Of a stretch of 60,454 nucleotides of DNA, positions 1 to 60,454 are shown piece by piece. Both the position numbers and the translations under genes were made by a program. Each line of letters opens with the position of its first letter. The stretch's first letter is position 1. This DNA comes from Halopiger djelfimassiliensis (GTDB lineage: Archaea > Halobacteriota > Halobacteria > Halobacteriales > Natrialbaceae), in NCBI RefSeq assembly GCF_000455365.1, contig NZ_HG315686.1, positions 454,229-514,682 of the forward strand, in the 5' to 3' direction. A model generated the notes under the pieces. That model saw only the letters and a list, made by a program, of their open reading frames with translations. It searched no databases and was not told where the DNA came from.

Positions 1-138
1 TCACGTCCTTGTTCGAAGGATTCCCCTCAGCGAGCCACGATGCCGAGAACGAAACCGATTCGACGGGCGAGGGTCGGAGTCCTCCGATACCAGAAAGAAA
101 ACGGGATGAAATCAACGTTGCTCAGATGAGTGATCGAT

Positions 139-1161
139 TCAGGTCCGCTCCCGCAAGACATCGACAGTTTCGCGTAACTGCTGTACCTGTTGTTCTTTTT
201 GCTCCTCGATGTTCTCGTTCAGCGTTACGGGTCGCTCGGTAATCTCGGAGAGTCCGACGTTATCGAACAGTGCTGCACGCGGCGTATCGAAGTGGAACTG
301 TGCTTGATTCCCGTAGGCAAGCGTTGGAATGCAGGCATGAATTCGATCGGAGTGCGTGACTTCGGTGTTGGCATAAAGGAACAAGTAGTCAGTGATAAGG
401 TCCGAGACGAACACGTTCCCTCGGTTGAAATCACCGTAGCTCTTGATCCGATCCCAGACGTTCCTTACGATGCCCTGATACGGTTTCGAGCGGCCAAGCG
501 GGTTGTGGTCGGGCCTGATCGTTCGGGTATCCGATCGCAACGGCGGCTCTTCGACTTTGTCGAAGGCGGCAACGGAGAACTTCTGGTTGCTCTCCGAAGG
601 AGTATGCCACTCGTCAATGAAGAATGCACAATCGATTCCATTGTACGCGACGTCGACCGTATCAGCATACGACTCGTATGCCGGTGTGTCTCGAGAGATC
701 AACCCGCAATTATCAAGCCGACTGAGTTTCTCGGTGACACATCGACGGGTTTCACGATCGTAGGACCCACCACCGGCACCCAGAAGTACGATCGGGATGT
801 CGCGGGCCTGAAGTTCAAGCAGCGTCGGGAAATACGGCTCTAACGCGACATCGTATAAGACACAGCCCGGGAGGATCGCGAGGTCGACATCCACTAGTTC
901 GCTGATACTGACCATGTTCTGGCGTACTGGATGATCACGAAGCCTCCGTCCTCGGAATTTCTCGCCTGGAGCGCCGAGCTTCTGCCATACATTACCGGCG
1001 AGGGGGCCAAGCGCCACGTTCTCCTCGGCTTTGTTCGGAAATCCGGAGATCTCAATGATTTCGGAATCAGGGAACGCTCGTCGGATAATCCGCTTTGCGC
1101 CCTTATCGATAAACCCGTTTCCGATGTTCGTGATCCACGTTCTTAACAGAGCTATCTTCAT
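139..1161 (-). CDS. Polysaccharide pyruvyl transferase family protein
   Basis: A 340-residue cytoplasmic protein, the usual length for the polysaccharide pyruvyl transferase (CsaB/WcaK-like) family, which adds ketal-pyruvate to sugars of surface polymers. Supporting motifs are a glycine-rich turn LLGAGGGS in the middle of the protein and the family-typical HSDRIHA stretch near residue 270, followed by TLAYGN. It begins 14 bases after the flippase stop on the same strand, so the two form an operon read leftward. The C-terminus is a Glu/Gln-rich probable helix. Family assignment comes from motifs; the acceptor sugar cannot be told. Some family members do not transfer pyruvate, so the reaction is inferred. 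Confidence 0.8.
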   Translation of the reverse strand: MKIALLRTWITNIGNGFIDKGAKRIIRRAFPDSEIIEISGFPNKAEENVALGPLAGNVWQKLGAPGEKFRGRRLRDHPVRQNMVSISELVDVDLAILPGCVLYDVALEPYFPTLLELQARDIPIVLLGAGGGSYDRETRRCVTEKLSRLDNCGLISRDTPAYESYADTVDVAYNGIDCAFFIDEWHTPSESNQKFSVAAFDKVEEPPLRSDTRTIRPDHNPLGRSKPYQGIVRNVWDRIKSYGDFNRGNVFVSDLITDYLFLYANTEVTHSDRIHACIPTLAYGNQAQFHFDTPRAALFDNVGLSEITERPVTLNENIEEQKEQQVQQLRETVDVLRERT

Positions 1162-1175
1162 CTATATTAGTTATC

Positions 1176-2675
1176 TCAGCGCACGTTGGAAAGTGTATCG
1201 AAAATATTTTTGACTGTCTCCTTATCCCTACTATTGATGTAATTGAATTTATATAGTGAAAACACCCCCGTAACCAATGAAGTAGCGGCGACAGCAACGA
1301 CGAACAATACTTCGATTACAAGCCCACCTGTTTCCGGCACTATAACTGAAATAATACTGGCGGAACTGATAGAGACGATCGTATAGAGGACGGAGCCACG
1401 GTCGAAGAGATCGAACTGATGATTGAGATAGAGATCTCCCGTTTTGAGAAGATTCATACAGAGATAACCAACCAGAGAAGATATCGCAGCTCCGACTATT
1501 CCGTATACTGGAATCAACAGTATGTTCAGAACGATATTAACCGAGACGGCGATGCAGTTGTATACGAATACTGTTCGTGATTTTCCGAATCCTAAAAGCG
1601 CTTGACCGTTCGGACCTAAAACAGAATCAACGAGTTTTGCGCCTGCTAGTATTGAAATGGGTACGTAAACTGGATCCAATGCGTAATCATTCCCAAACAA
1701 ATCGACAAAGAATGCAGGCCGAAGAATAATAACAGATAGCAGTGGTGTCGTGAAAACGAGTATCCACCTCGTGGCCTGATTGTAAAGTGGCGGAATCAGC
1801 TTTTGTTTCCCGTCAGAAACAAGCTCGGAGATACGGGGGAACAATAGAAATGAAAACGACTTATGAAACACTGTAAGCAGCGATGCGATCGTCACGGCGA
1901 CTTCGTACTGGCCAACAGTTGCAGTGGCCGAGGTGAAATACCCGATCATCAACTTATCAGCCCTTGTTAAAAGAATATATAACGAAGAAGAAAACAAAAG
2001 GGGAAGACTAAACGAAAAGAACGAGAGTACGCCTACGTTCGTATCAATCGTGGGACGCCATCCACTCCAACAGACAAACACGAGACCAAAGACAGCGGTA
2101 GCGACGTAAGCAACCACGATTCCGAGAACAACAGCGATTCCGCTTCCAACGATCAGTAACCCAGCCACTGCGGCAAGCAGGCGGCCGCCTGAGAGTGCTA
2201 TTTTCGAGACGAGCGTGTACGAGACGGTGTCTTGGTAGCCCCGAAGAGTTCCCGCAGATAGCTTGATTATCGCATAAAACGGAAGGGCAACAAGGGTAAT
2301 TATCACAAAACCCCTCGAGACTGAGTCAGCAAAGACGGTTCTCCGGATGTAGTCGAGAGAAAGCATTCCAACGGCCGTTAGCAGAACGGACGTTACAATG
2401 ACAGTCGCAATTGAGACCGTAATATACGTGTTTTGTTCGCTATCTCCACGACTTGTGGAAGGGAGGTGTTTTACGAGCCCTTGGTTGAGTCCGAAAAGAC
2501 ACCCCATCACAGCGATATCAAGCACTGATAACATCAAGATTATTGCCCCGAAAACGTCTTGAGGAAGTCCTCGAGCCAAGGCAATCCGCAATAGATAGAA
2601 CGCAAACATGCTCACACCGGTCCCGAACAGAACGATCAGTCCGGATCGACCAATGTCAGTTGCATCGGATGTCAT
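1176..2675 (-). CDS. Oligosaccharide flippase (Wzx/MATE-type membrane protein)
   Basis: A 499-residue integral membrane protein with about 12-14 hydrophobic segments spread over its whole length, separated by short charged loops; the pattern and length fit the polysaccharide biosynthesis flippase (Wzx/RfbX, MATE-related) family, which moves lipid-linked glycans across the membrane. The loop-rich central part (LLTRADKLMIGYF, near residues 235-247) resembles the conserved flippase region. The gene is clearly richer in A+T than the ABC and pyrimidine genes to its right, with many AT-ending codons, suggesting acquisition by transfer. Its ATG overlaps the stop of a seven-codon upstream frame. The substrate glycan is unknown. 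Confidence 0.85.
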   Translation of the reverse strand: MTSDATDIGRSGLIVLFGTGVSMFAFYLLRIALARGLPQDVFGAIILMLSVLDIAVMGCLFGLNQGLVKHLPSTSRGDSEQNTYITVSIATVIVTSVLLTAVGMLSLDYIRRTVFADSVSRGFVIITLVALPFYAIIKLSAGTLRGYQDTVSYTLVSKIALSGGRLLAAVAGLLIVGSGIAVVLGIVVAYVATAVFGLVFVCWSGWRPTIDTNVGVLSFFSFSLPLLFSSSLYILLTRADKLMIGYFTSATATVGQYEVAVTIASLLTVFHKSFSFLLFPRISELVSDGKQKLIPPLYNQATRWILVFTTPLLSVIILRPAFFVDLFGNDYALDPVYVPISILAGAKLVDSVLGPNGQALLGFGKSRTVFVYNCIAVSVNIVLNILLIPVYGIVGAAISSLVGYLCMNLLKTGDLYLNHQFDLFDRGSVLYTIVSISSASIISVIVPETGGLVIEVLFVVAVAATSLVTGVFSLYKFNYINSRDKETVKNIFDTLSNVR

Positions 2676-2695
2676 GGCTGAACAGCGCGAGTCAT
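2672..2695 (-). CDS. Candidate seven-codon upstream frame coupled to the flippase
   Basis: ATG followed by codons for MTRAVQP and a TGA that overlaps the flippase ATG as ATGA. Terminating ribosomes could restart on the flippase. It is very short, so chance occurrence is quite possible; it is listed because five other genes in the window show the same arrangement. No decamer motif lies upstream. Confidence 0.25.
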   Translation of the reverse strand: MTRAVQP

Positions 2696-3042
2696 ATTGT
2701 GGTGACTTCCAAACCGGTGTCTACAGAACAATGGATAGTAGCTCCGCTCGTAGACTGGGGTTCCTTGGATTTCATGTGATAAGTATCCATCATGGAATCC
2801 ATTTACCGGCTCGACGACAATCATTAGTTTAATCTTCCATGGATAGCAAATAAGGCTTCCTAAATGAATTAATAAGCCGCTCCGGGTCAAGCCCCGAGGC
2901 ACTCAGCCTGCGCCGCCTGTAGAAAGACACCACAGAGACATAAATTGTTAGTATACTTACTGTTGGAAAGGAGTTTAGGATGGATATTTTAATTATATTA
3001 CACCGATTTATTTTTATACCACTGTATATCAATAATACATAA
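2676..3042. other. A+T-rich divergent intergenic region
   Basis: This 367-base gap separates the leftward flippase operon from the rightward epimerase. It is one of the most A+T-rich stretches of the window, especially 2930-3042. A 67-codon open frame on the minus strand here has no recognisable features and is not called. It contains the TATA-like box of the epimerase and presumably the flippase promoter. Confidence 0.6.
3011..3018 (+). promoter_or_regulatory. TATA-like box of the 3043 epimerase
   Basis: TTTTTATA lies about 25-32 bases before the ATG at 3043, the spacing expected of a haloarchaeal TATA box with a leaderless or nearly leaderless transcript. Confidence 0.6.
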
Positions 3043-3957
3043 ATGGAAATACTGATTACAGGTGGCGCTGGGTTTGTGGGTTCACACCTGGCTGAACGAC
3101 TTCTTCAAGACGGACACGAGGTTACGATCGTAGACGATCTATCGAACGGCCGTCAGCGGTGGTGTCCTACCGGTGCCGCGTTCGTAACCCGGGATCTGAC
3201 AACGCAATCCGCTATCGACGACGTCATCACGCCCGATATTGACCTCGTCTTCCACCTTGCATCACGGAAAGCCGTAAACGACGACAATCCGCGGGATCAG
3301 TTCCGTGAGAACACCGAGATGACTTACGAACTCGTCGAATCGATACTCGAGGCCGGTGTTCCCGAGTTCGCCTTCACTTCGACATCGACCGTTTACGGGG
3401 AGGCACCGAGACCGACGCCCGAAGACTTCGCACCGCTCGAACCGATCAGTTCCTACGGGGCGAGCAAACTCGCATGTGAGGGCATTCTTTCCACGGCGGC
3501 ACACTCTCACGAATTGACGGTCTATAACTTTCGGTTCGCTAATATTGTCGGTCCACGGCTTCGCGGTGCGGTGATCCCAGATTTCATCGAAAAACTCCGT
3601 GATGACCCGGAATCGATGACCATTCTGGGCAACGGCTTGCAAGAGAAATCATACATGCACATTGATGATTGTATCGACGCCATGCTCCACGTTTGCGAAC
3701 ACGCTAATGAACCAATGGCAACCTATAACCTCGGTACCCGAACCACCACGTCTGTCGATCGCATCGCGGACATCGTCGCCGATGAAATGGGGGTCGATCC
3801 CGATTACGAGTATACTGGCGGGGACCGCGGATGGACCGGCGACGTTCCAAAAATGCGTCTTTCTATCGAAAAGCTGAAATCACTCGGCTGGACGCCATCC
3901 CTGGAAAGCGATCAGGCAGTTCGCAGTTCCACGCGAGAGTTGCTGGACGAACTCTGA
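3043..3957 (+). CDS. NAD-dependent sugar epimerase/dehydratase (UDP-glucose 4-epimerase-like)
   Basis: A 304-residue extended short-chain dehydrogenase. The N-terminal Rossmann motif GGAGFVGSHL (residues 7-16) binds NAD, DDLSNG follows the second strand, STSTVYGE carries the catalytic Ser/Thr, and YGASK is the YxxxK active site. The C-terminal half has the usual nucleotide-sugar binding features. Enzymes of this family interconvert UDP- or GDP-sugars such as glucose and galactose. It lies between a flippase operon and a sugar nucleotidyltransferase, fitting precursor supply for a surface glycan. The downstream gene is convergent with two bases between the stop codons. Exact substrate is not determinable from sequence. 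Confidence 0.85.
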   Translation: MEILITGGAGFVGSHLAERLLQDGHEVTIVDDLSNGRQRWCPTGAAFVTRDLTTQSAIDDVITPDIDLVFHLASRKAVNDDNPRDQFRENTEMTYELVESILEAGVPEFAFTSTSTVYGEAPRPTPEDFAPLEPISSYGASKLACEGILSTAAHSHELTVYNFRFANIVGPRLRGAVIPDFIEKLRDDPESMTILGNGLQEKSYMHIDDCIDAMLHVCEHANEPMATYNLGTRTTTSVDRIADIVADEMGVDPDYEYTGGDRGWTGDVPKMRLSIEKLKSLGWTPSLESDQAVRSSTRELLDEL

Positions 3958-3959
3958 GA

Positions 3960-4928
3960 TCAGTCGTCACTGACGATTTTCGTATATTCACTGACAACAG
4001 CGTCCTCCAGATCGATCCCCTTTACGTGCGTTGCCTGATCGATGATTGCGTTCCGAACGGAACAGTCGGTGATCTCCGTTTCGGGAAAGATAATTGCGTT
4101 CTCCAATTCCGCGTTCCGGAGTATCGCTTTGTCCATCACGTACACGTTCTCTCCGAGAGAGCAATCGACGGTCGTCGCCGACGGCGAAACATGGGAGTCT
4201 CCGTTGAGGATCCACTCCATGGCATCGAGATAGCTGTCCGGTGTTCCAATATCATACCATGCACCGTCGAATGGAAACGCATACACCGACTGACGAGACT
4301 GTAGCCAATCGATGAACCAGCCTGGTTCGTCGGGATTGTTATCCCCTGCAAGATACTCATCGAACAGATCCAGCGTCTCCTCGGGGAGAGCATAACACGC
4401 AATCGATACCAGGGTACTCTGTGGATCGTCCGGTTTCTCCTGAAAATCAACCACGCGATCTCCCTCGAGTTGAACGAGTCCGTACGCTTTCGCTTTTTCT
4501 CGACTTCCGACATCGTAGGCAGCAAGCGTCGGTCCGCCGTGTTCGTGAAAACAATCGATGAACGCCGTCAGATCGAAACTGATGAGATTATCGCCAGCGA
4601 CGATCAGCAGATCATCGTCGATATCTTCCCGATCGATGAGCTTCGAAAGCGCCCAGACCACGCCCTGTTTCTCCGCTTCAGCGGCTATCGGTTCGACGGA
4701 AACGCTTGGTTTTTCAAACGCCTCATTTGAAAGGTGCTCCCGAAACACCCCGGCGAACCGTTCGTTCGTACTCACGTATACGTCGTTGATTCGGTCGTCC
4801 TCTTCCAGTTCGGCGAGAATCCGATTGATGATGATCGAGTCCCCCAACGGCAGCAGCATCTTCGGACGATCCTTCGTAATCGGCCACAGTCGGGTCGCGT
4901 ACCCTCCTGCTAACACGACTGCATCCAT
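3960..4928 (-). CDS. Sugar-1-phosphate nucleotidyltransferase (glucose-1-phosphate thymidylyl/uridylyltransferase-like)
   Basis: A 322-residue nucleotidyltransferase. The N-terminus VVLAGGYATRLWPITKDRPK is the signature for nucleotide and metal binding (GxGTRLxPxTxxxPK type), VAGDNL is the metal-binding aspartate region, and FQEKP and GAWYDIGTPDSY are typical of the RmlA/GlmU group. The last 80 or so residues look like a short left-handed beta-helix (repeating hexapeptides near SLGENVYVMDKAIL). It activates a hexose-1-phosphate to an NDP-sugar in the cytoplasm, feeding glycan assembly. One oddity is YATRLWP in place of the common GTRLRP. Substrate nucleotide and sugar are not certain. Confidence 0.85.
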   Translation of the reverse strand: MDAVVLAGGYATRLWPITKDRPKMLLPLGDSIIINRILAELEEDDRINDVYVSTNERFAGVFREHLSNEAFEKPSVSVEPIAAEAEKQGVVWALSKLIDREDIDDDLLIVAGDNLISFDLTAFIDCFHEHGGPTLAAYDVGSREKAKAYGLVQLEGDRVVDFQEKPDDPQSTLVSIACYALPEETLDLFDEYLAGDNNPDEPGWFIDWLQSRQSVYAFPFDGAWYDIGTPDSYLDAMEWILNGDSHVSPSATTVDCSLGENVYVMDKAILRNAELENAIIFPETEITDCSVRNAIIDQATHVKGIDLEDAVVSEYTKIVSDD

Positions 4929-4950
4929 TATTTTATACTCACATAGATAC

Positions 4951-4958
4951 CAAATAAA
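4951..4958 (-). promoter_or_regulatory. TATA-like box of the 4928 nucleotidyltransferase
   Basis: On the minus strand TTTATTTG ends about 22 bases and begins about 30 bases before the ATG at 4928, a typical leaderless haloarchaeal arrangement. A second A+T block (TATAAAAT) lies too close to the start to act as the box. Confidence 0.5.
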
Positions 4959-5081
4959 TTTTCCTAACTAGTTGATGTCCGATAATTTATCTCTCCCTGT
5001 CGATTCGGAATCGACCCTTCGGGATACATAGCTTACCATCGAACCGCACCAGTTAATTACTGCCGATGGACTGATTAACGT

Positions 5082-5837
5082 ATGGCGTCTCCCGCTGTCA
5101 AACCTACGACTGACTCACCCTCCGTCGTCAGCGCAGCCAACGTAACGAAAACGTACACGAGGGGGTCGGACCCAGGACGGATCGGTCGCTGGCTCGGCCG
5201 TCCCGAAGCGCCAACCGTCCGCGCAGTCGAGGACGTTTCGATTACCGTCGAACAGGGCGAAATCGTCGGACTTGCCGGTCCAAGCGGAAGCGGGAAATCG
5301 ACGCTCCTGCATCTACTCGGCGGCTTGGAGCGTCCGACCGAGGGAACGATCCGGTTTCAGGATTCGGATCTGGCATCGCTGTCGAACCGAAAGCGGACCC
5401 GATTACGACTCGAGCACATCGGGATCGTCTTTCAGCACTTCCATCTGATCGAGTCGTTGTCCGCTCGAGCGAACGTTGCGCTCCCGCTCGTCGAACTCGG
5501 CGTCGGAACGCGGAAACGCCGCGAGCGAGCGACTGCGTTGTTAGAGCGGGTCGGACTCGGCGATCGGACGGACCATCGGCCGGGGGAGCTAAGCGGTGGG
5601 GAGCAACAACGGGTTGCGATCGCACGCGCGCTCGCGACCGATCCGACGCTTGTCATCGCCGACGAGCCGACGGGCGAGTTAGATACCGACACGGGACGGC
5701 GCGTTCTCGAGGAGTTCAAACGAATCGCGGACGACCGAGCGGTCGTTCTCGCGTCACACGACCGGGAAACGCTGGGGATCGCCGATCGTCTCGTTCGACT
5801 CCGCGACGGAACGATCATCGATACCGTAGATACATGA
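5082..5837 (+). CDS. ABC transporter ATP-binding protein (LolD/MacB-type)
   Basis: A 251-residue ATPase of an export or lipoprotein-release type ABC system. It shows Walker [10 protein letters not shown] (about residue 66), Q-loop VFQHFHLIE, the signature [15 protein letters not shown], Walker [13 protein letters not shown] and the H-loop LASHD. A roughly 45-residue N-terminal segment precedes the first strand, with the insert [18 protein letters not shown]. It overlaps the next permease gene by four bases (ATGA), and a third gene follows, so the three form one operon. Together they resemble LolCDE/MacB-FtsX transporters, which act mechanically on envelope substrates. The substrate is unknown. 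Confidence 0.9.
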
Positions 5838-7051
5838 GCGTTCGTCAACTGCTTACCCGCTGGATCGGGCTGACGCTCGTCGGGATGCGTCGGACGCTCT
5901 CGCGGGCGACACGGACGGCCCAAAAACGCGTCCAGTTTACCGTTCTCGGCGTCGTCGTCACCGTTGCGTTGTTGGTTATCGTCACTGGAATCGGTATTGG
6001 CCTCGTGACCGGGGCCACGGTAGCCGACGACGATATCGATTACTGGATCGTTCCCGAGACCGACGGGGACCGATCGCCGTTACTCGCGACCGACCAGCCG
6101 CAGTTCGGAGATGTCCACGAAATGAACGCCCAAATCAGTACGATTGACGACGTTACGTTTTCGACGCCGGTGCTGGCACAGGTCCTTTCCGTCGAAGCGA
6201 ACGGGGCGGACGAGTACGTCCTCGTGGTCGGAATTATCAACGGGCCGTCGGTCGACCAGGTCACCGGCGTCTCGACCGACGGACTCACACCCGACGATCC
6301 GTACTACGGAAGCGGAACCTACGACGGGGAGTGGACGGGAGACGTCGTGCTGTCACGGAGCGCTGCAGGGCTACTCGACGCCGAACCCGGGGATTCCGTG
6401 ACGATCAGCGACAACAGTTCGTTTACTGTCGCCGCCGTCGACGACGAAACCGGCGGCGTCGGAGAGACCCCGGTCGCGCTCGTCCAACTCAGTGAACTGC
6501 AGACGCTTACCGGCTCCGACGCGTACGATCAGGCCGATCAGTTCGTCGTCGGAGCGCAGTCCTCGGCCGTCGAATCGCAACTCGAGGACCTCGACCCGGA
6601 ATCGTCGGTCTACACTCGAGGCCAGTTGCTCGCGACCGAGACGACGGACTCGGATCTGCCGCTTGCGCTTGCGGTAACCGCGTTCGTCGTTGCCGTCGCC
6701 GTCGGGACGCTGTTCGTTCTCACGACGAACGGACTCGAGATCGCTGCCGACCGGCGGCAACTGGCGACGATGTCCGCGATCGGAATCTCGGTTCGGAGCC
6801 AGCTTCAGTTGGTCGGCGTACAGACGGTCGTACTCACCGGCATCGGCGGTGTCGTCGGCTCACTCGTGGGAATGGTCGGCATTCGAGCGGCCAACTGGGT
6901 CGCCATGGAGACGATCACGACCGAACCGATCGCGATCTCACACCCGCTGTTTATCGCGTACGGAACCGGTGTTGCACTGTTGATCGGGCTGCTCTCGTTA
7001 CCGTATCTCTTGGTGTTGACCCGTCGCGTCACCGGAGGTGTGCCACACTAA
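5834..7051 (+). CDS. ABC transporter permease, FtsX-like
   Basis: A 405-residue membrane protein with the FtsX/MacB topology: one hydrophobic segment near residues 35-62 ([20 protein letters not shown]), a large extracellular region of about 220 residues, then three hydrophobic segments in the last 140 residues. The cytoplasmic loop [19 protein letters not shown] is the usual coupling-helix region that contacts the ATPase. The ATG overlaps the ATPase stop, and its own stop overlaps the next start by one base, so production is probably stoichiometric. It would pair with the following permease to form the membrane part of the exporter. Confidence 0.85.
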
Positions 7052-8283
7052 TGATCGGACGATGGGGCAGTCGAGTCCGTGCGGCCGCCGGAATCGCGGT
7101 CGGTCAGCTTCGACACCACAAACTTCGGCTCGGACTGGCAATCGTCGGCGTTTCCCTCGCCGTGCTCGCGATAACGTTGCTCGCCGGGACGGGGCTCGGC
7201 GTTCTCGAGACCGGTCAACAGCAGTTCGAGACGGCGGACCGTGATCTCTGGGTTACCGCAAACGAAACCCGGATTACACCGGCCGGCCGCAGCGGATTCG
7301 AGAACACGCTCCACGATTCCCGAAGCGTCGCGGCCGATATGGAAACACACGAGGGCGTCGACAACGCGGTCCCGCTCGCGTTCGAGACGGTGTACGTCGG
7401 GACATCGGCGGACGACGAGTTTCGGACGTTCGTCGGGACCGGCGTTCCCGGAGGCAGCGCGACGGTACAGATCTCCGAGGGAGAAGACCTCTCCGGGGAC
7501 CCGCACTACGCCAACGGAACGTACGAGGGCGAACGGACGAACGAAGTCATCGTCGACAGGGAAACCGCACGGAACCTGGATATCGAGGTCGGGGACACGA
7601 TTCACGTCGGCGGAACGCTCGCTGCCGCCCGGGAAAACGAAGTCACCGTCGTCGGGATCTCCCCCACGTTCGAGAAAATGCTTGGCACCTCGACGGTCGT
7701 GATGCCGCTGAGCGAACTTCACGACGTTACGGGAACCACTCGCACTGAGCCGGCGACGTTTATCACGATTACCGTCGACGACGACGCGGATATCGACGCG
7801 GTACGGGACCATCTCGCGGCGGCGTACCCCGACTACGAGGTGCGATCGAACCAGGAACAACTCGAGGCGGTGTTGCAGGAACAGGTCCTCGTCCTCGCCG
7901 CCGGCGGTGCACTCGTCGTTCTGGCGGTCGGGGCCGGCATTGCCCTGACGTGTAACCTCCTCGCACTGGTCGTCTTCCAGCAGCGCGCGGCGTTCGCGGC
8001 GCTTAAAGCACAGGGGGTCTCCTCGGCGCTGCTCGTCGTCTCGGTGCTCGGACAGGGGTTCGCGATCGGACTCGTTGGCGGCCTGTTCGGCGTCGCACTC
8101 ACGCCGCCGGCCGTCGATCTTTTGAATCGACTCGCGGCTGCCGTCGTCGGCTTCGAGGGACTCGTTCAGACCGACGCGACGGTCCTCGGCGGCGCGTTGG
8201 TGATCGCGGTAGGCGTGGGGACGATCGCCGCTGCCGTCGCCGGATGGCGGGTCGGCCGGACGTCCCCGCTCGAGTATCTCTGA
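7051..8283 (+). CDS. ABC transporter permease, FtsX-like (second subunit)
   Basis: A 410-residue paralogue of the preceding permease with the same layout: a hydrophobic segment near residues 27-50, a long acidic extracellular domain, and three hydrophobic segments after residue 270. The coupling region QQRAAFAALKAQGVSSALL is present. Its start sits in TAATG, sharing one base with the upstream stop. Two different permeases plus one ATPase match heteromeric LolCE/MacB-like exporters. The C-terminus GWRVGRTSPLEYL is a typical end for this family. No substrate-binding or adaptor gene is nearby, so the cargo cannot be inferred. Confidence 0.85.
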   Translation: MIGRWGSRVRAAAGIAVGQLRHHKLRLGLAIVGVSLAVLAITLLAGTGLGVLETGQQQFETADRDLWVTANETRITPAGRSGFENTLHDSRSVAADMETHEGVDNAVPLAFETVYVGTSADDEFRTFVGTGVPGGSATVQISEGEDLSGDPHYANGTYEGERTNEVIVDRETARNLDIEVGDTIHVGGTLAAARENEVTVVGISPTFEKMLGTSTVVMPLSELHDVTGTTRTEPATFITITVDDDADIDAVRDHLAAAYPDYEVRSNQEQLEAVLQEQVLVLAAGGALVVLAVGAGIALTCNLLALVVFQQRAAFAALKAQGVSSALLVVSVLGQGFAIGLVGGLFGVALTPPAVDLLNRLAAAVVGFEGLVQTDATVLGGALVIAVGVGTIAAAVAGWRVGRTSPLEYL

Positions 8284-8331
8284 CTGATACCGCCTCCAAC
8301 TTTCTTTCACTTCGATATCGTGGCCTCACGT

Positions 8332-9516
8332 ATGTCAGCTGAAAAACGAGAGTCGGATGTCGTAATCGTCGAGGGCGCACGGACGCCACACGGAACGTTA
8401 CTCGGTTCGCTCGCGGACGTCGAGGCCGTCGAGCTGGCCCGGACGGCGCTCGATGGAGTGCTCGAACGCGCCGCCCTCGCGGGTTCGGCCGTCGACTGGG
8501 TAAGTCTCGGAAACGCTATCCAGGCCGGCATCGGTCAGGTCCCGGGCCGACAGGCCGTCGTCGAGTCGTCACTGCCGAACGACACTCAGACGACGACCGT
8601 CAACGAGGCGTCAGGGTCCGGGCTCCGGGCGATCGCGCTCGCGGCCGATCGCATCGAGGCCGGACGCGCGGACGTCGCGGTGGCCGGCGGCTTCGAATCG
8701 ATGACGAACGCGCCGTGGATCCTGCCCGAGTACCGCAAGGGGCGGCGACACGGCGACGTCGAACTCAAAGACTCGATGATACTGGACTCGCTGTGGGACG
8801 TCAACCTCGACGTTCACATGGGGGAGATCACCGAACGGCTGGTCGATCGCGAGGGGATCCCTCGGGAGACACAGGACGAGTACGCGCTCGAGAGTCACCG
8901 GCTGGCGGCCGAGGCAATCGACTCGGGCGCGTTCGACGCGGAGATCGTGCCCGTCGAGACGCGGGACGGGACCGTCGACACGGACGAGGGTCCCCGGCCG
9001 GACTCGACGCTGGAGGATCTCGCCGAGCTGCCGGCGTCGTTCCGGGATGACGGCACTATCACGCCCGGCAACGCCTCGAAACTCAGCGACGGGGCCGGTG
9101 CGGTGGTGCTGGCCGGTGCCGACGCGGCCGCCGATCGGGGGCTCGAGCCGATGGCGACGCTCGCCGACTACGACCTCGTTTACCGCGATCCCGACGAGTT
9201 CAACGAAGCCGTCGGCGACGTCGTCGAACGGCTCCTCGAGCGAAACGACCTCGAGGTTGCGGATATCGACGCCTTCTGGATCAACGAGGCATTCGCCGCC
9301 CAGTCGGTGTACGTCATGGAGCGGGTCGGAATCCCCCGCGAGAAGCTGAACCCCCGCGGTGGCGCGGTCGCGTTCGGCCACCCGATCGGTGCCTCCGGCG
9401 GAATGCTCACGGCGAGTCTCGCGTCCCAACTCGACCGCGACGACGCGACGCGCGGACTGGTGGGAATGAGCGTCGGTGGCGGCGGCGCGATCATGGCGTT
9501 GCTCGAGGACCGGTAA
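8332..9516 (+). CDS. Thiolase family protein with both catalytic cysteines replaced by serine
   Basis: A 394-residue thiolase of the acetyl-CoA acetyltransferase/beta-ketothiolase type. The fold is unmistakable (EGARTPHG near the start, INEAFAAQ, GGAVAFGHPIGASGG). However, the position of the nucleophilic Cys in the usual N-x-x-C-G-S-G motif reads NEASGSG (Ser94, codon 8611-8613), and the second catalytic Cys of the C-terminal CxGGG motif reads MSVGGGG (Ser380, codon 9469-9471). His350 is retained. Some haloarchaeal beta-ketothiolase alpha subunits are, as I recall, also Ser-based and need an OB-fold partner; no such partner gene is adjacent here. I chose ATG 8332 over the in-frame GTG four codons earlier. 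Confidence 0.85.
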   Translation: MSAEKRESDVVIVEGARTPHGTLLGSLADVEAVELARTALDGVLERAALAGSAVDWVSLGNAIQAGIGQVPGRQAVVESSLPNDTQTTTVNEASGSGLRAIALAADRIEAGRADVAVAGGFESMTNAPWILPEYRKGRRHGDVELKDSMILDSLWDVNLDVHMGEITERLVDREGIPRETQDEYALESHRLAAEAIDSGAFDAEIVPVETRDGTVDTDEGPRPDSTLEDLAELPASFRDDGTITPGNASKLSDGAGAVVLAGADAAADRGLEPMATLADYDLVYRDPDEFNEAVGDVVERLLERNDLEVADIDAFWINEAFAAQSVYVMERVGIPREKLNPRGGAVAFGHPIGASGGMLTASLASQLDRDDATRGLVGMSVGGGGAIMALLEDR

Positions 9517-9596
9517 CGAAGTCGCGTGCCACAGTCGCCGGTTTGGGCCGGCCCGCTCCGGGACGTTTACCACCGACCCGTCCCCAACGTCGAACA

Positions 9597-10667
9597 ATGA
9601 CGCTGTACTCGCGGGTGCGCCCCCTCGCGTTCAAACTGCCGGCCGAGACGGCACACGATCTCGGCAAACGGACGCTCAGGGCGGCCCAATCGTCCTGGCC
9701 GACGCGAACGGCGCTGTCGTACGCCTACCGGTACGAACACCCGGCACTCGAGGTCGACCTGTTCGGGGAGACGTTTCCGAACCCCGTCGGCGTGGCCGCC
9801 GGGTTCGACAAGAACGCCGAAGTGACCCACGCGCTCGAGGCGCTTGGCTTTGGCTTCGTCGAGATCGGAACCGTCACGCCCTACCCGCAGTCGGGCAACG
9901 ACCGGCCCCGGCTCTTCCGGCTTCGGGAGGACGAGGGGATGGTCAACCGGATGGGCTTTAACGGTCAGGGGATGGAACGCGTGAAATCGCGGCTCGAGAC
10001 CGATGGGACACCTGAGTTCCCGCTGGGAGTCAACATCGGGAAGATGAACTCCTCGAGCGAGCGGGAAGCGATCGAGGACTACCGGCGCGTGTTCGACCGG
10101 CTCTCGCCGTTCGCGGACTACGTCGTCGTGAACGTCTCCTGTCCGAACACGCCGGACGAGTTCGACGAGGCCTCGCCGGAGCACCTGCGCTCGATCTTCG
10201 AGACGCTTGCGGCCGAGAACGACGCCGACGTCCCGATGCTCGTGAAGATCGGTCCCGACGAACCCGACGACGCCGTACTGGATCTCGTGGACATCGTTCG
10301 TGAGTTCGGCCTCGACGGTATCGTCGCCACGAACACCTCGACCAGCCGTGAGGGACTCGAGTCGCCAAACCGCAAGGAGTGGGGCGGGCTCAGCGGCAAA
10401 CCCATCGAACCCCGATCAACCGAAGTGATCCGAACGATCGCCGACTACACCGACGGCGAACTCCCGATCGTCGGCATCGGCGGCGTCGACTCGCCGGAAA
10501 GTGCCTACGAGAAGATCCGGGCCGGCGCGTCGCTCGTCCAGCTTTACACCGGGTTCGTCTACGAAGGGCCGTCGACGGCGAAACGGATCAACGAGGGGCT
10601 GGTCGAGTTGCTCGAGCGCGACGGCTTCGCGTCGGTCGAGAACGCGGTGGGTGCGGACCTCGAGTAA
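9597..10667 (+). CDS. pyrD: Dihydroorotate dehydrogenase, class 2 (quinone-linked)
   Basis: A 356-residue FMN enzyme that oxidises dihydroorotate to orotate in pyrimidine synthesis, probably passing electrons to membrane quinone. The N-terminal 45 residues form the extra helical region found in class 2 enzymes (YSRVRPLAFKLPAETAHDLGKR). Core motifs are NPVGVAAGFDKNAE, GFVEIGTVTPYPQ, RLFRL, NRMGFNGQG, VVNVSCPNTP, TNTS, and GIGGVDSPESAYEKIRAGASLVQLYTG for FMN phosphate binding. ATG 9597 is chosen because homology begins there; an upstream in-frame extension has no typical features. It faces the dihydroorotase gene, with which it shares a pathway. Confidence 0.92.
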   Translation: MTLYSRVRPLAFKLPAETAHDLGKRTLRAAQSSWPTRTALSYAYRYEHPALEVDLFGETFPNPVGVAAGFDKNAEVTHALEALGFGFVEIGTVTPYPQSGNDRPRLFRLREDEGMVNRMGFNGQGMERVKSRLETDGTPEFPLGVNIGKMNSSSEREAIEDYRRVFDRLSPFADYVVVNVSCPNTPDEFDEASPEHLRSIFETLAAENDADVPMLVKIGPDEPDDAVLDLVDIVREFGLDGIVATNTSTSREGLESPNRKEWGGLSGKPIEPRSTEVIRTIADYTDGELPIVGIGGVDSPESAYEKIRAGASLVQLYTGFVYEGPSTAKRINEGLVELLERDGFASVENAVGADLE

Positions 10668-10748
10668 GCGTGCCAAGGCTGGTCCCGGCCGCCGACTCAC
10701 TCGCCGCGGGCGTGACGGACCGCCGATCCGGTCCGCGCTGGGGGTTCG

Positions 10749-12113
10749 TTACTCGACGTCGACGCGTGACCCGTATCCGGATTCGCCGACGACCTCGCCG
10801 TCCTCGTAGACGATCTCTCCGCGCACGACCGTCGTGACCGCTTTCCCCCTGAACGACTCGCCCTCGAACGGCGTCACGCAGTTTTTCGAGTGGAGGTCGT
10901 CGGCGTCCAGCGTCCACTCGTGTTCGGGATCGACGATAGTAAAGTCGGCGTCGGTACCGACCTGCAGCGACCCTTTCTGTGGGTACATTCCCCAGACCTG
11001 CGCCGGACGTATCGAGTGGCGACGCACCCATTCTTCCATCGTGAGCCGTCCCCGGTCGACGAATGTAAGCATGACCGGAACCTCGGTCTCGAGACCGACG
11101 AATCCAGAGATGGCGTCCCACGTGTTGCCGAACGGATCGTCGACCTTCTTCTCCTCGGGGGTATGGGGCGCGTGGTCGGTCGCGATGCAGTCGATCGCGC
11201 CGTCGTCGATGCCGACGTCCCAGAGCGTCTCCTGCTCCTCGGCGTCCCGGATCGGCGGCTGGATGCGGGCGACGTTACCTTTCTCGTGCATCACGTCCTC
11301 GGTAAACCAGAGGTAGTGTGGCGTCGTCTCCGCGGTGACGTCGACGCCGCGTGCTTTCCCGCGGGCGACGGCTTCGGCGGCCGATCCCGAGGAGACGTGG
11401 AACATGTGGACCTTCGCCCCGGTCTCCTCGGCGAAGGTGATCATTCGTTCGACGGCCTCCTGCTCGGCGATTACGGGTCGCGAGTGGGAGTGATCGATTG
11501 GGTCGTTCCGACCGTCGGCCTTGAACTGCGCCGTGTAGTGGTCGATGATCTCGCCGTTCTCTTCGTGGAAGCCGAGCCGCTTGCCCGTCTCGCGGATCCG
11601 TTCCATCGCCTCGAGGATCTCGCCGTCGTTCGGCGGCGGGACGTCGCCGACCGTCGAGCCGAGAAAGACCTTGTACCCGAGCGCGCCGGCCTCGTCGATG
11701 TCGGGGATCAGATCGAGGTTCTCCGACGTGACGACCGCGTAACTCTGGAAGTCGACGTGGGCCGTGGCCTCGCCACGTTCGAACTTCAACTCGAGGTGTT
11801 CGGGCCGGTCGATCACCGGATCGGTGTTCGGCATCCCGACGACGGTCGTGACGCCGCCGGCCGCGGCCGCCCGCGTCGCGGACTCCCAGTCCTCCTTGTA
11901 CTCGAGGCCGGGTTCGCGGTTGTGGATGTGACAGTCGACGATCCCGGGAACCAGCACGTTCCCGTCCGCGTCGACGACCCGGTCGGCGTCGGGGAGGCGA
12001 TCGCTTCGGCCGACGGCGACGATGTCGCCGTCTTCGACGGCGACTCCCGCGTCGGGCGTCCGGCCTGCGGGCGTCACCACGGTACAGTTGCGTACGACGA
12101 GGTCGACAGCCAT
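10749..12113 (-). CDS. pyrC: Dihydroorotase (AllB/PyrC-type amidohydrolase)
   Basis: A 454-residue amidohydrolase that closes carbamoyl-aspartate to dihydroorotate. Metal ligands and substrate residues can be seen in order: DCHIHNREPG (HxH plus Arg), the carbamylated lysine in GYKVFLG, GFHEEN, the histidine in MFHVSSG, and the aspartate in ATDHAPH. The small N- and C-terminal beta parts typical of the family are present (VRNCTVVTPAG and FRGKAVTTVVRGEIVYEDG). It converges on pyrD with an 81-base gap, so two pyrimidine genes are neighbours but not one operon. The family also contains allantoinases and hydantoinases; proximity to pyrD favours dihydroorotase. Confidence 0.88.
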   Translation of the reverse strand: MAVDLVVRNCTVVTPAGRTPDAGVAVEDGDIVAVGRSDRLPDADRVVDADGNVLVPGIVDCHIHNREPGLEYKEDWESATRAAAAGGVTTVVGMPNTDPVIDRPEHLELKFERGEATAHVDFQSYAVVTSENLDLIPDIDEAGALGYKVFLGSTVGDVPPPNDGEILEAMERIRETGKRLGFHEENGEIIDHYTAQFKADGRNDPIDHSHSRPVIAEQEAVERMITFAEETGAKVHMFHVSSGSAAEAVARGKARGVDVTAETTPHYLWFTEDVMHEKGNVARIQPPIRDAEEQETLWDVGIDDGAIDCIATDHAPHTPEEKKVDDPFGNTWDAISGFVGLETEVPVMLTFVDRGRLTMEEWVRRHSIRPAQVWGMYPQKGSLQVGTDADFTIVDPEHEWTLDADDLHSKNCVTPFEGESFRGKAVTTVVRGEIVYEDGEVVGESGYGSRVDVE

Positions 12114-12279
12114 TGCCGGTGGCTTGCCGAGGCGCGTGCATATAGCTTCTGTTGCCCCCGTTCGAGTGCCAGCGAACGCACAGTATCGTCCTCATACCGT
12201 GCCGTTGGCCGGGCGTATGCCGAGGATACGGTGCGTACGGGAATCCATACTAAACCGCGTCGCGGGCGTCGACAGGACA

Positions 12280-13242
12280 ATGGATTCGCCAGCGATCCGC
12301 GACAGGACGGTGCTCGTGACTGGCGGCGCGGGCTTTATCGGCAGTCATCTCGTCGACGCCTTGACGCCGTACAACGACGTCCGCGTTCTCGACGACTTTT
12401 CGACGGGCGAGCGGGCACGGCTGCCCGAGGACGTAACGGTGATCGACGGGGACGTTCGCGATCCGATCGCACTCCAGCGAGCGGCCCGCGGCGTCGACGT
12501 GATCTTCCATCACGCTGCAATCGTCAGCGTGACCCAGAGCGTCGACCGGCCCCGACAAAGCAACGAAACGAACCTCGGCGCGGGATTGCTCGTGCTCGAA
12601 CAGGCCCGACAGGAGGACGCCAGGGTCGTCGTCGCCTCGAGCGCGGCGATCTACGGCCATCCGGATCAGTTGCCGGTATCGGAAACCGCATCGGCGAACC
12701 CGACCTCTCCGTACGGCGTCCAGAAACTCGCACTGGATCGGTACTCACAGCTTTACGCGGAGCTATACGATCTCCCGACCGTTTCGTTGCGGTACTTCAA
12801 CGTCTACGGACCGCGCCAGCGAGGCCCCTACAGCGGCGTCATCGCGACGTTTCTCGAGCAGGCGCGGGCTGGCGAGCCGATCACGATCGACGGCGACGGA
12901 ACCCAGACCCGGGATTTCGTCCACGTCAGCGATGTCGTTCGAGCGAACCTGCAGGCCGCCACGACCGACGCAGTCGGGCGCGCCTATAACATCGGAACCG
13001 GCACACGGACGTCGGTCGGGGACCTCGCCGACACGATCAGGGACGCCGTCGGGTCGTCCTCACGGATCGTCCACCGTGAATCCCGATCCGGTGATATCGA
13101 ACACAGCGTCGCGGACGTTTCCAGAGCCGAGCGTGAACTCGGGTTCGAGGCACGCGTGGACCTCGAGTCGGGGATTCACTCGCTCGCGACCGAGGACGAA
13201 ATCGCGACGGTACCAACCGAACCGGGGGCGTCCGACGATTGA
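12280..13242 (+). CDS. NAD-dependent sugar epimerase/dehydratase
   Basis: A 320-residue extended short-chain dehydrogenase. GGAGFIGSHL (near residue 15) is the NAD-binding turn, DDFSTG follows, IFHHAAIVSVTQSV and SSAAIYGHP carry the catalytic Ser/Thr, and YGVQK is the YxxxK pair. RYFNVYGPRQ and the region IDGDGTQTRDFVHVSDVV are typical of UDP-glucose 4-epimerase and GDP-mannose dehydratase relatives. ATG 12280 is used; an open frame runs upstream but is antisense to the dihydroorotase and lacks family features. It may supply sugar nucleotides to the glycan loci, although it sits among housekeeping genes. Confidence 0.85.
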   Translation: MDSPAIRDRTVLVTGGAGFIGSHLVDALTPYNDVRVLDDFSTGERARLPEDVTVIDGDVRDPIALQRAARGVDVIFHHAAIVSVTQSVDRPRQSNETNLGAGLLVLEQARQEDARVVVASSAAIYGHPDQLPVSETASANPTSPYGVQKLALDRYSQLYAELYDLPTVSLRYFNVYGPRQRGPYSGVIATFLEQARAGEPITIDGDGTQTRDFVHVSDVVRANLQAATTDAVGRAYNIGTGTRTSVGDLADTIRDAVGSSSRIVHRESRSGDIEHSVADVSRAERELGFEARVDLESGIHSLATEDEIATVPTEPGASDD

Positions 13243-13411
13243 GGGCCGCTACGGCGTCGAATGCCGTTTTCGTACGGGACCCCACGGCACGGAAGTACGA
13301 TCTTAGTTCGAGATAGAGTTGCCGTAACCGCCCCTAGACGATCGATCGTCGTCCGTGCAGGTTCGTGTATGTGAGAGATAACTATCGGTACGCGCGGTCA
13401 CAGTCGACGAT

Positions 13412-13765
13412 ATGATCGACAATCTCATCGTATTCGCCGCCAGCTTGCTGATCGGCGCACTCGGCATCTACGTCGGTGCGAGCGTGATCGTCGACGCGGA
13501 AGACTACACGTACGCGATCATCACGGCACTGATCGGAGCGATCGTCTGGGCAGTCGTCGGGTTCTTCTTCGGCTGGATTCCGCTGCTTGGCCCGCTGCTG
13601 GTCTTCGTCGCATATATCGCGGTTATCAACGCCCGGTATCCCGGCGGCTGGGTCGACGCCGCGGCGATTACGCTCGTGGCCTGGATCTCGGTGCTGGTCG
13701 TCCTCTACGTCCTCGCAGTCATCGGGGTGACCGGCTTCGAAGCCGTCGGTGTGCCCGGCGTCTAG
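13412..13765 (+). CDS. Small haloarchaeal membrane protein, function unknown
   Basis: A 117-residue hydrophobic protein with about four membrane segments: residues 4-24, 35-55, 56-75 and 85-108. The acidic loop DAEDYTY lies after the first segment. No catalytic motif is visible. I do not recognise a named family, although short membrane proteins like this are common in haloarchaea. It is followed by about 800 bases without a convincing gene. A GTG-initiated frame of 16 codons ends in TGA over its ATG, but because it starts with GTG I did not count it with the coupled upstream frames. Confidence 0.7.
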   Translation: MIDNLIVFAASLLIGALGIYVGASVIVDAEDYTYAIITALIGAIVWAVVGFFFGWIPLLGPLLVFVAYIAVINARYPGGWVDAAAITLVAWISVLVVLYVLAVIGVTGFEAVGVPGV

Positions 13766-14566
13766 GTCGTCGACTCGCGGCCGAGATGCTCTCGATCGAC
13801 CGCCGCCGGAGTCAAACGAAGCCGATGCGTTGCAGCTCCGAGACCACCGGGCGAAAGCCGTGGTTTTCCGACCGAAACGAAACGCCGGCGATTCCTGAAC
13901 CTCTCGAGCGCACGCGCTCGTAACGCAGTCCGGCCGAGCGATCGGTCGTCCAACCGATCGGAGAGACCGATCGTTCGGACTCGGCTCCGGGCCTGAGGCT
14001 CCGTCGAACGTCGCGGCAGATCCATCCGTTTCTCGTCCTCGCTGCCGAGACGAAACGCCCGGTGTGTCCGGGAGGCGAATATCGACCGATACCTGAGACT
14101 CATCGAAAGATGGGCTTACGTGGTAAATCCGGATCGAATTCGGACAAATCGTTGGAAACCTCCGGTCGAGTTTATTCGAGGCGTTAGCCAAGGGCGCTCC
14201 AAAGCTACATGAAACACAGCTATCACCGTTACGGTCGGATCGACGACTCTCGCAGTCGGACGTAGCGGTCCGGTCGAGGCCGGAGGTGGTTACCGACACG
14301 CACGTCGAGACGCGGCCGGTATGATCGATGCGAATCGGCCCCTCATCGAGGCCGAGCCCGTCGCGAATCACGGATCGAACACGGGAGCGATCGGAACGAG
14401 TGACCCGCGGTAGCACCCGTCTCTCGTTCCGTCGGCACGCGAACGTGCCAGTTGCCGTGAAACAACCCGAACCCGATAACAGTACATGAGCCATAAAAAG
14501 TACTTTGTAGACCCGTCACGACGGTACAGAGACGAGTGAGCACGCCTCTCCCCCTGCATCAACGCC
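13766..14566. other. Non-coding region without a supported gene
   Basis: About 800 bases. Long open frames on the minus strand cross it, but they are Arg/Ser-rich products of GC-rich DNA and one runs antisense through the whole preceding membrane gene. No RNA gene, repeat or motif is evident. Near the right end, CCATAAAAAGTA (about 14491-14502) could be part of a promoter for the next gene, although it lies about 70 bases from its start. Confidence 0.5.
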
Positions 14567-15073
14567 ATGAGCATCCACTTCCGAGATCCGATTCACGCCG
14601 TCACGCTCACTCTCTCGACCAGCGGCTCCCTCGTCCTCGCGTTCGAAGGGAGGAGAACCGTCTCGACGCTTGCAGCCGTTCCCGAAGCGGTCGTTCCAGC
14701 GCAGATCGGTGGCCCCCATCTCGCAGCCCTGATCGGGATGATCGCGCTCGCGCTCTTGGGTAGTGCCCTTGCCGTTCGCAACCGGCTCAAGGAAACCGAC
14801 TCGCTCGCGACGAACCGGGAACCGCGTCGCGAAGAGTTCATGACCGATCAACAGAAAGTCCGGCAACTGATCAGCGAGAACGGGGGCCGGATGAAACAGT
14901 CGCGGATCGTCGAGTCGGTCGACTGGTCGAAAGCGAAGGTGAGTCGACTGCTGGCCGAACTCGAGGAGGACGGACAGATCACGAAGCTTCGACTCGGCCG
15001 GGAGAACCTGGTCTGTTTGCCGGGTCACGAGCCGACGGCGTCCAAATCACCGGAACAGCCGAAAAACGAGTAG
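14567..15073 (+). CDS. Membrane-anchored winged-helix (MarR/DUF7343-like) regulator
   Basis: A 168-residue protein with a hydrophobic segment at about residues 45-67 (GGPHLAALIGMIALALLGSALAV) followed by a linker and a C-terminal winged-helix domain at residues 88-150 (QKVRQLISENGGRMKQSRIVESVDWSKAKVSRLLAELEED is the helix-turn-helix, given here by its ends QKVRQLI and AELEED). The pattern is common among haloarchaeal membrane-tethered regulators. It lies just upstream of a large secreted repeat protein and could regulate it, which is inference from position. A T-rich stretch follows its stop. No ligand domain is recognisable in the extracellular N-terminus. Confidence 0.8.
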   Translation: MSIHFRDPIHAVTLTLSTSGSLVLAFEGRRTVSTLAAVPEAVVPAQIGGPHLAALIGMIALALLGSALAVRNRLKETDSLATNREPRREEFMTDQQKVRQLISENGGRMKQSRIVESVDWSKAKVSRLLAELEEDGQITKLRLGRENLVCLPGHEPTASKSPEQPKNE

Positions 15074-15088
15074 CACGCCCCGTCATAA

Positions 15089-15099
15089 TTTTGTTTTTC
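15089..15099 (+). terminator. T-rich terminator after the winged-helix gene
   Basis: TTTTGTTTTTC follows the stop codon by about 15 bases, typical of T-run terminators in archaea. No strong hairpin is needed or obvious. Confidence 0.45.
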
Positions 15100-15217
15100 T
15101 CTCGAGGAACAACGCAGCCAAGCGGCTGCGCTGCCCGAATTGTCGGGTTACCCCCCGTAATGGTTGTATCGGTTTATTCGCCGGAGCATCGATGAGCCGC
15201 TGCCGTCGTGGCACAAC

Positions 15218-17503
15218 ATGAACGTACGCAATCAACTACTCGTACTCCTCACTGCGCTGATGCTGGTGTGCTCGAGCGGGGCGATGGTTGCAGGGGCAAC
15301 GCCTGCAGCCGTCGACGAGCACGACACCGGCGTCAGTGAGAACGGAGTCGACGCAAGCGAGACGGACGCACCGGATCCGAACGAGACGACCGCCGATGAG
15401 ACCGACGACGCTGTGGCCCAGCCGACACCCGACGACGATTCGCAGGCGGCGTACGTCACGTTCGAGGACCAATCCACAGCCGGCGAGACAGTCGTCGTCG
15501 ACGAGGTGACGATGGCAAGCGGTGGCTTCGTCGCCATCCACGACAGCAGTTTGCTCGTCGGAAACGCCGTCGAGAGCGTCATCGGGGTCTCCGAGTATCT
15601 CGAAAAAGGGACCCACGAGGACGTCACGGTGACTCTCGACGAACCGCTCGAGCAGGACGAAACGCTGATCGCGATGCCACATCGCGACACGAACGACAAT
15701 CAGGTGTACGATTTCGTCGAGACCGAGGGCCAGGCGGACGGTCCGTACCTCACTCCGGACGGTGAACCGGTGACCGACGACGCCGTCGTCACGCTCGATG
15801 GGGAGGAGGTGCCCGCGAGGGAAGAACCAGTTGACGAGGAACCGGCTGAAGAGGAGCCGGTCGAAGAGCCGGTTGAAGAGGAGCCGGTCGAAGAAGAGCC
15901 GGTCGAAGAAGAGCCGGTTGAGGAAGAACCAGTAGAGGAGCCGGTTGAGGAAGAACCAGTAGAGGAGCCGGTTGAGGAAGAACCAGTAGAGGAGCCGGTT
16001 GAGGAAGAACCAGTAGAGGAGCCGGTTGAGGAAGAACCAGTAGAGGAGCCGGTTGAGGAAGAACCAGTAGAGGAGCCGGTTGAGGAAGCGCCCGAAGCAG
16101 TAGCGATCGACGTCGTCATCGAGCGGGCAAACGTCATCGTCGTCGAGGACTCGGCACAGCTGCCGGACGACGTACCGATGGACGACGGTGTACTCGAGGA
16201 GGACGGCAGTGACGATGCACTTGAGGAGGACGATGCCGTCGATGAATCGAACGCGATTGCCGATGCCGACGACACCGAACTGAACGCCGGCCTCGATGGA
16301 CTCGTCCACGAGGCAAGCGGCGAGCAGGTCGACGTCTCGATCGAAGAAGCTTCAGTGACGTCGGTCGGCGAGACCGGTCAGTTCGGCGAGGCCGAGCAGG
16401 CCGCTATCGGATCGGCGACCGTGTTCGTCGACGTCGCCGATCTCGACGTTTCGGGACCTGCTGCCCACGACGCCACGACTTCCGAGACCGACGTTGACGA
16501 AACCAACGAGTCCGCGTCGGCCGACGAGCGGGTAGCGGTCACTGCCGGTCAAGCGACGATCTTCGTCGTGGTCGAATCGGACGACGGGGAGACGGTGACG
16601 GAGGAGTCTGACGAGACCGACGACTCGCGAACGGTCTCGATCGACCGGGCGACGATCGTCGTCGTCGCGGACGCACCGACTCACTCGGCCGACGACGTTT
16701 CGGCCGACGATGTCTCGGCCACCGGTGACGAACTGACCGAAGACGAGCTCGACGAGGATACCGACCTCGAGTCCGAAGACGAACTCGACGACAACGGCGA
16801 TCTCGACGACGAGACGGAAACAGAAGCCGAAGGCCAGATCGATGTCGTCATCGAACGAGCGACGGCTTTCGTCATACTCGACGGTGTCGACGAAGTACCA
16901 GCGGAAGAGCCGGTCGAGGAGCCAGTTGAGGAAGAACCGGTCGAGGAGCCGGTTGATGAGGAGCCGGTCGAGGAGCCAGTTGATGAGGAGCCAGTTGATG
17001 AGGAGCCAGTTGAGGAAGAACCGGTCGAGGAGCCAGTTGAGGAAGAACCGGTCGAGGAGCCAGTTGATGAGGAGCCAGTTGAGGAAGAACCGGTCGAAGA
17101 GGAACCGGTCGAGTCGTTTACCGTCGATGATCTCGAGGCTCCCGAAACGGCGGCTGTCGGCGACACGGTAACCGTCAGTGCGACCGTCACGAACCCGGCA
17201 GAGACGGAGTCGACCCAGCCCGTCCAGTTCCGTCTCGACGGAACGCTGGTCGAGTCACAGGACGTGACACTCGAGGGCGGGGAAAGCGCTCAGGTGGAGT
17301 TCGAGTTCGATACGTCGACCCTGGACGCTGACCAGTACGTCGCGATGGTTCTGACGACTGAATCCGGCGAGATCGCGATCCTCGACCTCACCGACGCGGA
17401 AACGGACGACGAGTTCGACGACACAACCGACAGTGACGATCTCGAGGAGACCGACGAGCCGGCAGAAACCGAGCCCGCGATCGGCGTCGCTGGAGCAGCC
17501 TGA
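15218..17503 (+). CDS. Large secreted acidic protein with DUF7282-like domain and Glu-Pro-Val repeats
   Basis: A 761-residue protein. Residues 1-30 form a Sec-type signal peptide (MNVRNQLLVLLTALMLV then AGATPAA). A DUF7282-like domain follows at about residues 75-195 (AAYVTFEDQSTAGETVVVDEV through PHRDTNDNQVYDF). Then comes a first array of EEPVEEEPV units, several short beta-like segments with the pattern V-I-E-R-A-x-V-x-V-V, a second EPVEEPVDE array, and a C-terminal CARDB/COG1361-like domain from about residue 630 (FTVDDLEAPETAAVGDTVTVS). The charged arrays probably act as extended spacers at the cell surface. ATG 15218 is chosen because it starts the signal peptide. Function is unknown; surface location is inferred. 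Confidence 0.8.
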   Translation: MNVRNQLLVLLTALMLVCSSGAMVAGATPAAVDEHDTGVSENGVDASETDAPDPNETTADETDDAVAQPTPDDDSQAAYVTFEDQSTAGETVVVDEVTMASGGFVAIHDSSLLVGNAVESVIGVSEYLEKGTHEDVTVTLDEPLEQDETLIAMPHRDTNDNQVYDFVETEGQADGPYLTPDGEPVTDDAVVTLDGEEVPAREEPVDEEPAEEEPVEEPVEEEPVEEEPVEEEPVEEEPVEEPVEEEPVEEPVEEEPVEEPVEEEPVEEPVEEEPVEEPVEEEPVEEPVEEAPEAVAIDVVIERANVIVVEDSAQLPDDVPMDDGVLEEDGSDDALEEDDAVDESNAIADADDTELNAGLDGLVHEASGEQVDVSIEEASVTSVGETGQFGEAEQAAIGSATVFVDVADLDVSGPAAHDATTSETDVDETNESASADERVAVTAGQATIFVVVESDDGETVTEESDETDDSRTVSIDRATIVVVADAPTHSADDVSADDVSATGDELTEDELDEDTDLESEDELDDNGDLDDETETEAEGQIDVVIERATAFVILDGVDEVPAEEPVEEPVEEEPVEEPVDEEPVEEPVDEEPVDEEPVEEEPVEEPVEEEPVEEPVDEEPVEEEPVEEEPVESFTVDDLEAPETAAVGDTVTVSATVTNPAETESTQPVQFRLDGTLVESQDVTLEGGESAQVEFEFDTSTLDADQYVAMVLTTESGEIAILDLTDAETDDEFDDTTDSDDLEETDEPAETEPAIGVAGAA
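15920..16081 (+). repeat. Six perfect 27-base tandem repeats coding EEEPVEEPV
   Basis: Six consecutive copies of one 27-base unit (nine codons) begin at 15920, 15947, 15974, 16001, 16028 and 16055 with no base differences that I can see, inside the first acidic array of the secreted protein. Imperfect units continue on the left to about 15830. Perfect identity at third positions means recent duplication, slippage or conversion. Confidence 0.9.
16904..17112 (+). repeat. Second, diverged Glu-Pro-Val/Asp repeat array
   Basis: A second low-complexity array in the same gene, built from codons for EPVEE and EPVDE in units of 12, 15 and 27 bases. Unlike the first array the units are not identical, so it has a different recent history. 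Confidence 0.8.
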
Positions 17504-17527
17504 GAACCCGTCGCCGGACGGAAAAGC

Positions 17528-17540
17528 GGTTTTTTCTTTG
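17528..17540 (+). terminator. T-run terminator between convergent genes
   Basis: GGTTTTTTCTTTG lies 25-37 bases after the stop of the secreted repeat protein and just before the end of the convergent DUF7344-like gene. Confidence 0.5.
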
Positions 17541-17542
17541 GA

Positions 17543-18046
17543 TCAGGCGAACAGCCGATAGAGGCTACTGGCTGCGACGACGAGTAACACGAGCACGCTC
17601 CACAGAACCGGGTCGATACTCGAGAGTATCGGAAGGTGCAGCCCCGAGAGGGCGATGACGGCGAGGCCGAGAAAACACGCGGCGAGGTGAAACCGGAGCA
17701 CGGTCGACTGGTTGCCGCCGTGGCTGTCGACGTACGTGAGAACGTCGTCGAAGTTGGGACCCGGCTGGATCGTCTTCGCGTCGGTATCGTACTCGATCAC
17801 GGCGTCTTCCTCGAGTTGCGGGAGATGCGTCTGCTGGAGGGAGACGTAGACGCTCTTGTAGAGGTTGTTTGGGACGGGAGTGGTATCCGATTCGGTCGCC
17901 GCGATTTCGGTTGCGACGTCGGAGACATCTACCTGCCCGGATTCGTTTGCGAGCAACTGCACGATCGCCCGTCGCCGGTCGTTGCCGAGGATGTGAAATA
18001 CCTCGCTTTCCGCGAGCGAATCGGAACGGCTCGTCTGGACAGACAT
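17543..18046 (-). CDS. DUF7344-like winged-helix membrane protein
   Basis: A 167-residue protein with an N-terminal winged-helix region at about residues 12-95 (EVFHILGNDRRRAIVQLL, then YKSVYVSLQQTHLPQLEEDAVIEYD, the typical haloarchaeal pattern) and two hydrophobic segments near residues 118-138 and 145-164. It has two paralogues in this window (21619 and 44821). These proteins are thought to be regulators, but DNA targets are unknown. It converges on the secreted repeat protein. The family label is from the characteristic QTHLPxLE motif. Confidence 0.8.
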   Translation of the reverse strand: MSVQTSRSDSLAESEVFHILGNDRRRAIVQLLANESGQVDVSDVATEIAATESDTTPVPNNLYKSVYVSLQQTHLPQLEEDAVIEYDTDAKTIQPGPNFDDVLTYVDSHGGNQSTVLRFHLAACFLGLAVIALSGLHLPILSSIDPVLWSVLVLLVVAASSLYRLFA

Positions 18047-18347
18047 TGGTCAGCAGGAGATCACGGAGTCGTTATCGACGGGCAGTCCATCATCGACCAT
18101 CATACACGTCATCCGTTTTGCTAACCACCGACTTTAACTTGCGGTATTTTTTACAAATCAGTGTATGGGAAACGATTACTCTCTCGTGAGAAGGGCCGAC
18201 CTTCCCGGCGGACGGGGTCCGGGTCGTGGTTCTAGCGGTGCCGACCGCTCATGGTCGTGAACAGGCCGGGATCGACGGCGGAGAGACGCGTCTCGAGACG
18301 AGCGGACGGTCGGCCGGTCAGTCCGGTGCCCGGACCGATGGGGCCGG

Positions 18348-18545
18348 TTACCGTCGTTCGTTTCCGGGAAGGTGACCTCCCGATTGCATCTCTCGATATG
18401 TCGTACACGCCGGACAGCCGTGTACCACGTCGCCGTTGTCGCCGAAGACACGGGCGAACTGCTGTGTAACGTGGGTGCCACAGTTTCGACAGCGTGCGCC
18501 TGCCGTCGACGATTCCATCGGTCGCCAGTTTTCTTGGGAGTTCAT
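18348..18545 (-). CDS. DUF7563-like small zinc-ribbon protein
   Basis: A 65-residue protein with two CxxC pairs: CRNCGTHV and CPACTTY, separated by QQFARVFGDNGDVVHG. This matches the tiny haloarchaeal zinc-binding family that includes the paralogue at 59902-60111 in this window, which has CVNCGNQV and CPECATY with the same spacer. The start at 18545 is chosen because the paralogue also has a short N-terminus containing W-x-P-M; a longer frame upstream shows no similarity. Role unknown; a zinc ribbon of this type may bind protein or nucleic acid. Confidence 0.75.
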   Translation of the reverse strand: MNSQENWRPMESSTAGARCRNCGTHVTQQFARVFGDNGDVVHGCPACTTYREMQSGGHLPGNERR

Positions 18546-19152
18546 GGGTAGCCAGGGGTGACGTACGCGGACGGGTCCGTCGCAGTCGGGACGGTCGTTC
18601 CGGCGGGACTCGGTAGCGTTCGATCGCCGTGGATCGGTGATCGAACCGCCGCCCGCCGACGGAACGTCCAATCACACGACCGGACACGTCCGGGCATCAC
18701 TACGACCGAGGGGAGTAGATACGAATAAAGGACGTAGTCCGTTCACCCGAACAGTGCGTCGCCAGCCCGGGAAACACGGTGTTTCCGCGCCGGGATCGGG
18801 CCGATCTCGTTCACACACCGGTTCCCAGCGTCTCGAGCGGGACGGGTTCGATCGTGGTGAGTTTAGGTGAATTGGCCGACAGTTGGCCACAAAAGGGTCG
18901 ATTAATCACGGCGTTCGATCGTTGAAACCCGGTGTTTCGCTCACGAAATGCGACGTTTCGTCGAATAATGGGTTTCCTTCGATCGCGAAGGTACATCGTT
19001 ATAAAATACCGCTATCGCTTACCGATTGTATCGTTGGCACGTAATGCAGGGACCTTCGATACCAGTCTCGAACGGCTCCGATCGCCTCGTATCAACACCT
19101 CCCGCCACGAGGAGCGAACCGAACCGGCCCGCGACGACGGAAGAGAATACCG
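18546..19152. other. Intergenic region with an A+T-rich promoter-like core
   Basis: About 600 bases without a supported gene. The right half contains TTATAAAATA near 19000-19009, flanked by GGTA on the left and TACC on the right, about 145 bases before the ArsR-like gene. This may be its promoter with a longer leader, or a promoter for an RNA; no conserved structure was recognised. Confidence 0.45.
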
Positions 19153-19485
19153 ATGGCAACGAAGGCGAGTAATACGCGCTCGGAACCGTCTACGGATCCG
19201 TCGGCTCAGCTTGACGTCCTCGGGGACGAGTGTGCGCGAACGATCCTCGTCGCGACGAGTGACGGGCCGAAGACGGCAAAGGAGTTGACAAAGCGGACGG
19301 ATAGCTCGTCGGCGACGGTATACCGACGGATCAACAATCTCTTGGAGAGCGACCTCCTCGCGGAGTGCGTTCGCTTCGAGGACGACGGCTCACACACGAC
19401 GGCCTACGAAGCGACCGTCGAGAAGCTTCAGGTTCGGATCGGCGCGGACGGAATCGACGTCACGCTGTCGAGTACCGACGGGTAA
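19153..19485 (+). CDS. ArsR-like winged-helix transcriptional regulator
   Basis: A 110-residue protein. Residues 18-85 form a winged helix: LDVLGDECARTILVAT, then GPKTAKELTKRTDSSSATVYRRINNLLES, the helix-turn-helix, then a beta wing ECVRFEDDGSHTTAYEA. This resembles the haloarchaeal ArsR/HTH family that acts in the cytoplasm as repressors or activators. It lacks metal-binding cysteines apart from single Cys residues, so it is not a classical metal sensor. It sits 200 bases before the PadR-like gene. Target genes are not known. Confidence 0.8.
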   Translation: MATKASNTRSEPSTDPSAQLDVLGDECARTILVATSDGPKTAKELTKRTDSSSATVYRRINNLLESDLLAECVRFEDDGSHTTAYEATVEKLQVRIGADGIDVTLSSTDG

Positions 19486-19642
19486 TCGCATCAGTGAACT
19501 GTCCCATCGAGTCCGATCTCTCGGTATCGCCCCGTGAAACGATACCGGTGAAGGTTCTCGAACCAAGGACGGTCACGAGAACGGACAATTTAGTACGGGT
19601 CCGATTTTCTGAAAGATGTACTAACGAGGCTGTATGATACGG

Positions 19643-19652
19643 ATAACAAATA
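19643..19652 (+). promoter_or_regulatory. Glycan-locus decamer motif before the PadR gene
   Basis: ATAACAAATA, a variant of the repeated element ATAACAAAGC (last two bases differ), 43 bases before the PadR ATG and in the same orientation. If the PadR protein binds the motif, this would be autoregulation (inference). Confidence 0.5.
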
Positions 19653-19685
19653 TCTACTCAGTGGAACGGTCACTGTGATTGAGCA

Positions 19686-19961
19686 ATGCACGATCTGACC
19701 GGCTTCCAGCGGGATCTGCTGTACGTGATCGCGGGTGCCGATCGACCCTCCGGGCAAACGGTCAAAGACGAGGTAGAGAAGTACTACAGCTCGGAGATCA
19801 ATCACGGACGGCTGTATCCCAATCTGGATACGCTCGTCAACAAGGAACTCGTCGAAAAGGGACAACTCGACAGGCGAACGAACTATTATGCGATCACCGA
19901 CGCCGGTCGACAACAGATCGACGAGCGCCGAGAGTGGGAAGAACAGTACGTCGATTTCTAA
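19686..19961 (+). CDS. PadR family transcriptional regulator
   Basis: A 91-residue single winged-helix domain with the PadR pattern: GFQRDLLYVIAGADRPSGQTVKDEVEKYY (ends given), then INHGRLYPNLDTLVNKELVEKG with the recognition helix, and RRTNYYAITDAGRQQI as the wing and following strand. It lacks the long C-terminal dimerisation helices of many bacterial PadR proteins, as is common in haloarchaea. It is the first gene preceded by the decamer motif that recurs before the glycan genes to the right, making it the best local candidate for a regulator of that set, by position only. Confidence 0.88.
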   Translation: MHDLTGFQRDLLYVIAGADRPSGQTVKDEVEKYYSSEINHGRLYPNLDTLVNKELVEKGQLDRRTNYYAITDAGRQQIDERREWEEQYVDF

Positions 19962-20152
19962 CCGGGTCCGCCGGCGGACGACAGCGCCCGAAAATGGGGG
20001 CCGTACGTTTCCCGCGTTCCGTTTTCCGACTCGAGCCGCCGACACATATCGGCGTCCCCGTATCGTCCGGTCGATCCGTGCAGTGTGATCGCCGTCGGTT
20101 CGCCCGACGGCACGAACGGTACTGACACCCGGCGAGTGCGGATAGCACGGCC

Positions 20153-20162
20153 ATAACAAAGC
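20153..20162 (+). promoter_or_regulatory. Glycan-locus decamer motif before the DUF1616 gene
   Basis: Exact ATAACAAAGC, 37 bases before the ATG of the 21-codon upstream frame and 99 bases before the main gene. Confidence 0.6.
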
Positions 20163-20189
20163 ACCGACACGGTGACTGTGCGCTCGAGA

Positions 20190-20255
20190 ATGGTATTCGG
20201 ATCGTCCGTGATCGAAGCAGTTGCGAATCGACAACTCCGGGTGTATCGGCAATGA
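20190..20255 (+). CDS. Candidate 21-codon upstream frame coupled to the DUF1616 gene
   Basis: ATG at 20190 encodes a 21-residue peptide starting MVFGSSVIEA and ending LRVYRQ; its TGA overlaps the next ATG (CAATGA). Its ATG is the first one after the decamer motif at the usual spacing, so a transcript from that promoter would meet this frame first. It is probably a mini-cistron or coupling leader. The peptide has no recognised similarity. Confidence 0.45.
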   Translation: MVFGSSVIEAVANRQLRVYRQ

Positions 20256-21241
20256 GTCTCCGGACGAGTACTCGACTGCGGCTTGGCTCCGTCCGGCAGT
20301 ATCCGGTCGATCTCGCGGTCGTCTCGGTCGCTGCGGTCGTCGCGTCCGTCGTCGTTACGTCGTTTGCCGCCGGGAATTCACTGCGGTTGCTCGCAACCCT
20401 TCCGCTGGTGTTGTTTCTGCCGGGGTACGCGCTCGTCTCGATGCTGTTTCCGGCCGCCGAGCGCGACGCACGCGAGACGGCCGCGACGGAAATCGAAACC
20501 TATCCGCGCGGTATCGATGTCGCCGAACGGCTCGGCCTCTCGTTCGTGCTCTCGATCTCGATCCTGCCGCTTCTCGCGCTCGCGTTGCCGGCGACCGAGT
20601 GGGGACTGGCTACCGAACCGCTCGCAGGGGTACTCGGCGCTATCACCGTCGTGTGTGCCCAACTCGGCGTGGTTCGACGGCTTCGGACGCCGGACGCGGA
20701 GCGGTTCACGGTGACGCCGCTGGTCTCGTTCGCTTGGCTTCGCCGCGGCGAGGGGGCCGTCGCGACGGCGTCGTCGATACTGCTCGTCGCGGCGGTCGCG
20801 ACGGCGGTCGGTGCATTGCTCGTCGGGTTCATCGTGCCGACCTCGACCGGCGGCTTTACCGAACTCGGACTCTACACCGAAAACGAGGACGGCGACCTCG
20901 TCGCCGGCGAACTCCCCGACGAAATCGAACCCGGCGAGTCGATTCCGGTAACCGTCACCGTCGAGAACCACGAGGGCGAGGAGACGGCATACACGCTCGT
21001 CATCCAAGAGCAGACCCTCGAGGACGGAACGGTAGTCGATCGGACACGACTTCAGGAGATCGACGCCACCGTCTCGGCCGACGCGACCGCCACTGGCGAG
21101 CGGACGATCACGCCGACAGCGACCCCGGGCGAGACGGTCCGGATCAGCGCCCTCCTCTACGAGGGGGAGCCGCCGGCGGAGCCGACCAACGACAACGCCG
21201 CCGAGGACACGTACTTCTGGATCACCGTCTCCGACGAGTGA
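20252..21241 (+). CDS. DUF1616-like membrane protein
   Basis: A 329-residue protein with four hydrophobic segments in the first 210 residues (about 20-45, 47-66, 95-116 and 167-190) followed by an extracellular beta-rich domain at residues 205-329 (SIPVTVTVENHEGEETAYTLV is its first strand pair). The arrangement, with VLFLPGYALVSMLFP in the second segment, is typical of DUF1616 proteins found with archaeal and bacterial surface polysaccharide genes. Translation is probably coupled to a short upstream frame through ATGA. Function is unknown; location and motif suggest a role in envelope glycan assembly. Confidence 0.8.
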   Translation: MSLRTSTRLRLGSVRQYPVDLAVVSVAAVVASVVVTSFAAGNSLRLLATLPLVLFLPGYALVSMLFPAAERDARETAATEIETYPRGIDVAERLGLSFVLSISILPLLALALPATEWGLATEPLAGVLGAITVVCAQLGVVRRLRTPDAERFTVTPLVSFAWLRRGEGAVATASSILLVAAVATAVGALLVGFIVPTSTGGFTELGLYTENEDGDLVAGELPDEIEPGESIPVTVTVENHEGEETAYTLVIQEQTLEDGTVVDRTRLQEIDATVSADATATGERTITPTATPGETVRISALLYEGEPPAEPTNDNAAEDTYFWITVSDE

Positions 21242-21618
21242 CGTCGCCCTGAGCGGCACAGTCGTCGCGTCTCGTTCGACCGGACTCTTCTCGAGGGACC
21301 GTCGGAGGCTCGAGCACGGGGTTTCGTCACGGCTCCGGATCGCTCGCAGCGTCGAACCGATCGGTTCCGGTTCGAGATGCGTTCGCCGTCGGTCCCGAAC
21401 GTTCCGCCGGACGGGAATGGACCATCGGTCCCCGTGGCTCACGAGCTGGGGTAACCGGCGAGGACGGGTCCGGGCGGGAATCGCCGCGGCGTCGCTCGAG
21501 ATCGGGAACCGGTGGTGCCGTGTCTGAAATCAGCGGCCGACACCGACGGCGGTGGACTGGACGGGCGGGCCTCGGTGTCGGAGTGTGAGTTATCCAGTCC
21601 GGAGGGCAGTGAGAAACG
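21242..21618. other. Intergenic region between convergent genes
   Basis: About 380 bases between the DUF1616-like gene and the convergent DUF7344-like gene. Apparent open frames on both strands are Arg/Ser/Pro-rich and unsupported. Nothing else is recognised. Confidence 0.5.
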
Positions 21619-22167
21619 CTACTGGTGTCGACTCGCACGGCCACGCTCGAACGGGAACTGCAGTCCGGGCCGTCGCGAGACGTGCTGTACGACCGCGATC
21701 GCGAGAACGACGAGGCAGACGGCAAGCGCGACGAACGGCGCAACACCGGCCGTTACGGGGCCAACCGAAAGCCACGTGACCGCGAACGCGCCGACGCCGA
21801 GTGCCGTGGCCGCCGCGTAGATGCGGTGCCAGGGCCGCTGGGTCCCCAGCCGTCGATCGAGGTACGGCTCGAAGACCTCCTCGTCGGGGAGCAACTCGAT
21901 CGTGTGGCTGTCGGGGTCCCAGTCGACGATGCCGTGCTCCTCGAGCATCGGCAAGTGGGTCTGGTACAGCGAGATGTAGACCCGTCGTCGCTGGGTGCGC
22001 GTTACGTCGTCCGGATCGGTGTCGTTCTCCCAGGCGGCGACCTGTTCGACGAGCGGCGCGAGATCGCAGGAGCCGCGTTGCTGTTTCAGATACTGCACCG
22101 TCCGCCGCCTTCGGGCGTTACTGAACACGTCGAACAGTTCGGCCTGGGTGAGATCGTGTTCAGACAT
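21619..22167 (-). CDS. DUF7344-like winged-helix membrane protein
   Basis: A 182-residue relative of the proteins at 17543 and 44821. The N-terminal winged helix covers about residues 8-100 (ELFDVFSNARRRRTVQYL, then RRRVYISLYQTHLPMLEEHGIVDWD), followed by two hydrophobic segments near 118-137 and 141-161 and a basic C-terminus. It is divergent from the WbpD-like operon, separated by about 340 bases, so it could act on that promoter, which is inference. The QTHLPMLEE element is shared almost exactly with the third paralogue. Confidence 0.82.
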   Translation of the reverse strand: MSEHDLTQAELFDVFSNARRRRTVQYLKQQRGSCDLAPLVEQVAAWENDTDPDDVTRTQRRRVYISLYQTHLPMLEEHGIVDWDPDSHTIELLPDEEVFEPYLDRRLGTQRPWHRIYAAATALGVGAFAVTWLSVGPVTAGVAPFVALAVCLVVLAIAVVQHVSRRPGLQFPFERGRASRHQ

Positions 22168-22444
22168 GGGTGCCCTCGCGTTCCCGAGTCGGATGCCGAT
22201 CGGGGGTGGTCGGATACCTCACACCACTGCCTGACAGCCCAGTACCCTTTACTATCGCACGGCTACCCATCCGAAATCGAATTGTACCGGTTAGCTGCCG
22301 TGACTGACGGCTAATCCGACGTTTCCGGGCCGCTACACGACGGCTGCTGTCGATCGGCCGATACCACCGCAACTGCGAGCAAGAGACCGAATCGAACCCC
22401 CGCTCGAGGCTGTAGTTTCCGGCTACGGACCCGTCAAGGCGGGG

Positions 22445-22454
22445 ATAACAAAAC
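22445..22454 (+). promoter_or_regulatory. Glycan-locus decamer motif before the diacetamido-uronate operon
   Basis: ATAACAAAAC, 60 bases before the first ATG (the 34-codon upstream frame). It is the only motif copy before the five-gene operon at 22606-28018. Confidence 0.6.
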
Positions 22455-22504
22455 CTCGTTACCGGCTGTATCAGCACGATTCCCTCGCGGGTATCGAGTA
22501 AGCA

Positions 22505-22609
22505 ATGACACAACACGAACGACGCTACCGACGATTGCGAACTCGATCGCATACGACCGGGCCGCCCGCTCGCTCGAGAGTCGAAGTCGGCGGAGGTGGT
22601 CCCCAATGA
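22505..22609 (+). CDS. Candidate 34-codon upstream frame coupled to the acetyltransferase gene
   Basis: ATG at 22505 opens 34 codons of an Arg-rich peptide (starts MTQHERRYRR) whose TGA overlaps the ATG at 22606 (CAATGA, the same junction as before the DUF1616 gene). It lies downstream of the decamer motif. The strongly basic composition is unlike the acidic proteome, so the act of translation may matter more than the product. Confidence 0.4.
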   Translation: MTQHERRYRRLRTRSHTTGPPARSRVEVGGGGPQ

Positions 22610-23184
22610 GCGGGTACGAGTCCGGAACGGGGTGTACGATCGACGACGAAGCGACGGTCGGTTACGGCGAGTTCGACGAGCCGACCCGAATCGGCGACGA
22701 CGCGACGATCAGAGCCGGGTCCATCGTCTACGGCGACGTGACGATCGGCGACGAGTTCGCGACCGGCCACGACGTCCTGATTCGCGAGTCGACGACCGTC
22801 GGGGACGACGTACTCGTCGGGACGAAGACGGTCATCGACGGGCAGACGACGATCGGTTCGCACGTCAGCCTGCAGACGAACGTCTACGTGCCGACCGAGA
22901 CGACGATCGAGAGCAACGTCTTCATCGGCCCCGGTGCGGTCCTGACGAACGACGAGTATCCGATCCGGACCGACGACGGTCTCGATGGCCCGACAATCGA
23001 GACCGGCGCATCGGTCGGCGCGAACGCGACGCTGCTTCCGGGCGTCACCGTCGGCGAGAACGCCTTCGTCGCGGCGGGGGCCGTCGTCACCGACGACGTG
23101 CCCGCCGAGAGTCTCGCCGTTGGATCGCCAGCGACAACCCAGCCGCTCCCGGACCCCCTCGAGGGGCCGAACCAACTCGCATGA
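22606..23184 (+). CDS. Hexapeptide-repeat N-acetyltransferase (WbpD/WlbB-like)
   Basis: A 192-residue left-handed beta-helix protein with many hexapeptide repeats (IGDDATIRAG, VTIGDEFATG, VLVGTKTVI, TTIGSHVSL, VFIGPGAVL, VTVGENAFVAAGAVV). Members acetylate the 3-amino group of UDP-2-acetamido-3-amino-glucuronate using acetyl-CoA. The loop TNDEYPIR carries the typical Asn/Asp-Tyr features of WbpD-type enzymes. Translation is probably coupled to the upstream 34-codon frame, and the next gene starts in the overlap ATGA. The order with the following three genes matches the Wbp/Wlb pathway closely. Confidence 0.85.
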   Translation: MSGYESGTGCTIDDEATVGYGEFDEPTRIGDDATIRAGSIVYGDVTIGDEFATGHDVLIRESTTVGDDVLVGTKTVIDGQTTIGSHVSLQTNVYVPTETTIESNVFIGPGAVLTNDEYPIRTDDGLDGPTIETGASVGANATLLPGVTVGENAFVAAGAVVTDDVPAESLAVGSPATTQPLPDPLEGPNQLA

Positions 23185-24350
23185 CCGATCGGAAGACCTC
23201 CGCCCGGACCGAACGGACGGCCGGCTCGGAACGCGAGTCGGTCCCGATCGCCGATCCGGCCCTCAGTCGGGCGGCCATCGATCGCGTCGAGTCGGTCCTC
23301 ACTGGAGGGTCGCTCGCGGACGGCCCGGAGGTCCGGGCCTTCGAGTGCGAGTTCGCGACCTACTGTACCACCGAGCACGCGGTTGCGACGTCGAACGGGA
23401 CGACGGCGTTACACGCCGCGCTCGAGGCCCTTGGCGTCGAGGAGGGGGATGCAGTACTCACGTCGCCGTTCTCGTTTATCGCGAGCGCGAACGCGATCCG
23501 TCTCGCTGGCGGGACGCCCGTCTTCGCCGACATCGATCCCGATACCTATACGCTGGACCCCGACGCCGTCGAACGGGTCGTGACGGACCGCGACGACATC
23601 GTCGGTCTCTTGCCGGTTCACCTCTACGGGTTGCCCGCGCCGATGCCGGCCCTCTGTGAGATCGCGGCCGAACACGACCTGTTCGTGCTCGAGGACGCCT
23701 GTCAGGCACACGGAGCGATGATCGACCGGATCCGCGTCGGCGGGTTCGGCGACGCCGCCTGCTTCTCGTTTTATCCGACGAAGAACATGACGACCGGCGA
23801 AGGGGGGATGGTCACCACCGACCGCGACGACGTGGCCGCCGCCGTCGAACGATACGTCAACCACGGCAGGGGAGCCGACGACGCGGGCGGGTACGACCAC
23901 GTCGAACTGGGACACAACTATCGGATGACGAGTCTCGCCGCCGCGATCGGTCGGGCGCAACTCGACCGGCTGCCGGAGCTCAACGACGCGCGGCGGGAAA
24001 CAGCGGCCTACTACGACGACCGGCTCGCGACGGTCCCCGTCGAGACGCCGACGGAACCGGACGGCTACCGGCACGTCTACCACCAGTATACGATCCGAAC
24101 CGACGACCGGGACGGACTCGAGGCGACGCTTGCGGACCGAAACATCGAGACGGCGATCTACTACGACACGCCGATCCACCGCCAGCCGGCCTACGAGACG
24201 ATCAGCACCGCCGCGGCGTCGCTGCCGCGATCGGAGCAGGCAGCCGACGCGGTGCTGTCCCTGCCCGTCCATCCGACCCTCTCCGAGGACGATCGGCAGG
24301 CCGTCGTCGAAGCGATTCACGATCACTTCTCGCAGTCTGAGTCTTCATGA
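23181..24350 (+). CDS. DegT/DnrJ/EryC1 aminotransferase (WbpE/WlbC-like)
   Basis: A 389-residue PLP enzyme that would transfer an amino group from glutamate to UDP-3-keto-GlcNAcA. Lys201 in FYPTKNMTTGEGG is the PLP lysine, EDACQAHGA carries the PLP-ring aspartate, and SNGTTALHAAL is the phosphate-binding start. NYRMTSLAAAIGRAQL is the substrate-contacting family signature. ATG 23181 overlaps the acetyltransferase stop by four bases, and the next gene overlaps this stop likewise. An upstream in-frame extension lies in the acetyltransferase gene and is not real. Confidence 0.9.
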   Translation: MTDRKTSARTERTAGSERESVPIADPALSRAAIDRVESVLTGGSLADGPEVRAFECEFATYCTTEHAVATSNGTTALHAALEALGVEEGDAVLTSPFSFIASANAIRLAGGTPVFADIDPDTYTLDPDAVERVVTDRDDIVGLLPVHLYGLPAPMPALCEIAAEHDLFVLEDACQAHGAMIDRIRVGGFGDAACFSFYPTKNMTTGEGGMVTTDRDDVAAAVERYVNHGRGADDAGGYDHVELGHNYRMTSLAAAIGRAQLDRLPELNDARRETAAYYDDRLATVPVETPTEPDGYRHVYHQYTIRTDDRDGLEATLADRNIETAIYYDTPIHRQPAYETISTAAASLPRSEQAADAVLSLPVHPTLSEDDRQAVVEAIHDHFSQSESS

Positions 24351-25360
24351 CCACGGAACGAACTTCCACAGCGGCACGGACGGTACGGGTCGGCGTCATC
24401 GGGGCCGGGTCGATGGGTGAGAACCACGCGCGCGTCTACAGCGCGCTTCCGGATGCGGACCTCGTGGGGATCGCGGACCGCGATCGCGCCGTCGCGAGAC
24501 GGGTCGCCGACGAGTACGGCACCGAGGCGGTCGACGTCGAGACGTTGCGAAAGCGCTGTGATGCCGTTACCGTCGCCGTCCCGACGTGTGCCCACTACGA
24601 AACCGTCTCGCGGTGTCTCGAGGCCGGCGTCGACGTTCTGGTCGAGAAACCGATCGCCGAGACGGTCGAGCAGGGCCGGGAGCTGGCGGCTCTGGCACGG
24701 GATTCCGGCGCGGTCTTGCAGGTCGGCCACATCGAGCGGTTCAATCCGGCGGTCCGGGCGGTCGCCGATCTGATCGAGGACCTCGACGTCATCGGGATCG
24801 AAGCGGAGCGACTCGGCCCGCCGGTCGACCGAACGGCCCCGGGGAACGTCGTCTTCGACCTGATGGTCCACGACGTCGACGTCATCGGTGCGTTACTCGG
24901 CGAGCACCCGTCATCGCTCACGGCGATGGGTGCCGGAGACGGTCGGTACGCGACCGCGACGATACAGTACGACGACGTGCTCGCGTCGCTGACCGCGAGC
25001 AGGGTAACCCAGAAGAAAGTCCGAAAGCTCACGGTGACCGCCCGGGAGTGTCTCGTCGAGGTCGACTACCTCGAACAGTCCGTGTTGATCCACCGCGATT
25101 CCTATCCCGAGTATCTCGTCGACGATGGGCAGCGACGGTACCGCCACGAGCGGGTCGTCGAGCGGCCGCGAGTCGACAACGGCGAACCGCTCCGCCACGA
25201 ACTCGAATCGTTCGTCGAGACGGTCCGGTCCGGAACCGACCCCGAAGTCACCGCGGCGGACGGCGTCGCGGCCCTCGAGACCGTCCAGACGATCGATGCG
25301 TTGATCTCCGACGGGGACCCGGATCGGGAGCAGGAACTCGAGGGGGTGGGAGCGGGATGA
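24347..25360 (+). CDS. Gfo/Idh/MocA oxidoreductase (UDP-GlcNAc(A) 3-dehydrogenase, WbpB/WlbA-like)
   Basis: A 337-residue NAD-dependent oxidoreductase. The Rossmann motif VGVIGAGSMGENHARVY is at residues 14-30, VLVEKPIAET is the conserved catalytic Lys region, and GHIERFNPAVRA and DLMVHDVDVI match UDP-sugar 3-dehydrogenases of the WlbA group. The reaction would oxidise C3 of UDP-GlcNAc or its uronic acid. It is embedded in the operon with ATGA overlaps on both sides. Assignment of the C3 position follows from family resemblance and context. Confidence 0.87.
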   Translation: MTTERTSTAARTVRVGVIGAGSMGENHARVYSALPDADLVGIADRDRAVARRVADEYGTEAVDVETLRKRCDAVTVAVPTCAHYETVSRCLEAGVDVLVEKPIAETVEQGRELAALARDSGAVLQVGHIERFNPAVRAVADLIEDLDVIGIEAERLGPPVDRTAPGNVVFDLMVHDVDVIGALLGEHPSSLTAMGAGDGRYATATIQYDDVLASLTASRVTQKKVRKLTVTARECLVEVDYLEQSVLIHRDSYPEYLVDDGQRRYRHERVVERPRVDNGEPLRHELESFVETVRSGTDPEVTAADGVAALETVQTIDALISDGDPDREQELEGVGAG

Positions 25361-26916
25361 CCGACCGATCGGACGACCCGGACGAGGGAACGGATTCGGG
25401 GTCCGATCCGGCCGAATCGGTCGGACTCTACGACGCGAGCGTTCCCGAGAGCCGACAGCGGGAGCGACTGGTTGGGGGAGCGATACCCGTCGCCGTCTAC
25501 GGACTCGGCAAGATGGGGCTTCCGCTGGCGGCGGTCTACGCCGAGACGACCGGCAACGTAATCGGCGTCGATGTCGACCCCGCGGTCGTCGAGACGGTCG
25601 ACGCCGGCGAAAGCCACGTCGTCGGCGAACCGGGGCTCGACGAACTCGTCGCCGAACAGGTCGCGGCCGGTCGACTCTCGGCGACCACGGGCGGCCCCGC
25701 GGCCGCCGAAACAGCGAGGATCCACGTCGTCATCGTCCCGACGTTGCTCGACGAGGACGACGAACCGCGGCTGACGACGGTCGAGTCGGTGATCGACGAC
25801 GTCGCGGCCGGCCTCTCGCCGGGTGATCTGGTCGTCGTCGAGTCGACCCTCCCGCCGGGAACCTGTCGTGACGTCCTCGAGCCGCATCTGGCGGCCGAGA
25901 GCGGGCTCGAGAGCGACGCGTTCGGGCTCGCGTTCTGTCCGGAACGGACGTCCTCGGGGACCGCGCTGCGGGACATCCGCGGCCAGTACCCGAAAGTCGT
26001 CGGCGGCATCGACGACGAGAGTACGCGGGCCGCCGCAGTCGTCTACGACGAACTCTCGAGCAACGACGTCCACGAGGTGTCGGACGCGACCACGGCGGAG
26101 GCAGTGAAGGTGTTCGAGGGGATCTACCGCGACGTCAACATCGCGCTGGCCAACGAACTGGCCCGGACCGCCGACGAACTCGGGATTTCGGTCCGCGAGG
26201 CGATCGGGACGGCCAACGACCTGCCGATGTGCCAGCTTCACGACCCCGGTCCGGGCGTCGGCGGCCACTGTATTCCGTACTACCCGCATTTCCTGCTGTC
26301 CCGGGTCGAGGAACCGCTGGAACTGACCCGGACCGCACGGCGGGTCAACGACGGGATGCCGTCGGTCGTCGTCGACCGACTCGAGCGGGAGCTGTCGGCA
26401 ACCGGGGTTGCCGTCGCCGACGCGTCGGTGGCCGTGCTCGGGCTCACCTATCGTCCCGGCGTCGAGGAAACGCGGGCGTCGCCGGCGCTCGAGGTCATCG
26501 ACGAACTCCAGGCCCGCGGCGCGGACGTCGCCGGCGTCGACCCGCTGGTCGATCCGGCCGACTACGGCGCGTGTCCCGTCGGGATCGATGCTCTCGGCGA
26601 GCGCTCGTTCGACGGGGCGGTGCTCGTAACGCCACACGACGCGTTCGAGCGGATCGACTGGCACGACCTCGAGCCGATGATCGTCGTCGACGGCCGGGAT
26701 GCGGTCGATCTCTCGCGGACCGACCACCGGGAGTATACGCTCGGGGGAACTCAGCGCGGTCGGCCGCCGGGGCCGACGACCGACGACCATGACAGCGGAA
26801 CCGATCCGATCGCGGGATCGTCGACCGACCGTCGCGACGATCCCGACGATCAGCACGACGAATCGTCGACTGTACCGCGTCACTCGACCGAAACGAGTAC
26901 GAATGTACAAAGGTAA
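25357..26916 (+). CDS. Nucleotide sugar dehydrogenase (UDP-GlcNAc 6-dehydrogenase, WbpA/WecC-like)
   Basis: A 519-residue UDP-sugar 6-dehydrogenase. VAVYGLGKMGLPLAAVYAE (around residue 45) binds NAD, FCPERT and KVFEGIYRDVNIALANELA are family motifs, and Cys305 in GPGVGGHCIPYYP is the catalytic thiol. The last 70 residues are a hydrophilic, low-complexity tail rich in Asp, Thr and Arg that is not usual for the family. It oxidises C6 of UDP-GlcNAc or similar to the uronic acid, the first step of the pathway, although it is fourth in gene order. The ATG overlaps the upstream stop; the next gene begins within its last five codons. Confidence 0.9.
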   Translation: MTDRSDDPDEGTDSGSDPAESVGLYDASVPESRQRERLVGGAIPVAVYGLGKMGLPLAAVYAETTGNVIGVDVDPAVVETVDAGESHVVGEPGLDELVAEQVAAGRLSATTGGPAAAETARIHVVIVPTLLDEDDEPRLTTVESVIDDVAAGLSPGDLVVVESTLPPGTCRDVLEPHLAAESGLESDAFGLAFCPERTSSGTALRDIRGQYPKVVGGIDDESTRAAAVVYDELSSNDVHEVSDATTAEAVKVFEGIYRDVNIALANELARTADELGISVREAIGTANDLPMCQLHDPGPGVGGHCIPYYPHFLLSRVEEPLELTRTARRVNDGMPSVVVDRLERELSATGVAVADASVAVLGLTYRPGVEETRASPALEVIDELQARGADVAGVDPLVDPADYGACPVGIDALGERSFDGAVLVTPHDAFERIDWHDLEPMIVVDGRDAVDLSRTDHREYTLGGTQRGRPPGPTTDDHDSGTDPIAGSSTDRRDDPDDQHDESSTVPRHSTETSTNVQR

Positions 26917-28018
26917 ATCGATCGCAGTCGTCGTCACGGCGTACAACGAGGAAGGGTTCGTCGATCGCGTCATCGAATCGATTCCGGAGTACGTCGACCG
27001 GATCTACGCCGTCGACGACGCATCGCCGGACGGGAGTTGGGAGTCGATCCAGCGAGTTGCATCACGCATCAACGACACCGCTGAACCGGAACGGGCGGTG
27101 GCCGACGGCGGTGACGGCCGCCGGGTCGTTCCGATCCGCCACGAGCAAAACCGCGGCTACGGGGCGGCGGTCAAGACCGGCTACAAACGCGCCACCGAAG
27201 ACGATATCGACGTCGTCGCCGTGATGAACGGCGACGGACAGATGGATCCCGCGATCCTCCATCGGATCATCGATCCCGTCGCTGCCGGCGACGCCGACTA
27301 CGCGAAGGGGAACCGTCTCCTCCACCCGGACGACCGTGACGGCATGTCGACGTTCCGGCTCGTCGGAAACGCAATCCTCACCGGCCTCTCGAAGTTCGCT
27401 TCGGGCTACTGGACGATCGGCGATCCCCAGAACGGATACACCGCGATCTCACGCGACGCCATCGAGGAACTCGATTTCGAGCGGCTGACCGACAGGTACG
27501 GCTTCCTCAATCATCTGCTCACCCACCTCAACGTCAACGACTGCCGGGTCGCCGACGTCGCGATGTCCGCGGTCTACGGCGACGAGGAGAGCAGTATCCG
27601 ATACGTTCCGTTCGTCCGGTTCGTCTCCATGCTGTTGCTTCGGAGCTTCTGCTGGCGACTCAAACGCCAGTACGTGGTCGAACGGTTCCATCCGGCCGTC
27701 GTCTTCTACGGGGCCGGCGCGTCGGGACTCGCCGGCGGAGCCGGCGGCTTCGTCGCCTCGCTTGCCCGACTCGCTCGCGGCAACGACGGGTTCACCGGCG
27801 CGCTCGTATCGTTTGTCACCGTCCTGCTCGGACTCGTCTCGATCGGGATCGCGATCTCGATGGACGCCGACGAGAACGACCACCTCGAGGTCACGAGATA
27901 CGAGTACAGCGGTCAGCAGCCCCCGGCCGAGATCGAACGGCCGGCGGAACAGAACCAGGAGCGGGGACAACACCAGTCGCAGCGGCGGACTCGGACCCGC
28001 ACTCAGTCGATCGAGTAG
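26903..28018 (+). CDS. Family 2 glycosyltransferase with C-terminal membrane segments
   Basis: A 371-residue GT2 enzyme of the dolichol-phosphate sugar synthase kind. SIAVVVTAYNEEGFV starts the GT-A fold, VDDASPDGSW is the nucleotide-binding Asp region, and VMNGDGQMDP is the DxD-like metal site. LVGNAILTGLSKFASGYW and QNGYTAI are typical of the polyprenyl-phosphate group. Two hydrophobic segments at about 270-290 and 298-320 anchor it. It overlaps the dehydrogenase gene by 14 bases, so it belongs to the operon and may put the sugar on a lipid carrier. The tail is rich in Gln and Arg. Confidence 0.88.
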   Translation: MYKGKSIAVVVTAYNEEGFVDRVIESIPEYVDRIYAVDDASPDGSWESIQRVASRINDTAEPERAVADGGDGRRVVPIRHEQNRGYGAAVKTGYKRATEDDIDVVAVMNGDGQMDPAILHRIIDPVAAGDADYAKGNRLLHPDDRDGMSTFRLVGNAILTGLSKFASGYWTIGDPQNGYTAISRDAIEELDFERLTDRYGFLNHLLTHLNVNDCRVADVAMSAVYGDEESSIRYVPFVRFVSMLLLRSFCWRLKRQYVVERFHPAVVFYGAGASGLAGGAGGFVASLARLARGNDGFTGALVSFVTVLLGLVSIGIAISMDADENDHLEVTRYEYSGQQPPAEIERPAEQNQERGQHQSQRRTRTRTQSIE

Positions 28019-28209
28019 GTGACGATATCGTCGCCGTCACAGGCGGGACAGCGGGTCGTCTCGGCCGAAACGTTCGTGCCACAGTTTCGGCACTCGTGGA
28101 TCACCGTCGTTGCGGCGGCGTCGGATTCGGACGCCCCCGTTTCGACGGGGGACTCGGTCGTCTGGTCCGAATCCGAGAGGAGTCCGGAGAGCAGGCTAGA
28201 AAGACTCAT
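28003..28209 (-). CDS. Small zinc-ribbon protein
   Basis: A 68-residue protein with a Ser/Thr-rich N-terminal half and a C-terminal zinc ribbon: CRNCGTNVS and CPACDGDDIVTYSID. The two CxxC pairs are 13 residues apart. Its 3' end overlaps the end of the convergent glycosyltransferase by 16 bases. This type of tiny zinc protein is common in haloarchaea and often of unknown function. It is distinct from the DUF7563-like pair, because the spacer between the CxxC motifs is much shorter. Confidence 0.7.
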   Translation of the reverse strand: MSLSSLLSGLLSDSDQTTESPVETGASESDAAATTVIHECRNCGTNVSAETTRCPACDGDDIVTYSID

Positions 28210-28270
28210 AGAACTGTGTGACCGGATCTTCTGTGGTATGGTGGATAAGTGTTTCGTGACTAATCGTCAC

Positions 28271-29371
28271 TTACTGCGACCGGGACTGGGGCTGTAACGA
28301 ACGCCGCGTCGACGAACTGAGTCGATCGATCGTCCCACCCGCTTCGGCCACATCGACCAGGAGTTCGGTCACGTTCACCAGTTCACCGACGTACGCCTGC
28401 CGTCGCCGTTCCCAGCGGGCGGCCGCGCCGTCGTCGCCGAGGAGTTCGAGCGCACGGTCGCAAACCCCGTCGTACTCGTCGTACTGTTCGGCGAGGCCGA
28501 CGCGCTCGAGTTCGCGGAACTCGCCGTACGCGTGGTCGTCAGACCCGCGGTACCGTAGGGCGGGCGTGCCAAGCAGCGCGGCCTCGGTGACCATCGTTCC
28601 GGTGTCGGCGACCACGAGCGATGCCTCCGCCATCGCGTCGTGGATCAGTGCGGGATGGAGATCGTACGGCCGAGCGGGGAGTTCCCGGCAGTCCAGTTCG
28701 TCGCCTTCGTCGGAGACGAAAACCGTCCCCCGATCGCTCAGCCGCCGGATCAGATCCCGACGCTGTGACCGCGTGAACCCCTCGAGTCCGGCGTCGTGAA
28801 GTGCGTCGAGGGCGTTGAACCGGACGATCGCGTACGGCTCGTCGGGGTCGACGGCGAGGTAGTCCCGGACGGCCTCGTCCGGTTCGAACACGTCGGGATG
28901 GAGGTACGCACACTCTTTGAAGCCCTCGAAGGCGTAGTGGGCGTCGCCGAGGTCACGGCGGGTGACCGCCGGCGAGAGGATACAGTCAGCGAAGGGGCTA
29001 GAGACGACGTGGTTGAAGTCGCCGGGTTCGTCGTCGAGGACGAGGACGACCGGCGTGTGCGTGAGCGTACCCGCGAGTGCGGCGTAGGGGCCGCGACCGA
29101 AGACGACGTCCGGCCGAAACCGGACCGCCGCAGTCGCGATCCGCCCGAACTGTTCGGTCAGCTCGCGGGCGAACTGTCCGGTCGACGGCGCGGTCGTCCC
29201 GTGGGAGCCGTACCGTTCGAAGGGGAGACCGTAGAACTCGAGTAAGTCCGTCGTACAGGCGTACTCCCGGGTCAAAACGAGCACGTCGTGACCGGCGTCC
29301 TCGAGCCGGTCGACGGCGTGTCGGTACAGGTGTACGTGCGCAGGGGTGTTAGCGAAGACGAGAATCCGCAT
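28271..29371 (-). CDS. DUF354 glycosyltransferase-like protein
   Basis: A 366-residue protein of the DUF354 family, which has a GT-B fold like MurG and UDP-GlcNAc 2-epimerase. Features are MRILVFANTPAHVHLYRHAV at the start, FGRGPYAAL, VVLVLDDEP, FKECAYLHP, and near the end ADTGTMVTEAALLGTPALRY, the family signature. The start at 29371 is chosen because homologues begin with this MRILVF strand; a longer frame upstream would include the promoter. It is divergent from the GT4 gene, and both have the decamer motif. Reaction unknown; likely a sugar-transfer enzyme for the glycan. Confidence 0.85.
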   Translation of the reverse strand: MRILVFANTPAHVHLYRHAVDRLEDAGHDVLVLTREYACTTDLLEFYGLPFERYGSHGTTAPSTGQFARELTEQFGRIATAAVRFRPDVVFGRGPYAALAGTLTHTPVVLVLDDEPGDFNHVVSSPFADCILSPAVTRRDLGDAHYAFEGFKECAYLHPDVFEPDEAVRDYLAVDPDEPYAIVRFNALDALHDAGLEGFTRSQRRDLIRRLSDRGTVFVSDEGDELDCRELPARPYDLHPALIHDAMAEASLVVADTGTMVTEAALLGTPALRYRGSDDHAYGEFRELERVGLAEQYDEYDGVCDRALELLGDDGAAARWERRRQAYVGELVNVTELLVDVAEAGGTIDRLSSSTRRSLQPQSRSQ

Positions 29372-29395
29372 CGAGTCGGAATAGCCGACGGCGAG

Positions 29396-29405
29396 GCTTT
29401 GTAAT
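29396..29405 (-). promoter_or_regulatory. Glycan-locus decamer motif before the DUF354 gene
   Basis: ATTACAAAGC on the minus strand, one mismatch to the consensus, 34 bases before the ATG at 29371. Confidence 0.45.
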
Positions 29406-29488
29406 AGTACACGTACAGACGAACGTCGCGCGGTCGCCGCGTCGGTGTCGCCCGCGACGGCGGTCCCCGGACTGGACAAAGGACCCGG

Positions 29489-29498
29489 CTAACAAAGC
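29489..29498 (+). promoter_or_regulatory. Glycan-locus decamer motif before the GT4 gene
   Basis: CTAACAAAGC, one mismatch, 41 bases before ATG 29530. The spacing favours this ATG over the GTG at 29512, which would be only 23 bases away. Confidence 0.5.
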
Positions 29499-29529
29499 GT
29501 CGGCGGCCGGTGTGTCCGCCCAGCCGGAG

Positions 29530-30447
29530 ATGCACGTGCTCACGCTGACGACGAACGCCGACGCGCCGTTTATGACCGAGCAGATGCGCGCGCTCGAGCG
29601 GCGCGGCGTCTCGTTTTCGACGCTGTCGGTGGCGGGCGAGATCGACGGGGCCAGTTCCCGGAGTCCGACCGCCTACCTCCGATACTTCCCGGAAGTCATC
29701 AGGGAGGCCGGCAACGGATACGACCTGATCCATGCACACTACGGACTGACTGGCCCGATGGCGCTGGCACAGGTGCGAAAGCCGGTCGTGCTTTCCCTGT
29801 GGGGATCGGACGTGTACGGTCCCGTCGAGCCGATCAGCCGCGCGTGTGTCCCGCTGTGTGACGAAGTCGTCGTCATGTCCGAGCGGATGCGGGAGACGAT
29901 CGGCCGGGACTGTGCGGTGATCCCCGACGGCGTCGACCTCGAGAAGTTTCGGCCGGAACCGCGCGACCGCGCTCGCGAGCGGGTCGGCTGGGACGACGAC
30001 GCGTTGCACGTGCTCTTTCCCTACCACCCGGACCGGGAGGTGAAGAACTACCCGCGCGCTCGACGCGTCGTCAACGCGGTCAACGGGTTGCTCGATCGCC
30101 CGGTTCGGCTCCGGACCGTCTACGACGTCGACCACGACGCGGTCCCCGATTACATGAACGCCGCGGACGCGCTCCTGTTGACCTCCCACAGCGAGGGGTC
30201 GCCTAACTCGGTCAAGGAGGCACTGGCCTGTAACCTGCCCGTCGTCGCCGTTGACGTCGGCGACGTTCGCGAACGGCTCGCGGGCGTCGAGCCGTCCCGC
30301 GTCGGAACCACCGACGAGGAACTGATCGACGGGCTCCGGGCGGTCCTCGAGCGCGGCGACCGGTCGAACGGCCGGGACGCCGCGGCCGAGGTCAGCGTCG
30401 ACCGCACGGCAGCGCGGCTGCTCGAGGTCTACGAGCGGGCCGTCTGA
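29530..30447 (+). CDS. Family 4 glycosyltransferase (GT-B fold)
   Basis: A 305-residue glycosyltransferase. Signs of a retaining GT4 enzyme are IHAHYGLTGPMAL, VLSLWGSDVYGP, CAVIPDGVDLEKFRP, and the C-terminal donor site TSHSEGSPNSVKEALACNLPVVAVDVGDV with the E-x7-E pattern. It is rather short for the family (many are 340-400), mostly at the N-terminus. The start at 29530 is chosen because it begins the first beta strand (MHVLTLTTN) and because of motif spacing. It probably adds a sugar to the lipid-linked glycan on the cytoplasmic side; donor and acceptor are unknown. Confidence 0.85.
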   Translation: MHVLTLTTNADAPFMTEQMRALERRGVSFSTLSVAGEIDGASSRSPTAYLRYFPEVIREAGNGYDLIHAHYGLTGPMALAQVRKPVVLSLWGSDVYGPVEPISRACVPLCDEVVVMSERMRETIGRDCAVIPDGVDLEKFRPEPRDRARERVGWDDDALHVLFPYHPDREVKNYPRARRVVNAVNGLLDRPVRLRTVYDVDHDAVPDYMNAADALLLTSHSEGSPNSVKEALACNLPVVAVDVGDVRERLAGVEPSRVGTTDEELIDGLRAVLERGDRSNGRDAAAEVSVDRTAARLLEVYERAV

Positions 30448-30484
30448 TCGGATCGGGAAGCCAACGACGGCCCGTTTCGCGGGG

Positions 30485-31462
30485 CTACCGATACGCCCGC
30501 CGGTACCACTCCATCGCCGCCGGCAGGTGCGTCTCGAGGGGGTCGTACTCGTAGCCGAGTTCCTCGTGGGCCTTTCGTGACGTGTAGAACAGTCGCTCGG
30601 TCGCGAGCCGGGCCATCCGTCGGTTGAACGGGAAGACGTGGACGCCGGCGACGGAGCCGGCGGCCTCGGCCACGGGGCCGGCGGCACGGATCGCCGTCGC
30701 CGGGACCCGGATGCGAGCGGGGGAGCCGCCGACTTCGTCGGCGATCCGCGAAACGGCGCGATCGTAGGTGAGGTTCTCGCCGCCGAGGATGTAGTGTTCG
30801 CCGCGACCGCCCGCCTCGGAGGCCGCGATCAGCCCGTCGACGACGTCGGAGACGCCGACGATGCTCAACCCGCCCGGGAGGTGTGCGGGCATCGTCGGCT
30901 CGAGGGCCATCGCCAGCAGCTGAGCGGTGAACGTCCCGTCGCCGGGACCGAAGACCGACGTGGGGTGGACCGTCACCGCGTCACCGTCCGTCGCGGCGTA
31001 GCGGTCGACGAGCCGCTCGGCCGCCGCCTTCGAGGTCTGGTAGGCCCCGATCGGCTCGGCGACGTCCGTCTCGTCGGCGAACTCGTCGCCGCCGGTCGGG
31101 CGTCGCGTCCCCGCCGTACTCGTAAACACCAGCCGGCCGGCGTCGCGGTCGCGACAGGCCTCGAGCAGGGCCGCCGTACCGTCGCGGTTGACCCGCTCGA
31201 CCGTCCCCGGATCGGCGCTCCAGAGCCCGACGCCCGCGAGGTGGAAGACGGCGTCAGTGCCGTCGACGAGCGATCGAAGCGTCCCCCCGTCGAAGAGGTC
31301 GCCGACGTACCAGTCGATCGGTTCCTCCTCGAGGGGACCACGATCCGACGTCGGGCGGCTGAGGCCGCGTACGTCCCAGCCGTCCTCGAGCAGCCGTTGA
31401 CAGAGGTGGGTGCCGAGAAACCCGGTCGCCCCGGTGACGGCCGCGGTTCGTGTCCCCGTCAT
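30485..31462 (-). CDS. NAD-dependent epimerase/dehydratase (third gene of an operon)
   Basis: A 325-residue extended short-chain dehydrogenase with GATGFLGTHL for cofactor binding, FHLAGVGLW, FTSTAGTRR and the YxxxK pair in AYQTSK. The N-terminal GATGFLG and the length resemble dihydroflavonol reductase/HpnA-like atypical members rather than classical UDP-glucose epimerases. Its ATG overlaps the stop of the DUF362 gene (ATGA), so it is translationally coupled. With the oxidoreductase at the head of the operon it may carry out successive changes on one sugar. Substrate unknown. Confidence 0.83.
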   Translation of the reverse strand: MTGTRTAAVTGATGFLGTHLCQRLLEDGWDVRGLSRPTSDRGPLEEEPIDWYVGDLFDGGTLRSLVDGTDAVFHLAGVGLWSADPGTVERVNRDGTAALLEACRDRDAGRLVFTSTAGTRRPTGGDEFADETDVAEPIGAYQTSKAAAERLVDRYAATDGDAVTVHPTSVFGPGDGTFTAQLLAMALEPTMPAHLPGGLSIVGVSDVVDGLIAASEAGGRGEHYILGGENLTYDRAVSRIADEVGGSPARIRVPATAIRAAGPVAEAAGSVAGVHVFPFNRRMARLATERLFYTSRKAHEELGYEYDPLETHLPAAMEWYRRAYR

Positions 31463-32409
31463 CGCCGACCCTCGAGCTGTGGCGGCACGGCATCGCCGCC
31501 GAGCGCCGCGTAGAGTCGGTAGGCGGCCGATACGGCGGGGTGCGTTTCGTCCGACGGCGGTAGCTCGCCGGCTGGCAGCCGCGCTCTCATGGCCGCGAGG
31601 TCGAACCCGGCGTCGGTTCCGCTGCCCTCGACGGCGACCGCCGTCCCGTCGTCCGAAAGGGCGACCCTGAGCGCGTCGTCGTCCTCGGGCGATCGCTCGA
31701 GGAGCGCGGTGCCGACGGCGTCGACCGCGGCCGGCGGCCCCGCAAACAGGGTGTCGGCCGCGTACGGTCGGCCGCCGTAGGTCGTCGTGGCGTCCAGAAC
31801 GGCGACCGTCGGCTCGACGGCACGCGTCGCGGCGACCGGTCCGATCGGTGACTCGTCGGGGCCGTCGACCAGCCTCGCGAGCGTGCGCATCCCGCCCGCG
31901 ATCGGTCCATCGGCGGTCGGGCGCAGCGTCGGCACGACGACGACAGCACCCTCTCGCAGCCGCGTCGGAACGGAAACCGCGAGCGACTCGTCGCCGATTT
32001 CGACGACGGTATTGATCGCGTCGGCGGCCGCGCAATCGACGAGTGTCGCGTCGAACCGATCGAGCAGGTCGTCGTAGCCGAGGTAGGCGGCGGTCCGCTC
32101 GAGGTCGATGTACTCGTCGCTTGCGCCGGCGACGGCGACGTCGGCATCCGTCCGCTCCTCGAGTACGGCGACGGCCGCTCCGGTCACCGCGGGATCGGTC
32201 ACCATCCCGGTCGATGGGTGAAACGGGTAGTGCACGTCGGGAACGATCGTGATCCGATCGGCCGCGAGCGACTCGAGACGAGGGGCAAGCAGGTCACGAA
32301 CCGGCGATTCGAGGGCTGCCAGTCGCGCGTCGACGTCGGGTTCCCAGCCGTCGCGTCGATCGAGGTCGGCCGCCGGAACCGTGGTCGCTTCGACGGTGCG
32401 CATCGTCAC
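31459..32409 (-). CDS. DUF362-like protein in sugar operon
   Basis: A 316-residue protein that looks like DUF362: ITIVPDVHYPFHPSTGMVTDPAVTGAAVAVL is its characteristic early block (ends given), then VAGASDEYIDLERTAAYLGY and a C-terminal AADTLFAGPPAAVDAVGTAL. No Fe-S cysteine motif is present, unlike many family members. The GTG at 32409 overlaps the upstream stop (GTGA); ATG 32403 two codons later is an alternative. It sits between an oxidoreductase and an epimerase with overlaps on both sides, so a function in the same pathway is likely, but the chemistry is unknown. Confidence 0.7.
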   Translation of the reverse strand: MTMRTVEATTVPAADLDRRDGWEPDVDARLAALESPVRDLLAPRLESLAADRITIVPDVHYPFHPSTGMVTDPAVTGAAVAVLEERTDADVAVAGASDEYIDLERTAAYLGYDDLLDRFDATLVDCAAADAINTVVEIGDESLAVSVPTRLREGAVVVVPTLRPTADGPIAGGMRTLARLVDGPDESPIGPVAATRAVEPTVAVLDATTTYGGRPYAADTLFAGPPAAVDAVGTALLERSPEDDDALRVALSDDGTAVAVEGSGTDAGFDLAAMRARLPAGELPPSDETHPAVSAAYRLYAALGGDAVPPQLEGRR

Positions 32410-33521
32410 CGCGTCACCTCCGCTTCGGGGACCGCGAGGTCGGCATCGTCACCGTCGGCTCGGTCCGCCAGTTCGTAGGCGGTCTCCGCCAGTTCGAGAC
32501 AGCGCCTGCCGTCCTCGCCGTCGACCGGCGGCGTCTCGTCTTCACGGATCGCGTCACAGAAGGCCGCCAGCGCATCGTAGTGGGCCTGCAGGTAGAATGT
32601 CGGTCCGAAGACGTCCGGATCGCCGCCGGTGAGCCGACGCGCCACGTTCGACAGCGCCGACCGGGCCGCGCTCGCATAGAAGTTCGCTGGGAGGTGGTCC
32701 TCGTTACTGATCGTTCCGGTGATCCCCTCCAGTTGCAAGCGGGTGTTCACCTCGGGGAGTTGCTCCCACTGGTAGGAGCCACAGTGCAGCGTGATCGTCG
32801 TTCCCGTCTCGGGTGCCCGCAGGAGGACGGTCGCCGCGTCCTCGACGGGGAGCTCGAGCGTCCGCCCGATCGCCGCATCGCGAACCTCGAGGTCGCCGAA
32901 CAGCCACTCGAGGAGGTCGAAACAGTGGATGCCGAGCTCGAGGAGCGAGCCGCCGCCGGCCGCGTCGGGATCGAGCGGCCACGACGGCGGCGCGTCCTCG
33001 ACGGGCGGACGACCAAGCGGCCCGTCGTTGATGCGCGTGATCGAGGCGTACGGCACGTGCCCGACCCGGCCCTCGTCGTAGGCCGTCTTGACGCCAACCA
33101 TGTCGGGCTGGTACCGCAGCGTGTGGTCGACGCCGACGGCGATCCCGCCCGCGGCGGCGGTCTCCAGCAACCGGTCGGCTTCGTCGGTCGAGCGGGCGAG
33201 CGGTTTCTCGACGAAGACGTCGACCCCGGCGTCGGCGGCCCGCTCGACGGCCGCCGCGTGCAGGCTGGGCGGAAGCGCGACGACCGCCGCGTCCAGCGAC
33301 TCCGACTCGAGGAGGGTCGCGTAGTCGTCGTACGTTCGAGCCACGCCGGCCCGGTCGGCCCTGCGTCGGTTCTCCGGAGCCGCGTCGGCGACCGCGGGCA
33401 CGTCGACGCCGGGCATCGAGAGTGCCGATTTCAGGTGCACCATGCCGATGTTTCCGACGCCCAGCACCCCAAGCGAGAGGGCGCTCGAATCGGTCCACCG
33501 ACTGAGCGGTGACGAGATCAT
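32406..33521 (-). CDS. Gfo/Idh/MocA family oxidoreductase
   Basis: A 371-residue NAD(P)-dependent oxidoreductase. GVLGVGNIGMVHLKSAL (residues 18-34) is the Rossmann turn, VFVEKPLARS carries the catalytic Lys, and GVDHTLRYQPDM and ELGIHCFDLLEWLFG contain the conserved histidine region. The C-terminal domain is beta-rich with an inserted aromatic part (FYASAARSALSN). It is the first gene of a three-gene operon, and the decamer motif lies 35 bases before its ATG. It differs from the WbpB-like enzyme at 24347, so it may serve another sugar. Confidence 0.85.
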   Translation of the reverse strand: MISSPLSRWTDSSALSLGVLGVGNIGMVHLKSALSMPGVDVPAVADAAPENRRRADRAGVARTYDDYATLLESESLDAAVVALPPSLHAAAVERAADAGVDVFVEKPLARSTDEADRLLETAAAGGIAVGVDHTLRYQPDMVGVKTAYDEGRVGHVPYASITRINDGPLGRPPVEDAPPSWPLDPDAAGGGSLLELGIHCFDLLEWLFGDLEVRDAAIGRTLELPVEDAATVLLRAPETGTTITLHCGSYQWEQLPEVNTRLQLEGITGTISNEDHLPANFYASAARSALSNVARRLTGGDPDVFGPTFYLQAHYDALAAFCDAIREDETPPVDGEDGRRCLELAETAYELADRADGDDADLAVPEAEVTR

Positions 33522-33546
33522 CTACACTGGGACGGGCCGCCAGCGG

Positions 33547-33556
33547 GCTTTGTTAT
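33547..33556 (-). promoter_or_regulatory. Glycan-locus decamer motif before the Gfo/DUF362/epimerase operon
   Basis: Exact ATAACAAAGC on the minus strand, 35 bases before the ATG at 33521. Confidence 0.6.
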
Positions 33557-33600
33557 CGGCGTCGTACAGTCTGTACCCTCAGAATAGCAGTTCGGACGGG

Positions 33601-34557
33601 TCAGTCGTCGCCGTTGCCCGCCGGTCCGCTGGCGGCCGCGACCGTTCCGCCGTCGACGCCCCGGGCGGCCGCGACCCGTCGTGCGACCTCGTCCATCGTC
33701 TCGACGGTGAGCCCGGTTTCGGCGCGACGCCGGTCGAGATAGGCGAGGATCGCACGCATTCGACGGTCGTCGCGCTCGTGAGTCAGGTTGTTCGGATGCA
33801 GCCACATGTGAAAGAGTCCGTCCGTCCGTGCCGCTTCGTCGATTCCTCGTCGGGCCTGAACCACCATCGGATCCTCCCAGATCGACTCGGCGACCGTCCG
33901 TGCCGGCCCTTCGAACCCGAAGAGGAACATCGATGCCGGAACGTTCACCAGCCCGTACTCGTCGACGACGGGCTCGACCAGCATCGATCGATCGCGGACC
34001 GCCGAATCGAACAGTCCGCGAACGCCGTCGCTCGTCGGCGATCGGCCCCGGTACGCGCTGATTCCGTAATCGACGAGGACGTCCCGGTGACCGACGTCGT
34101 TGCGCGGATAGACGAACGAATCGACCGTCTGACCCCAGTCAGAGGCGATCTCGAGGCTGCGCTCGAGTTCGGCGGTTGCGAGTTGGCGGTCCGTCTCCGG
34201 CCGGCCGAACAGGACGTGAGAAAACGAGTGGCTGGCGAACTCGTGGTCGACGTCCGACGACAGCAAGGCGTCGACGAGGTCCGGACCGAACCGCAGGTCC
34301 GGCCGGTGACGCCACTCGCCACGTTCGCGTTCGAACCATCCCGGCGGTGCCGGGTGCGTGGCGTGGTCGCCGTCACAGGACTCGAGCATGAGGTGGCCGA
34401 CCACGGCCCAGGTCGCCGGCACGTCGTACTCCGAACAGAGTTCGAGCAGGACCGGCCACCCGCGACGACCGGATTCGACTCGCTCGATCGGCGGCGTCTC
34501 GAAGTCGTGAAATCCCCAGCCGAGTTCGGCGTCCACCGAGAGCACGACGCTACCCAT
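33601..34557 (-). CDS. Polysaccharide deacetylase family protein
   Basis: A 318-residue protein of the NodB-homology deacetylase type. The start MGSVVLSVDAELGWGFHD contains the metal/base aspartate region, PATWAVVGHLML is typical of the second strand, and HEFASHSFSHVLFG supplies the two metal histidines (HxxxH). SFVYPRN matches the family motif F-x-x-P-x, and FHMWLHPNN near residue 250 carries the late catalytic His. It would remove N- or O-acetyl groups from the surface glycan. ATG 34557 is preferred over GTG 34569 four codons earlier. No signal peptide is visible, so it may act on lipid-linked sugars in the cytoplasm. Confidence 0.85.
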   Translation of the reverse strand: MGSVVLSVDAELGWGFHDFETPPIERVESGRRGWPVLLELCSEYDVPATWAVVGHLMLESCDGDHATHPAPPGWFERERGEWRHRPDLRFGPDLVDALLSSDVDHEFASHSFSHVLFGRPETDRQLATAELERSLEIASDWGQTVDSFVYPRNDVGHRDVLVDYGISAYRGRSPTSDGVRGLFDSAVRDRSMLVEPVVDEYGLVNVPASMFLFGFEGPARTVAESIWEDPMVVQARRGIDEAARTDGLFHMWLHPNNLTHERDDRRMRAILAYLDRRRAETGLTVETMDEVARRVAAARGVDGGTVAAASGPAGNGDD

Positions 34558-34605
34558 ACATCCCACCACGCGGTGCTTGCATACTCCTGTGGAGTTGCGT
34601 GGACG

Positions 34606-34615
34606 GTTTTGTTAT
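34606..34615 (-). promoter_or_regulatory. Glycan-locus decamer motif before the deacetylase gene
   Basis: ATAACAAAAC on the minus strand, 58 bases before ATG 34557 (46 from GTG 34569). It has the same A at position 9 as the copy at 22445, which also has a longer spacing. Confidence 0.55.
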
Positions 34616-34897
34616 TCAGGTCCTTTCCCCCGTCGACTCCCGTTTACCCGCGCGAACGCCTCGATAGGCGCTGAAAACGGACGATCCGGAGCCGCCGCGT
34701 CGGACGGGAAGCCCCGGCCGTGTCGGTGCGATCACAGGTCCGTCGACGGAGTGGTTTGCCGTCGAGACATCCGGTACGACGGGACGGTCCCGCGAAGCGA
34801 CGGTAACGACACCGAACACCGTCGGCCGCCGCGCTTCCGAGCGTTAACGCGACCGAACGGGGACGACGGCGCGCCGGTCCGCCCCTGAACAGTCCCT
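34616..34897. other. Divergent intergenic region between two decamer motifs
   Basis: About 280 bases of GC-rich DNA between oppositely oriented motif copies at 34606 and 34898. Open frames here are Arg-rich and unsupported. Other than the two motifs nothing is recognised. Confidence 0.5.
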
Positions 34898-34907
34898 ATA
34901 ACAAAGC
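34898..34907 (+). promoter_or_regulatory. Glycan-locus decamer motif before the first AlkP-fold gene
   Basis: Exact ATAACAAAGC, 49 bases before ATG 34947. The start reads ATGA, but no ATG, GTG or TTG is found in the frame ending at that TGA, so there is no upstream mini-cistron here. Confidence 0.6.
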
Positions 34908-34946
34908 AATCGTCCGGCTACCTCCTCGACAGCAGGCTTTTGGATC

Positions 34947-36539
34947 ATGAGCGGATCTTCCCTTCCATCCGAGAGAGCGTTCGTACTCGGACTCGACGGT
35001 GTCCCGTGGCGACTCATCGAACAGTGGAGCGATGCGGGAGAACTCCCGCACTTTGCCCGACTGCGTGAGAACGGTGCGGCCGGAACGCTCGAGAGTACCT
35101 GTCCGCCGACGACGCCGCTTGCGTGGCCGTCGATCGCGACCGGGGTCTGGCCGGACAAACACGGAATCTACGGCTTCCAGAATCTCTCGCCGGAGTACAC
35201 CCACGAGATGTACACGAGCCACGATATCGAACAGCCGGCGCTGTGGGACCAGCTTTCGCCGGCCCACGCCGGCAACGTCCCGATGACCTATCCGGCACGC
35301 GAGATCGACGGCACGATGGTGACCGGGATGATGACCCCCTCGACCGAACAAGCGTTTACGTCGCCGCCGGAACTGCGGCGCGAGATCGACGATCGCATCC
35401 CGGAGTACGAGATCAGCCTCGACTATCCCGACTACGCCGACCGTCTTGACGACTTCGAGGTCGCCGTCGACGAGATGCTCGCGAAACGCCGCGAACTCAT
35501 GCGACTCCAGATGGAGCGGGCGGGTGCGGACTGGCGGCTGTTCTTTTTCGTCTACACCGCACCGGACCGGTTCCAGCACCTCATCTGGGATATGGATCGA
35601 CTCCTGTCGCACTACCGGGCCCTCGACGACGTTCTCGGCGAGGTCATGGAGTACACGGCGACACATGACGCCGACCTCTATGTCGTCTCCGATCACGGGT
35701 TCGGCCCCCTCGAGAACCTGATCTACGTCAACTACATCCTCGAGCAGGAGGGATACCTCGTCAGACGCGACGACGAGGGGACACGAGGCGCGCTCGCGAG
35801 CCTCGGGATCTCACGCGAGCGTATCACCGACGCGCTCGAGCGGGTCGGCATCTCCGAGGAGTTGCTCGTGTCGACGCTCCCGCGAACGTTGCTCGACTCG
35901 GTGGCCGAACAGATCCCCGGGGATCACGCCCTCTACGACGTCGATTACGACAATACCGTCGCGTTCGTCCACGACGCGGGAAACTGTTATATCAACGATA
36001 CCGAACGATTCGAACGCGGCGTCGTCGCCCCGAGCGACGTTCCGGACCTCAAAGCCGAACTCGTCGACGTTTTCGAGTCGGTCACCGACGAACAGGGCAG
36101 GCAGTTGCTCGAGGTGTACGACGGTGCCGAACTGTTCCCCACCGACGATCGGTCGCCGGACCTGATCGTCAACGGCCGTGACGGCTACGAGGTGCGCAAC
36201 GCGATCACCGACGAACCGGTCGGCGATACCGGCACGTACGCGGCAAGCCACCGCAGCGAGGGAATCGTCCTCTGTCAGGGGCCGTCCATCGCGGCGGACG
36301 CGACGCTACGGGGTGCCCGCGTCGTCGACATCGCACCGACGCTGTTACACGGGATCGGCGAACCGGTACCGGCGAACGTCGACGGACGGGTCCTCTTCGA
36401 CGCGTTCGACGACGATTCGCGGCCCTCTCAGACGAAAGTCGAACGGACCGACGTCTCGACGACGGATCACGGCGAGACGGTCGACGAGGACTTCACCGAC
36501 GTCGAGGATCGGCTGAAGGGTCTCGGGTACATGGAGTAA
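34947..36539 (+). CDS. Alkaline phosphatase superfamily phosphodiesterase/nucleotide pyrophosphatase
   Basis: A 530-residue AlkP-fold hydrolase. The metal and nucleophile region is visible as LGLDGVPWRLIE (Asp) and TTPLAWPSIATG (nucleophilic Thr or Ser), and the second metal site as YVVSDHGFGPLEN (Asp-His). YTAPDRFQHLIWDMD gives another metal-binding Asp/His pair, and ASHRSEGIV the late histidine. There is no signal peptide or membrane segment. Similar proteins are common near archaeal N-glycan and polysaccharide genes; they may cleave or transfer phosphate-linked groups. The paralogue at 55285 has the same order of motifs. Confidence 0.85.
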   Translation: MSGSSLPSERAFVLGLDGVPWRLIEQWSDAGELPHFARLRENGAAGTLESTCPPTTPLAWPSIATGVWPDKHGIYGFQNLSPEYTHEMYTSHDIEQPALWDQLSPAHAGNVPMTYPAREIDGTMVTGMMTPSTEQAFTSPPELRREIDDRIPEYEISLDYPDYADRLDDFEVAVDEMLAKRRELMRLQMERAGADWRLFFFVYTAPDRFQHLIWDMDRLLSHYRALDDVLGEVMEYTATHDADLYVVSDHGFGPLENLIYVNYILEQEGYLVRRDDEGTRGALASLGISRERITDALERVGISEELLVSTLPRTLLDSVAEQIPGDHALYDVDYDNTVAFVHDAGNCYINDTERFERGVVAPSDVPDLKAELVDVFESVTDEQGRQLLEVYDGAELFPTDDRSPDLIVNGRDGYEVRNAITDEPVGDTGTYAASHRSEGIVLCQGPSIAADATLRGARVVDIAPTLLHGIGEPVPANVDGRVLFDAFDDDSRPSQTKVERTDVSTTDHGETVDEDFTDVEDRLKGLGYME

Positions 36540-36604
36540 CCGCTTGTCCGGAACCGTTCCTGCGCAAGCACACGCACTACCTCATTGGCGACGGTACCGT
36601 CGGT

Positions 36605-36988
36605 ATGGTCGAGGAAGACCTCGAACTCGAGCGGGACCTCGGCGAGGCGACGATCGTCTACGAGGACCCTCACGACGAGACCGTCAGCAAGACCGTGCCG
36701 AACGAGCACGTGGCCTACTTTCAGGACCACTGGATCATCAAGACCGACGAGGACGAACAGGGACACGACATCGTGAGACGGATTCCCGCCCGACGGGTCC
36801 ACTACGTCGAGCGTTCCGTCGAACAGTTCGAAGAGGAAGTCCAGACGCTCGTCGATCAGGTCCAGTCGTTTGCGGCCGATCTGCGAACGAAGATTCCGGT
36901 CGGTGGCGACGATAGCGAGAGCAGCGACGTGCGTCCGATCGAGGTCCGGCCCGAAGAAGACGACGGCGGCGACCGACGCGAATCCTGA
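36605..36988 (+). CDS. Conserved haloarchaeal protein of unknown function
   Basis: A 127-residue very acidic protein. The first half has alternating hydrophobic residues (ATIVYEDPHDETVSKTVP, HVAYFQDHWIIKTDED), suggesting a small beta barrel, and residues 72-98 form a probable amphipathic helix (VHYVERSVEQFEEEVQTLV). The tail is disordered (DDSESSDVRPIEV). I do not recognise a named family. It follows the AlkP-fold gene by 65 bases and may be cotranscribed. The ATG is preceded by no clear Shine-Dalgarno sequence. Confidence 0.65.
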   Translation: MVEEDLELERDLGEATIVYEDPHDETVSKTVPNEHVAYFQDHWIIKTDEDEQGHDIVRRIPARRVHYVERSVEQFEEEVQTLVDQVQSFAADLRTKIPVGGDDSESSDVRPIEVRPEEDDGGDRRES

Positions 36989-37030
36989 TCGACGTCTCCG
37001 GACTCGAGCCGTCGACGAACCGCTTCCCTG

Positions 37031-38338
37031 CTACCGGCCGAACCGTCCCCGCTGCAGTCCCGACTTCACCGTTTTCCAGGCGGGGTATGCGGCGTTGTAG
37101 ACGCGATTCGGTGCGTTTCTCGCGCCCGCACGGAGGAGTCGATGGGTCAACGGCGGCTCCGCCTCGGAGACGAGTTCGTCGAGATCGACCGTCCCGAGCC
37201 ACTCGAAGAACGCCCGCTCTTCGGGGCCGTCCGGCTCCGTCTCCCGGACGCGATCGCGGATGTCCGCCCACATGTACCGCTCGTCCTGTCCCAGCACCCA
37301 CTCGCCGCGCTCGAGGGACCGGCGGATCTCCCGGTAGGCCGACGGCGAGAACGGATAGCCGTGGGCCGTCGGCTCGAGTCCCGAAAGCCGAAGCCCGACG
37401 GCGGTCCGGTAACACTTCTCACACTCGCCGCAGTTACCGTCCATCCGTTCGTTACAGGTCTGGAGTTCGAGCGTGGGCGCTTCGCGCTCGACGTACTCGG
37501 CGATGACGTCGAGGCGTTCCTGTCGGGTGAGTTCGTAGGCGTCGTGGTGACACCGGGTGCCGGTCCACCGGACGTGCTCGTCGATATCGGGGCGTGATCC
37601 CCACTCGAGATCGATCCCCTCCCAGTGGGTCGCGGCGACGTACAGGTCGTCGATTCCCCGAACGTACGCCATCGGCGCGCACAACCCGAGCAGACCGAGG
37701 CCGTGACCCACGGAGCTGTACCAGGCACCGTCGACGTGTCGCTTGTAGTGAGCGAGCAACATCGCGTGATCGAGCGCCGAGAGGGCGTTTGTCTCGAGAA
37801 AGGCAGTCTCGAGGCCCCGTTCGCCGGCGAACGACGAAACGCGTCGGCGAAGATGATCCCAGTCCTCGTCGTCCGCCGGATCGGGCGTGATCGTCCAGCC
37901 CCGGATGCTCACGAGCGTCGGCGACGCCTCGCGGTGGCGGACGTAGGAACACGTCGAATCGACGCCGCCGGTAAACAGCAGCCCGCTCGCGCCGCGTTCG
38001 TCGCGTTCGGGGTCGATCGTTCGGGACGCGTACAACCGCCCGCCCTCGAGGAAGTCGTGTAGCGAACACAGCGACCTGCCGACGTCCTCGAGCGCGCGGG
38101 CGAAGGTCGCGTCGACTTCCTCGACGTACACGTCGGCCCCGTTCGCCCACGCGACGGGACAGACCTGTGCGAGGACCGGCACCGCAAGGAGACCGTCGGG
38201 GACGGACTCGATGGAACGATCGTAGTCGGTTCGGAACGGCTCGCCGGTGAAGAATCGGTCGAGGTCACGCGACGGGGACACCGCACACTCGAGCGTGGTC
38301 CCGTCGGCGGTGATCCGGTCGATTGTGATCGATGACAT
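37031..38338 (-). CDS. PP-loop ATPase-like (QueC/asparagine-synthase-like) enzyme
   Basis: A 435-residue protein. Residues 139-150 read SGLLFTGGVDST, the PP-loop of adenylate-forming ATP pyrophosphatases (usually SGGxDS), with Thr replacing the first Ser. Toward the end CNERMDGNCGECEKCYRT holds four cysteines likely to bind zinc, as in QueC. Family enzymes activate a carboxylate or carbonyl with ATP and add nitrogen or sulfur. It is much longer than QueC (about 230), with an extra N-terminal domain of about 130 residues. Placed between glycan genes, it may amidate or otherwise modify a uronic acid. Start at 38338 (MSSITIDRI) is preferred over an upstream frame. Confidence 0.7.
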   Translation of the reverse strand: MSSITIDRITADGTTLECAVSPSRDLDRFFTGEPFRTDYDRSIESVPDGLLAVPVLAQVCPVAWANGADVYVEEVDATFARALEDVGRSLCSLHDFLEGGRLYASRTIDPERDERGASGLLFTGGVDSTCSYVRHREASPTLVSIRGWTITPDPADDEDWDHLRRRVSSFAGERGLETAFLETNALSALDHAMLLAHYKRHVDGAWYSSVGHGLGLLGLCAPMAYVRGIDDLYVAATHWEGIDLEWGSRPDIDEHVRWTGTRCHHDAYELTRQERLDVIAEYVEREAPTLELQTCNERMDGNCGECEKCYRTAVGLRLSGLEPTAHGYPFSPSAYREIRRSLERGEWVLGQDERYMWADIRDRVRETEPDGPEERAFFEWLGTVDLDELVSEAEPPLTHRLLRAGARNAPNRVYNAAYPAWKTVKSGLQRGRFGR

Positions 38339-38645
38339 ACCTGAGAGGGTCGGTCGGCGATCGCTCGCGGCGGGATCGCCGTCGGGCCGACCGACCACGG
38401 ACCGTGCCAAAAACCATCGGAACCGTTGATCGATCGGAACCCGTGAAATCCCTCCGTAGCCGACTGTCCGCGATCGACAGGGGATGCGTACAGGCGAGGC
38501 CGTAGGGCATCCCGCGGGCCAGCTTCGGCGGCGTCGGTTGCCATCGACGGCCGCAGTCGCTCCCTCGGTGTACGACGGTCGTACCGATTTCGAGCCGCTC
38601 GAGGGGTGGAACCGGCGACGTTCGGCCGTCAGCGATAGGAGCCGT
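38339..38645. other. Divergent intergenic region
   Basis: About 300 GC-rich bases between the PP-loop gene and the upstream frame of the membrane protein. No gene is supported and no TATA-like box was seen for the leftward gene. The decamer motif at its right end is listed separately. Confidence 0.45.
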
Positions 38646-38655
38646 ATAACAAACC
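38646..38655 (+). promoter_or_regulatory. Glycan-locus decamer motif before the multi-pass membrane gene
   Basis: ATAACAAACC, one mismatch at position 9, 38 bases before the ATG of the 15-codon upstream frame. Confidence 0.55.
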
Positions 38656-38683
38656 GCGCTCTCGTCGGCGACTACACCGACTC

Positions 38684-38731
38684 ATGCGTATCGACACGAA
38701 ACCGGTTGCGGCCGATATCGGGATACTATGA
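38684..38731 (+). CDS. Candidate 15-codon upstream frame coupled to the membrane protein
   Basis: ATG at 38684 encodes MRIDTKPVAADIGIL and a TGA that overlaps ATG 38728 as ATGA. Its ATG lies 38 bases after the motif, the same distance as for genes without such a frame, so it would be the first start codon on the transcript. Confidence 0.42.
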   Translation: MRIDTKPVAADIGIL

Positions 38732-40518
38732 AACGGACGACACTCGACGTGACGTTCGCGATCGGCTTTTTCGCCGTCGCGGTTGGACTCCTCGTCGCAC
38801 GCGCAAATCCTGCGACCTCGTACGAGGCATCGATATTCACCGGCCCCCCGACGGTAGTCTGGATCGGGTTCGCCCTCGCGCTCGCGATCGCCGTCGGCAC
38901 GACGCTTGCGTGTCGCGGCCGCCAGCAGGCGATCGGGATCGGACTCGGAGCGACGACGGTGACGGCGATCGTGAGTCTGCCCGTCGTCAGGAACTACCGG
39001 TTTATCGGGATGGGCGACGCGCTCACACATCTCGGGTGGACGCGAGACATCGTCAACGGGGCGCTTCAGCCCCACGAGCTGTTTTACCCCGGCGTGCACT
39101 CGATCGCCGCCGTCTTCCATTTCGTCGGCGGGATTCCGATCGAGCGCGCTCTGTTGCTCACCGTCGTCGCCCTGTTCGTCCCGTTTCTGGTGTTCGTCCC
39201 GCTGGTCGTCCGGGGGGTCACCGGCGACGGACTGGCGGTCGGCTGTGCGGCGATCGTCTCATGGATGGTGTTGCCGATCAACAACGTCGCGACGCACATG
39301 GGCGTGCACACGAACTCGAACGCGCTGTTTCTGGTGCCGGTCGTCCTCTTCGCGTTCGTCGCGTACCTCCGGCGGCGGGCGACGATCGAGCGGCTTCCGT
39401 TCGGACTCTCGCCGTTTAGCGTCCTCGTCTATCTCACCGGCATCACGCTGTTGCTGGTCCACCCCCAGCAGATGATCAACGTCGTCGTGCTGGTCGGGAC
39501 CGTCGCGGGCATTCAGTTTCTCGCCCGCCGCCGGTTCGACGACCATCCGATGGTCGCACACTCGACGATGTACACCCCGACGATCGTGCTCGGAGCCGCC
39601 TTTGCCCTCTGGGCGGCGACAAACGAGCGGTTCAGAAACGCGATCAGCGGTCTCGTCGAGGGCATCCTTTCCGCGGACGTCGGTGCCGGTGCCGAGGTCG
39701 GACAGCGAGAAGCATCGCTTACCGAAATCGGCGGGAGCCTCGGGGAACTGTTCGTGACGATGTTCTTCGAGGCAGCGCTGATCGGGGCCGTCGTCGGACT
39801 CTTCGTACTGGTGATGTGGCTCGGCTGGACCGAAACGGATCGGGAGACGTCGTCGTTCGTCACCTACCTGGCGCTTGCCCTCGTCCCGCTCGGGGGCATC
39901 CTGCTGGTCTACCTCCTCGGAACGCCGACCATGGCGTTTCGCCAGATCGGGTTCATCTACGTCGTCGTCACGATCCTCGGCGGGATCGCCCTCGCCCATA
40001 CCATCGGCGGTCTCTCGCGAGTCATCACGACTCCCGGCGCGAACGCGGTCGCGGCCGTTGTTCTCGGGGCCTGTCTTGTACTCGGGCTGTTGACCGTCTA
40101 CGCGTCGCCGCTGATCTACAGCCCCAGCCAGCACGTAACCGACGAGATGTACAGCGGCTACGAGTCGGGACTCGACCACGCGGTCGACGACCGGCCGATC
40201 GCGGGGCTGGGATACGACCCGTACCGGTACGATCACGGCCTCTACGGACTCGAGCGCGATCAACCGCTGACCAGTGCGGGGACCGCAAGCGGCGAAGTCG
40301 ACCCCGAAGCGTTCGAGGCGGGCAACTACAGCGGCGCGTACCACGGATCCCAGTACTACTTCGCGGTCACCGAGTTCGACGTCACCCGGGAGGTCGACGT
40401 CTATCGGCAACTCCACTACAGCGACGCGTCGCTCGAGGCCCTCGAACGACAGCCGACTGCGGACAAGGTCGTCTCGAACGACGAGTTCGAACTGTACGCC
40501 GTCGACGGGACGGCCTGA
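38728..40518 (+). CDS. Multi-pass membrane protein, GT-C-like
   Basis: A 596-residue protein with about 12 hydrophobic segments in residues 1-450 and an extracellular tail of about 140 residues with many Tyr, Asp and Gly. The early loop RFIGMGDALTHLGWTRDIVNGAL contains acidic residues after the second segment, as in GT-C glycosyltransferases, and YPGVHSIAAVF follows. These resemble archaeal GT-C or O-antigen polymerase-like proteins, but I see no decisive signature. It could transfer sugars from a lipid carrier on the outer face. Translation is probably coupled to a 15-codon upstream frame. Confidence 0.7.
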   Translation: MKRTTLDVTFAIGFFAVAVGLLVARANPATSYEASIFTGPPTVVWIGFALALAIAVGTTLACRGRQQAIGIGLGATTVTAIVSLPVVRNYRFIGMGDALTHLGWTRDIVNGALQPHELFYPGVHSIAAVFHFVGGIPIERALLLTVVALFVPFLVFVPLVVRGVTGDGLAVGCAAIVSWMVLPINNVATHMGVHTNSNALFLVPVVLFAFVAYLRRRATIERLPFGLSPFSVLVYLTGITLLLVHPQQMINVVVLVGTVAGIQFLARRRFDDHPMVAHSTMYTPTIVLGAAFALWAATNERFRNAISGLVEGILSADVGAGAEVGQREASLTEIGGSLGELFVTMFFEAALIGAVVGLFVLVMWLGWTETDRETSSFVTYLALALVPLGGILLVYLLGTPTMAFRQIGFIYVVVTILGGIALAHTIGGLSRVITTPGANAVAAVVLGACLVLGLLTVYASPLIYSPSQHVTDEMYSGYESGLDHAVDDRPIAGLGYDPYRYDHGLYGLERDQPLTSAGTASGEVDPEAFEAGNYSGAYHGSQYYFAVTEFDVTREVDVYRQLHYSDASLEALERQPTADKVVSNDEFELYAVDGTA

Positions 40519-40985
40519 TAACGCAACCGCTGCCCCACGGAGTCGACCGTCGACCGATCGGGAACCTTCGGCCGACGAGCCGCGTCCCATTCACCGTCGA
40601 TCGGTATTTCCTCTTGGATCACTGCGCACGCGAGACCATTCGGTGGCCGTCACTGCGACGGGGCGTGACGACTCGAGCGAGCGGCCGCTCCAGTAACGGA
40701 TGCTTAGCCCGCTGGCGCGAGTCGGTCCGTGCAACCGCTCGATCGACCTCGAGTGTTCCCATCCACCGTCGATCGGCCGGAACACGAACGCTCCGTGCGG
40801 TAATCAGTCGTTTACCGGGAAAAACCGGATTCCGCATCCCGTTTCGATCCGAATCCAGATCGTAAATTCGGAAGCGATCAACCATACATTGTGACTAGTT
40901 CGGTAGTGTTTGAAATATATTCCGTAAATTTAATCCATTTTTCCAAGGAAAAGTTTATGAGTGTAAGCCGGAGTTACGCAAGTGT
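40519..40985. other. Intergenic region with A+T-rich right half
   Basis: About 470 bases. The left part is GC-rich with unsupported Arg-rich frames, the last 100 bases are strongly A+T-rich and carry the promoter for the first beta-helix protein. Confidence 0.5.
40951..40959 (+). promoter_or_regulatory. TATA-like box shared by the two beta-helix genes (first copy)
   Basis: AAGTTTATG begins exactly 35 bases before ATG 40986. The same nine bases begin exactly 35 bases before the ATG of the paralogue at 42391. Confidence 0.6.
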
Positions 40986-41930
40986 ATGGCGCAGAACCCC
41001 CGTACGTCCGAGACGGACTCATCTCCGACTACAGGCCGTAATACCGAATTAACCCGCCGCAACTACGTGCGTTCGTTCGCGGCGGTCGCGGCTGCAGCGA
41101 CGTCGCTCGGTGCAGCCGGCACGGTAGCGGCACAGGACGACTACGAGGTCATCGAAGCCGCGAATCAGACCGTCCAGATCAGTTCCGGTGAGACGTTCGA
41201 GAACAAACTCATCGACATGACGACCGGGCAGGACATCATCATCACTGCCAGCGGTTCGGATTGGACGATCCGAAACGTCGGCTTCAAGGGCGAGAACACC
41301 TCCGGCACCGGCTCCGCTACCTTCGGAATCTACGACACGGGTGGCTCGAGCACCGTCGAGAACGTCTACCTCGGCGACGGCTCGGACAGCCGCAACGGAA
41401 GTTCTTCGGGCCACGGCCAGACCGCGTTCTGGGTGAACCCGGACCATTCCGGCCACATCGACTTCCGCAACGTCAACATCCAGAACTTTGCGGACAACGC
41501 GATCTACGCGTCCGCGCCCGGAACCGGCGGCGGCGGCACGATCCACATCGACCGCTCGTTTGCCGCCAACTGTTATGTCTCTCACTTCCGGCTGGCGACC
41601 GAGGGCAGCAAGGTGACGAACTCGAGCGTCTACATCGACGACGAGGGGTATCAGGGCCGCGGTATCTGGGCCTGGGCTCCCGGGACGATCGAGGTCGACA
41701 ACTGCCAGCTCGAGATGAACGGCCAGAACGTCGCGATCGACGCCGGTGCAAACGGCAGCGCGACGGAGGTCGTGGTCACGGAGACCGACTACGACGAGCA
41801 GGCCGGTATTCAGGAACACGCCGGCTCGACCGTCCAACTCGGCGACAGCGTCGGGACCGACCCCGAGGCGTTCATTCCGAGTGGCGTCCCCACAAGCCCC
41901 GAAGAAGCGGCCTCGGGCAGCGAGAACTAA
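40986..41930 (+). CDS. Tat-exported beta-helix-like surface protein
   Basis: A 314-residue protein with a twin-arginine signal (TRRNYVRSFAAVAAAATSLG, residues 23-42). After the signal comes DDYEVIEAANQTVQI, then GETFENKLIDMTTGQDI and short beta-strand repeats with Asn/Gly turns (TIRNVGFKG, TVENVYLGDGS, IDFRNVNIQNF, TIEVDNCQL), typical of right-handed parallel beta-helix proteins such as pectate lyase relatives. The end is GVPTSPEEAASGSEN. The paralogue at 42391 matches over the whole length. It is probably secreted folded by the Tat route and may bind or cleave polysaccharide; catalytic residues are not evident. Confidence 0.78.
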   Translation: MAQNPRTSETDSSPTTGRNTELTRRNYVRSFAAVAAAATSLGAAGTVAAQDDYEVIEAANQTVQISSGETFENKLIDMTTGQDIIITASGSDWTIRNVGFKGENTSGTGSATFGIYDTGGSSTVENVYLGDGSDSRNGSSSGHGQTAFWVNPDHSGHIDFRNVNIQNFADNAIYASAPGTGGGGTIHIDRSFAANCYVSHFRLATEGSKVTNSSVYIDDEGYQGRGIWAWAPGTIEVDNCQLEMNGQNVAIDAGANGSATEVVVTETDYDEQAGIQEHAGSTVQLGDSVGTDPEAFIPSGVPTSPEEAASGSEN

Positions 41931-41964
41931 CGTCGCGATCGTTCCTTGCCGTCCCGGCACGGTC

Positions 41965-42044
41965 CCCGCTGACGCTGCGACCCTCCCCGATTCCCGCTGA
42001 CGCTGCGACCCTCCCCGATTCCCGCTGACGCTGCGACCCTCCCC
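41965..42044 (+). repeat. Three tandem copies of a 28-base repeat
   Basis: Copies start at 41965, 41993 and 42021; the third is cut to 24 bases. Each starts CCCGCTGACGCTGCGACC. They lie between the two beta-helix genes, 34 bases after the first stop. I see no base differences in the shared part. Confidence 0.9.
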
Positions 42045-42355
42045 CTGCTGTTTTCCGCCGTCGGTAGGTTCGTTTTGCTCGAGCGACCCGATACCGCCAG
42101 CCCCGGTTTCCCTGCTCCCGATCCGACTCGAGTCGCGGCAGGATACGGACCGAAGCCACCCCGAACGGCCGGTGATGGGGAGTAATGTATCATTACGCAA
42201 GGTATCGACTCCGAACGACGGGTTCGATACCGCTAGTTCTGTATCTAAGGTAATATGATCTGATTGATTAATTTCTAGGTGGAAATACGATGGTACTGTG
42301 AATGAATAGTCAGATATGGATGAATATACGTAAATTTTAAGTATTTTGGAGGAGA
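42045..42355. other. Intergenic region before the second beta-helix gene
   Basis: About 310 bases after the 28-base repeats. It turns from GC-rich to A+T-rich near 42230. Apart from the TATA-like box just beyond its right edge no gene or motif was recognised. Confidence 0.45.
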
Positions 42356-42364
42356 AAGTTTATG
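42356..42364 (+). promoter_or_regulatory. TATA-like box shared by the two beta-helix genes (second copy)
   Basis: AAGTTTATG begins exactly 35 bases before ATG 42391. This spacing supports 42391 as the start, against an ATG at 42346 that would place the box inside the gene. Confidence 0.6.
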
Positions 42365-42390
42365 GCGGTAGTCTCAAATTACCCGGTTGC

Positions 42391-44463
42391 ATGGCACGCG
42401 AACCTTCGGTACTGGACGAAGACGAATCCGTCGACGAGACGGCGCCGGGCGGCGGTAATGACGGATTACTCCGCCGACGATCGTATTTGAAACTGGCCGG
42501 GGCGACGACGGCGACGGCGGCCCTTTCGGGGGCCGCCGCCGCAGCGGACGACTACGACGTCGTCACGGCACGCGGACAGGTTTTCAGGATCGGACGCGGC
42601 GAGACGTTTGAGAACAAACTGATCGATCTCACGAACGGAAACAGCGTGTTGCTGCTCGTGGAAGGTGGCAACTCCGTGATTCGGAACATCGGGTTCAAGG
42701 GACTCCATCGCGGCGACGCGTTCATGATCTCGATCACCGCCACGAGCGGTGACGTCCTGATCGAGAACGTCTACCTCGGCGACGGCTCGACCAAGGAAGG
42801 CGAGAGCTTCGTCCACGGACCCGGTGCGGTCTTCTATCACCGAAATGCATCCTGCAACGTCACGTTTCGGTACTGTAACGTTCAGGGGTGGCCCAACAAC
42901 GGCTTTTACTGTTCGAACACCGCCTACGGCGGGTCGGTGCGCTTCGAGAACTGCTACGGAAAGAACAACGGCGTCAGCACCTACCGCGTCGCCGGCGGCG
43001 ACGACGAAATCGTCAACTGCGTCGCGTACAACGACGGGACCGACTACGGCCCCGGGTGGGGCGGGTATACCGAAGACGCCGGCCGTCCGGTCTGGGTCTG
43101 GCCCGGCGGTCCCGTCACGATCGCGGACTCGAATTTCGCGAGCGGTCCTTATCCCCACGCGATGGTCCTCCGTGGCAGCGGTACCGCCCGGATGACCGGC
43201 GGCGGCATCCGCGGCAACGTTCAGGGAAGCGGCCTCTCCCGGTCGAACGTCTCGAGTTCGCCGGATCTGTCCGTTCCCGAGGGCGTCCCGACTACCCCCG
43301 AAGAAGCCGCTACGGGGAGTACAAGCGCCGATCCGTCCCCGGGGGATGACGGTAACGGAACGGACGCGGACGAGGGCAACGACGGCGACGAAGACGAGCG
43401 ACTCCCCAACGTCGTCGTTTTCGATGGCCGCGGAACGTCCGGGACGACGAGCTACGAGTTCGTCGTCAGCGACGCGGTCGAGCCAAGCACCGACGAGGAC
43501 GCGACGGTCGACGACGCGGCGATGGTCGAGGGAACGAACGCGAGCGGCGTCGTCGCCGACTACCTCGACGCCTGGCGCTTCGACGGCGAGATCGAACGGC
43601 TCAGCGTCGAGGGCGACGCGGCCGTCCGCGTCAACGGCGTCGCGGTCGATCCGGACGACTTCGACGACGTTCTCGAGAACGTTCTCATCGTCGACGGCGA
43701 CGCGTCGGACGTGACGCGGTACGAGTTCGCCGTCGACGGGGCGGCCGAGAAGGCAACCGCTGACGGCGCGTCGATCGACGACGAGGACGAGATCGAGGAC
43801 GGGGTCGTTCACGGCGTCGTTGCCGACTGGAAGGACGCCTTCCGATTCAGCGGCGATCTCGAACGACTGACCGTCGACGGCCCCGGAACGGTCACCGTCA
43901 ACGGCGACGTGGTCGATCCCGCCGACTACGGCCCGGAACTGCCCCACGTTCTCGAGGTCGAAGGACGGGGCGCGCCGACGAGTTACGAGATCACGGTCGA
44001 CGGCACGATCGAACTCGACTCGGAAGCGGCCCCCGAACACGAGGCCACGACGATCTCCGGCTCGACCGTCCAGAGTTCCGTCACCGATTCGACACAGACA
44101 TATCGGTTCTCGGGAGCTTTGACCGACGTGACGTTTACCGACGGCGAGGCTGCCGTGTTCCTCGACGGGGAACGGATCGATACGACCGAGTACGGCGAGC
44201 ACTCGCTGTTACCGCACGCGCTGGTCATCGACGGGACCGACGCCGACGGACCGAGCACCTATTCGTTCGCGGTCGACGGGACCGTCGTCGCAGCCGACTA
44301 CCGTGACGCCTCGATCAACGACGACGACGTGATCGAAGGGCGGGCCGTGCGGGGCGCTATCGACGACTGGCTCGACGCCTACTGGTTCGATGGCGACGTC
44401 ACGGACTTTACGCTGCTCGGCGATGCGACGGTCGATATCCAGTACAACGCGCGAAACCAGTGA
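42391..44463 (+). CDS. Tat-exported beta-helix-like protein with four C-terminal tandem domains
   Basis: A 690-residue paralogue of the protein at 40986. Residues 26-48 hold the Tat signal (LLRRRSYLKLAGATTATAAL). Residues 50-310 match the smaller protein throughout (DDYDVVTARGQ, GETFENKLIDLTNG, IRNIGFKG, ENVYLGDGS) and end in PEGVPTTPEEAATGS. An acidic linker follows, then four similar domains of about 89 residues starting near 338, 428, 517 and 607. Each begins like LPNVVVFDGRG or LPHVLEVEGRG and contains YEFAVDG-like and VxVNG or VFLDG strands. No known domain name is offered. It is likely a surface protein; the repeats may bind glycan. Confidence 0.78.
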   Translation: MAREPSVLDEDESVDETAPGGGNDGLLRRRSYLKLAGATTATAALSGAAAAADDYDVVTARGQVFRIGRGETFENKLIDLTNGNSVLLLVEGGNSVIRNIGFKGLHRGDAFMISITATSGDVLIENVYLGDGSTKEGESFVHGPGAVFYHRNASCNVTFRYCNVQGWPNNGFYCSNTAYGGSVRFENCYGKNNGVSTYRVAGGDDEIVNCVAYNDGTDYGPGWGGYTEDAGRPVWVWPGGPVTIADSNFASGPYPHAMVLRGSGTARMTGGGIRGNVQGSGLSRSNVSSSPDLSVPEGVPTTPEEAATGSTSADPSPGDDGNGTDADEGNDGDEDERLPNVVVFDGRGTSGTTSYEFVVSDAVEPSTDEDATVDDAAMVEGTNASGVVADYLDAWRFDGEIERLSVEGDAAVRVNGVAVDPDDFDDVLENVLIVDGDASDVTRYEFAVDGAAEKATADGASIDDEDEIEDGVVHGVVADWKDAFRFSGDLERLTVDGPGTVTVNGDVVDPADYGPELPHVLEVEGRGAPTSYEITVDGTIELDSEAAPEHEATTISGSTVQSSVTDSTQTYRFSGALTDVTFTDGEAAVFLDGERIDTTEYGEHSLLPHALVIDGTDADGPSTYSFAVDGTVVAADYRDASINDDDVIEGRAVRGAIDDWLDAYWFDGDVTDFTLLGDATVDIQYNARNQ

Positions 44464-44820
44464 TCGAGGTCTCCGACAGTCTCGACCGGGAGGTTCGGGT
44501 GTCGGAAACGGCGTCTCACGGCGACGATTCTCGAGCGGGCCGAGCGACTGACCGGGACTGACCAGTCCGCGGAAGGAAGGATGGCCCCCGCGCCGCGAAC
44601 AGCAAGCTGGCACGCGAACTGTCCGGTACGTGAGACGGTCGTCGGGAGCCATGTGGAACTACGTCCGACGCGAGTAAAAGTCCTTCTCGAGCGCGCCGGG
44701 AGTTCGAGCGATTCCAACACCGACCGCACGATCAGTGGTGACTCGAGAGGCGAGCGGAATCGGACGGGTCGGAATCGCAGGCTGCGAAACCGATCGACCA
44801 TATCACGAGAGCGTGGTGCG
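44464..44820. other. Intergenic region between convergent genes
   Basis: About 360 GC-rich bases between the second beta-helix protein and the convergent DUF7344-like gene. No supported gene, motif or strong hairpin was seen. Confidence 0.45.
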
Positions 44821-45420
44821 TCACTCTATCCGGGACAGTTTGCCGTCGACGTCGCGTTCACGCCGGTAATTCGTCACGGCGTGTGCGATCGAAAGCAGGA
44901 AAAACGAACCGACGACCGCGCCGGCGAGTGCAAGCGTCGGCACCGATGCAAGCGGTGGAACACCGAGGACGGTCCCGGCGATGAGGACGGCACCGACCAC
45001 GCTAAGCGCAGCGTACCACCGGTCCCATCGATCCTGACGGTGGGTGTCCGTATCCAGATACATCATCAATAGATCGGCGTTGTCCGACAGCGAGATCAGT
45101 CCGCGGTCTTGATCGTACTCGACGATCCCCGCGTCGTCCATCTTGGGTAAATGCGTCTGATAAAGGGCGACGTAGACCCGCTTTCGCTGGTCGGAACTGA
45201 GCGCGTTGACGTCCGTATCGTTTTCCCAGGCGGCGATCTGTTCGGCGAGCTCGCCGAGGGTGACCGTCTCTTCGGCCTCGAGCAAGTACGTGAGGACTTC
45301 TCGACGTCGTCGGTTCTTCAGAAGTTCGAAAATGACGTCCTTCGAGAGTTGCTCGTCGGCATCGGAATCGCCGACCGACGACGCGATTTCGTCGGGGAGT
45401 GACGTATCGATAGATGACAT
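44821..45420 (-). CDS. DUF7344-like winged-helix membrane protein
   Basis: A 199-residue protein, the third of this family in the window. The winged helix spans about residues 25-115 (IFELLKNRRRREVLTYLL, GELAEQIAAWEND, RVYVALYQTHLPKMDDAGIVEYD). Two hydrophobic segments follow at about 139-158 and 162-184, and a basic C-terminus. The AWEND motif and QTHLP element are shared with the protein at 21619. It may regulate the nearby beta-helix genes or the TFB, which is inference. The upstream region is 760 bases long. Confidence 0.83.
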   Translation of the reverse strand: MSSIDTSLPDEIASSVGDSDADEQLSKDVIFELLKNRRRREVLTYLLEAEETVTLGELAEQIAAWENDTDVNALSSDQRKRVYVALYQTHLPKMDDAGIVEYDQDRGLISLSDNADLLMMYLDTDTHRQDRWDRWYAALSVVGAVLIAGTVLGVPPLASVPTLALAGAVVGSFFLLSIAHAVTNYRRERDVDGKLSRIE

Positions 45421-46184
45421 TATCGCGAGCCTCCGACTGCCGGTCCGCCAGAGCGGGCTGTATTCTGCCGTCTCCGATGGTCGAGATCGCCACCGGGCTG
45501 TCGGATCGACAGCGACCGCTGTACTCTCGAACGGCGATTCGTAATCACGATTGACACACCAAGTTGTACACCAACAGTGACACTCTTAAACACGGCCACG
45601 TTTCGCACCGGCTGCAAAGGGGTACGGGTCGACTTCCCGAGCCGGTGGGTACCGGAACCCGGTCACGCCGCCGGAGACGCGATCGACAGCGAGCGGGGGC
45701 GTTCAGTATCGACGGATTGCCCGCGTATATCGACGGCGTACGTGCGGGACGAGCCGGGGATGACGATACGGGGACGGGGTCTCGATGATGCGTCGGCAAC
45801 ACGGCACTGGTAGGAAACGTTCGACTCCATCGACATAAATTCGAGCGTCAGTTTACAGTCGAAAGCGGATTTTACCCGATGAATCCCGTATTTACACCGC
45901 GAATACGGGCGCAACGATGCGGACGGTTCATGAGTCGTGTTCACGTCGAGCACGATGGTCGAAGCGGTTCGGTTGATCGCTTCGTCCGACGACGATCGAT
46001 GGGACACGGTCTCGGCACGGCCGGTAACCGCCTCGAGCGGGCGGGTGGGACTTCGTGCCGACTTTCTTTGTACGGTTTTCCGCCGTTCTTCCGTTGTATT
46101 TCGCTGACGTGTGGTCGTAAGTGGGGGTTTCTTTCGAAACCATGTAAACCCCTTACAGTGCCGGCATGGTTTCGTCCACTACTG
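45421..46184. other. Long intergenic region before TFB with a hairpin
   Basis: About 760 bases. Perfect inverted repeats CCCGTATT and AATACGGG at 45885-45892 and 45902-45909 could form an 8-bp hairpin with a nine-base loop. An in-frame extension of TFB runs left to about 45879 but lacks TFB features. The start region of TFB is CTACTGATGACG; no convincing TATA box was seen close to it. Confidence 0.5.
45885..45909. promoter_or_regulatory. Inverted repeat in the TFB upstream region
   Basis: An 8-base perfect inverted repeat with a nine-base centre, 276 bases before the TFB start. It could be an operator or an RNA hairpin; no support for either beyond symmetry. Confidence 0.3.
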
Positions 46185-47138
46185 ATGACGCAGTCCATTA
46201 TCGATCATACGAGACGGGAAACCCAGGAGGCGGAGGCCGGCCTGTGTCCAGACTGCGAAACCGATACGATCGTTCACGATCCGGATCGTGGCGAGCGAGT
46301 GTGCAAAGAATGCGGCCTCGTTTTGACCGAAGACCCGATCGATTACGGTCCCGAATGGCGCGCGTTCAACGCACAGGAACACGACGAACTCTCCCGCGTC
46401 GGCGCACCGCTTACGCAGTCGATGCACGACCGGGGACTGACCACGACGATCGACTGGCGGAACAAAGACGCCAACGGCCGCTCGATGTCGGCCGACAAAC
46501 ACGGACAGCTCCATCGACTCCGCGTCTGGCAGGAGCGAATCAGAACGAAGAACGCGGGCGAACGCAACCTCAAGTACGCACTCTCGGAGATCGACCGAAT
46601 GGTCAGCGCCCTCGGCGTCCCGAAACCCGTCAAGGAGACCGCAAGCGTCATCTACCGACAGGCCCTCGAGCAGGACCTCATCCGCGGCCGATCGATCGAA
46701 GGCGTCGCGACCTCGGCGTTGTACACCGCCTGTCGTAAGGAGGGCATTCCCCGAAGTCTCGAGGAAGTGACCTCCGTCTCCCGGGTCGATCAACGCGAGA
46801 TCGGCCGAACGTACCGCTACATCGCCGACGAACTCGATATCAACTTGGAGCCGACGAATCCGCGCCAGTTCGTCCCCCGGTTTTGCTCGGAACTCGACGT
46901 CGACAAGGACGTCGAGACCAAGGCGATCGAGATCATCGACCGCACGACCGATCAGGGACTCCACTCGGGGAAATCCCCGACGGGGTTCGCCGCGGCAGCG
47001 ATCTACGCCGCCGGCCTCCTCTGTGACGAGACGATCCCCCAGCGGGCAGTCGCCGACACCGCACAGACGACCGTCGTCACGGTCAGAAACAGGTACCGCG
47101 AACAGCTCGAGGCGATCGACCAGTCGCCGGCTACATGA
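46185..47138 (+). CDS. tfb: Transcription initiation factor IIB (TFB)
   Basis: A 317-residue general transcription factor that bridges TBP-bound promoters and RNA polymerase. The zinc ribbon is CPDC with a 17-residue gap and CKECGLVL (residues 21-47). The B-reader/linker region follows (DYGPEWRAF). Two cyclin-like repeats cover about 115-205 and 210-305, with the motifs IDRMVSALGVP and IEIIDRTTDQGL, SVIYRQAL and AAIYAAGLL. The second repeat has the helix that contacts the BRE (TTVVTVRNRYRE). Haloarchaea carry many TFBs with different promoter preferences, so this copy may serve a subset of genes. ATG 46185 starts directly at the ribbon. Confidence 0.95.
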   Translation: MTQSIIDHTRRETQEAEAGLCPDCETDTIVHDPDRGERVCKECGLVLTEDPIDYGPEWRAFNAQEHDELSRVGAPLTQSMHDRGLTTTIDWRNKDANGRSMSADKHGQLHRLRVWQERIRTKNAGERNLKYALSEIDRMVSALGVPKPVKETASVIYRQALEQDLIRGRSIEGVATSALYTACRKEGIPRSLEEVTSVSRVDQREIGRTYRYIADELDINLEPTNPRQFVPRFCSELDVDKDVETKAIEIIDRTTDQGLHSGKSPTGFAAAAIYAAGLLCDETIPQRAVADTAQTTVVTVRNRYREQLEAIDQSPAT

Positions 47139-47307
47139 TCGACCGCTCGTCCTCGCTGTAGACCTCCTCGTTCAGGAGGGCATGGAGGTTCGTGTACGGA
47201 ACGAACGCGATGAAGTCGTCGGCATCGTTGTAGAGCTCGAGTCCTTCGTCGCTGTGGTCGTATCGCTCACAGACGATCTGTCCCTCGGGAAGGATCGCAC
47301 GGAACAT
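47131..47307 (-). CDS. Small haloarchaeal protein of unknown function
   Basis: A 58-residue acidic protein (MFRAILPEGQIVCERYDHSD at the start) overlapping the TFB end by eight bases on the opposite strand. Its repeated aromatic-acidic pattern suggests a small beta fold. ATG 47307 is preferred over an in-frame ATG nine codons earlier, because TCTATATG lies about 27 bases before 47307 and overlaps the earlier ATG, as a TATA box for a leaderless transcript would. I do not recognise a function. Confidence 0.6.
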   Translation of the reverse strand: MFRAILPEGQIVCERYDHSDEGLELYNDADDFIAFVPYTNLHALLNEEVYSEDERSIM

Positions 47308-47379
47308 ACGAGCCGATATGGTTTCGTGACGCATATAGATTGGACTCGGTTCCTGCAGGGCTGGGACGGCGTCGTCGAG

Positions 47380-49110
47380 CTAGTTCGTGACGGTGAACTC
47401 GGCCAACTGTCCGTTGAGTTCCGCAGCGGTGTCCGACAGCGAATCCACAGCCGTCGACAGCTCCGATATCGTCGCGGTCTGTTCTTCGGCGGCCGCCGCG
47501 ACGCTGCTTGTCTCCCGCAGCGTCCGCTCGCTCAGTTCGGTCGCGTCGTCGACCATCGACACCACCTGTTGACTCGTCCGTGCCTGCTCATCAGTTGCGT
47601 CGTTGATCGATTGCACGCCATCGTTGGCTTCCTGTACGTCGTCCGCGATCCCCTCGAGGGCGGCGAGACTCTCGTCGATCGTTTCCGTCCCGTCGGCGAC
47701 GTCCCGTTGCATGCGACGGATCTCCTCGACGGCGTCCTGCGCCGACGCCTGGACGCTGCTCACGAGTTCGTCGACGTCACGGGTCGCCTCACCGGTCTCC
47801 TCCGACAGCGACTGGATCTCGTTTGCTACGACGGCGAACCGTTTGCCGCTTTCGCCCGCTCGAGCGGCCTCGATCGAGGCGTTGACCGCGAGCAAGTTCG
47901 TCTCCTCGGCAATCCCGTCGATCACCTCGACGATATCGCCGACTTCACCCAGTTCCCCCTCCAGCGCTTCGATCCGATCGACGATCGCCTCCGTCCGGCG
48001 CTCGATCCGCTCGAGTTCGTCGATGGCCTCGCGCGCGGTCTCACGTCCCGAACGAGCGTGGGTTGCGGCCCGGTCGGAGACGTCCGCGACGCCGTCTGCG
48101 GTCGACGCGATCTCCTCGATCGTCGCCGAAAGGGCGCTCATCTCACCGCGGACGCCCTCGAACCGATCGTTTTGCTCGTCCGTCATGTGGGAGATCTCCT
48201 CGGCCGATTCACTGACGGAATCGCTTGCGGTTTCGATCTCCTCGACACTCGTCGAGACTTCTCGTCCGACCTCGTCGACCTCGTCCGCGAGGGCCTGGAC
48301 GCTGTGGAGCATCCCCTCGATGTCGTCGAGCATGGCGTTTACCCCGTCGGCGATCTCCTGCATCGCCTCGTGGTCGCTTTCGATCGTCACGCGGTGGGTG
48401 AAATCCCCGTCGGCACACCGTCGTAACACCGCGCGACACCGTTCGGCGTCGGCCTCCAGAGCCTCGTTTCGCCGCTCGACCGTCTCGCGCTGACGTTCGA
48501 TTCGCTCGCGGCTCTCCTCGAGTTCGTCGATCCGGGTTCGGAGGCCGGTTTGCATCCGTTCGAGGGAACTACCGAACGCCCCGGGAACGTCCTCCTCGAG
48601 GACGTCGGCCTCGAAGTCCTCTCGAGCGAGCGCGTCTGCCTGCTCGGCGACCGTCGTCAGTGAGGCGTACATCGCGCCGAACGACTGGTGTAGCTCGCCG
48701 ATCTCGTCCGACTGCGCGGCCGGCTCCGGTCGATCCTCGAGACGGCCGCTCGCGATCTCGTCTGCGATGCCGCGAAGCTTCCGAAGTGGCTCGATAACGT
48801 CCTGTCTGGCGATCAACAGCGTGTTGACGAACGCGATCACTGCGAGGGCGAACACGACCGCCGTCAGGACGAGCTGCCCGGTCGGAAAGACCTCGATCGC
48901 CGTTCGTGGACCGAGAAACGCAAGCGGCAGTGCGAACACGACCAGCGTCGAACAGAACTGCAACACGACCGCAGCCATGATCTTCCGTTCAACGCTGCCC
49001 GTGATTCCCAGTCTGTCCATCGTTCCCCACAGCAGCGACTCGTATCGCTCGCGTAACGCCCCCGAGCGACCGTCCGCCGTCTCGAGCCGATCGCGAGACA
49101 CTGTCGACAT
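47380..49110 (-). CDS. Methyl-accepting chemotaxis transducer
   Basis: A 576-residue receptor. Two hydrophobic segments lie at about 45-65 and 78-97 with only a short loop between them, so it has no large extracellular sensor. A HAMP region follows ([16 protein letters not shown]), then a long coiled coil. The signalling hairpin reads [19 protein letters not shown] with [13 protein letters not shown], the CheA/CheW contact. Gln/Glu-rich helices on both sides may be methylated. The ligand could be detected in the membrane or by a partner protein. The ATG at 49110 is supported by an upstream TATA-like box. Confidence 0.9.
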
Positions 49111-49131
49111 ACGCCGTAGACGTTCGGGGGA

Positions 49132-49140
49132 GGACTTAAA
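49132..49140 (-). promoter_or_regulatory. TATA-like box of the transducer gene
   Basis: On the minus strand AGTTTAAGT begins about 30 bases before ATG 49110, in an otherwise GC-rich area. Confidence 0.5.
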
Positions 49141-49413
49141 CTCCCCGTAGATTACCAGTTCGAAGTAACTGAAATTTAATTTGACTTGCGATCCGGTTGG
49201 TACAACAGACACGACAGGAAAACTATTGAACGGGCGTTCTCGGAGCCCGTGTCGTCAAGAGCGGCGAATGCGTCGAATCGCTCGAAACCGTCGGCGAACA
49301 TCACACTCCTTCGTCGATCGAAACCGTGCGTCGTAGCCCCTCCAGTCGCCGACTGGTTCACAGCGCGTGCGCGAGCGAAATCGGTTTATCCGCACCGCCG
49401 CTACGGGTTGGCA

Positions 49414-51318
49414 GTGACCGACGAACGTTCTTCGATGCCCTCCGAGGAGCAGCGAAGCGAGTCGACGCCGTCGACCGACGACCGCGACGGTACCGGCGCG
49501 GACGCCGAGGCGTTTACGATCGCCGACTTCCACGAGGCCAGCCAGCAGGCGGGACGGCCGGTGCTCACGGCGGCGGCGGTCGCCCGGGCGCTCGAGATCC
49601 CCCACGAGGCGGCCAGCGATCGCCTCGAGTCCCTCGCGGACGGGGGCGACCTCGAGCGGCTGTCGGTGTCGACCGACCCCGTCGTCTGGTATCCGAGCGA
49701 ACTCGAGGATCTGACCGACCGCGAACGGGTCGTCGTCTTTCCGAAACGCCGGGAGATCGTCGTCGACCGGCCCGACCAGTTCACGCGCGCGCAACTCGCA
49801 CAGTTCGCCCACCTCGAGGACGCAAACGGCGAGCAGGGCTATCGCTACGTCGTCCGACCCGAGGACGTCTGGCAGGCACCACACGACTCCTTCGAGGGGC
49901 TGGCACGGACGATGCGTCAGGCGCTCGGCCAGCGCTCGGAGCAACTGGAAGACTGGGTCGAAAGCCAGTGGGATCGCGCCCACCAGTTCAGACTGGTGAC
50001 ACACGAGGACGGCTACACGGTCCTCGAGGCCAAACGCCCCGAGATCATGGGGAACGTAGCCCGCCAGAAACTCGACGAGGAACACGTCCACGCTCCAATC
50101 TCCGAGACCGAAGACTGGGTCCGTGAGGGGGCGGCGGCCGCGATCAAGCGCATCCTCTACGAAGCCGGCTATCCCGTGCAGGATCACCGGGACCTAGAAT
50201 CCGGCGAGGCGCTTTCGATCGACCTTCAGCTCCGACTTCGGGACTACCAGCGGACCTGGGTCGACCGGTTCGCCGAGGCCGGCGAAGGCGTCTTCGTCGG
50301 CCCACCGGGCAGCGGCAAAACCGTCGCCGCGATGGGCGCGATGGCCCACGTCGAGGGCGAAACTCTGGTGTTGGTTCCGAGCCGAGACCTCGCCCGTCAG
50401 TGGGCCGACGCGATCGCCGAGTACACGTCGCTCGAGCCCCACCAGATCGGACAGTACCACGGCGGACAGAAGAACGTTCGGCCGGTCACGATCGCCACCT
50501 ACCAGATCGCCGGCATGGACCGCCACCGGTCGCTGTTCGACGACCGCGAGTGGGGGCTGGTGATCTTCGACGAGTGCCAGCACGTCCCCTCGGACGTCTA
50601 CCGGCGGAGCACGCACCTGCAGTCCCGACATCGGCTGGGACTCAGCGCCAGCCCCATCCGCGAGGACGATCGCCAGACGGAGATCTTCACGCTCGTCGGC
50701 CCGCCGATCGGCACCGATTGGCAGGCGCTGTTCGAGTCCGGCTTCGTCGCCGAGCCCGAACTCGAGATCCGCTATGTCCCGTGGGGCGACGACGAACAGC
50801 CAAACGCCTACGCGTCGGCGGAGGGCCGGGAGAAGTACCGTATCGCCGCGAAGAATCGGGGCAAGATCGACGAGGTTCGATACCTGCTGTCCGCACACCC
50901 CGATTCGAAGGCGCTCGTGTTCGTCGATTACCTCGAGCAGGGACGGGACCTCGCGGCCGCCCTCGACGTCCCCTTCCTCAGCGGCGAGACCCCGCATCAC
51001 GAACGCCGGCGGCTGCTCGAGGAGTTCCGGCGGAACGAGCGCGATCTGTTGGTCGTCTCGCGGGTCGGCGACGAGGGGATCGACCTCCCGACGGCCGACC
51101 TCGCCATCATCGCTTCGGGACTCGGCGGTTCGCGCCGGCAGGGAACCCAGCGGGCCGGCCGAACGATGCGGCCCGCGGGCGGCGCGCTCGTGTACGTGCT
51201 CGCGACGCGTGGCACCCGCGAGGAGGACTTCGCCCGCCGACAGCTCCAGCACCTCGGGCGCAAGGGGATGACGGTGCGAGAGAAAACGATCGAGCGCGAA
51301 TCCGAAACCGAGGATTAG
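49414..51318 (+). CDS. XPB/Rad25-like superfamily 2 DNA helicase
   Basis: A 634-residue helicase. Walker A is VGPPGSGKTVAAMGA, motif II is FDECQHV (a DEAH variant), motif III LGLSASP, and motif VI QRAGRTMRP. The N-terminal 200 residues form the damage-recognition-like region of XPB. It may act in nucleotide excision repair or transcription, with a nuclease such as Bax1 that is not encoded nearby. GTG 49414 is used because TTTATC lies 25-30 bases before it; ATG 49435, seven codons later, is an alternative. Its stop overlaps by four bases with the convergent small gene. Confidence 0.85.
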   Translation: MTDERSSMPSEEQRSESTPSTDDRDGTGADAEAFTIADFHEASQQAGRPVLTAAAVARALEIPHEAASDRLESLADGGDLERLSVSTDPVVWYPSELEDLTDRERVVVFPKRREIVVDRPDQFTRAQLAQFAHLEDANGEQGYRYVVRPEDVWQAPHDSFEGLARTMRQALGQRSEQLEDWVESQWDRAHQFRLVTHEDGYTVLEAKRPEIMGNVARQKLDEEHVHAPISETEDWVREGAAAAIKRILYEAGYPVQDHRDLESGEALSIDLQLRLRDYQRTWVDRFAEAGEGVFVGPPGSGKTVAAMGAMAHVEGETLVLVPSRDLARQWADAIAEYTSLEPHQIGQYHGGQKNVRPVTIATYQIAGMDRHRSLFDDREWGLVIFDECQHVPSDVYRRSTHLQSRHRLGLSASPIREDDRQTEIFTLVGPPIGTDWQALFESGFVAEPELEIRYVPWGDDEQPNAYASAEGREKYRIAAKNRGKIDEVRYLLSAHPDSKALVFVDYLEQGRDLAAALDVPFLSGETPHHERRRLLEEFRRNERDLLVVSRVGDEGIDLPTADLAIIASGLGGSRRQGTQRAGRTMRPAGGALVYVLATRGTREEDFARRQLQHLGRKGMTVREKTIERESETED

Positions 51319-51653
51319 CCGACCTCGGCGATCGGCGGCGCGTCGGGTTCGACCGCTTCGACGCGTTCGACGTCCTCGACCGCTTCGACGCCGACGCCGG
51401 CCTCGAGTTCCCGGCTCGCGAGCGCGGCGAGGCTCTCGTCGTCTGCGGGGATCTCGAGGGCGACGCGGACGCGGAGGTCGACGGTCGTATCGTTGAGTCC
51501 GGGCGAGACCTGCCGGACATCGGCGTCGGCGATCGCGTCGACGGCCTCGATTCGTTCGACGACCCGAACCGCGCCGTCCGCGAGGCTGCCGGTCGCACCG
51601 AGCGGGACGCGCACGGTGAGCGTTGCGACGACTGAATCACAGTGGCGCTGCAT
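51315..51653 (-). CDS. Acidic haloarchaeal protein of unknown function
   Basis: A 112-residue protein with alternating strands and helices: VATLTVRVPLGATG, VRVVERIEAVDAI, VRQVSPGLNDTTVDLRVRVALEIP, then a long acidic helix ELEAGVGVEAVEDVERVEAV. The fold could be a small alpha-beta sandwich. I first thought of the KEOPS subunit Pcc1, but the residues do not fit. ATG 51653 lies one base after a tRNA-shaped element, so its message may be formed by processing. Function unknown. Confidence 0.6.
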   Translation of the reverse strand: MQRHCDSVVATLTVRVPLGATGSLADGAVRVVERIEAVDAIADADVRQVSPGLNDTTVDLRVRVALEIPADDESLAALASRELEAGVGVEAVEDVERVEAVEPDAPPIAEVG

Positions 51654-51654
51654 A

Positions 51655-51722
51655 CACCCCCGTCGAGACTCGAACTCGACGCTCGGGCGGAGCCCGCGTG
51701 TTGACCAGTACACTACGGGGGA
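51655..51722 (-). ncRNA. tRNA-shaped element with a three-base anticodon loop
   Basis: A 68-base minus-strand sequence that folds like a tRNA: acceptor stem with six G-C pairs (bases 2-7 with 66-71; the outermost 1-72 pair is T-T), TA at 8-9, D stem GTGT/ACAC with an eight-base loop containing GG, a five-pair anticodon stem CGGGC/GCCCG closed by only TCC, a four-base variable loop, and a T arm TCGAG-TTCGAGT-CTCGA. All arms are perfect except the anticodon loop, which is four bases short. It cannot decode. It ends one base before ATG 51653. It could be a decayed tRNA or a tRNA-like processing or regulatory signal. Confidence 0.55.
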
Positions 51723-52167
51723 CCGTGTCCCGGCGCCGAACGGACCTGCTGACCGGTTACCAACGAGGGAGGAATCCCGAAAACCAGTCCAGTCGGCCGT
51801 CCGGCCGGGAGCGTGATTACGCGGCACGGACGGAACCGACACCGACCGGGACGAGCCCCGACAGCGGGCCCGGATTCCGTCCACGCGTTCCGTACTCGAG
51901 CCTATACCCGTGGGTCAGATACACGGGGGCGGACTCGAGGACCCACTTCCCGGCGCGAGTAGCGCCGTCGAAGCGAGTCGAGTGCGTGGTCGGAATCATC
52001 GGTCGGGAGACATCGACAACATTCCGTGGCAACGATATAATACTTTCCCGGGGATGTTCACAAGCCGCATTATCGGGCCGCGAGCGCTTCCCGACCGCGT
52101 CCCGGTTCTCGGAACCGCGGCGATGAGGCCAATCTTCAAGGTACCTGGTTCGAAGTGTTGTGATAGC
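51723..52167. other. Intergenic region between the tRNA-like element and the HerA-like gene
   Basis: About 445 bases. An A+T patch GATATAATA occurs near 52033-52041, about 130 bases before the 12-codon upstream frame, and could be a promoter. No other gene or repeat is evident. Confidence 0.4.
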
Positions 52168-52206
52168 ATGAACGCGTCGCGCGTAGTCGGGGTGGGGCAC
52201 CGGTGA
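52168..52206 (+). CDS. Candidate 12-codon upstream frame coupled to the HerA-like gene
   Basis: ATG at 52168 opens MNASRVVGVGHR and a TGA that overlaps GTG 52203 as GTGA. This would explain the use of GTG in the main gene. No decamer motif lies upstream. Confidence 0.35.
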   Translation: MNASRVVGVGHR

Positions 52207-53933
52207 GCGAACAACGGGAAATCCTCGTCGGCGAGACAGACGACGGGTCGGAGCTGCATCTCCCCGTCGTCGAACTGCTGACAGGACGCGGATTCGTCAC
52301 GGGCAAGAGCGGTTCCGGGAAGTCAAACACCGCGTCGGTCATCGCCGAGGAACTGCTCGAGGCCGGCTTTCCGCTACTCATCGTCGACACGGACGGCGAG
52401 TACTACGGCCTGAAAGAGGAGTACGAGATGCTCCACGCCGGGGCCGACGAGGAGTGTGACATCCAGATCGGGCCCGAACACGCCGAACAGATGGCGTCGC
52501 TCGCGCTCGAGGAGAACGTGCCGGTGATCCTCGACGTATCGGGGTATCTCGACGAGGACGTCGCGGACGAACTCCTCCGGAAGATCGCACGTCAACTGTT
52601 CGTCAAGGAGAAGAAACTGAAAAAGCCCTTTCTGCTGGTCGTCGAGGAGGTCCACGAGTACATCCCCGAGGGCGGCGGCGTCGGCGAGACGGGCAACCTC
52701 CTGATCAAGATCAGCAAACGCGGTCGGAAACACGGGCTGGGCATTCTCGGCATCAGCCAGCGCCCGGCCGACGTCAAGAAGGACTTCATCACGCAGGCGA
52801 ACTGGCTCGTCTGGCACCGGCTCACCTGGGATAACGACACCAAGGTCGTCGGCCGGATCATCGACACCGAGTACGCGGAACTCGTCTCGGATCTCGACGA
52901 CGGGCAGGCGTTCGTCCAGACCGACTGGACCGAAGTCGACGTCCGCAAGGTCCAGTTCCGCCGGAAGCGAACGTTCGACGCCGGTGCAACCCCGGGCCTC
53001 GACGACTTCGAACGGCCCGAACTCAAGTCCGTCTCCGACGCGTTGGTCGGGGACCTGCAGGAGATCTCCGAGCGAAAGGAGCGCAAACAGGACCGGATCC
53101 ACCAACTCGAGGCCGAACTCGAGAAGAAAGAGACCCGCATCGAAACCCTGGAGGACGAACTCGAGTCCGCCCGCGACGTCTCGAACGCGGCCAAACAGAT
53201 GGCCGATGCCCTGAGCAACCCGGGGACGGTCCAGACGCAACTGGGTGGCAACGACGAGGAACTGCGACGGCTCCACGAGGAGGTCGTCGAACTCGAGACC
53301 GAACGCGACGAACTCGAGGCCGAACTCGCCGACCGCGACGATCGCATCGACGCGCTCGAAACCGAACTCGCGGACCGAGCCGATCGCATCGAGGATCTCG
53401 AGGCGGAACTCGAGTCACGGACGGAGACGGTAAACCGGCTCCGCGAGGAGGCCAAACGACTGCGGGAACGCGTCCAGACGCTCGAAACGGAGGGCGACGC
53501 CGAAGACGAGGGCGAAACCCCGTCCGAGACCGACGACGAATCGATCGTTCAGGCCGGCGGGACCGGGTTCGAGTTCGGGTACGCGACCGTCGAGCCGGAC
53601 GCCCCCTCGAACATCCGCATCGCTAACGTAGACGACGACAGGGACCTCGTCGATCTCCTCGAGCCGACATGGATCGGCGAACGACTCGAGTGCGCGAGCG
53701 AACAGTCGCAGTGTTCGGTGGAGACGGCAGCCCGCGTCCTCGCCGTCCTCGCCCGCTCTGGCCCGCTCGAGACCGAGCGGATCGCGAGCCGCGTCGGGCG
53801 CTCGACGGTCGCGGTCCAGAGTCTGCTCTCGGAGTTGCGAACCGAATCGGTCCTCGACCGGCGGGGCGAGCGTACCTACGCGATCGACGACGACGTCCGT
53901 TCGAAGCTGTCCGCGATGGCGGCTGACGACTGA
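52203..53933 (+). CDS. HerA/DUF87-like ATPase with coiled coil and C-terminal winged helix
   Basis: A 576-residue protein. Residues 1-270 form a HerA/FtsK-like ATPase: Walker A TGKSGSGKSNTASVIAEE near residue 33, Walker B FLLVVEEVHEYIPE, and the sensor region GILGISQRPADV. Residues 280-430 are a heptad-rich coiled coil (DRIHQLEAELEKKETRIETL and similar, ends given). After an acidic linker, residues 490-570 look like a winged helix (ETAARVLAVLARSGPLETERIASRVGRS, ends given). HerA proteins normally act with nuclease NurA on DNA ends, but none is adjacent. It starts with GTG overlapping a short upstream frame. Confidence 0.8.
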   Translation: MSEQREILVGETDDGSELHLPVVELLTGRGFVTGKSGSGKSNTASVIAEELLEAGFPLLIVDTDGEYYGLKEEYEMLHAGADEECDIQIGPEHAEQMASLALEENVPVILDVSGYLDEDVADELLRKIARQLFVKEKKLKKPFLLVVEEVHEYIPEGGGVGETGNLLIKISKRGRKHGLGILGISQRPADVKKDFITQANWLVWHRLTWDNDTKVVGRIIDTEYAELVSDLDDGQAFVQTDWTEVDVRKVQFRRKRTFDAGATPGLDDFERPELKSVSDALVGDLQEISERKERKQDRIHQLEAELEKKETRIETLEDELESARDVSNAAKQMADALSNPGTVQTQLGGNDEELRRLHEEVVELETERDELEAELADRDDRIDALETELADRADRIEDLEAELESRTETVNRLREEAKRLRERVQTLETEGDAEDEGETPSETDDESIVQAGGTGFEFGYATVEPDAPSNIRIANVDDDRDLVDLLEPTWIGERLECASEQSQCSVETAARVLAVLARSGPLETERIASRVGRSTVAVQSLLSELRTESVLDRRGERTYAIDDDVRSKLSAMAADD

Positions 53934-53936
53934 CCC

Positions 53937-55058
53937 TTACCGGGAAAGACGGTCGCCGACCGCCTCGATCGCCGACGGGGTGACGTGTTGGTGGACCGGA
54001 AGCGTAACGATCTCCCGGGAGAGCCGCGTCGCGGTTTCGTAGGCCGAGTCGTCGACGACTGCTCGGGAGAGCCGCGGCCAAGTGTGTGCGCCGACACCGC
54101 AGTCGTCCAGTTCCTCGAGAAACGCCGTCGGCCGCTCGGCCCGGACCGGGAACGTTTGCGGACAGATCCCGGGCGGAAGCGACTCGAAGACGATCTCGAG
54201 GTCGTCCCGCGGGGCGAGCAGTCGTCGCCACGTCCGGTAGTTCTCCCGTCTCCGGGTTCGGACCGCCGCCGGATCGGCGTTCTCGACGACGGTCGCTGCG
54301 AGCTTCGACATCCGCGTTTTGCCGTCCTCGTACCGTTCGGCCGGCCCGCCGACCGCGGGCGACGACCCCTCGTCGGCGACGACCGACTCGAGCGCCCGCC
54401 AGAGCGTGCCGTCGGTGTCGAACAGTTTCCGGGCGGCGGCCGCGAGAACGAACCGACAGTCCGCCGCGTCGATCCGATCGCGAACGCCGGCCAGCGGCGA
54501 CGGATCGTACGCGTCGATCGCGCCCTCGGCGTTCAGATAGAGCAGCGCTCCGTTGGGGATCGGCAGGAGCTTCCAGAGGCTCGTTACTCCGAGGTGGCCG
54601 CGGGTCCCGAGCAACGTCTCGCCGTCGACGCTGAGCGGCGCGTGGGCGTTGTCGTCGACGTGATAGCAGTCGTAATCGGCGGCGATAGCGGACAGCTCCT
54701 CGAGCCCGGGCTGGGGAAAGCCGAAGTAATCGACCGAGACGACGGCGACGGAGTCGTCGTCGATCCGGCGCTCTAGATCGACGAAATCAGGAGCGAGGGT
54801 GGGTTCGACGGCGTAATAGCGCGACTCGAGGCCGAGTTCGGAAAGCGGCTCGACGACGGCATCCGGGAGGTACGCGGGAACGAGGACGTTCTGGCCGGGT
54901 TCGACGAGACCCGAGAGACCGTCGCGAAGCGCCACCTTCCCCGACCCGTAGACGGTGACCGCCCGAGCGTGACCCTCGAGAAACGGCTTGATGCCGGTCG
55001 ACTCGCCGGCCGACGGCGGCTTCGGCGCATCGAACAGCGACGGGGCGTTTCGTATCAT
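53937..55058 (-). CDS. DegT-like PLP-dependent aminotransferase-fold protein
   Basis: A 373-residue protein resembling DegT/DnrJ/EryC1 enzymes. GSGKVALRDGL resembles the PLP-phosphate turn, CYHVDDNAHAPLS holds the PLP-ring aspartate, and Lys163 in TSLWKLLPIPNG is the likely Schiff-base lysine. The C-terminal part is typical of the fold. The sequence is far from the WbpE-like enzyme at 23181, so it probably handles another keto sugar or lipid. It converges on the HerA-like gene with three bases between stops. Its ATG overlaps the TGA of an 11-codon upstream frame. Confidence 0.75.
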   Translation of the reverse strand: MIRNAPSLFDAPKPPSAGESTGIKPFLEGHARAVTVYGSGKVALRDGLSGLVEPGQNVLVPAYLPDAVVEPLSELGLESRYYAVEPTLAPDFVDLERRIDDDSVAVVSVDYFGFPQPGLEELSAIAADYDCYHVDDNAHAPLSVDGETLLGTRGHLGVTSLWKLLPIPNGALLYLNAEGAIDAYDPSPLAGVRDRIDAADCRFVLAAAARKLFDTDGTLWRALESVVADEGSSPAVGGPAERYEDGKTRMSKLAATVVENADPAAVRTRRRENYRTWRRLLAPRDDLEIVFESLPPGICPQTFPVRAERPTAFLEELDDCGVGAHTWPRLSRAVVDDSAYETATRLSREIVTLPVHQHVTPSAIEAVGDRLSR

Positions 55059-55090
55059 CCGTCCGGAGTCGAACGAGGGCTGCTGGTCAT
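55055..55090 (-). CDS. Candidate 11-codon upstream frame coupled to the DegT-like gene
   Basis: Minus-strand ATG at 55090 opens MTSSPRSTPDG and a TGA that overlaps ATG 55058 as ATGA. No decamer motif is found on this strand, although one for the opposite gene lies 160 bases away. Confidence 0.3.
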   Translation of the reverse strand: MTSSPRSTPDG

Positions 55091-55251
55091 CGAGACGATC
55101 ATCCCGTCGTGGCTTTACCGAACCGGACCTTAGTGATAGAGCCGATACGACGGTCGCGATCGGGGCAGGCGGAGCTTACACGGCCCCATCGTTCAATGGC
55201 CGAATCGCGAGCGACGACTGAAGAGCCGGCTTACACGGGCCAAGCGCTCGC

Positions 55252-55261
55252 ATAACAAAGC
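55252..55261 (+). promoter_or_regulatory. Glycan-locus decamer motif before the second AlkP-fold gene
   Basis: Exact ATAACAAAGC, 33 bases before ATG 55285, the shortest spacing of the set. It lies 20 kb from the nearest left-hand copy, in a separate glycan group. Confidence 0.6.
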
Positions 55262-55284
55262 GCAGACGGATCCTCCCGTTTCGT

Positions 55285-56910
55285 ATGGACGATTCGACCG
55301 ACGAAGACGGGCTGCGTCTCCTCGTTGTCGGACTCGATGCCGCCTGTCGACCGGTGCTCGAACCCCTGTTCGAATCGGGAGCGACCCCGACGCTGGAGCG
55401 GCTGTTCGAAACCGGAACGAGCGGCCCGCTCGAGTCCCAGATCCCGCCGTGGACGGCGAGCGCGTGGCCGTCGCTGTACACCGGGAAAAACCCCGGCAAA
55501 CACGGCGTCTACGACTTCCTGTCGTTCGACGGCTACGATTGGGACGTCGTCAACTCGACCCACGTCCGGGAACGACCCGTCTGGGAGCTGTTGAGCGAGC
55601 ACGGGGTCTCGAGCGTCGTCGTCAACGTTCCCGTCACCCATCCCTCACGGGAGTTCGACGGCGCGTTGCTCCCCGGGATGACCGCCCCGGAAGACCCGGT
55701 CTGCCATCCCGAAGGGATCCTCGAGGACGTGAAACTCGCCTGTGGCGACTACCGGATCTATCCACAGAGCGGACCGGAACCGGACCGGTCGATCGACGGC
55801 TACGAACGAACCATCGAACTCCGGGGGAAGGCGTTTCGTTACCTCTGCCGGCGGATCGATCCCGGGTTCGGGTTCCTCCAGTTCCAACAGACCGACTCGG
55901 TGTTCCACGAACGACCCGGGGACAAGGCGGCGATCGAAGCCGTCTACCGGGAAGTTGACCGACAGCTCGCCGAAACGATCGAGGAAACCGATCCCGATAC
56001 CGTACTGGTCGTCAGCGACCACGGGATGGGACGGGTGTCCGGCCCCGAGTTCCGGATCAACGAGTTCCTCCGGGAACAGGGGTACGTACGGACACAGAAC
56101 GGCGGCGAGGGGATGCCCGACTGGTCGAAAGCCTGGGAGAACGACCTGCTCGAGGGAGAGGACGCCGGCGATCACGAGGAACGCGTCCTCGAGAGAGCCA
56201 TGAACGTCGCCGCGACGTTCGGGATCACGACCCAGCGGGTCGCGGGGGCGCTCGATCGGGTCGGTCTCGCGGAGCCGATCGGCCGCCGGATTCCGAACGA
56301 TATGATCCGAGCGGCGAGCGAACAGGTCGACTTCCACAACTCGAAGGCGTACATGCGCTCGAAGAGCGAACTCGGCGTTCGGATCAACCTCGCGGGCCGC
56401 GAGCCGAACGGGCAGGTGCCCGAATCCGAGTACGAACGCGTACGCGATGACATCATCACGGACCTGTCGGCCGTTCGGACACCCGGCGGCGAACCGATGT
56501 TCGATGCCGTCGAACCACGGGAGACGTTCTTCGAGGGACCATACGTCGACGACGCTCCCGACATCGTGACCGTCCCCGCCGACTTCGACACCGCGGTCGT
56601 CGCCGACCTCGGCGCGGAGCAGTTTGGCGACCCCCTCGAGCCGTGGAACCACAAACGCACCGGCATCGTGGCGGCCGCCGGCGCTGGGATCGACGACAGC
56701 GCCGCGCTCGAGGGGGCAACGATCTTCGACGTCGCGCCGACGATCTGTTCGCTGTTCGACGTGCCCGTCGACGCCGCCATGGACGGGACGCCCTTGCCGA
56801 TCGTCGACGGCGGGCGGGAGGCGGAGTATCCCGCCTACGAGCCGGAGCCGATCGCGGCCACCGACGATCGGGTCGTCGAGGAGCGACTCTCCGATCTGGG
56901 GTACCTATGA
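55285..56910 (+). CDS. Alkaline phosphatase superfamily phosphodiesterase (second copy)
   Basis: A 541-residue AlkP-fold hydrolase with the same motif order as the protein at 34947. LLVVGLDAACRPVLEPL gives the metal Asp, WTASAWPSLYTGKNPGKHGVYDF the nucleophile region, FLQFQQTDSVFHE a metal pair and VLVVSDHGMGRVSG the Asp-His site. The late KRTGIVAAAGAGI and FDVAPTICSLFDVPV complete it. Both proteins end in similar short C-termini (LSDLGYL and LKGLGYME). It is coupled by ATGA to a FemAB/GNAT-like gene. A role in adding or trimming phosphate-linked groups is inferred. Confidence 0.85.
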   Translation: MDDSTDEDGLRLLVVGLDAACRPVLEPLFESGATPTLERLFETGTSGPLESQIPPWTASAWPSLYTGKNPGKHGVYDFLSFDGYDWDVVNSTHVRERPVWELLSEHGVSSVVVNVPVTHPSREFDGALLPGMTAPEDPVCHPEGILEDVKLACGDYRIYPQSGPEPDRSIDGYERTIELRGKAFRYLCRRIDPGFGFLQFQQTDSVFHERPGDKAAIEAVYREVDRQLAETIEETDPDTVLVVSDHGMGRVSGPEFRINEFLREQGYVRTQNGGEGMPDWSKAWENDLLEGEDAGDHEERVLERAMNVAATFGITTQRVAGALDRVGLAEPIGRRIPNDMIRAASEQVDFHNSKAYMRSKSELGVRINLAGREPNGQVPESEYERVRDDIITDLSAVRTPGGEPMFDAVEPRETFFEGPYVDDAPDIVTVPADFDTAVVADLGAEQFGDPLEPWNHKRTGIVAAAGAGIDDSAALEGATIFDVAPTICSLFDVPVDAAMDGTPLPIVDGGREAEYPAYEPEPIAATDDRVVEERLSDLGYL

Positions 56911-57917
56911 GCGTCGAGGTGTCCGTTCTCGATCCACACACCGACGCGGACGAGTGGAACCGGTACGTCGAACGCTCCGACGGGTCGAACCCGTTCTTTC
57001 GGGCCGAAGCCATCCGGCTGCAGGCCACGGATACGGAGACGAAACCGTACCTGCTGGCCGGCTTCAAGGGGCAAGAACCGGTCGGGGTCTTCCCCGTCTT
57101 CGAGTACACCAAAGGTCCCATCACCGGCGTCTTCTCCCCGGCCCCGAAGTCGTGGTCGTGTTACCTCGGGCCGGCGCTGTTGAACGTCGACAAACTCAAA
57201 CAGCGCAAGGCCGACCGGCGCATCAAGGCGTTCCTCGAGAACTGCCTCGAGTGGATCGAGGCGGAGATCTCACCGCTGTACAGCCGGATCATCGCGGCCG
57301 AGTTCGATGACGTCCGGCCGTTCGTCTGGAACGAGTACACCGTCGAACCGGAGTACACCTACGTCGTCGACCTAGACTGTTCGGAGTCGGAGCTACTCGA
57401 TCGGTTCAGCAGCGACGCCCGCAGCAACGTCCGGAACGCTGACGCGGACGCCTACGTCATCGAGGAAGGCGACATCGACGATGTCGAACGAATCGTCGAT
57501 CAGGTGGCACAACGCTACGAGAATCAGGGTCGATCGTTCCAGTTGAGTCCCTCGTTCGCACGCGGGGTATACGAGGAACTCCCTGACGGGTCGATCCGCC
57601 CCTACGTCTGTCGGGTCGACGGCGCGTTCGCCGGCGGGATCCTCGTCGTCGAATCCGAGACGACCAGGTACCGCTGGCAAGGCGGCGTCAAACCCGATAC
57701 CGATATCGACCTCGCGGTCAACGATCTCCTCGACTGGCACGTCATGCGAGACGGGCTGCGGAGCGGCCTCGATCGGTACGATCTCGTCGGTGCCGGCGTC
57801 CCCAGTATCAACCGCTACAAGGCGAAGTTCAACCCCCGACTCGAGACGAACTACGTCATCACCTCGGGAGCGTTCGGACTCGAGATGGCGATCGATCGGT
57901 ACCGGAAGCTCCGGTAG
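56907..57917 (+). CDS. FemAB/GNAT-like acyl or aminoacyl transferase
   Basis: A 336-residue protein resembling the FemAB/GNAT-fold group that moves acyl or aminoacyl groups to cell-wall or surface polymers. FFRAEAIRLQATDTETKPYLLAG starts the first GNAT-like unit, and SDARSNVRNADADAYVIEEGD, PYVCRVDGAFAGGILVVES and YDLVGAGVPSINRYKAKFN are typical of the second (PEP-CTERM/XrtA-associated FemAB-like). It overlaps the AlkP-fold gene (ATGA), so the two are produced together and probably act on one substrate. Donor and acceptor are unknown. Confidence 0.78.
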   Translation: MSVEVSVLDPHTDADEWNRYVERSDGSNPFFRAEAIRLQATDTETKPYLLAGFKGQEPVGVFPVFEYTKGPITGVFSPAPKSWSCYLGPALLNVDKLKQRKADRRIKAFLENCLEWIEAEISPLYSRIIAAEFDDVRPFVWNEYTVEPEYTYVVDLDCSESELLDRFSSDARSNVRNADADAYVIEEGDIDDVERIVDQVAQRYENQGRSFQLSPSFARGVYEELPDGSIRPYVCRVDGAFAGGILVVESETTRYRWQGGVKPDTDIDLAVNDLLDWHVMRDGLRSGLDRYDLVGAGVPSINRYKAKFNPRLETNYVITSGAFGLEMAIDRYRKLR

Positions 57918-57924
57918 GGGCCGT

Positions 57925-58185
57925 TCAGTCGGCGATCCAGTACTTCGACTGGCGGGCGTCGTCGAGACAGACCCGACTGGCGACCAGCCCTTGTGTCTCG
58001 AGTTTCCCGAGCGCGTAGCGGACGGTCCGGGGACACAGCCGCGATTCGGCCGCGATTTCGTCCTGAGTCAGCGATCCCTCGTACTCGAGGACCTTGTAGA
58101 CGAGTTTCGCACTCGGCGGGAGGTCGGAGACTGAAACTGCACGATCGTCACCGTCGGCGTCGGAGTCGTGGTCGGTTGCACTCAT
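57925..58185 (-). CDS. MarR/TrmB-like winged-helix protein
   Basis: An 86-residue acidic protein with one winged helix: PPSAKLVYKVLEYEGSLTQ, DEIAAESRLCPRTVRYALGKLETQG (ends given) is the helix-turn-helix, and VCLDDARQSKYWIA the wing. The DUF or MarR label is from the pattern; no ligand part is present. It converges on the FemAB-like gene with seven bases between stops, and its upstream region is shared with the phosphohexomutase gene on the other strand, so it may regulate that gene. Confidence 0.8.
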   Translation of the reverse strand: MSATDHDSDADGDDRAVSVSDLPPSAKLVYKVLEYEGSLTQDEIAAESRLCPRTVRYALGKLETQGLVASRVCLDDARQSKYWIAD

Positions 58186-58450
58186 AGGAGTCTCGGCCGT
58201 ACCAGTGCGTACCTCGAGTCACGTATATACGGTTTCGACAGTTCAGAAAGATAGGGAGGTACTAACGCAACCGAACGCCAGGACCGACGGCGTGCACGTC
58301 CGTTCTATAGTAACAACTGCAACGGTTTACACACCGATCGCACAGCCGTCGTGCGATCTGGGTGTGCAGTGACTCGCAGTGGCTCTATCGCCTTCGCGGG
58401 CGGCCGTCGCGTCTCGAGAGACGGGACAGCTCCGTCGGTCGTTCTGCACG
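58186..58450. other. Divergent intergenic region before the phosphohexomutase
   Basis: About 265 bases between the winged-helix gene and the palindromic box at 58451. It contains a loose AGTAACAACTGC at about 58309, which resembles the decamer only in TAACAA and is not called. No gene is supported. Confidence 0.4.
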
Positions 58451-58465
58451 ACCGGTTTAACCGGT
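58451..58465 (+). promoter_or_regulatory. Palindromic TATA-like box/operator of the phosphohexomutase gene
   Basis: ACCGGTTTAACCGGT is a perfect inverted repeat (seven-base arms, one-base centre) that also contains the TTTAA core expected of a TATA box, 35-49 bases before ATG 58500. A repressor binding here would block the promoter. Confidence 0.5.
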
Positions 58466-58499
58466 ACATAGTAAGGCAGGCAGCAGGCCAACGGCCGGT

Positions 58500-59819
58500 A
58501 TGTTCGGGACCAGCGGTATTCGTGGCCCCGTCGGCGACGCGGTGACTGCCGAACTGGCCCTCGCCGTCGGCCGCGCAGTCGCCTCGGAGGGAAACGAGCG
58601 CGTCGTTCTCGGGCGTGACGTCCGCGAGAGCGGGCGGATGCTCGTCGACGCCGTCGCCGCGGGGCTGTGTGAGTGTGGCGCGGATGTCCACGAGGTCGGC
58701 ATCGAGACGACGCCGACGCTCGCCCGGGCGGTCGATTACCTCGACGCCGATGCAGGGATCGTCGTCACGGCCTCGCACAACCCACCATCCGACAACGGAC
58801 TCAAACTCCGGACACCCTCCGGAAAGGCGTTCGGCCCGGAAAAGCGGGAGGCGATCGCACGCCGCGTGCGCGAAGACGATTACAAACTCGCGCCGTGGGA
58901 CGACCTCGGCGACCGTCAGCGCTGTGGCGACGTCCGGGACGCCCACGCCGAACGGATCATCGACGCCGTCGATCCCGACGGAACGCCGAGCGTCGTCGTC
59001 GACATCGGGAACGGGACCGGCGGACTCACGGCCTCGGTTCTCGACGATCTCGGCTGTTCGGTCCGGACGCTACACGGCAACCGCGACGGGTCGTTCCCCG
59101 GCCGGCCGAGCGAGCCGACCCGGGAGACGCTCGAGGCGCTCGCGACGTTCGTCTCGCGAACGGACGCGCTCCTCGGCGTCGCCCACGACGGCGACGCGGA
59201 CCGAATGCTTGCCGTCGACGAAACCGGAACGTTCGTCCCGAAGGATTCGCTGCTTGCCCTGTTCGCTCGAGCGGCGGCGGACGAGGGAGACAGGATTGCC
59301 GTCCCGGTCGATACGAGCCTCGCCGTCGACGACGCACTCTCTCCCCTCGGTGCGTCAGTGACGCGGACCCGCGTCGGTGACGTCTTCGTGGCCGAACGGA
59401 CCACGGAGCCGGACGTCGTCTTCGGCGGCGAGCCAAGCGGGGCCTGGATCTGGCCGGCGGAAACCCGCTGTCCGGACGGCCCGCTTGCCGCCGCCAAGCT
59501 CGTCGAACTAGTCTCGAACCGCGGCCCGCTCTCCGAACTCGTCGGCTCGATCCCCCGCTATCCGATTCGCCGAACGTCGGTCGACGTGACGGACAAAACG
59601 GCCGCGATGGACGGGATCCGTCGCCGCGTCGCCGATCGGTACGCCGATGTCGACACTCGAGACGGCGTCCGCGTCGAGACCGACGACGGCTGGTTCCTCG
59701 TCCGTGCGAGCGGAACGGAACCGCTCGTCCGCGTTACTGCCGAGGCACGGACCGAGCCCGACACCGATCGCCTGTTCGACGAGGCGACCGCGCTCGTGGC
59801 CGCTGTCACACGCGAGTAA
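58500..59819 (+). CDS. glmM: Phosphohexomutase (phosphoglucosamine mutase, GlmM-like)
   Basis: A 439-residue alpha-D-phosphohexomutase. MFGTSGIRGPVG binds phosphate, TASHNPPSDNGLK contains the phosphoserine Ser92, HDGDADRMLAV is the metal site, GGEPSGAWI is the sugar-binding loop, and RASGTEPLVRV the phosphate loop. The enzyme interconverts glucosamine-6-phosphate and -1-phosphate, or related hexose phosphates. A sugar nucleotidyltransferase follows 600 bases downstream, consistent with the UDP-GlcNAc route. The family also includes ManB and Pgm, so the sugar is likely but not certain. Confidence 0.9.
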   Translation: MFGTSGIRGPVGDAVTAELALAVGRAVASEGNERVVLGRDVRESGRMLVDAVAAGLCECGADVHEVGIETTPTLARAVDYLDADAGIVVTASHNPPSDNGLKLRTPSGKAFGPEKREAIARRVREDDYKLAPWDDLGDRQRCGDVRDAHAERIIDAVDPDGTPSVVVDIGNGTGGLTASVLDDLGCSVRTLHGNRDGSFPGRPSEPTRETLEALATFVSRTDALLGVAHDGDADRMLAVDETGTFVPKDSLLALFARAAADEGDRIAVPVDTSLAVDDALSPLGASVTRTRVGDVFVAERTTEPDVVFGGEPSGAWIWPAETRCPDGPLAAAKLVELVSNRGPLSELVGSIPRYPIRRTSVDVTDKTAAMDGIRRRVADRYADVDTRDGVRVETDDGWFLVRASGTEPLVRVTAEARTEPDTDRLFDEATALVAAVTRE

Positions 59820-59901
59820 GCGGGACCCGGTCGAGACTGGGAGCCGACTCGAGGAGCGACCGTCCGTGAGCGGTGCGAGTACGCACGGACCGCGAAAAGC
59901 G

Positions 59902-60111
59902 TTATCTGGCTTCCTTCGGAATGAAATCGGACGTCTTCATCTCCCGGTACGTCGCACACTCGGGACAGGCGTGGACGACGTCGCGGTTGTCGCCGAAAAC
60001 GCGGGCGAACTGCCGGGTGACCTGGTTACCGCAGTTGACACATCGGGGAGCGCTCGTTTGCTGTCCGGACGTCATCGGCGTCCACTTCGCATCGGGTGAT
60101 TCTGTCGACAT
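59902..60111 (-). CDS. DUF7563-like small zinc-ribbon protein
   Basis: A 69-residue protein with CVNCGNQVTRQFARVFGDN and CPECATYREM. It is a close paralogue of the protein at 18348, sharing the spacer FARVFGDNxDVVHxCP. ATG 60111 is used because a TATA-like GTAAATACC lies about 24-32 bases upstream and the N-terminal W-x-P-M is shared with the paralogue; a GTG one codon earlier is also open. Function is unknown. It converges on the phosphohexomutase with 82 bases between. Confidence 0.75.
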   Translation of the reverse strand: MSTESPDAKWTPMTSGQQTSAPRCVNCGNQVTRQFARVFGDNRDVVHACPECATYREMKTSDFIPKEAR

Positions 60112-60134
60112 CACACACTCGTAGCGACAGAACG

Positions 60135-60143
60135 GTATTTACT
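60135..60143 (-). promoter_or_regulatory. TATA-like box of the 60111 zinc-ribbon gene
   Basis: On the minus strand GTAAATACC starts about 32 bases before ATG 60111. Confidence 0.45.
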
Positions 60144-60260
60144 ATAGACCGCATAATTCGCGTCTCGGGAATTAGTCTCGCATTTCAGCCGGGGTGATCG
60201 GCCGCGGGAGACCGTTCGGATATCCGGAGCGTAACGCGCTCTTTCCGCCGTAACGATACA

Positions 60261-60285
60261 TTTATCGACGGTAACCAATGGTTAC
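60261..60285 (+). promoter_or_regulatory. TATA-like box with a perfect palindrome directly after it
   Basis: TTTATC at about 60261 is followed by GTAACCAATGGTTAC (60271-60285), a perfect inverted repeat with a one-base centre. It would overlap a start site at about 25 bases from the box. The next supported gene is at 60428, so this may be a distal promoter with an operator. Confidence 0.4.
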
Positions 60286-60393
60286 ATTCGCCGGGCGGGC
60301 CGCAACAGGCGTCACGCCCCGGGGTGCTCGAGCGGTCATGACGGGCCGATCGACCGAGCGGTCGATCGACGACGGAACGGGAGTAATCGCTCT

Positions 60394-60402
60394 ATAATTA
60401 TC
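60394..60402 (+). promoter_or_regulatory. TATA-like box of the right-end nucleotidyltransferase
   Basis: TATAATTAT begins 34 bases and ends 26 bases before ATG 60428, the usual leaderless spacing. Confidence 0.55.
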
Positions 60403-60427
60403 CGCCTGATTATCGTCTGTCGTCGAC

Positions 60428-60454
60428 ATGAAAGCGATCGTGCTTGCGGCGGGG
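60428..60454 (+). CDS. Start of a sugar nucleotidyltransferase (cut by window end)
   Basis: The first nine codons read MKAIVLAAG, the beginning of the nucleotide-binding signature of the GlmU/RmlA/GCD1 nucleotidyltransferase family. A TATA-like box precedes it. With the phosphohexomutase gene to the left it may be the GlmU-like enzyme making UDP-GlcNAc. Only nine residues are visible, so the exact type is open. Confidence 0.6.

Follow-up and report, generated by a model that had tools for sequence, protein, structure and literature searches.

A tRNA-like element abutting the start codons of two small haloarchaeal genes, a candidate tRNase Z processing signal for leaderless messages

We identified a tRNA-like unit of acceptor stem and T arm that abuts the start codon of a small gene (gene A) in 55/55 orthologs, at a distance of 1-4 nt, and that is likewise placed before a second gene (gene B). 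We consider it fairly likely (probability about 0.6) that a tRNA was exapted here as a cis-acting RNA processing signal, at which a cut by tRNase Z would give rise to a leaderless gene A message. The structure of the element and its conservation are near certain. The window, i.e., the whole stretch of DNA that was analysed (60,454 nucleotides), is haloarchaeal (Natrialbaceae) and belongs to a genome of 3.78 Mb.

The element occupies positions 51656-51722 on the minus strand, with the discriminator at 51655 and the start codon of gene A at 51653. Its parts, in 5' to 3' order from 51722 and with a single G between the D arm and the anticodon-arm counterpart, are followed here by the gene:

51716..51722, minus strand: acceptor stem, 5' strand, TCCCCCG (read from the sequence); outer T-T mismatch; positions 2-7 paired in 55/55 orthologs and covarying
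51714..51715, minus strand: positions 8-9, TA (read from the sequence)
51698..51713, minus strand: D arm, GTGT-ACTGGTCA-ACAC, loop with GG; about 17 orthologs have it, and others have replaced or lost it
51684..51696, minus strand: anticodon-arm counterpart, CGGGC-TCC-GCCCG; stem kept in relatives with a canonical D arm, loop 3-45 nt
51680..51683, minus strand: variable region, AGCG, 4 nt (from the ortholog alignment)
51663..51679, minus strand: T arm, TCGAG-TTCGAGT-CTCGA, with the tRNA T-loop consensus G53-TTCGANY-C61
51656..51662, minus strand: acceptor stem, 3' strand, CGGGGGT (from sequence and covariation)
51655, minus strand: position 73 (G), behind which a tRNase Z cut is predicted from sequence and spacing statistics, leaving a 1-nt leader
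51315..51653, minus strand: gene A, 112 aa; no Pfam family, predicted ferredoxin-like bab-bab fold

The acceptor stem has 6 bp in addition to the outer mismatch, the D stem 4 bp, and the anticodon and T stems 5 bp each. An initial annotation of this locus had described complementary stems with an outer T-T mismatch, a TCC anticodon loop of three bases, and a discriminator followed by one base and then the ATG. All of this is seen in the sequence (G at position 73, then T, then ATG), and only the variable loop departs from that description, being 4 nt long and not the standard 5.

The T-arm signature of tRNA (G53-TTCRANY-C61) is present in the window element, which is nevertheless not a tRNA by two defining features, recognition by tRNA models and a seven-base anticodon loop with U33. 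The counterpart loop consists of the three nucleotides TCC, ARAGORN made no tRNA call for the element, and Rfam did not call it a tRNA at the gathering score or, on a 201-base stretch, at E<=10. A pattern composed of the T-loop consensus, a 5-bp T stem, six Watson-Crick acceptor pairs and an ATG within 8 nt matched once in the window and in none of 40 first-order Markov random sequences of the same length. We built two covariance models. The first (R1) was trained with the window element among its sequences, and the scores of R1 therefore reflect in part how it was built. We therefore built a held-out model (R2) trained only on the gene A elements of other families and on gene B elements, without any Natrialbaceae gene A. 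R2 scored the element at 36.6 bits (E 3e-14), compared with 12.7 bits for the runner-up in the window, and recovered it in all 55 family loci (E 1.1e-5 or better). Origin by chance is rejected on the strict-pattern test and the R2 score. The folding energy is only modestly low (MFE of -30.0; z-score of -1.85), and the lowest-energy fold of the window element differs from the cloverleaf, whose energy is about 2 kcal/mol higher. Support for the window element is thus comparative rather than energetic.

Matches to the gene A protein were found in 60 of the 125 family genomes, and 55 clear orthologs were fetched as the family sample; named relatives are Natrialbaceae (e.g., Natrinema salsiterrestre and Natrialba aegyptia). 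The initial annotation had proposed looking in relatives for the same element and for compensatory stem changes, and both were found: the element lies directly 5' of the gene A ATG in 55/55. In the T stem, pairs 50-64, 51-63 and 53-61 are invariant and pairs 49-65 and 52-62 vary on both sides. Among 44 distinct sequences, other families included, 9 of the 12 acceptor and T-arm pairs are altered on both sides, and pairing holds in 96.4% of cells. This figure is inflated at the acceptor, where the 5' strand that paired best was taken; the T arm was placed by means of its loop, and its conservation is unaffected by that choice. When partners were slid, 44-55% of cells paired, and 0/500 shuffles reached the observed values. 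Much of the core sequence is GC-rich and invariant, and the G, TTCGA and C of the T arm are invariant in 49 sequences from the two genes. Conservation does not extend to the outer pair 1-72, which many orthologs leave unpaired, and most orthologs have C at position 73; both features are unusual for tRNAs.

The middle of the element is 18-78 nt long and has no common sequence. In some lineages the D loop holds an inserted hairpin, and in some the D arm is lost. The 5-bp anticodon stem is paired in 14/14 elements with a standard D arm, three of its pairs varying on both sides, and its loop, 3 to 45 nt long among such relatives, has no fixed form. The junction to the gene is tight: from position 73 to the ATG there is 1 nt in 28 of the 55 orthologs, 2 nt in 20, 3 nt in 6 and 4 nt in one. 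CCA at positions 74-76 is an anti-determinant of most tRNase Z enzymes, and no CCA is encoded there among the 16 spacer types of the 55 elements.

In three genomes the element is an intact tRNA-like copy. Those of G001 and G006 are full tRNAs by Rfam (59.4 and 59.1 bits) and tRNA-Glu(UUC) by ARAGORN, with the anticodon loop CTTTCGA; both genomes carry a canonical tRNA-Glu(UUC) elsewhere, with an acceptor and anticodon stem that differ from those of the element. The element of G207, from another family, is tRNA-Glu(UUC)-like by ARAGORN, and two canonical-type copies are present elsewhere in that genome. G207 and G006 have CGGCCCTTTCGAGGCCGGGAC in common, and the arm CGGCC-CTTTCGA-GGCCG is common to the intact copies, which lie at the gene A start with other tRNA genes nearby:

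L079, 1403-1476: intact tRNA-Glu(UUC)-like copy
L080, 1798-1871: intact tRNA-Glu(UUC)-like copy
L339, 1505-1577: intact tRNA-Glu(UUC)-like copy

Relatives with seven-base loops had been named beforehand as pointing to a mutated tRNA. Such relatives do exist, but their copies are additional to the canonical tRNA-Glu(UUC) in all three genomes, and we therefore read them as signs of tRNA ancestry and not as simple mutation of a needed tRNA. The processing element with a nearly leaderless message that the initial annotation had proposed is partly supported, with the comparative conservation and the predicted leader of 1-4 nt on its side. The simplest reading is that an ancestral extra tRNA-Glu copy was retained in G001, G006 and G207 and reshaped elsewhere. 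On the gene A tree, the intact copies need three changes of state, and retention, regain and transfer all fit. Downstream of gene A in L080, a match to the mascRNA-menRNA family (722-783, minus strand; 28.6 bits) falls below the gathering score.

A gene A profile has homologs in 215 of the 392 genomes of the order. In 18 of 20 gene A loci from seven other families, a TTCGA T arm and an acceptor-like stem precede the start; the D and anticodon arms in these 18 are not tRNA-like. The T-loop consensus is absent from the other two, both f17 orthologs, and thus the element is not indispensable. One of them (G198) retains a perfect GCTCCCG/CGGGAGC pair. In G318, the start codon lies farther from the element. 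When 393 genomes of the phylum were scanned with R1, all matches of at least 38 bits were in Halobacteriales, and those opened there precede homologs of gene A or of gene B. Among 11 matches opened outside the order, 10 were set aside as confusion with real tRNAs, since ARAGORN calls them ordinary tRNAs, and one (L350; G437:C1:1400063-1400091, minus strand) is not called a tRNA by ARAGORN. In another family, a perfect GACGCGCC/GGCGCGTC stem with a T arm lies directly 5' of a secreted-protein gene (L342; G261:C12:121520-121549, minus strand), and a third gene class with the element is possible. One genome that has the first element also carries a second T-arm/acceptor element and ATG just downstream of gene A (L341; G130:C4:150058-150086).

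In the whole host genome (3.78 Mb), R1, which was trained with the window sequence, finds two strong sites, both at start codons: the window element (42.0 bits) and a site of 40.4 bits, with the next at 20.1. The second site (C2:1007724-1007752, minus strand), first noticed when the host genome was scanned with a DNA pattern, precedes a small DUF5658 membrane protein (gene B), which has matches in 117/125 family genomes. All 30 gene B loci examined have the TTCGANY T arm and 5-6 acceptor pairs, with 9-39 nt of linker and neither a D arm nor an anticodon arm. Covariation is weaker than for gene A: 93.6% of cells are paired vs 39-62% when slid, with five pairs doubly changed among 27 distinct sequences. 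The predicted leader is 1 nt in 29/30 loci. Loci L209, L238 and L283 have the gene B element. An ATAACAA-like motif was identified 33-48 nt 5' of the acceptor in 27/30 (loci L252-L281); it is possibly a promoter upstream of the element, which would be compatible with transcription through it. The evidence for tRNA ancestry concerns the gene A element.

The gene A protein matched no Pfam or NCBIfam family above cut-off and has no significant homolog among PDB sequences. An AlphaFold2 model, made from seven sequences, has a bab-bab fold (mean pLDDT 78). The fold search gave no significant match (best Foldseek E 0.02, Z about 7), and the ferredoxin-like folds listed (e.g., SSo6206, EF-1beta and ribosomal S6) are matched weakly; we therefore assign no function, and claim no relationship to DUF211 or EF-1beta. 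Gene A is convergent with an XPB-like helicase gene, the two overlapping by four bases at their stop codons (51315-51318). On a Halosolutus gelatinilyticus plasmid, gene A (annotated as a hypothetical protein) adjoins a DEAD/DEAH helicase. Upstream of the element is an ORF of 60 codons (51817-51999, minus strand) that begins with MIPTT and ends with SVRAA, is alike at both ends in many relatives, and has a hairpin spanning its stop codon. Its non-synonymous changes outnumber the synonymous ones, and it is not clearly coding.

Transfer RNA processing suggests how the element could work. We infer that in early Halobacteriales a tRNA gene or tRNA-Glu(UUC)-like copy lay immediately 5' of gene A, and that the element, its descendant, is transcribed as part of the gene A message leader. 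The acceptor stem and T arm would fold into a tRNA-like coaxial helix, and tRNase Z would cut behind position 73, so that the mRNA would begin 1-4 nt before the AUG and be translated as a leaderless message; RNase P may cut the 5' side. tRNase Z recognises the acceptor and T arm with the elbow loop, and the varying parts of the element are what the enzyme does not need. Because the acceptor/T-arm half alone would be needed, the D and anticodon arms would be free to change, with a hairpin usually retained in the middle, and the DUF5658 gene would be using a minimal version. We favour a processing signal because the conserved features (the acceptor, the T arm and its elbow loop, and the distance to the ATG) are those that tRNase Z recognises. 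Leaderless translation is the main initiation route in haloarchaea. The predicted gene A leaders (1-4 nt, 55/55) all fall within the 0-5 nt that define leaderless messages in Haloferax, to which 72% of the coding transcripts of Hfx. volcanii belong (PMC4983044).

Elements of this kind have precedents. Hoelzle et al. (in 2008 and 2012) reportedly described a t-element upstream of the 5S rRNA in Haloferax volcanii. In Haloferax, tRNase Z cuts the tRNA-like element that precedes 5S rRNA and so forms the 5S rRNA 5' end, and t-elements flanking a crRNA are cut in vivo by RNase P and tRNase Z (PMC4326828; PMC7714728). The likeness is that, in haloarchaea, a tRNA-like structure directly precedes the 5' end of a mature RNA (here a predicted end). 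The 5S t-element works when transplanted beside a crRNA. The gene A and gene B elements differ from it in that they precede protein-coding genes, occur Halobacteriales-wide, and are often without a D arm or a regular anticodon arm. In mitochondrial tRNA punctuation and in plant and algal mitochondrial t-elements, RNase P and RNase Z cuts set the ends of mRNAs and leave almost no leader. The elements here resemble mitochondrial punctuation in having a tRNA-like unit at the message start with almost no (predicted) leader, but they are on an archaeal chromosome, serve single genes with their own leaders, and are tRNA-like units reduced to acceptor and T arm. They share with tRNA (RF00005) the acceptor, the G53-TTCRANY-C61 T arm and often the D arm, and three relatives have tRNA-Glu(UUC)-like copies that are intact; most elements, however, lack a usable anticodon loop, and ARAGORN and Rfam do not detect the one in the window. 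The mascRNA/menRNA family (RF01684) is tRNA-like with reduced arms, as here, and is processed by RNase P and RNase Z; in animals it is found 3' of a long RNA, whereas the elements here precede genes, and the mascRNA matches near L079 and L080 are below gathering score. The gene A element is probably a t-element-like, tRNA-derived mRNA leader.

The element could instead be a regulatory tRNA mimic that is not chiefly cut but bound by a tRNA-binding protein (possibly the gene A product itself, the CCA enzyme or an enzyme that modifies tRNA), and that controls translation from the adjacent AUG. The elbow and T-loop identity elements are retained, a stem 1-4 nt from the AUG would hinder initiation unless opened or cut, and the small bab-bab fold predicted for gene A also occurs in some RNA-binding proteins, such as ribosomal S6. 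We consider this unlikely, as the element is common to two unrelated genes, the spacing fits cleavage very tightly, and the fold matches are weak and non-specific. An excised tRNA-like RNA might be the main product, released by RNase P and tRNase Z as is mascRNA, with the mRNA as by-product. This would suit the retained acceptor/T-arm core with its structured middle and the three genomes with intact copies, but what is constant is the junction to the ATG and not the 18-78 nt middle, and we regard such a role as distinctly improbable.

That GAGTTCGANTCTC is nearly palindromic might suggest an inverted repeat or operator near the promoter, acting as DNA and not as RNA. Such a site would hardly account for an acceptor partner 18-78 nt away with compensatory changes, for a loop that retains the asymmetric consensus TTCGANY, or for a fixed orientation and distance to the ATG, and we give it very little credence. 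The initial annotation had also raised a decayed tRNA or an old integration site. Although tRNA callers do not recognise the window element and intact homologs exist, the covariation already contradicts functionless decay, and order-wide retention at a fixed distance from the ATG excludes neutral decay. We found no evidence of an integration site, and a functionless remnant of either kind is the reading to which we attach next to no probability.

Returning to the processing signal, we lean slightly toward a broader conclusion, that some haloarchaeal leaderless mRNAs arise by tRNA-type processing and not by transcription start, through an order-wide class of leaders derived from or mimicking the acceptor/T-arm half of tRNA. 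tRNase Z would cut these leaders, and intact-tRNA, cloverleaf-without-anticodon and minihelix stages would all still exist in living species. If so, tRNA punctuation would reach archaeal mRNAs, and leaderless messages would have a second route of formation. The expression of two small genes would be tied to tRNA-processing capacity, and the surviving stages would form a series from tRNA gene to regulatory or processing element. The uncharacterised gene A and DUF5658 gene would also gain a testable common feature of expression.
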